Shown here in pieces: positions 1 through 11,076 of a stretch of 11,076 bases of DNA. Under the pieces are notes generated by a model that did not search any database, was not told the DNA's origin, and saw only the letters and a program-made list of their open reading frames with translations. The DNA is taken from assembly GCA_023267515.1 (NCBI GenBank), contig JAHFNF010000017.1, positions 1-11,076 on the forward strand, read 5' to 3'. A program made the translations under genes and the position numbers. The DNA is from Candidatus Nomurabacteria bacterium. GTDB lineage: Bacteria > Patescibacteriota > Minisyncoccia > Phycocordibacterales > UBA9973. Numbering within the stretch: position 1 is the first letter of the stretch; each line of letters begins with the position of its first letter.

Positions 1-751
<751 letters not shown>

Positions 752-796
752 TTAAATAAATCCACCTTTGGCGGACAACTAATAATTAATAAATCA

Positions 797-825
797 ATTA
801 TATACAAGCCAAAATCTTTTTGCAA
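797..825 (-). promoter_or_regulatory. Sigma-70-type promoter of dnaK
   Basis: Read on the minus strand, a TTGCAA -35 box (820-825) is followed after exactly 17 bases by a perfect TATAAT -10 box (797-802). The predicted start is near 790, giving a 5' leader of roughly 48 bases before the dnaK ATG at 742. No CIRCE element or sigma-32-like promoter is visible. The -35 box overlaps the left arm of the 28-bp palindrome at 823-850, so a protein bound there should block polymerase. Confidence 0.72.
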
Positions 826-850
826 GTTTTTCGTGAGCGCGAAATACTTG
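823..850. promoter_or_regulatory. 28-bp imperfect palindrome, candidate operator between divergent promoters
   Basis: The outer arms are CAAGT (823-827) and ACTTG (846-850); the inner arms are TTTCG (829-833) and CGAAA (840-844), with one more complementary pair near the centre (835/838). Eleven of the 14 base pairs of the dyad match. The dyad centre (836.5) coincides with the midpoint of the two divergent -35 boxes (820-825 and 848-853), and the arms enter both boxes. This geometry suits a dimeric repressor controlling both dnaK and the regulator gene at 883. The symmetry is read directly; the operator function and the identity of the binder are inferred. Confidence 0.55.
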
Positions 851-876
851 TCAAAAGAGAATAAACACTATAAAAT
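848..876 (+). promoter_or_regulatory. Promoter of the PaaX/Cas2-like gene, probably leaderless
   Basis: On the plus strand, TTGTCA (848-853) and TAAAAT (871-876) are 17 bases apart. The TATAAA one step to the left would give 15. Transcription would start about 7 bases past the -10 box, at or within a base of the ATG at 883. The mRNA therefore seems to have no 5' leader, which agrees with the absence of any Shine-Dalgarno. The -35 box overlaps the right arm of the palindrome at 823-850. Confidence 0.6.
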
Positions 877-882
877 ATAGCT

Positions 883-1422
883 ATGAGTAAAAAGTCCCCT
901 CAAAATGCCATTTTAAAGGTCTTGGGTAGGAAAAAGGCAGTTTCCCTAGAAAACCTTAAAAATGAAGCAGAAAACAGCATTTTAGACCAAAAAAAGGGCT
1001 TCAAAACCCAATATTCAATCGCTCGTGCCATAAAAAACCTCGTTGAAAGCGGAATGGCCGAAACCCTGCCTTCCGATCAAGGACAATACCTGCGCCTCAC
1101 TTCCGCCGGCCGAAAAAAACTGGCCACTTCCGAGATTTCCGAGGGCATTCTCCCCGTCCCCGCCGTTTGGGATGGGCTTTGGAGAATCATCATTTTAGAT
1201 TTACCGGAGGAGCGCAAGCAGGAGCGCGAAGCGTTACGCTACCTCCTCAAAAAAGCGGGCTTCGCCTGTGTGAAAAATTCTGTCTGGGTCTCGCCTTATC
1301 CATACGAGCACCTTTTTATGAATATCAAAAAAGATCTCGGGCTTTCCACCGAGCTTATGATTATCGTGACGGAAACGATAGACGAGGAAACTAAAACTGA
1401 ATTTTTCAAACTGACAAAATAA
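883..1422 (+). CDS. PaaX-like regulator: winged helix plus Cas2-like domain
   Basis: A 179-residue two-domain protein. Residues about 8-80 look like a winged-helix DNA-binding domain, with helices around 42-57 and an arginine-rich wing ending RLTSAGRKKL. Residues about 95-170 resemble the central Cas2-like ferredoxin fold of PaaX-family repressors: WDGLWRIIILDLPEE (96-110), a helix with KQEREALRYLLKKAGF, then VKNSVWVSPYP (130-140) and a final strand ELMIIVTETID. Asp106 sits where Cas2 nucleases have their first-strand Asp. No CRISPR repeats, cas1 or phenylacetate genes are present, so neither CRISPR adaptation nor phenylacetyl-CoA sensing is supported. The gene stands alone on the plus strand, divergent from dnaK and convergent with the secreted orphan. 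The palindrome in its promoter suggests autoregulation and possibly control of dnaK. Fold assignment is fairly confident; the target and any ligand are unknown. Confidence 0.75.
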   Translation: MSKKSPQNAILKVLGRKKAVSLENLKNEAENSILDQKKGFKTQYSIARAIKNLVESGMAETLPSDQGQYLRLTSAGRKKLATSEISEGILPVPAVWDGLWRIIILDLPEERKQEREALRYLLKKAGFACVKNSVWVSPYPYEHLFMNIKKDLGLSTELMIIVTETIDEETKTEFFKLTK

Positions 1423-1447
1423 AATCCTCCGTATAGGCGGAGGATTT
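1422..1447 (-). terminator. Strong hairpin terminator between convergent genes
   Basis: A perfect 10-bp stem, AAATCCTCCG (1422-1431) and CGGAGGATTT (1438-1447), encloses a 6-base loop. On the minus strand the stem runs into TTTTATTTT, giving a proper intrinsic terminator about 20 bases after the stop of the 1468-1935 gene. On the plus strand the hairpin starts at the last base of the stop codon of the 883-1422 gene but has only a three-T tail followed by A residues, so termination in that direction should be weaker. Confidence 0.8.
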
Positions 1448-1467
1448 CAAAAAAATCTGAGCAGTTG

Positions 1468-1935
1468 TCAGTTCGCTTTTTCTGCGGTGACAAGCAGCAA
1501 GTAGCTGGCATTGTAGCTGAGAAGTCCACTCGAAGCAATTTCAGAGAAGCTAATCTCTGTGTCTCCAAATACGGCTACCGGTATCCAGGCGTGTCTTGGG
1601 TGTTCCACATTCTGTTCTGAGAACATAAACACCTGACCTATGATTGGCATTGGATGGAGAAATTGCTTTAAATCGTTTCCCAGGATGAGCCCATCGTGCT
1701 CTTTCAGGTAAGCAACACACTGTTCCTCTGAGGCATCACTCAGTTGGAGGATTTTCACCTCAAACTTTTTGTCGCCTATGTGGACATTAAACGAGGTTAT
1801 CGTTTCTCCGATAGCCGGAGAGCTGCGCGGTTTGAAATGCTTATTGCTTTGCGCGGAAGCAAAAGAAATATGAAGTGACAGCATTAATGCTATCAGCACC
1901 ATGCCCCGTAGGGACTTTGCGATTTTTCTTTTCAT
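1468..1935 (-). CDS. Secreted protein of unknown function
   Basis: I do not recognise this 155-residue protein. It starts with a textbook Sec signal peptide: a basic n-region MKRKIAKSLR, a hydrophobic core GMVLIALMLSLHISF (residues 11-25) and a type I cleavage site after ASA (26-28). This would release a mature protein of about 127 residues beginning QSNKHF. There is no lipobox, no second membrane segment and no repeat. The mature part has a single Cys (73) and looks like a small mixed alpha/beta domain, with strand-like stretches SFNVHIGDKKFEVKIL (48-63) and YLLLVTAE (145-152). It lies between grpE and the shared terminator and has its own promoter just after the grpE stop. Nothing ties it functionally to the chaperones. 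No Shine-Dalgarno is visible before the ATG. It could be an orphan or lineage-specific family. Confidence 0.8.
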   Translation of the reverse strand: MKRKIAKSLRGMVLIALMLSLHISFASAQSNKHFKPRSSPAIGETITSFNVHIGDKKFEVKILQLSDASEEQCVAYLKEHDGLILGNDLKQFLHPMPIIGQVFMFSEQNVEHPRHAWIPVAVFGDTEISFSEIASSGLLSYNASYLLLVTAEKAN

Positions 1936-1964
1936 TTTTACTTGTTTAGGTATTGTTCGTGTCT

Positions 1965-1993
1965 ATAATACCATACAAAATATAAAAAAGCAA
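1965..1993 (-). promoter_or_regulatory. Promoter of the secreted-protein gene, extended -10
   Basis: On the minus strand, TTGCTT (1988-1993) and TATTAT (1965-1970) are 17 bases apart. The -10 box is preceded by TGG, which makes an extended -10 (TGnTATTAT). The -35 box begins 7 bases beyond the grpE stop. The predicted leader is about 22 bases. No terminator separates grpE from this promoter, so read-through from the ribosomal operon is also possible. Confidence 0.65.
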
Positions 1994-1999
1994 TAGCGA

Positions 2000-2569
2000 C
2001 TACTTCATCCCGAAAACATTTACTCGCGAAGCGCGAAGTACTCTATCTCCTATTTTATAGCCAGCCTGGATGATTGAAGCAATGGTATGATCCTTCTCCT
2101 TATCCTCGGTATCAATAGTCTCAATGGACTGGTGAAGATTTGGGTCAAATTTATCTCCTATTTTTGAATCAATTGGAACGACGCCATAATCAGCCAGCAC
2201 CTTCAAAATCTGCTGATGGATGTATTCCACACCTTGGCGCCAATTTTTATCTACTTTTTCCCAGGCCTCTTTGTTTGCAAAAGCCATATCAAAGCTATCT
2301 AAAACTGAAATAAAATCGGTCAGTATCCCCTCCTGCACAATATTTTTAAAATTAACCGCTCTGTCCGCCTCTTCCTTTCGGTAATTCACAAATCCTGCCC
2401 GCTCTTTCTGCCAGCCAGTCAAATATTCTTCTTTTTCCTTCTTCGCCTCCTTTAAATCCACGCGGAGCTTCTTGAGGGTTTTCTTCAAATCCTCCTCTCC
2501 ATCATCATTGAATTCAAATTCAACAACCTCAGACTGATCTTCTGGGATTTTTTCCTCTTCATCATTCAT
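2000..2569 (-). CDS. grpE: GrpE, nucleotide-exchange factor for DnaK
   Basis: Releases ADP from DnaK and so drives substrate release in the Hsp70 cycle in the cytoplasm. At 189 residues it is a normal size. An acidic disordered N-terminus (1-27) leads into a long charged helix (about 28-75) that forms the coiled-coil dimer. A second helical segment (about 76-130) follows, then the beta-domain (about 131-189) that inserts into the DnaK cleft, with FDPNLHQSI (141-149) and the family signature GYKIGDRVLRASRVNV (170-185). It is the last gene of the rpmJ-rpsI operon, 18 bases after rpsI, with no promoter or terminator in the gap. Its usual partners dnaJ and hrcA are not adjacent, and dnaK lies two genes away. 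Its start is preceded by the AATATAAAnnT motif instead of a Shine-Dalgarno. Confidence 0.95.
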   Translation of the reverse strand: MNDEEEKIPEDQSEVVEFEFNDDGEEDLKKTLKKLRVDLKEAKKEKEEYLTGWQKERAGFVNYRKEEADRAVNFKNIVQEGILTDFISVLDSFDMAFANKEAWEKVDKNWRQGVEYIHQQILKVLADYGVVPIDSKIGDKFDPNLHQSIETIDTEDKEKDHTIASIIQAGYKIGDRVLRASRVNVFGMK

Positions 2570-2580
2570 AGATTTATATT
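2570..2580 (-). promoter_or_regulatory. AATATAAATCT start-region motif of grpE
   Basis: These eleven bases directly precede the grpE ATG on the minus strand. They match the same A/T motif in front of rplM and rpoA at identical spacing and stand where a Shine-Dalgarno would be. Probable translation-initiation element; function inferred. Confidence 0.4.
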
Positions 2581-2587
2581 ACCACAA

Positions 2588-2986
2588 CTATCTCTTAGAC
2601 CATTGCGGCGCTTTACGTGCCTTCTTCAATCCGAATTTTCGGCGTTCTTTGGCGCGAGGGTCACGCTTCAGGTATCCTAGTTTCTTGATTTTGATATGTA
2701 ATTCTTCTTCAGACATCACGAGGGCGCGAGCGAGGCCGTGACGCACCGCTTCGGACTGAGAGTGAATCCCCCCGCCCATAACTTTTGCCTCCACACTCCA
2801 CTTCTTGGAGGGTTTGCCCAAAAGTATCGGGTCTTGAATCAATTGTTTCTGATCATTTGTTTTAAAATATTCTTTCGCATCCTTGCCATTGACGATAAAA
2901 GTCGGCTTGGTGGACTCGGTAATACGCACCCGTGCAGTGGATGTCTTTCTTCGCCCTATTGCTTCAATGTATCTTTCTTTTGTCAT
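2588..2986 (-). CDS. rpsI: Ribosomal protein uS9 (S9)
   Basis: Small-subunit protein whose C-terminal tail reaches the P-site tRNA. The 132 residues are normal in length. Visible are the N-terminal GRRKTSTARVR (11-21), GGGIHSQSEAVRHGLARAL (about 71-89) and the conserved basic tail KKARKAPQWSKR, whose terminal Arg touches the tRNA anticodon stem in other bacteria. It follows rplM with only 2 bases between the rplM stop and this ATG, the classic rplM-rpsI pair, and is probably translated by coupling. No Shine-Dalgarno is visible. Confidence 0.97.
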   Translation of the reverse strand: MTKERYIEAIGRRKTSTARVRITESTKPTFIVNGKDAKEYFKTNDQKQLIQDPILLGKPSKKWSVEAKVMGGGIHSQSEAVRHGLARALVMSEEELHIKIKKLGYLKRDPRAKERRKFGLKKARKAPQWSKR

Positions 2987-2988
2987 AT

Positions 2989-3369
2989 TTAGTCAGTTAT
3001 TGTTAAGTTTGCAACCATCTTTCTGCGCAATTTATTATCTGGAAGCATTTGCACTGTCGCAAGGCGGATAAGCTCTTTATATCCTTTCTTCTCGGCCGTT
3101 TCTGAAGCCTTCATCACTCGAAGACCGCCTGGATAACCTGAGTATCTCGTATGAAAAATCTCCTCCAACTTCTTGGTAGTTATTTTCAATTTTGAGGCAT
3201 TGATGACTTTTACAGGGCCACCAGAATAAATATTCCGTTCAAACTTTGGAGAATTCTTACCGAGCAAATATCCCGCTGTCTCAGAGGCGACTCGGCCCAA
3301 TGTTCTTCCTCCTGCATCTATTGTTACTTCTTTGCTATATTCTTTTTTGGTGTTTATTTTTGCCTTCAT
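2989..3369 (-). CDS. rplM: Ribosomal protein uL13 (L13)
   Basis: Large-subunit assembly protein. At 126 residues it is a little shorter than the E. coli protein of about 142. The conserved core is present: the strand with GGRTLGRVASETA (15-27), YSGGPVKVINASKLKIT (48-64), YSGYPGGLR and the C-terminal VQMLPDNKLRRKM (106-118) that matches the family GMLP motif. The gene starts 4 bases after the rplQ stop, and the motif before its ATG includes that stop codon. Placing rplM-rpsI directly after rplQ is a common bacterial arrangement. Confidence 0.96.
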   Translation of the reverse strand: MKAKINTKKEYSKEVTIDAGGRTLGRVASETAGYLLGKNSPKFERNIYSGGPVKVINASKLKITTKKLEEIFHTRYSGYPGGLRVMKASETAEKKGYKELIRLATVQMLPDNKLRRKMVANLTITD

Positions 3370-3380
3370 ATATTTATATT
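3370..3380 (-). promoter_or_regulatory. AATATAAATAT start-region motif of rplM
   Basis: These eleven bases directly precede the rplM ATG. They are the same motif as before grpE and rpoA, and they overlap the rplQ TAA stop (3374-3376). No Shine-Dalgarno is available in this short gap. Function inferred. Confidence 0.4.
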
Positions 3381-3727
3381 AATTCAATTTGAATCATCTC
3401 CGTAGCGTCGGCCTTGCGCACTCCCAATTTCAGCAATCTTGTATATCCGCCCTTACGATCTGAGTATTTTGGCGCAATCGTTTCAAAAAGCTTTTTCACT
3501 TCTGGTCGGCGGTTTGAAAGCTTTGAAATAGCTAAACGCCTTGATGCCATATCTCCCTTCTTGGCCAAGGTTATAAGTTTCTCCATAAATGGTCGGAGTT
3601 CCTTTGCTTTTGGAGCCGTGGTCTTGATTTTTCCGCGGACGATCAAATTGAGCGCCAATGAATTCATCATCGCTTTCCGCTGCACCTTTCCTCGTCCGAA
3701 TTTTCTGTTTACATTGTGATGTCTCAT
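3374..3727 (-). CDS. rplQ: Ribosomal protein bL17 (L17)
   Basis: Large-subunit protein near the peptide exit tunnel. The 117 residues are a normal bacterial length. The N-terminus MRHHNVNRKFGR matches the family MRHR...LGR start. It is followed by MMNSLALNLIVRGKIKTTAPKAKELRPFMEKLITLAKKG with the conserved TT-A-KAKELRP core. It lies 10 bases after the rpoA stop, in the universal rpoA-rplQ order. An AAGGA inside the end of rpoA is about 14 bases from the ATG, somewhat far for a working Shine-Dalgarno. Confidence 0.96.
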   Translation of the reverse strand: MRHHNVNRKFGRGKVQRKAMMNSLALNLIVRGKIKTTAPKAKELRPFMEKLITLAKKGDMASRRLAISKLSNRRPEVKKLFETIAPKYSDRKGGYTRLLKLGVRKADATEMIQIELI

Positions 3728-3737
3728 AACATTATTA

Positions 3738-4718
3738 CTAGTCCTTCATACTTAGGTCATACTTACCTAGGACCTTTTTAATTTCCGTAATGCCTTTTTC
3801 TCCCATTCCTTCTATTTCTAGAAGATCTTCTTTACGCTTGCGGGCGAGTCCTCCAAGGGTACGAACATTCGCATTGGTGAGCGCATTCAAAGTCCTAGTA
3901 GAAAGGTCAAGGCTATCAATTCTAGTCTTCAACACGTCAGTGACGTCCTCCTTGCTCTTTCCCGCCGCTACATCCTCTGCCTTTTCTTCATCTCTTACTT
4001 TCTTTTCCATTTTTACGTCTTCCTCCGGCTCCTTAAAGTCCACAATGGCTTTCAGCTGGTGGATCATTATTTCAATAGAACGAGTGAGGGCCTCACGAGG
4101 AGTAAGGGTACCGTTTGTTTCTATCGCAATGCGAAGACGATTGTGATTTGTCTTGTCCCCTACGCGCATATTTTCCACCTCATAGGAAATCCGGCGGATA
4201 GGTGTAAAGATGGCGTCTACCGCTATCGTGCCGATTTCCACTTTTTCTTTTTGAATAACTTCTTTTGGGACAAAGCCGAGCCCTTTTTCAATTTTCATTT
4301 CAATATTCAAACTTATTTTTCCAGTAATCTCAGCGATATGGAGCTCTGGATTCAAAATCTCCACCTGCCCACCAGTCTTGATGTCAGCAGCAGTAACCTC
4401 CTTTGGACCCTTGATAGAAATATTTACTGTCTGGGGTTCATCAGAATTCATCTTGAAACGAGCTTTTTTCAAATTTAAAATTATGACAATTACATCCTCC
4501 TTGACACCGTCTAAGACTGAAAATTCGTGATTTACACCTTCTATCTTGATAGAGGTGACTGCGGCGCCGGGGAGAGAAGAAAGAATAATTCGGCGCAAGC
4601 TATTTCCTAACGTATGGCCATAGCCAGGATAAAGGCCATCAATTTCATATATTCCTTTATTTTCTTCCTCCTTCACCACTCTTGGTTTTGAAGGTAAAAT
4701 TATATTGTAGTCAATCAT
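3738..4718 (-). CDS. rpoA: RNA polymerase alpha subunit
   Basis: The alpha subunit nucleates RNA polymerase assembly through its N-terminal domain and touches promoter UP-elements and activators with its C-terminal domain. The 326 residues are a full length. The N-terminal domain (about 1-230) shows GYGHTLGNSLRRIILSSLPG (32-51) for dimerisation and GLGFVPKE. An acidic/lysine-rich linker (about 230-262) joins it to the C-terminal domain (about 263-326). That domain keeps Arg275, Asn278, Gly306 and Lys308, equivalent to the DNA-contacting R265, N268, G296 and K298 of E. coli at a constant offset of 10. UP-element recognition therefore looks preserved. It follows rpsD after a 43-base gap. That gap holds no convincing promoter, only the AATATAAAnnT start motif. 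Confidence 0.97.
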   Translation of the reverse strand: MIDYNIILPSKPRVVKEEENKGIYEIDGLYPGYGHTLGNSLRRIILSSLPGAAVTSIKIEGVNHEFSVLDGVKEDVIVIILNLKKARFKMNSDEPQTVNISIKGPKEVTAADIKTGGQVEILNPELHIAEITGKISLNIEMKIEKGLGFVPKEVIQKEKVEIGTIAVDAIFTPIRRISYEVENMRVGDKTNHNRLRIAIETNGTLTPREALTRSIEIMIHQLKAIVDFKEPEEDVKMEKKVRDEEKAEDVAAGKSKEDVTDVLKTRIDSLDLSTRTLNALTNANVRTLGGLARKRKEDLLEIEGMGEKGITEIKKVLGKYDLSMKD

Positions 4719-4729
4719 ATTTTTATATT
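4719..4729 (-). promoter_or_regulatory. AATATAAAAAT start-region motif of rpoA
   Basis: These eleven bases directly precede the rpoA ATG and match the sequence before rplM and grpE at the same spacing. The rest of the rpsD-rpoA gap is A/T-rich without a Shine-Dalgarno. Function inferred. Confidence 0.4.
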
Positions 4730-4761
4730 AAAAATTTTTAAACCCAACTTAATTACTAATA

Positions 4762-5364
4762 CTATCGGCTATAAAATTCAAGCACTGTGTTTAGGTCAAG
4801 GAAAGTCTCAATGTTTTTCGGCTTGTCCTTGATCGACCCTTCACCTTTCTCCGGGTTGAATGCAAGCCAAGCCGGAGGATTATATTCTTTTAATTTTAAG
4901 GCTAAACCTTCAAAAAGTTTTTTAGTCTTGCTCCCTTCTCGAATTTTTACGATATCTCCCGCCTTTACTTCAAAGGAAGGTATGGTGACTTTTCTATCAT
5001 TTACCACGATGTGCCCATGGGAGACCATCTGGCGAGCAAAAGCGCGAGTGTTGGCGAGTCCCATCCGATAAATAGCATTATCCAATCTTGCTTCTAGTCT
5101 TTCGTAAAGCTTGTCCGCAGCGCCAGCACCTTTTGCTTTCATAGCATTTTCCACATAGTTTGAAAGCTGACGTTCCGTGATTCCATAAGAAAAACGAATT
5201 TTCTGCTTTTCTACTAGGGCCGTGCCATATTCAGAAAGGGCTTTTGGGCGCTTCCCGCCCTTGACAAATTTACCAGAAGAAGCAGAAAACTTCGTGGTCT
5301 GGCATTTGTCATAAACTCCTGGACCTAGGCGACGGCAAATTTTAAATTTTGGTTTTGATATCAT
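4762..5364 (-). CDS. rpsD: Ribosomal protein uS4 (S4)
   Basis: Primary 16S rRNA-binding protein that starts 30S assembly and, in E. coli, represses its own alpha operon. The 200 residues are close to the usual 200-210. The N-terminal region has only Cys10 and Cys21, so the four-Cys zinc site of some S4 proteins is absent. Conserved parts are EKQKIRFSYGITERQLSNYV (52-71) and the S4 RNA-binding domain (about 92-155) with RLDNAIYRMGLANTRAFARQ (93-112), HGHIVVNDRKVTIPSF and VKAGD. The C-terminal tail EFYSR matches the family. It lies 29 bases after rpsK; the start context is A/T-rich with no Shine-Dalgarno. Confidence 0.97.
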   Translation of the reverse strand: MISKPKFKICRRLGPGVYDKCQTTKFSASSGKFVKGGKRPKALSEYGTALVEKQKIRFSYGITERQLSNYVENAMKAKGAGAADKLYERLEARLDNAIYRMGLANTRAFARQMVSHGHIVVNDRKVTIPSFEVKAGDIVKIREGSKTKKLFEGLALKLKEYNPPAWLAFNPEKGEGSIKDKPKNIETFLDLNTVLEFYSR

Positions 5365-5393
5365 ATATTTTTAAAAAATTATTGTACTCTTAT

Positions 5394-5824
5394 TTATACT
5401 CTGCGGGGCTTCTTTGCTTTTGGACCATTGTGCGGTACCGGGGTCGCGTCTTTGATTGAAGAAATATCAATACCGTGCGCCATAAAGGCTCGGATTGCAG
5501 GCTCACGCCCTGAGCCTACGCCTTTGACCACGACATCCGCCTCCACTATACCGAGTGTTTTGGCTTTTCCCCTACCACATCACCTGCCTTAGAGGCTGCG
5601 AAAGGTGTGCCCTTTTTTGCTCCTTTAAAACCGAGCGCGCCAGTAGAAGACCAGAAGACAGCATTACCCATCTTGTCAGAGAAAAGAACTTTTGTGTTAT
5701 TGAAGGTAGCGTCAATATGCAAAATGCCTGAACTAATTTTTTTCTTAGGTATTTTTGCAACAGGTGATTTTTTTTCTTCCACTCCTTCCACCTTCTCTTC
5801 GGTTGTAATTTTTGTTTTTCCCAT
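5394..5824 (-). CDS. rpsK: Ribosomal protein uS11 (S11), interrupted by a one-base frameshift
   Basis: uS11 forms part of the 30S platform by the E-site. Frame one starts at the ATG at 5824 with a lysine-rich extension (about 1-30), then [19 protein letters not shown] and [23 protein letters not shown]. It breaks after GDVVGEK and stops at TAG 5546-5548. Moving one frame at 5564 restores the rest of the protein, [20 protein letters not shown] then [20 protein letters not shown] and [16 protein letters not shown], ending at TAA 5394-5396. The total of 431 bases is exactly one short of 144 codons. The break is in a G4-A4 run (5565-5572), where one missing A, or a missing G next to it, would explain it. 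Because uS11 is essential and both halves are well conserved, a sequencing or assembly error is most likely. A recent mutation or -1 ribosomal frameshifting is less likely. Confidence 0.93.
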
Positions 5825-5839
5825 TTTGATAATTTATTT

Positions 5840-6220
5840 TTATGTCTTACTCTCCTTTCTTCGTCCAGATGCCATCGTCTTTCTTACATTGCCGCGCACA
5901 GTACGAGAATTTGTCTTCGTTCTCTGGCCACGCACTGGCAAACGCTTCATATGGCGAACTCCTCGATATGCTTTAATATCTTTTAGGCGCTTTATATTGC
6001 CTGCTACCTCTCTTTTAAGGTTTCCCTCAATTGTCATACTCTCCACCACTCCGCGAATTTTGTTTTCCTCGTCTGCCGTTAAATCTTTCGCTTTCTTCCC
6101 GCGTGGAATTTCCACCTTGTCAAGAATCCTTCTGGCCATCGGAATACCAATACCGTAAAGGCAGGTCAGCCCGATTTCAAGTCTCTTTTCGTTTGGCACT
6201 GTGATTCCAAGGATTCTCAT
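5840..6220 (-). CDS. rpsM: Ribosomal protein uS13 (S13)
   Basis: Small-subunit head protein that contacts the P-site tRNA and bridges to the large subunit. The 126 residues are a normal size. The N-terminal helix-two-turn-helix begins MRILGITVPNEKRLEIGLT and continues with YGIGIPMARRIL (22-33). The C-terminal part carries YRGVRHMKRLPVRGQRTKTN (85-104), the family signature, and a lysine/arginine-rich tail. It lies 2 bases downstream of the rpmJ stop codon, in the conserved rpmJ-rpsM-rpsK-rpsD-rpoA-rplQ order. No Shine-Dalgarno is seen, so translation is probably coupled to rpmJ. Confidence 0.97.
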   Translation of the reverse strand: MRILGITVPNEKRLEIGLTCLYGIGIPMARRILDKVEIPRGKKAKDLTADEENKIRGVVESMTIEGNLKREVAGNIKRLKDIKAYRGVRHMKRLPVRGQRTKTNSRTVRGNVRKTMASGRRKESKT

Positions 6221-6222
6221 AA

Positions 6223-6333
6223 TTATTGCTTTTGTTTGTGTTTTGGGTTAGTGCAAATAACTCGTAAATGCCTTTTACGTCTGATTATTTTGCAATTATC
6301 ACAAATTTTTTGAACTGCTGATTTTACCTTCAT
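6223..6333 (-). CDS. rpmJ: Ribosomal protein bL36 (L36), 36 residues
   Basis: A small large-subunit zinc-ribbon protein, found by reading the minus strand between rpsM and infA. It starts ATG at 6333 with [20 protein letters not shown], continues [16 protein letters not shown] and ends TAA at 6223-6225. Cys11, Cys14, Cys27 and His32 form the C-x2-C-x12-C-x4-H zinc site of the zinc-binding bL36 type. It is the first gene after the promoter at 6431-6459 and is 2 bases from rpsM. The 5' leader of about 90 bases contains the hairpin at 6365-6400. Confidence 0.96.
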
Positions 6334-6364
6334 AATTTTTTAAAATAATACAACAAGACGAAAA

Positions 6365-6400
6365 CCAAGAAAATAAGAGAAAAAACCCTTATTTTCTAGG
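6365..6400. terminator. Hairpin in the rpmJ leader, possible attenuator
   Basis: The stem is AGAAAATAAG (6368-6377) paired with CTTATTTTCT (6388-6397), a 10-bp perfect match around a 10-base loop. It is extended by CC (6365-6366) and GG (6399-6400) after one A/A mismatch. On the plus strand it is followed by C and six T residues (6402-6407), a good intrinsic-terminator tail. On the minus strand it is followed by only TTTT. It lies in the untranslated leader of the ribosomal operon, so it may attenuate that operon or stop antisense transcription. The structure is visible; the role is inferred. Confidence 0.5.
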
Positions 6401-6414
6401 CTTTTTTAATATTT

Positions 6415-6458
6415 AAAAACTGTAATTTCTAGTATACACTATACTGAAATAAATTACA
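6415..6458 (-). terminator. Hairpin with T tail after infA, overlapping the next promoter
   Basis: Minus-strand RNA from the end of infA could fold with AAATTACA (6451-6458) pairing to TGTAATTT (6421-6428) and an inner AGTATA (6431-6436) / TATACT (6440-6445) stem around three bases. It is followed on the minus strand by GTTTTT (6415-6420). The stem is A/T-rich, so it would be a weak terminator. The same bases carry the promoter of the rpmJ operon. Confidence 0.45.
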
Positions 6459-6459
6459 A
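6431..6459 (-). promoter_or_regulatory. Promoter of the rpmJ-grpE ribosomal operon
   Basis: On the minus strand, TTGTAA (6454-6459) and TATACT (6431-6436) are exactly 17 bases apart. The -35 box is made of the last Leu codon and the stop codon of infA. Transcription would start near 6424, giving a leader of about 90 bases before rpmJ. The -10 box is one arm of a TATACT/AGTATA inverted repeat (6431-6445), which could also be an operator. Confidence 0.6.
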
Positions 6460-6684
6460 CCTTTTAGTGATCCTACCCTTTCCGCCATAGGGATCAAGCA
6501 CGACCTCCACCGAGTCCCCGATTAGTACCTTGATTCTGTTCATCCTCATTTTTCCTGAAAGATACGCTAAAATTTCCTTTCCTGCTGGAATTTCTGGGTC
6601 TTCAATATTGACTCTGAAAAGAGTGCTCGGCAATGCCTCAGTGACAGAACCTCTAACGGTCAAGGCCTTTTCATTTTCACTCAT
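6454..6684 (-). CDS. infA: Translation initiation factor IF-1
   Basis: IF-1 is a single OB-fold protein that occupies the 30S A site during initiation. The 76 residues are close to the usual 72. Visible are the N-terminal VRGSVTEALPSTLFRV strand pair, a central AYLSGKMRMNRIKVLIGDSV and the C-terminal DPYGGKGRITKRL that matches the family Y..GRI..R ending. Its ATG overlaps the stop of the upstream membrane-protein gene by 8 bases (6677-6684), so translation is almost certainly coupled. Co-transcription with an envelope gene instead of secY/adk/map is unusual, while the rpmJ-rpsM neighbours on the other side are classical. Confidence 0.96.
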   Translation of the reverse strand: MSENEKALTVRGSVTEALPSTLFRVNIEDPEIPAGKEILAYLSGKMRMNRIKVLIGDSVEVVLDPYGGKGRITKRL

Positions 6685-7951
6685 TTGGATAATTCACAAT
6701 TATTTTAATATTTTTTCTTTTTTCCGGAAAAGAACTTTTCCAAGCTGGCCGGATAGATGAATCTGCTGAGGCAATGTTCGGATATTTTGCAAGCGTATTT
6801 TTTAAATCCTTTTTACTTATACCCATTAGAGTCTGAGCGAGCTCCTCTGTGTCCACGATCCAAATAACTTTTACATTCCCTATTAGGGTAAAACTAATAT
6901 TCTTTGAATCAGTAAAAGTGGAAACATTTTGGGTCTGTGGAGAAAGGGAGAAGGCGAGGTCTTGTATTTTAGGAATAAGAACCTCGCTACCATCGTAGTC
7001 TTTTATTAGGTTAGAGACAATGGCCTTGGTAAGGTTTTTTTCATTTAGAATAAATCCATAAAGCGTGCCTTTCAGACTGACTGTCGTAGAACCGTTGTTT
7101 GGTAACGAAAAGGTCGGATCTTTGTCTATATCCAGTAGCGTTGCATCTTTAAAGAGAACAAAACCTGTCGGCAATTTATCAGTAGCGTCTTTTAGGAGTT
7201 TAGTTTCCAGATTGTTTTTTAGTTCGGCCGAGGCAGAGGCTTTATCTGTTTCTGAAATTTGACTTACTTGGCCTTTGAACCCACCAGTCATTCCACCCTT
7301 TGATCTGCCATAAAATTTTGTGTATTTTGGAGTTCCCTTAAAACCAAAAATCTTAAAATCAAGAGGGTCGCTATTGTATTCTGGTCCAGTCTCTGCTCCG
7401 TAAATACCTACTTCAATAGACCCAGGGGTTTTGCCTGTCATTCCTGGCAATGTAACGGCCGCCGCGGTCTTGTAGAGTTTTCCATTAGAACCTTCCAGTC
7501 TGGTATTTATGTCCAGCCGTTGTGATGCAGTGCCAAAAGCGTTGTACAATATTACTTTGCCGGTAGCATTTGTAGCGCTATCTTTTACTCCATTTGCCTG
7601 AATGGTTTTTGACTGCTCGCCAGAGAGTACCATTAGGTCAAAAGTCAGATCACTACTAGAAGCATCTTTGATGGCGCTAAAAGAAGCGTTGAGTTTGAAG
7701 TCATTAGTATTCGGCACGATAGTGACTTCTGCGGACGAAAATAGGAAGGAAATTGAGAAAATAAGAAAAACAATAGAGATAATGGCCACAAACCAAAGGG
7801 CATGCTTGCCACCTCTACGAGGAGGAATTAACTCAGATATTGGCCTCTCTGGTAGAATTTTCTCTGGGGGCAAGGTGTCCCGAAAAGTAGGAGTTTTACT
7901 CTTGCCTACTTTTTTTGCTTTTACCATATCTTGAAAAGGAATTTTTGCCAT
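6677..7951 (-). CDS. One-pass membrane protein with baseplate-J-like external region
   Basis: A 424-residue protein of unknown exact function. The cytoplasmic N-terminus (1-50) is basic and proline-rich, beginning MAKIPFQDMVKAKK and ending PPRRGGKH. One transmembrane helix (about 51-71, ALWFVAIISIVFLIFSISFLF) follows, leaving about 350 residues outside. Residues about 129-170 (NATGKVILYNAFG, then QRLDINTRLEGSNGKLYKT and a VTLPG) resemble the core of baseplate J/gp47-like domains. The full phage domain is not evident, so this is a family hint and not a phage gene. The rest is rich in Gly, Ser, Thr and Asn with alternating strand-like segments. It begins 9 bases after the actin-like ATPase gene and overlaps infA by 8 bases. 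The pairing suggests its cytoplasmic tail binds the ATPase, as PilN binds PilM. That partnership is inferred. Confidence 0.65.
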   Translation of the reverse strand: MAKIPFQDMVKAKKVGKSKTPTFRDTLPPEKILPERPISELIPPRRGGKHALWFVAIISIVFLIFSISFLFSSAEVTIVPNTNDFKLNASFSAIKDASSSDLTFDLMVLSGEQSKTIQANGVKDSATNATGKVILYNAFGTASQRLDINTRLEGSNGKLYKTAAAVTLPGMTGKTPGSIEVGIYGAETGPEYNSDPLDFKIFGFKGTPKYTKFYGRSKGGMTGGFKGQVSQISETDKASASAELKNNLETKLLKDATDKLPTGFVLFKDATLLDIDKDPTFSLPNNGSTTVSLKGTLYGFILNEKNLTKAIVSNLIKDYDGSEVLIPKIQDLAFSLSPQTQNVSTFTDSKNISFTLIGNVKVIWIVDTEELAQTLMGISKKDLKNTLAKYPNIASADSSIRPAWKSSFPEKRKNIKIIVNYPNE

Positions 7952-7962
7952 AGATATATATT
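7952..7962 (-). promoter_or_regulatory. AATATATATCT start-region motif
   Basis: These eleven bases directly precede the ATG of the membrane-protein gene. They differ by one base from the AATATAAAnnT motif of rplM, grpE and rpoA and overlap the stop codon of the actin-like gene. Function inferred. Confidence 0.33.
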
Positions 7963-9133
7963 ATTGCAGAAACCGAGCAATGTAAATAGACTCAATGATA
8001 ATAAAGCGATCTCGCACCACTGCCTCCTTGAAGGTAGCTATGCCGTGAAGTAGCGCGGCATTGATAATAATGATTTTAAATTTTGACTCAGTGAGGGTGT
8101 ATTGGTTGAACTGTTCGTTTTTTATTGTATCCACAAACCAATCCGCCACATCATCATCAGTGGTCAAAAAAATAGTAGAGGGTATTGAAATATCATTGGA
8201 AAGTCCTACTAGCGCTTCCTGAAATTTTTTCAACCAGTCTAGACCAATCTGAAATAAGGCTTTGTCTATCTTGTCTGACAACTTTTTCTCAGCGTGATCC
8301 TTTTTATATAGAGCAAATAAGGATTCTGCCTGATCTGCCGTTTTACCAAGGGAGTCCATAATTCCGCGCAAAATAAAATTCTTGCCCAATGGAAAAGCAA
8401 TCGCCTCCTTTAAAATATCCTTTTTTGCCATACTAATATCTGTGACCTCACTACCTATATCAATCAATAAAAAGTTCTCACGGTGAATAAACATATCTCT
8501 CGAGACAGCAAATGCCGCCATCACAAAAGACGAGAACTTTATACCTTTTGAGCGTAAATGTCTGCCGATAGCCTCCTCCATTTTTTGCAAGGCATACTCG
8601 GGGCTCATTGAAAAAAACAAAACCATCTCCAGCTTCGTTGCCTTTTTTTCCAATGGACTATCGGTGACGTACCCATTGAGAGAGGTCTTCATATTTTTAA
8701 ATTCAATCAGACGCATATCTCTTCCGAGGGACGCGTATTTTTCCATATGCTCCTCCTTAAAGAGGGCTATTTCTTTTTGAATGAGGCTGTCAGCTAATTT
8801 TGAGGTAAATACAAATGGATTATTTTTCTCCAATAAGATAGTTCTCGTTTGCGACGCATACCAGGGTGAGGAAAGAACGCAAAAGATCTTGCTGGGCGCG
8901 CCAAGGTTGGAAAGACTTATTTCTTTTGCCACTTCCTCAAGCGCCTTTAAGGTATTTACAAAAAATCGCTCAAAATCAAATACCTCTTGAAAAGGTATTG
9001 ATTCACGAACCGAGAAAATAATTTCAGGTGAGCTCCCGCCGTCCGTCCAAAAAAGTGCTCCACCTACTCCTGATGAGCCAATATCAAATACAGCCACCAA
9101 TTCTTTTTTTTCTTTTTTAGAAAACAAACTCAT
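7961..9133 (-). CDS. Actin-fold ATPase of the FtsA/PilM type
   Basis: A 390-residue protein with the actin/Hsp70 ATPase layout. The phosphate-1 loop is VFDIGSSGVGGALF (15-28) and the phosphate-2 loop is LLIDIGSEVTDIS (222-234). Between them is an insertion (about 85-205) in the position of the FtsA/PilM 1C/SHS2 subdomain, with MVLFFSMSPEYALQKMEEAI (170-189). The usual glycine pair of the adenosine motif is replaced by LTTDDDVADWF (323-333), so nucleotide binding may be altered. The C-terminus ends ESIYIARFLQ, possibly a short amphipathic anchor. It is cytoplasmic, probably membrane-associated, and starts an apparent operon with the one-pass membrane protein and infA. Cell division (FtsA-like) and pilus or secretion assembly (PilM-like) are both possible, and the sequence does not decide between them. 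Confidence 0.7.
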   Translation of the reverse strand: MSLFSKKEKKELVAVFDIGSSGVGGALFWTDGGSSPEIIFSVRESIPFQEVFDFERFFVNTLKALEEVAKEISLSNLGAPSKIFCVLSSPWYASQTRTILLEKNNPFVFTSKLADSLIQKEIALFKEEHMEKYASLGRDMRLIEFKNMKTSLNGYVTDSPLEKKATKLEMVLFFSMSPEYALQKMEEAIGRHLRSKGIKFSSFVMAAFAVSRDMFIHRENFLLIDIGSEVTDISMAKKDILKEAIAFPLGKNFILRGIMDSLGKTADQAESLFALYKKDHAEKKLSDKIDKALFQIGLDWLKKFQEALVGLSNDISIPSTIFLTTDDDVADWFVDTIKNEQFNQYTLTESKFKIIIINAALLHGIATFKEAVVRDRFIIIESIYIARFLQ

Positions 9134-9139
9134 AGATTG

Positions 9140-9148
9140 ATTATAGCA
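9140..9148 (-). promoter_or_regulatory. Extended -10 promoter of the actin-like operon, probably leaderless
   Basis: On the minus strand, TGCTATAAT is a perfect extended -10 (TGn plus consensus TATAAT at 9140-9145). It ends 6 bases before the ATG at 9133, so the transcript should begin at or next to the start codon. No good -35 box is present in the end of alaS, which is typical of extended -10 promoters. Confidence 0.6.
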
Positions 9149-9154
9149 TAAAAC

Positions 9155-10843
9155 CTACCCTAAAACGGCCTTGATACGGCGAATTCCTTGGGAAGATGCT
9201 TCTTCTTTTTGGATTTTAAAGTGACCAATTTCGTTAGTGTTTGTGACATGCGGGCCACCGCAAAACTCAATACTCACCGGGCCACTCGCATGCATAATTT
9301 TATAGACAGATACAATAGGCGGGTACTTCGCGCCGAATTCCATCTCTGCGCCCAGCTTTTCCGCTTCCTCAAGAGGCATCTCGTGACGAATTACCGGAAG
9401 CCCTGCGCTAATCCACTCATTTACCCTGTTTTCAATTTCTTTTTTTTCTTCGTCTGTAATTTTCCTATCAAATACAAAATCCATCCTTAAGCGCTCCTCA
9501 TTTATATTTGACCCGCGCTGCTTTACTTGTTTGCCAAATTTTTCCTGTAGCGCTGCTAAAAGTAAATGATGCGCGGTGTGAAGTTTTATAGTATTCGGTT
9601 CATGATTGGCAAGGCCTCCCTTGAACATCCCTACCGATGCAGTCTGCGACAACTTTTGATGTTCTTTCATTTTTTCCTCATAATCTCCCCTGTCTATCAT
9701 TCGGCCTTCCTCTTTGGCTAGTTCCTCGGTAAGCTCAATCGGAAAGCCATACGTCGTAGCTAAAGTAAACGGATCAATGCCTTTTTTAAATTCTTTCATT
9801 CCCTTTTCCAGTGTTTCCTTGAATTTTTCTTCCTCCTTATTTATTTCACTCATTACTAAATTATTAGTAATATCATAATTAGACTTATACTGGCTGACCA
9901 CAACCTCAGCAAGTTTAGATAAATTATTTTTAGGTATACCCAAATTGTCTGAAAACCTAACAGCACGGCGCAATACTCTACGAAGTATATATCCCCTCCC
10001 TTCATTACCTGGCACAACTCCATCAGTAATTAAAAAAACAGCTGAACGGATATGTTCCGCTACAATTCTTTCTGCCTTACTGTCCTGTGTTGTAGAAAGC
10101 TCTTTTATTTTTACAACAATTGAATCAAATAGGTCTGTTTCATAAAAACTTTTCTTTTTTTGCACAATAGTTACCAATCTTTCTAAACCCATACCTGTAT
10201 CAATACCGAGAACATCCAATTTTTTAAGATTGGCTTCACCTTTATCTAATTTTTCGCGAGAACCATCACAAAAATATTCATTAAAAACAATATTCCAGAT
10301 TTCTACATCCTGTCCATTAGCATTTTTACAGTAAATCTCTGTTGTTGGTCCACAGGGTCCAGAATCCCCTGTTGGTCCCCAAAAAACATCTTTGCCGTCT
10401 TCTCGTATATCTTGCATTCCAAGTTCTTTCCAAATATTATATGATTCTGCATCTCTAGGAACAATTCCTTCACCTTTATACACAGTCACATAAGAAATAT
10501 CTAACTCTAATTCTTTGGTAATAAATTCATAGGCATATGTAATTGCTTCACGTCTACCATACCCACCGAAAGAAAAATTACCAAGCATTTCAAAAAATGT
10601 CAGGTGTGTATCATCCCCCACTTCGTCAATATCTGAAGTACGCACGCATTTTTGCACCGAGACCACATTTTTTGCGGGTGCGTCTTCTGGACGCATATAA
10701 TATGCTTTGAATTGTTGCATACCTGCCGTCGTAAAAAGTACTGATGGATCACTCTCCGGTACCAAGGATGATGAGGGCATTATTTTGTGCCCTTTCCTTT
10801 CAAAGAATTTTAGGAATTTTTCTCTTACTTCATCTGATTGCAT
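9155..10843 (-). CDS. alaS: Alanyl-tRNA synthetase, short form without C-Ala domain
   Basis: Charges tRNA-Ala and edits Ser/Gly mischarging. I chose ATG 10843 because MQSDEVREKFLKFF aligns with the start of other AlaRSs. A TTG 42 bases upstream (10885) lies inside the MgtC-like gene and adds an atypical N-terminus. In the 562-residue protein the class II core shows KCVRTSDIDEVG and FFEMLGNFSFG (motif 2, about 83-93) and GMGLERL (motif 3, 217-223). The editing domain keeps its zinc ligands HTAHH (422-426) and CGGPH (528-532). The protein ends SQGIRRIKAVLG at the end of the SAD domain. The DHHA1/C-Ala region of the roughly 875-residue E. coli enzyme is absent, and no continuation exists downstream. 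It lies 4 bases after the MgtC-like gene. No Shine-Dalgarno is visible. Short AlaRSs of this kind are, to my knowledge, common in Patescibacteria. Confidence 0.95.
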   Translation of the reverse strand: MQSDEVREKFLKFFERKGHKIMPSSSLVPESDPSVLFTTAGMQQFKAYYMRPEDAPAKNVVSVQKCVRTSDIDEVGDDTHLTFFEMLGNFSFGGYGRREAITYAYEFITKELELDISYVTVYKGEGIVPRDAESYNIWKELGMQDIREDGKDVFWGPTGDSGPCGPTTEIYCKNANGQDVEIWNIVFNEYFCDGSREKLDKGEANLKKLDVLGIDTGMGLERLVTIVQKKKSFYETDLFDSIVVKIKELSTTQDSKAERIVAEHIRSAVFLITDGVVPGNEGRGYILRRVLRRAVRFSDNLGIPKNNLSKLAEVVVSQYKSNYDITNNLVMSEINKEEEKFKETLEKGMKEFKKGIDPFTLATTYGFPIELTEELAKEEGRMIDRGDYEEKMKEHQKLSQTASVGMFKGGLANHEPNTIKLHTAHHLLLAALQEKFGKQVKQRGSNINEERLRMDFVFDRKITDEEKKEIENRVNEWISAGLPVIRHEMPLEEAEKLGAEMEFGAKYPPIVSVYKIMHASGPVSIEFCGGPHVTNTNEIGHFKIQKEEASSQGIRRIKAVLG

Positions 10844-10847
10844 TTTT

Positions 10848-11076
10848 TTATTCGCTGGAAGAATCTCTACCTGAAATCTTATCAACTAGTTTTTTTTCTA
10901 AAAACCAAAGAATCACAAAAATAAAAAGAACTAAGACAGTCGTAATAATGGCAAGATCATAAAGCCCGAAACCTACGGCCATCCCGATACCGGCAGAAAC
11001 CCAGAGACCAGAGGCAGAAGTAATACCAATAACGCGGGATTCTTGATGTAATATTATGCCTGCTCCTAAAAATCCT
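10848..11076 (-). CDS. MgtC/SapB-family membrane protein, C-terminal part
   Basis: Read from the right window edge, the frame gives 76 residues beginning GFLGAGIILHQESRVIGITS and continuing ASGLWVSAGIGMAVGFGLYD, then a hydrophobic helix LAIITTVLVLFIFVILWFLE and a short charged tail KKLVDKISGRDSSSE, stopping at TAA 10848-10850. GFLGAG, the T-S-A-x-x-L-W stretch and the A-x-G-x-A-x-G motif are characteristic of the MgtC/SapB/YhiD family of inner-membrane proteins, which are linked to magnesium limitation or membrane potential. The N-terminal helices are outside the window. It precedes alaS by 4 bases, so the two are probably co-transcribed. The match is by eye but the motifs are distinctive. 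Confidence 0.85.
   Translation of the reverse strand, partial: GFLGAGIILHQESRVIGITSASGLWVSAGIGMAVGFGLYDLAIITTVLVLFIFVILWFLEKKLVDKISGRDSSSE

Follow-up and report, generated by a model that had tools for sequence, protein, structure and literature searches.

HrcA is a repressor of chaperone genes and has CIRCE, an inverted repeat at the dnaK or groEL promoter, as its operator. CtsR as well as HspR with its operator HAIR repress clp or dnaK operons. Palindromes are also part of the anatomy of RAYT, in which a single gene lies between like palindromes. Little seems to be known about gene regulation in Patescibacteria, to our knowledge. A literature search, which covered few subscription journals, was carried out on PaaX and on heat shock, HrcA or CIRCE in Patescibacteria, Parcubacteria and the candidate phyla radiation; it yielded no circuit like the one described here and no paper on PaaX and Cas2 together. 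PMC6651687 has a TetR-type regulator as its subject. PMC9493321 describes E. coli PaaX as a repressor that competes with RNA polymerase at its own promoter and at those of neighbouring operons, with TGATTC(N27)GAATCA given as the site; phenylacetyl-CoA relieves this repression and is said to bind to the C-terminal part of the protein. Here, a palindrome beside dnaK is described that is conserved in many species within a group of tiny uncultured bacteria for which no HrcA was detected. Judging from sequence comparison, it is most likely the switch with which a PaaX-like protein lowers its own expression and that of the chaperone gene.

The locus and the PaaX-like protein

The window, i.e. the whole stretch of DNA that was analysed, has 11,076 nucleotides (bases 1-11076 of contig C3) and belongs to a genome of 644 kb. 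Its minus strand carries the 5' part of dnaK at 2..742 (Pfam HSP70, E 2.4e-112), cut at the window edge, which is also the contig end. Divergent from it, the gene of a PaaX-like regulator with 179 aa is located at 883..1422 on the plus strand. The grpE gene (2000..2569, minus strand) lies apart from dnaK in the window and has no motif there; in other families having the system, grpE-dnaK mostly follows directly behind the operator. Ribosomal protein genes, rpoA and alaS are also present, their names being a reading of the translations. Between the regulator and grpE, a 155-aa ORF (1468-1935, minus strand) has a start that looks like a signal peptide by eye and remained without a Pfam match at E ≤ 0.1. 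When the ORFs of the window were read through, none stood out as a phenylacetate gene.

The earlier note had read the adjoining plus-strand gene as a winged-helix protein with a PaaX-type Cas2-like domain, and Pfam and a structure model agree with this. The winged helix comprises approx. residues 6-86 and the Cas2-like PaaX_M domain residues 94-172 (PF20803, E 7.8e-21). With 74.4 bits at a cut-off of 24, PaaX_M is the only Pfam family that passes its cut-off, and 48/48 relatives scanned match it at E ≤ 0.01. The N-terminal PaaX winged helix (PF07848) gave no match for the window protein at E ≤ 0.1. In the AlphaFold2 model (pLDDT 84.2, pTM 0.52), a winged helix of three helices and a two-stranded wing is predicted together with a ferredoxin-like domain; given the pTM of 0.52, the orientation of the domains is unsure. 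The best PDB match of the model is E. coli PaaX (8a39). On the PaaX equivalog TIGR02277, the protein scored 37.6 bits with a cut-off of 264.55, and by that family's own cut-off the predicted regulator is not a PaaX. It ends after PaaX_M, so that the C-terminal domain of PaaX is absent (179 aa, with 305 residues in the E. coli PaaX chain). For the CRISPR Cas2 model TIGR01573, 15.4 bits were obtained, below the cut-off of 24.5. Named relatives of the protein belong for the most part to Candidatus Nomurabacteria and other Candidatus Paceibacterota.

The palindrome and the divergent promoter-like sites

A long dyad, the putative operator, extends over 815..858 in the intergenic region of 140 nt. 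It consists of 19-nt arms (815-833 and 840-858, 84% complementary) and a 6-nt gap, and contains a conserved 40-nt core at 817-856 with the consensus TTTTGACAAGTATTTCGCGnnCGCnAAATACTTGTnAAAA. CAAGT (823-827) and ACTTG (846-850) as well as TTTCG (829-833) and CGAAA (840-844) mirror each other about 836.5. The dyad of these elements with 11/14 pairs, as proposed in the earlier note, could be confirmed from the letters; its proposed length of 28 bp could not, since the arms reach 815-858. The best dyad of the intergenic region has 17/22 pairs, a value reached by 0/300 dinucleotide shuffles. The window's own centre TGAGCG deviates from the usual CGACCG/CGGTCG, which counts against the operator model. 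No Rfam structure matched at the dyad even at E ≤ 1.

The dnaK promoter-like site is found at 797..825 on the minus strand (-35 TTGCAA at 825-820, 17 nt, -10 TATAAT at 802-797), and its -10 position is mirrored in relatives. That of the PaaX-like gene is found at 848..876 on the plus strand (-35 TTGTCA at 848-853, 17 nt, -10 TAAAAT at 871-876). The dnaK -35 box is within the left arm and that of the regulator within the right arm. The dyad had been claimed to overlap both boxes and to share their midpoint; both points hold, with one -35-like hexamer in each arm and 836.5 as common centre. Since the -35/-10 boxes are mirrored, the palindrome sits over both divergent promoters. TATAAT-like -10 hexamers at a spacer of 17 were observed on each side in 39/80 of the named loci introduced below; on the regulator side, such a hexamer is equally frequent at spacers of 12 and 17 in the 80 loci, which is evidence against the operator model. 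Three loci (L007, L009 and L011) have an extra leader with hairpin-like repeats, seen by eye, between the operator and the regulator start codon.

Conservation and linkage to dnaK

PaaX_M relatives were searched for in 297 genomes of the window's order, and 117 of them have one at E ≤ 1e-5. Nineteen ortholog loci stand apart with E-values of at most 9e-40, the next being 1.5e-25. In a tree that also contains 52 other PaaX_M proteins, 17 orthologs (two of the 19 were left out) group as a single clade with a support of 100/100. The ortholog adjoins dnaK or grpE-dnaK, or is upstream of a dnaK operon, in 19/19 genomes. Divergent dnaK or grpE-dnaK is on the same short locus in 18 of them, and in the 19th (G205) dnaK is 2 kb off behind co-directional genes. 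A gapless 40-nt block aligns across 18/19 loci, and the remaining one (L014, genome G046) has a small insertion. The dnaK-linked protein of this genome (L014:1286-1618, minus strand) is without most of its winged helix, and the palindrome with the small insertion is kept; that it outlasted the loss of the winged helix counts against the operator model.

The strength of the putative operator is its conservation between genomes and not the symmetry of individual copies. Symmetry alone is weak evidence in the relatives, as at least 25 of 300 shuffles equal it in 11/19 loci. The best intergenic dyad is centred exactly on the operator in 16/19 loci and is off by 2 nt in L014, while in L006 and L020 another dyad located elsewhere is the best one.

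A degenerate 31-nt pattern with 3 mismatches gave counts close to those of the reversed control, and a profile model was used instead. It detected the motif at E ≤ 1e-4 in 19/19 ortholog genomes versus 0/278 others (best there 7.7e-4). Its filters lose some weak matches, and because it had been trained on 18 of the 19 sites, held-out tests count more. A search with the motif alone brought up another three genomes of the same genus (E 1.2e-4 to 6.6e-10), all with the site between a PaaX-like gene and dnaK. A sample of 383 genomes of the class gave 18 matches at E ≤ 0.002, eleven of them in the window's family; the other seven (7.7e-4 to 2e-3) were taken as chance. Weak model matches in G044, G112 and G218 are inside ORFs and were likewise taken as chance; that in G253 is intergenic. 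For 29 control dnaK loci from genomes of the order without the ortholog, the best upstream score was only 3.9. Genome G059, which shares its genus with an ortholog carrier, has neither a PaaX relative at E ≤ 1e-5 nor the motif at E ≤ 0.1 nor dnaK at E ≤ 1e-60.

The named Paceibacteria loci are those 80 of 426 relatives that ranked best in protein similarity; some of their genomes are also among the 19. Among these best 80, the motif is present in 80/80 and dnaK is on the fetched piece in 77/80. In the remaining three pieces, the contig breaks off at a distance of 0.1, 0.6 and 1.4 kb from the operator; L213 and L230 show other co-directional ORFs at the contig end, and therefore dnaK may or may not follow there. 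PWM scores in the best 80 were at least 22.8 at the operator and at most 11.0 at the next best place of the same locus. They comprise 75 distinct 40-mers, 70 of which are absent from the training set. The motif holds 1.32 bits per column versus 0.38 and 0.50 in the flanks, and its mirrored columns pair (Watson-Crick) to 72.5% in register versus 25-38% when slid. The check suggested in the earlier note, namely that the dyad be conserved while its flanks drift and that the gene be syntenic with dnaK elsewhere (19/19 genomes and 77 of the best 80 named loci), thus came out in favour of the proposal.

Covariation was less favourable. For the 3' letters of the mirror columns, it was not above the shuffles of the tool, which is evidence against the operator model, and only the centre pair stands out in the 80 loci. 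Covariation was therefore dropped as proof of pairing and reliance was placed on register and conservation. The operator centre is AC in 47/75 and GT in 24/75 of the distinct 40-mers; the commonest core is not self-complementary and both orientations occur. A plain symmetric dimer gives no explanation for an AC or GT centre, a further point against the model.

The median distance from the operator is 29 nt to the regulator start and 109 nt to dnaK. The operator is more than 350 nt from dnaK in 15/77 loci, and the listed ORFs in between are co-directional with dnaK in an operon-like manner. In 14 of these 15 loci it is still within 125 nt of the regulator, with L228 as the exception.

Known chaperone repressors and further targets

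HrcA (PF01628) was detected in 0/297 genomes of the order at E ≤ 0.001, the control genomes being positive in 7/14 cases. The window was scanned with the generally known motifs of CIRCE, HAIR and the CtsR box. CIRCE had no match with up to 3 mismatches, in agreement with the earlier statement that no CIRCE/HrcA site is present, and HAIR had no site within 3 mismatches either. One CtsR box-like site at 4794 is at chance level.

Outside dnaK, the five strongest sites, all from family f53, are directly upstream of clpB-like genes (Clp AAA+ chaperones). For the Clp protein of G236, ClpB is the best NCBIfam model with 1175.5 bits, just below the cut-off of 1232.1; the other Clp proteins with sites were matched to each other with 65-73% identity. 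A sixth, weaker clpB-like site was found in G128. Altogether, such sites are present in 6/18 upstream regions examined and, as evidence against, in 0/8 of the window's family. The cores of the dnaK and clpB sites match best within one genome, and 8/720 permutations were as good. A further point against is that 23 loci with hsp20 or groEL genes gave no operator at E ≤ 0.1. The groEL gene (PF00118) itself was found in only 3/19 ortholog genomes. Sites at several chaperone genes, as expected for a heat-shock repressor, are thus given by dnaK, grpE-dnaK or a dnaK operon in 19/19 genomes plus the clpB-like genes.

The suggestion that the protein takes the role of HrcA can be kept in part. It may apply to dnaK/grpE and, in some relatives, to clpB, but the protein is not the general HrcA replacement of the order because 278/297 genomes have neither a PF01628 match nor the ortholog.

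Palindromes around other PaaX_M genes

A paralog set of 52 other PaaX_M genes of the order (L002, L021-L031, L271-L310) was taken from the better matches, L271 and L272 being included because a weak model match adjoined them. Enough upstream sequence was available for 51. The best upstream palindrome of 13-6-13 geometry is centred on CGGTCG, CGACCG, CGGCCG, CTATAG or CGATAG in 42/51. Perfect pairing (13/13) occurs upstream of 17/51 paralogs, while the best value was 12 in 1020 shuffles and 10 inside genes. The arms differ from paralog to paralog.

When the class centre CKRYMG was required on both sides, a palindrome was found before and behind the gene in 46/51. The two bracketing palindromes agree in at least 26/38 letters in 45/51 (median 34) versus 60/2304 cross-locus pairs (median 16). 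Of the five paralogs without bracketing, four have just 91-138 nt behind the gene. In an earlier, looser count (43/51, including a spurious pair in L289 and missing two cut-short units), the centres were a median of 657 nt apart, with 26 pairs inverted and 17 direct. Class-centre palindromes with at least 11/13 pairs numbered 0 in 268 kb of control loci versus 50 in 90 kb of paralog loci. Nine were found in 475 kb of named dnaK-clade loci, five of them being the dnaK operator and two located elsewhere. The remaining two (L203:2814 and L219:3505, i.e. 2/80 dnaK-clade loci) lie less than 80 nt behind the regulator with arms unlike those of the operator, and are possibly a remnant right end. Because 45/51 other PaaX-like genes are bracketed, the centre class goes with PaaX-like genes and not with dnaK, and this is the strongest argument that the neighbouring protein reads the dnaK palindrome.

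A palindrome-PaaX-palindrome unit behind rplE in G253 (L316:700-1670, minus strand) is absent from G106 (L326:2080-2270), a close relative with 96% identity in rplE. Each of the two genomes has a solo palindrome at the matching place, the outer arms of which resemble those of a PaaX-like gene resident in that genome. Solo palindromes with arms like those of a PaaX-like gene elsewhere in the same genome were observed at L316:140-180, L326:2718-2756, L101:1537-1569 (by eye), L322:834-872 and L323:882-920. The pattern looks like mobile palindrome-ended units or like operators co-evolving with their proteins. On the protein tree, CGRYCG centres are clustered and CTATAG centres are not. A hydrophobic N-terminal segment (first 70 residues) is present in 49/52 paralogs versus 0/17 dnaK-clade proteins and is possibly a membrane anchor.

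With more doubt than confidence, we propose that the PaaX_M genes of Paceibacteria are REP/RAYT-like palindrome-gene-palindrome units, in which each protein would recognise palindromes having arms specific to it and a common centre of the CGACCG/CGGTCG/CTATAG class. One such unit would have been domesticated beside dnaK and would have lost its matching right palindrome as well as the N-terminal hydrophobic helix. Its left palindrome would have become a two-way operator, copies of which were recruited to clpB, giving a new chaperone repressor in a group without recognisable HrcA. The dnaK repressor may accordingly be a settled member of a palindrome-flanked family, and this origin is the more novel part compared with the repressor itself.

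Proposed circuit and alternatives

From the gene, the dyad, its conservation, the synteny, the mirrored promoter boxes, the clpB sites and the lack of an HrcA match, all read from the sequence, we infer binding by a dimer, repression, heat as signal and the mode of sensing. The palindrome is very probably the operator of the adjoining short PaaX-like protein, which would repress its own gene and dnaK until unfolded protein builds up. Its predicted part as autoregulatory repressor of itself and dnaK is well supported, and a heat-shock switch with heat as presumed signal is likely. Bound as a dimer to the inverted half-sites (outer ACAAGT/ACTTGT, inner TTTCG/CGAAA), the protein would cover the -35 box of either divergent promoter and keep RNA polymerase from both. 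Its own gene and dnaK would thereby be repressed, as would grpE-dnaK in the other families and, in some, clpB. Upon accumulation of unfolded protein, repression would be lifted and chaperones would be made. As the most likely trigger, the repressor would lose activity on heating or would need free chaperone to stay folded. Such triggers are those of HrcA- or CtsR-type circuits.

The circuit could also be real and not serve heat shock; in the manner of PaaX, a small molecule or growth signal would act on the protein, which would then only set the chaperone level. This is rather unlikely, although the window protein has a predicted PaaX-like fold and E. coli PaaX, according to PMC9493321, represses its own promoter and is lifted by phenylacetyl-CoA. 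The targets dnaK, grpE and clpB-like genes constitute a protein-quality-control set. Moreover, the protein has 179 aa compared with 305 residues of E. coli PaaX, is well under the PaaX family cut-off and is devoid of the C-terminal part that is said in that paper (PMC9493321) to bind the ligand.

Binding of a real operator by a regulator other than the PaaX-like neighbour is very unlikely. The link between protein and site is one of genomic association only, and G046 kept the site with a protein lacking most of its winged helix. However, 19 genomes have both site and ortholog and 278 others have neither at the thresholds used. In 14/15 loci with genes before dnaK (L228 excepted), the operator is no more than 125 nt from the regulator, and the palindromes of the paralogs belong to the same class while having arms of their own.

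It is even less probable that the palindrome was left behind as one end of a genetic element flanked by palindromes and has no regulatory role. While 45/51 paralogs lie between two like palindromes, a close relative lacks one bracketed unit at the corresponding site, and L203 and L219 (2/80) have a class palindrome with other arms less than 80 nt behind the regulator, the single copy of the dnaK clade is sharply conserved and in register with two promoters, and further copies are located at clpB-like genes. Finally, mere back-to-back sigma-70 promoters, whose two like, outward-facing -35 boxes would create the symmetry, hardly come into consideration in spite of the -35 hexamers within the arms and the mirrored -10s, given that the inner TTTCG/CGAAA and parts of the centre, which are no promoter elements, rank with the best conserved columns, that no such block is present at the 29 dnaK loci of ortholog-free relatives, and that PaaX-like genes remote from dnaK are also flanked by palindromes of this class.

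Comparison with known systems

An operator read by the PaaX-like protein would provide a concrete regulator, operator and target set for Patescibacteria that is open to laboratory testing. It would extend the known chaperone repressors by another protein family and link a Cas2-like fold with the DNA palindromes on either side of its gene. With CtsR and HspR/HAIR, the system shares the putative repression of clp or dnaK operons, but the window has no HAIR and no CtsR box above chance. The paralog genes, bracketed by like palindromes and accompanied by solo palindromes elsewhere, resemble REP/RAYT; they differ by a Cas2-like PaaX_M domain instead of a Y1 transposase and by a mobility that is putative here, and the dnaK clade as a rule has one palindrome. 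The protein has the winged helix and the Cas2-like domain in common with PaaX, the repressor of phenylacetate catabolism in E. coli and Pseudomonas, whereas it is only 179 aa long without the C-terminal domain, has another operator and is linked to dnaK. Like HrcA with CIRCE, it is a putative repressor of chaperone genes with an inverted repeat at the dnaK promoter, but it belongs to another protein family and has an operator of its own.
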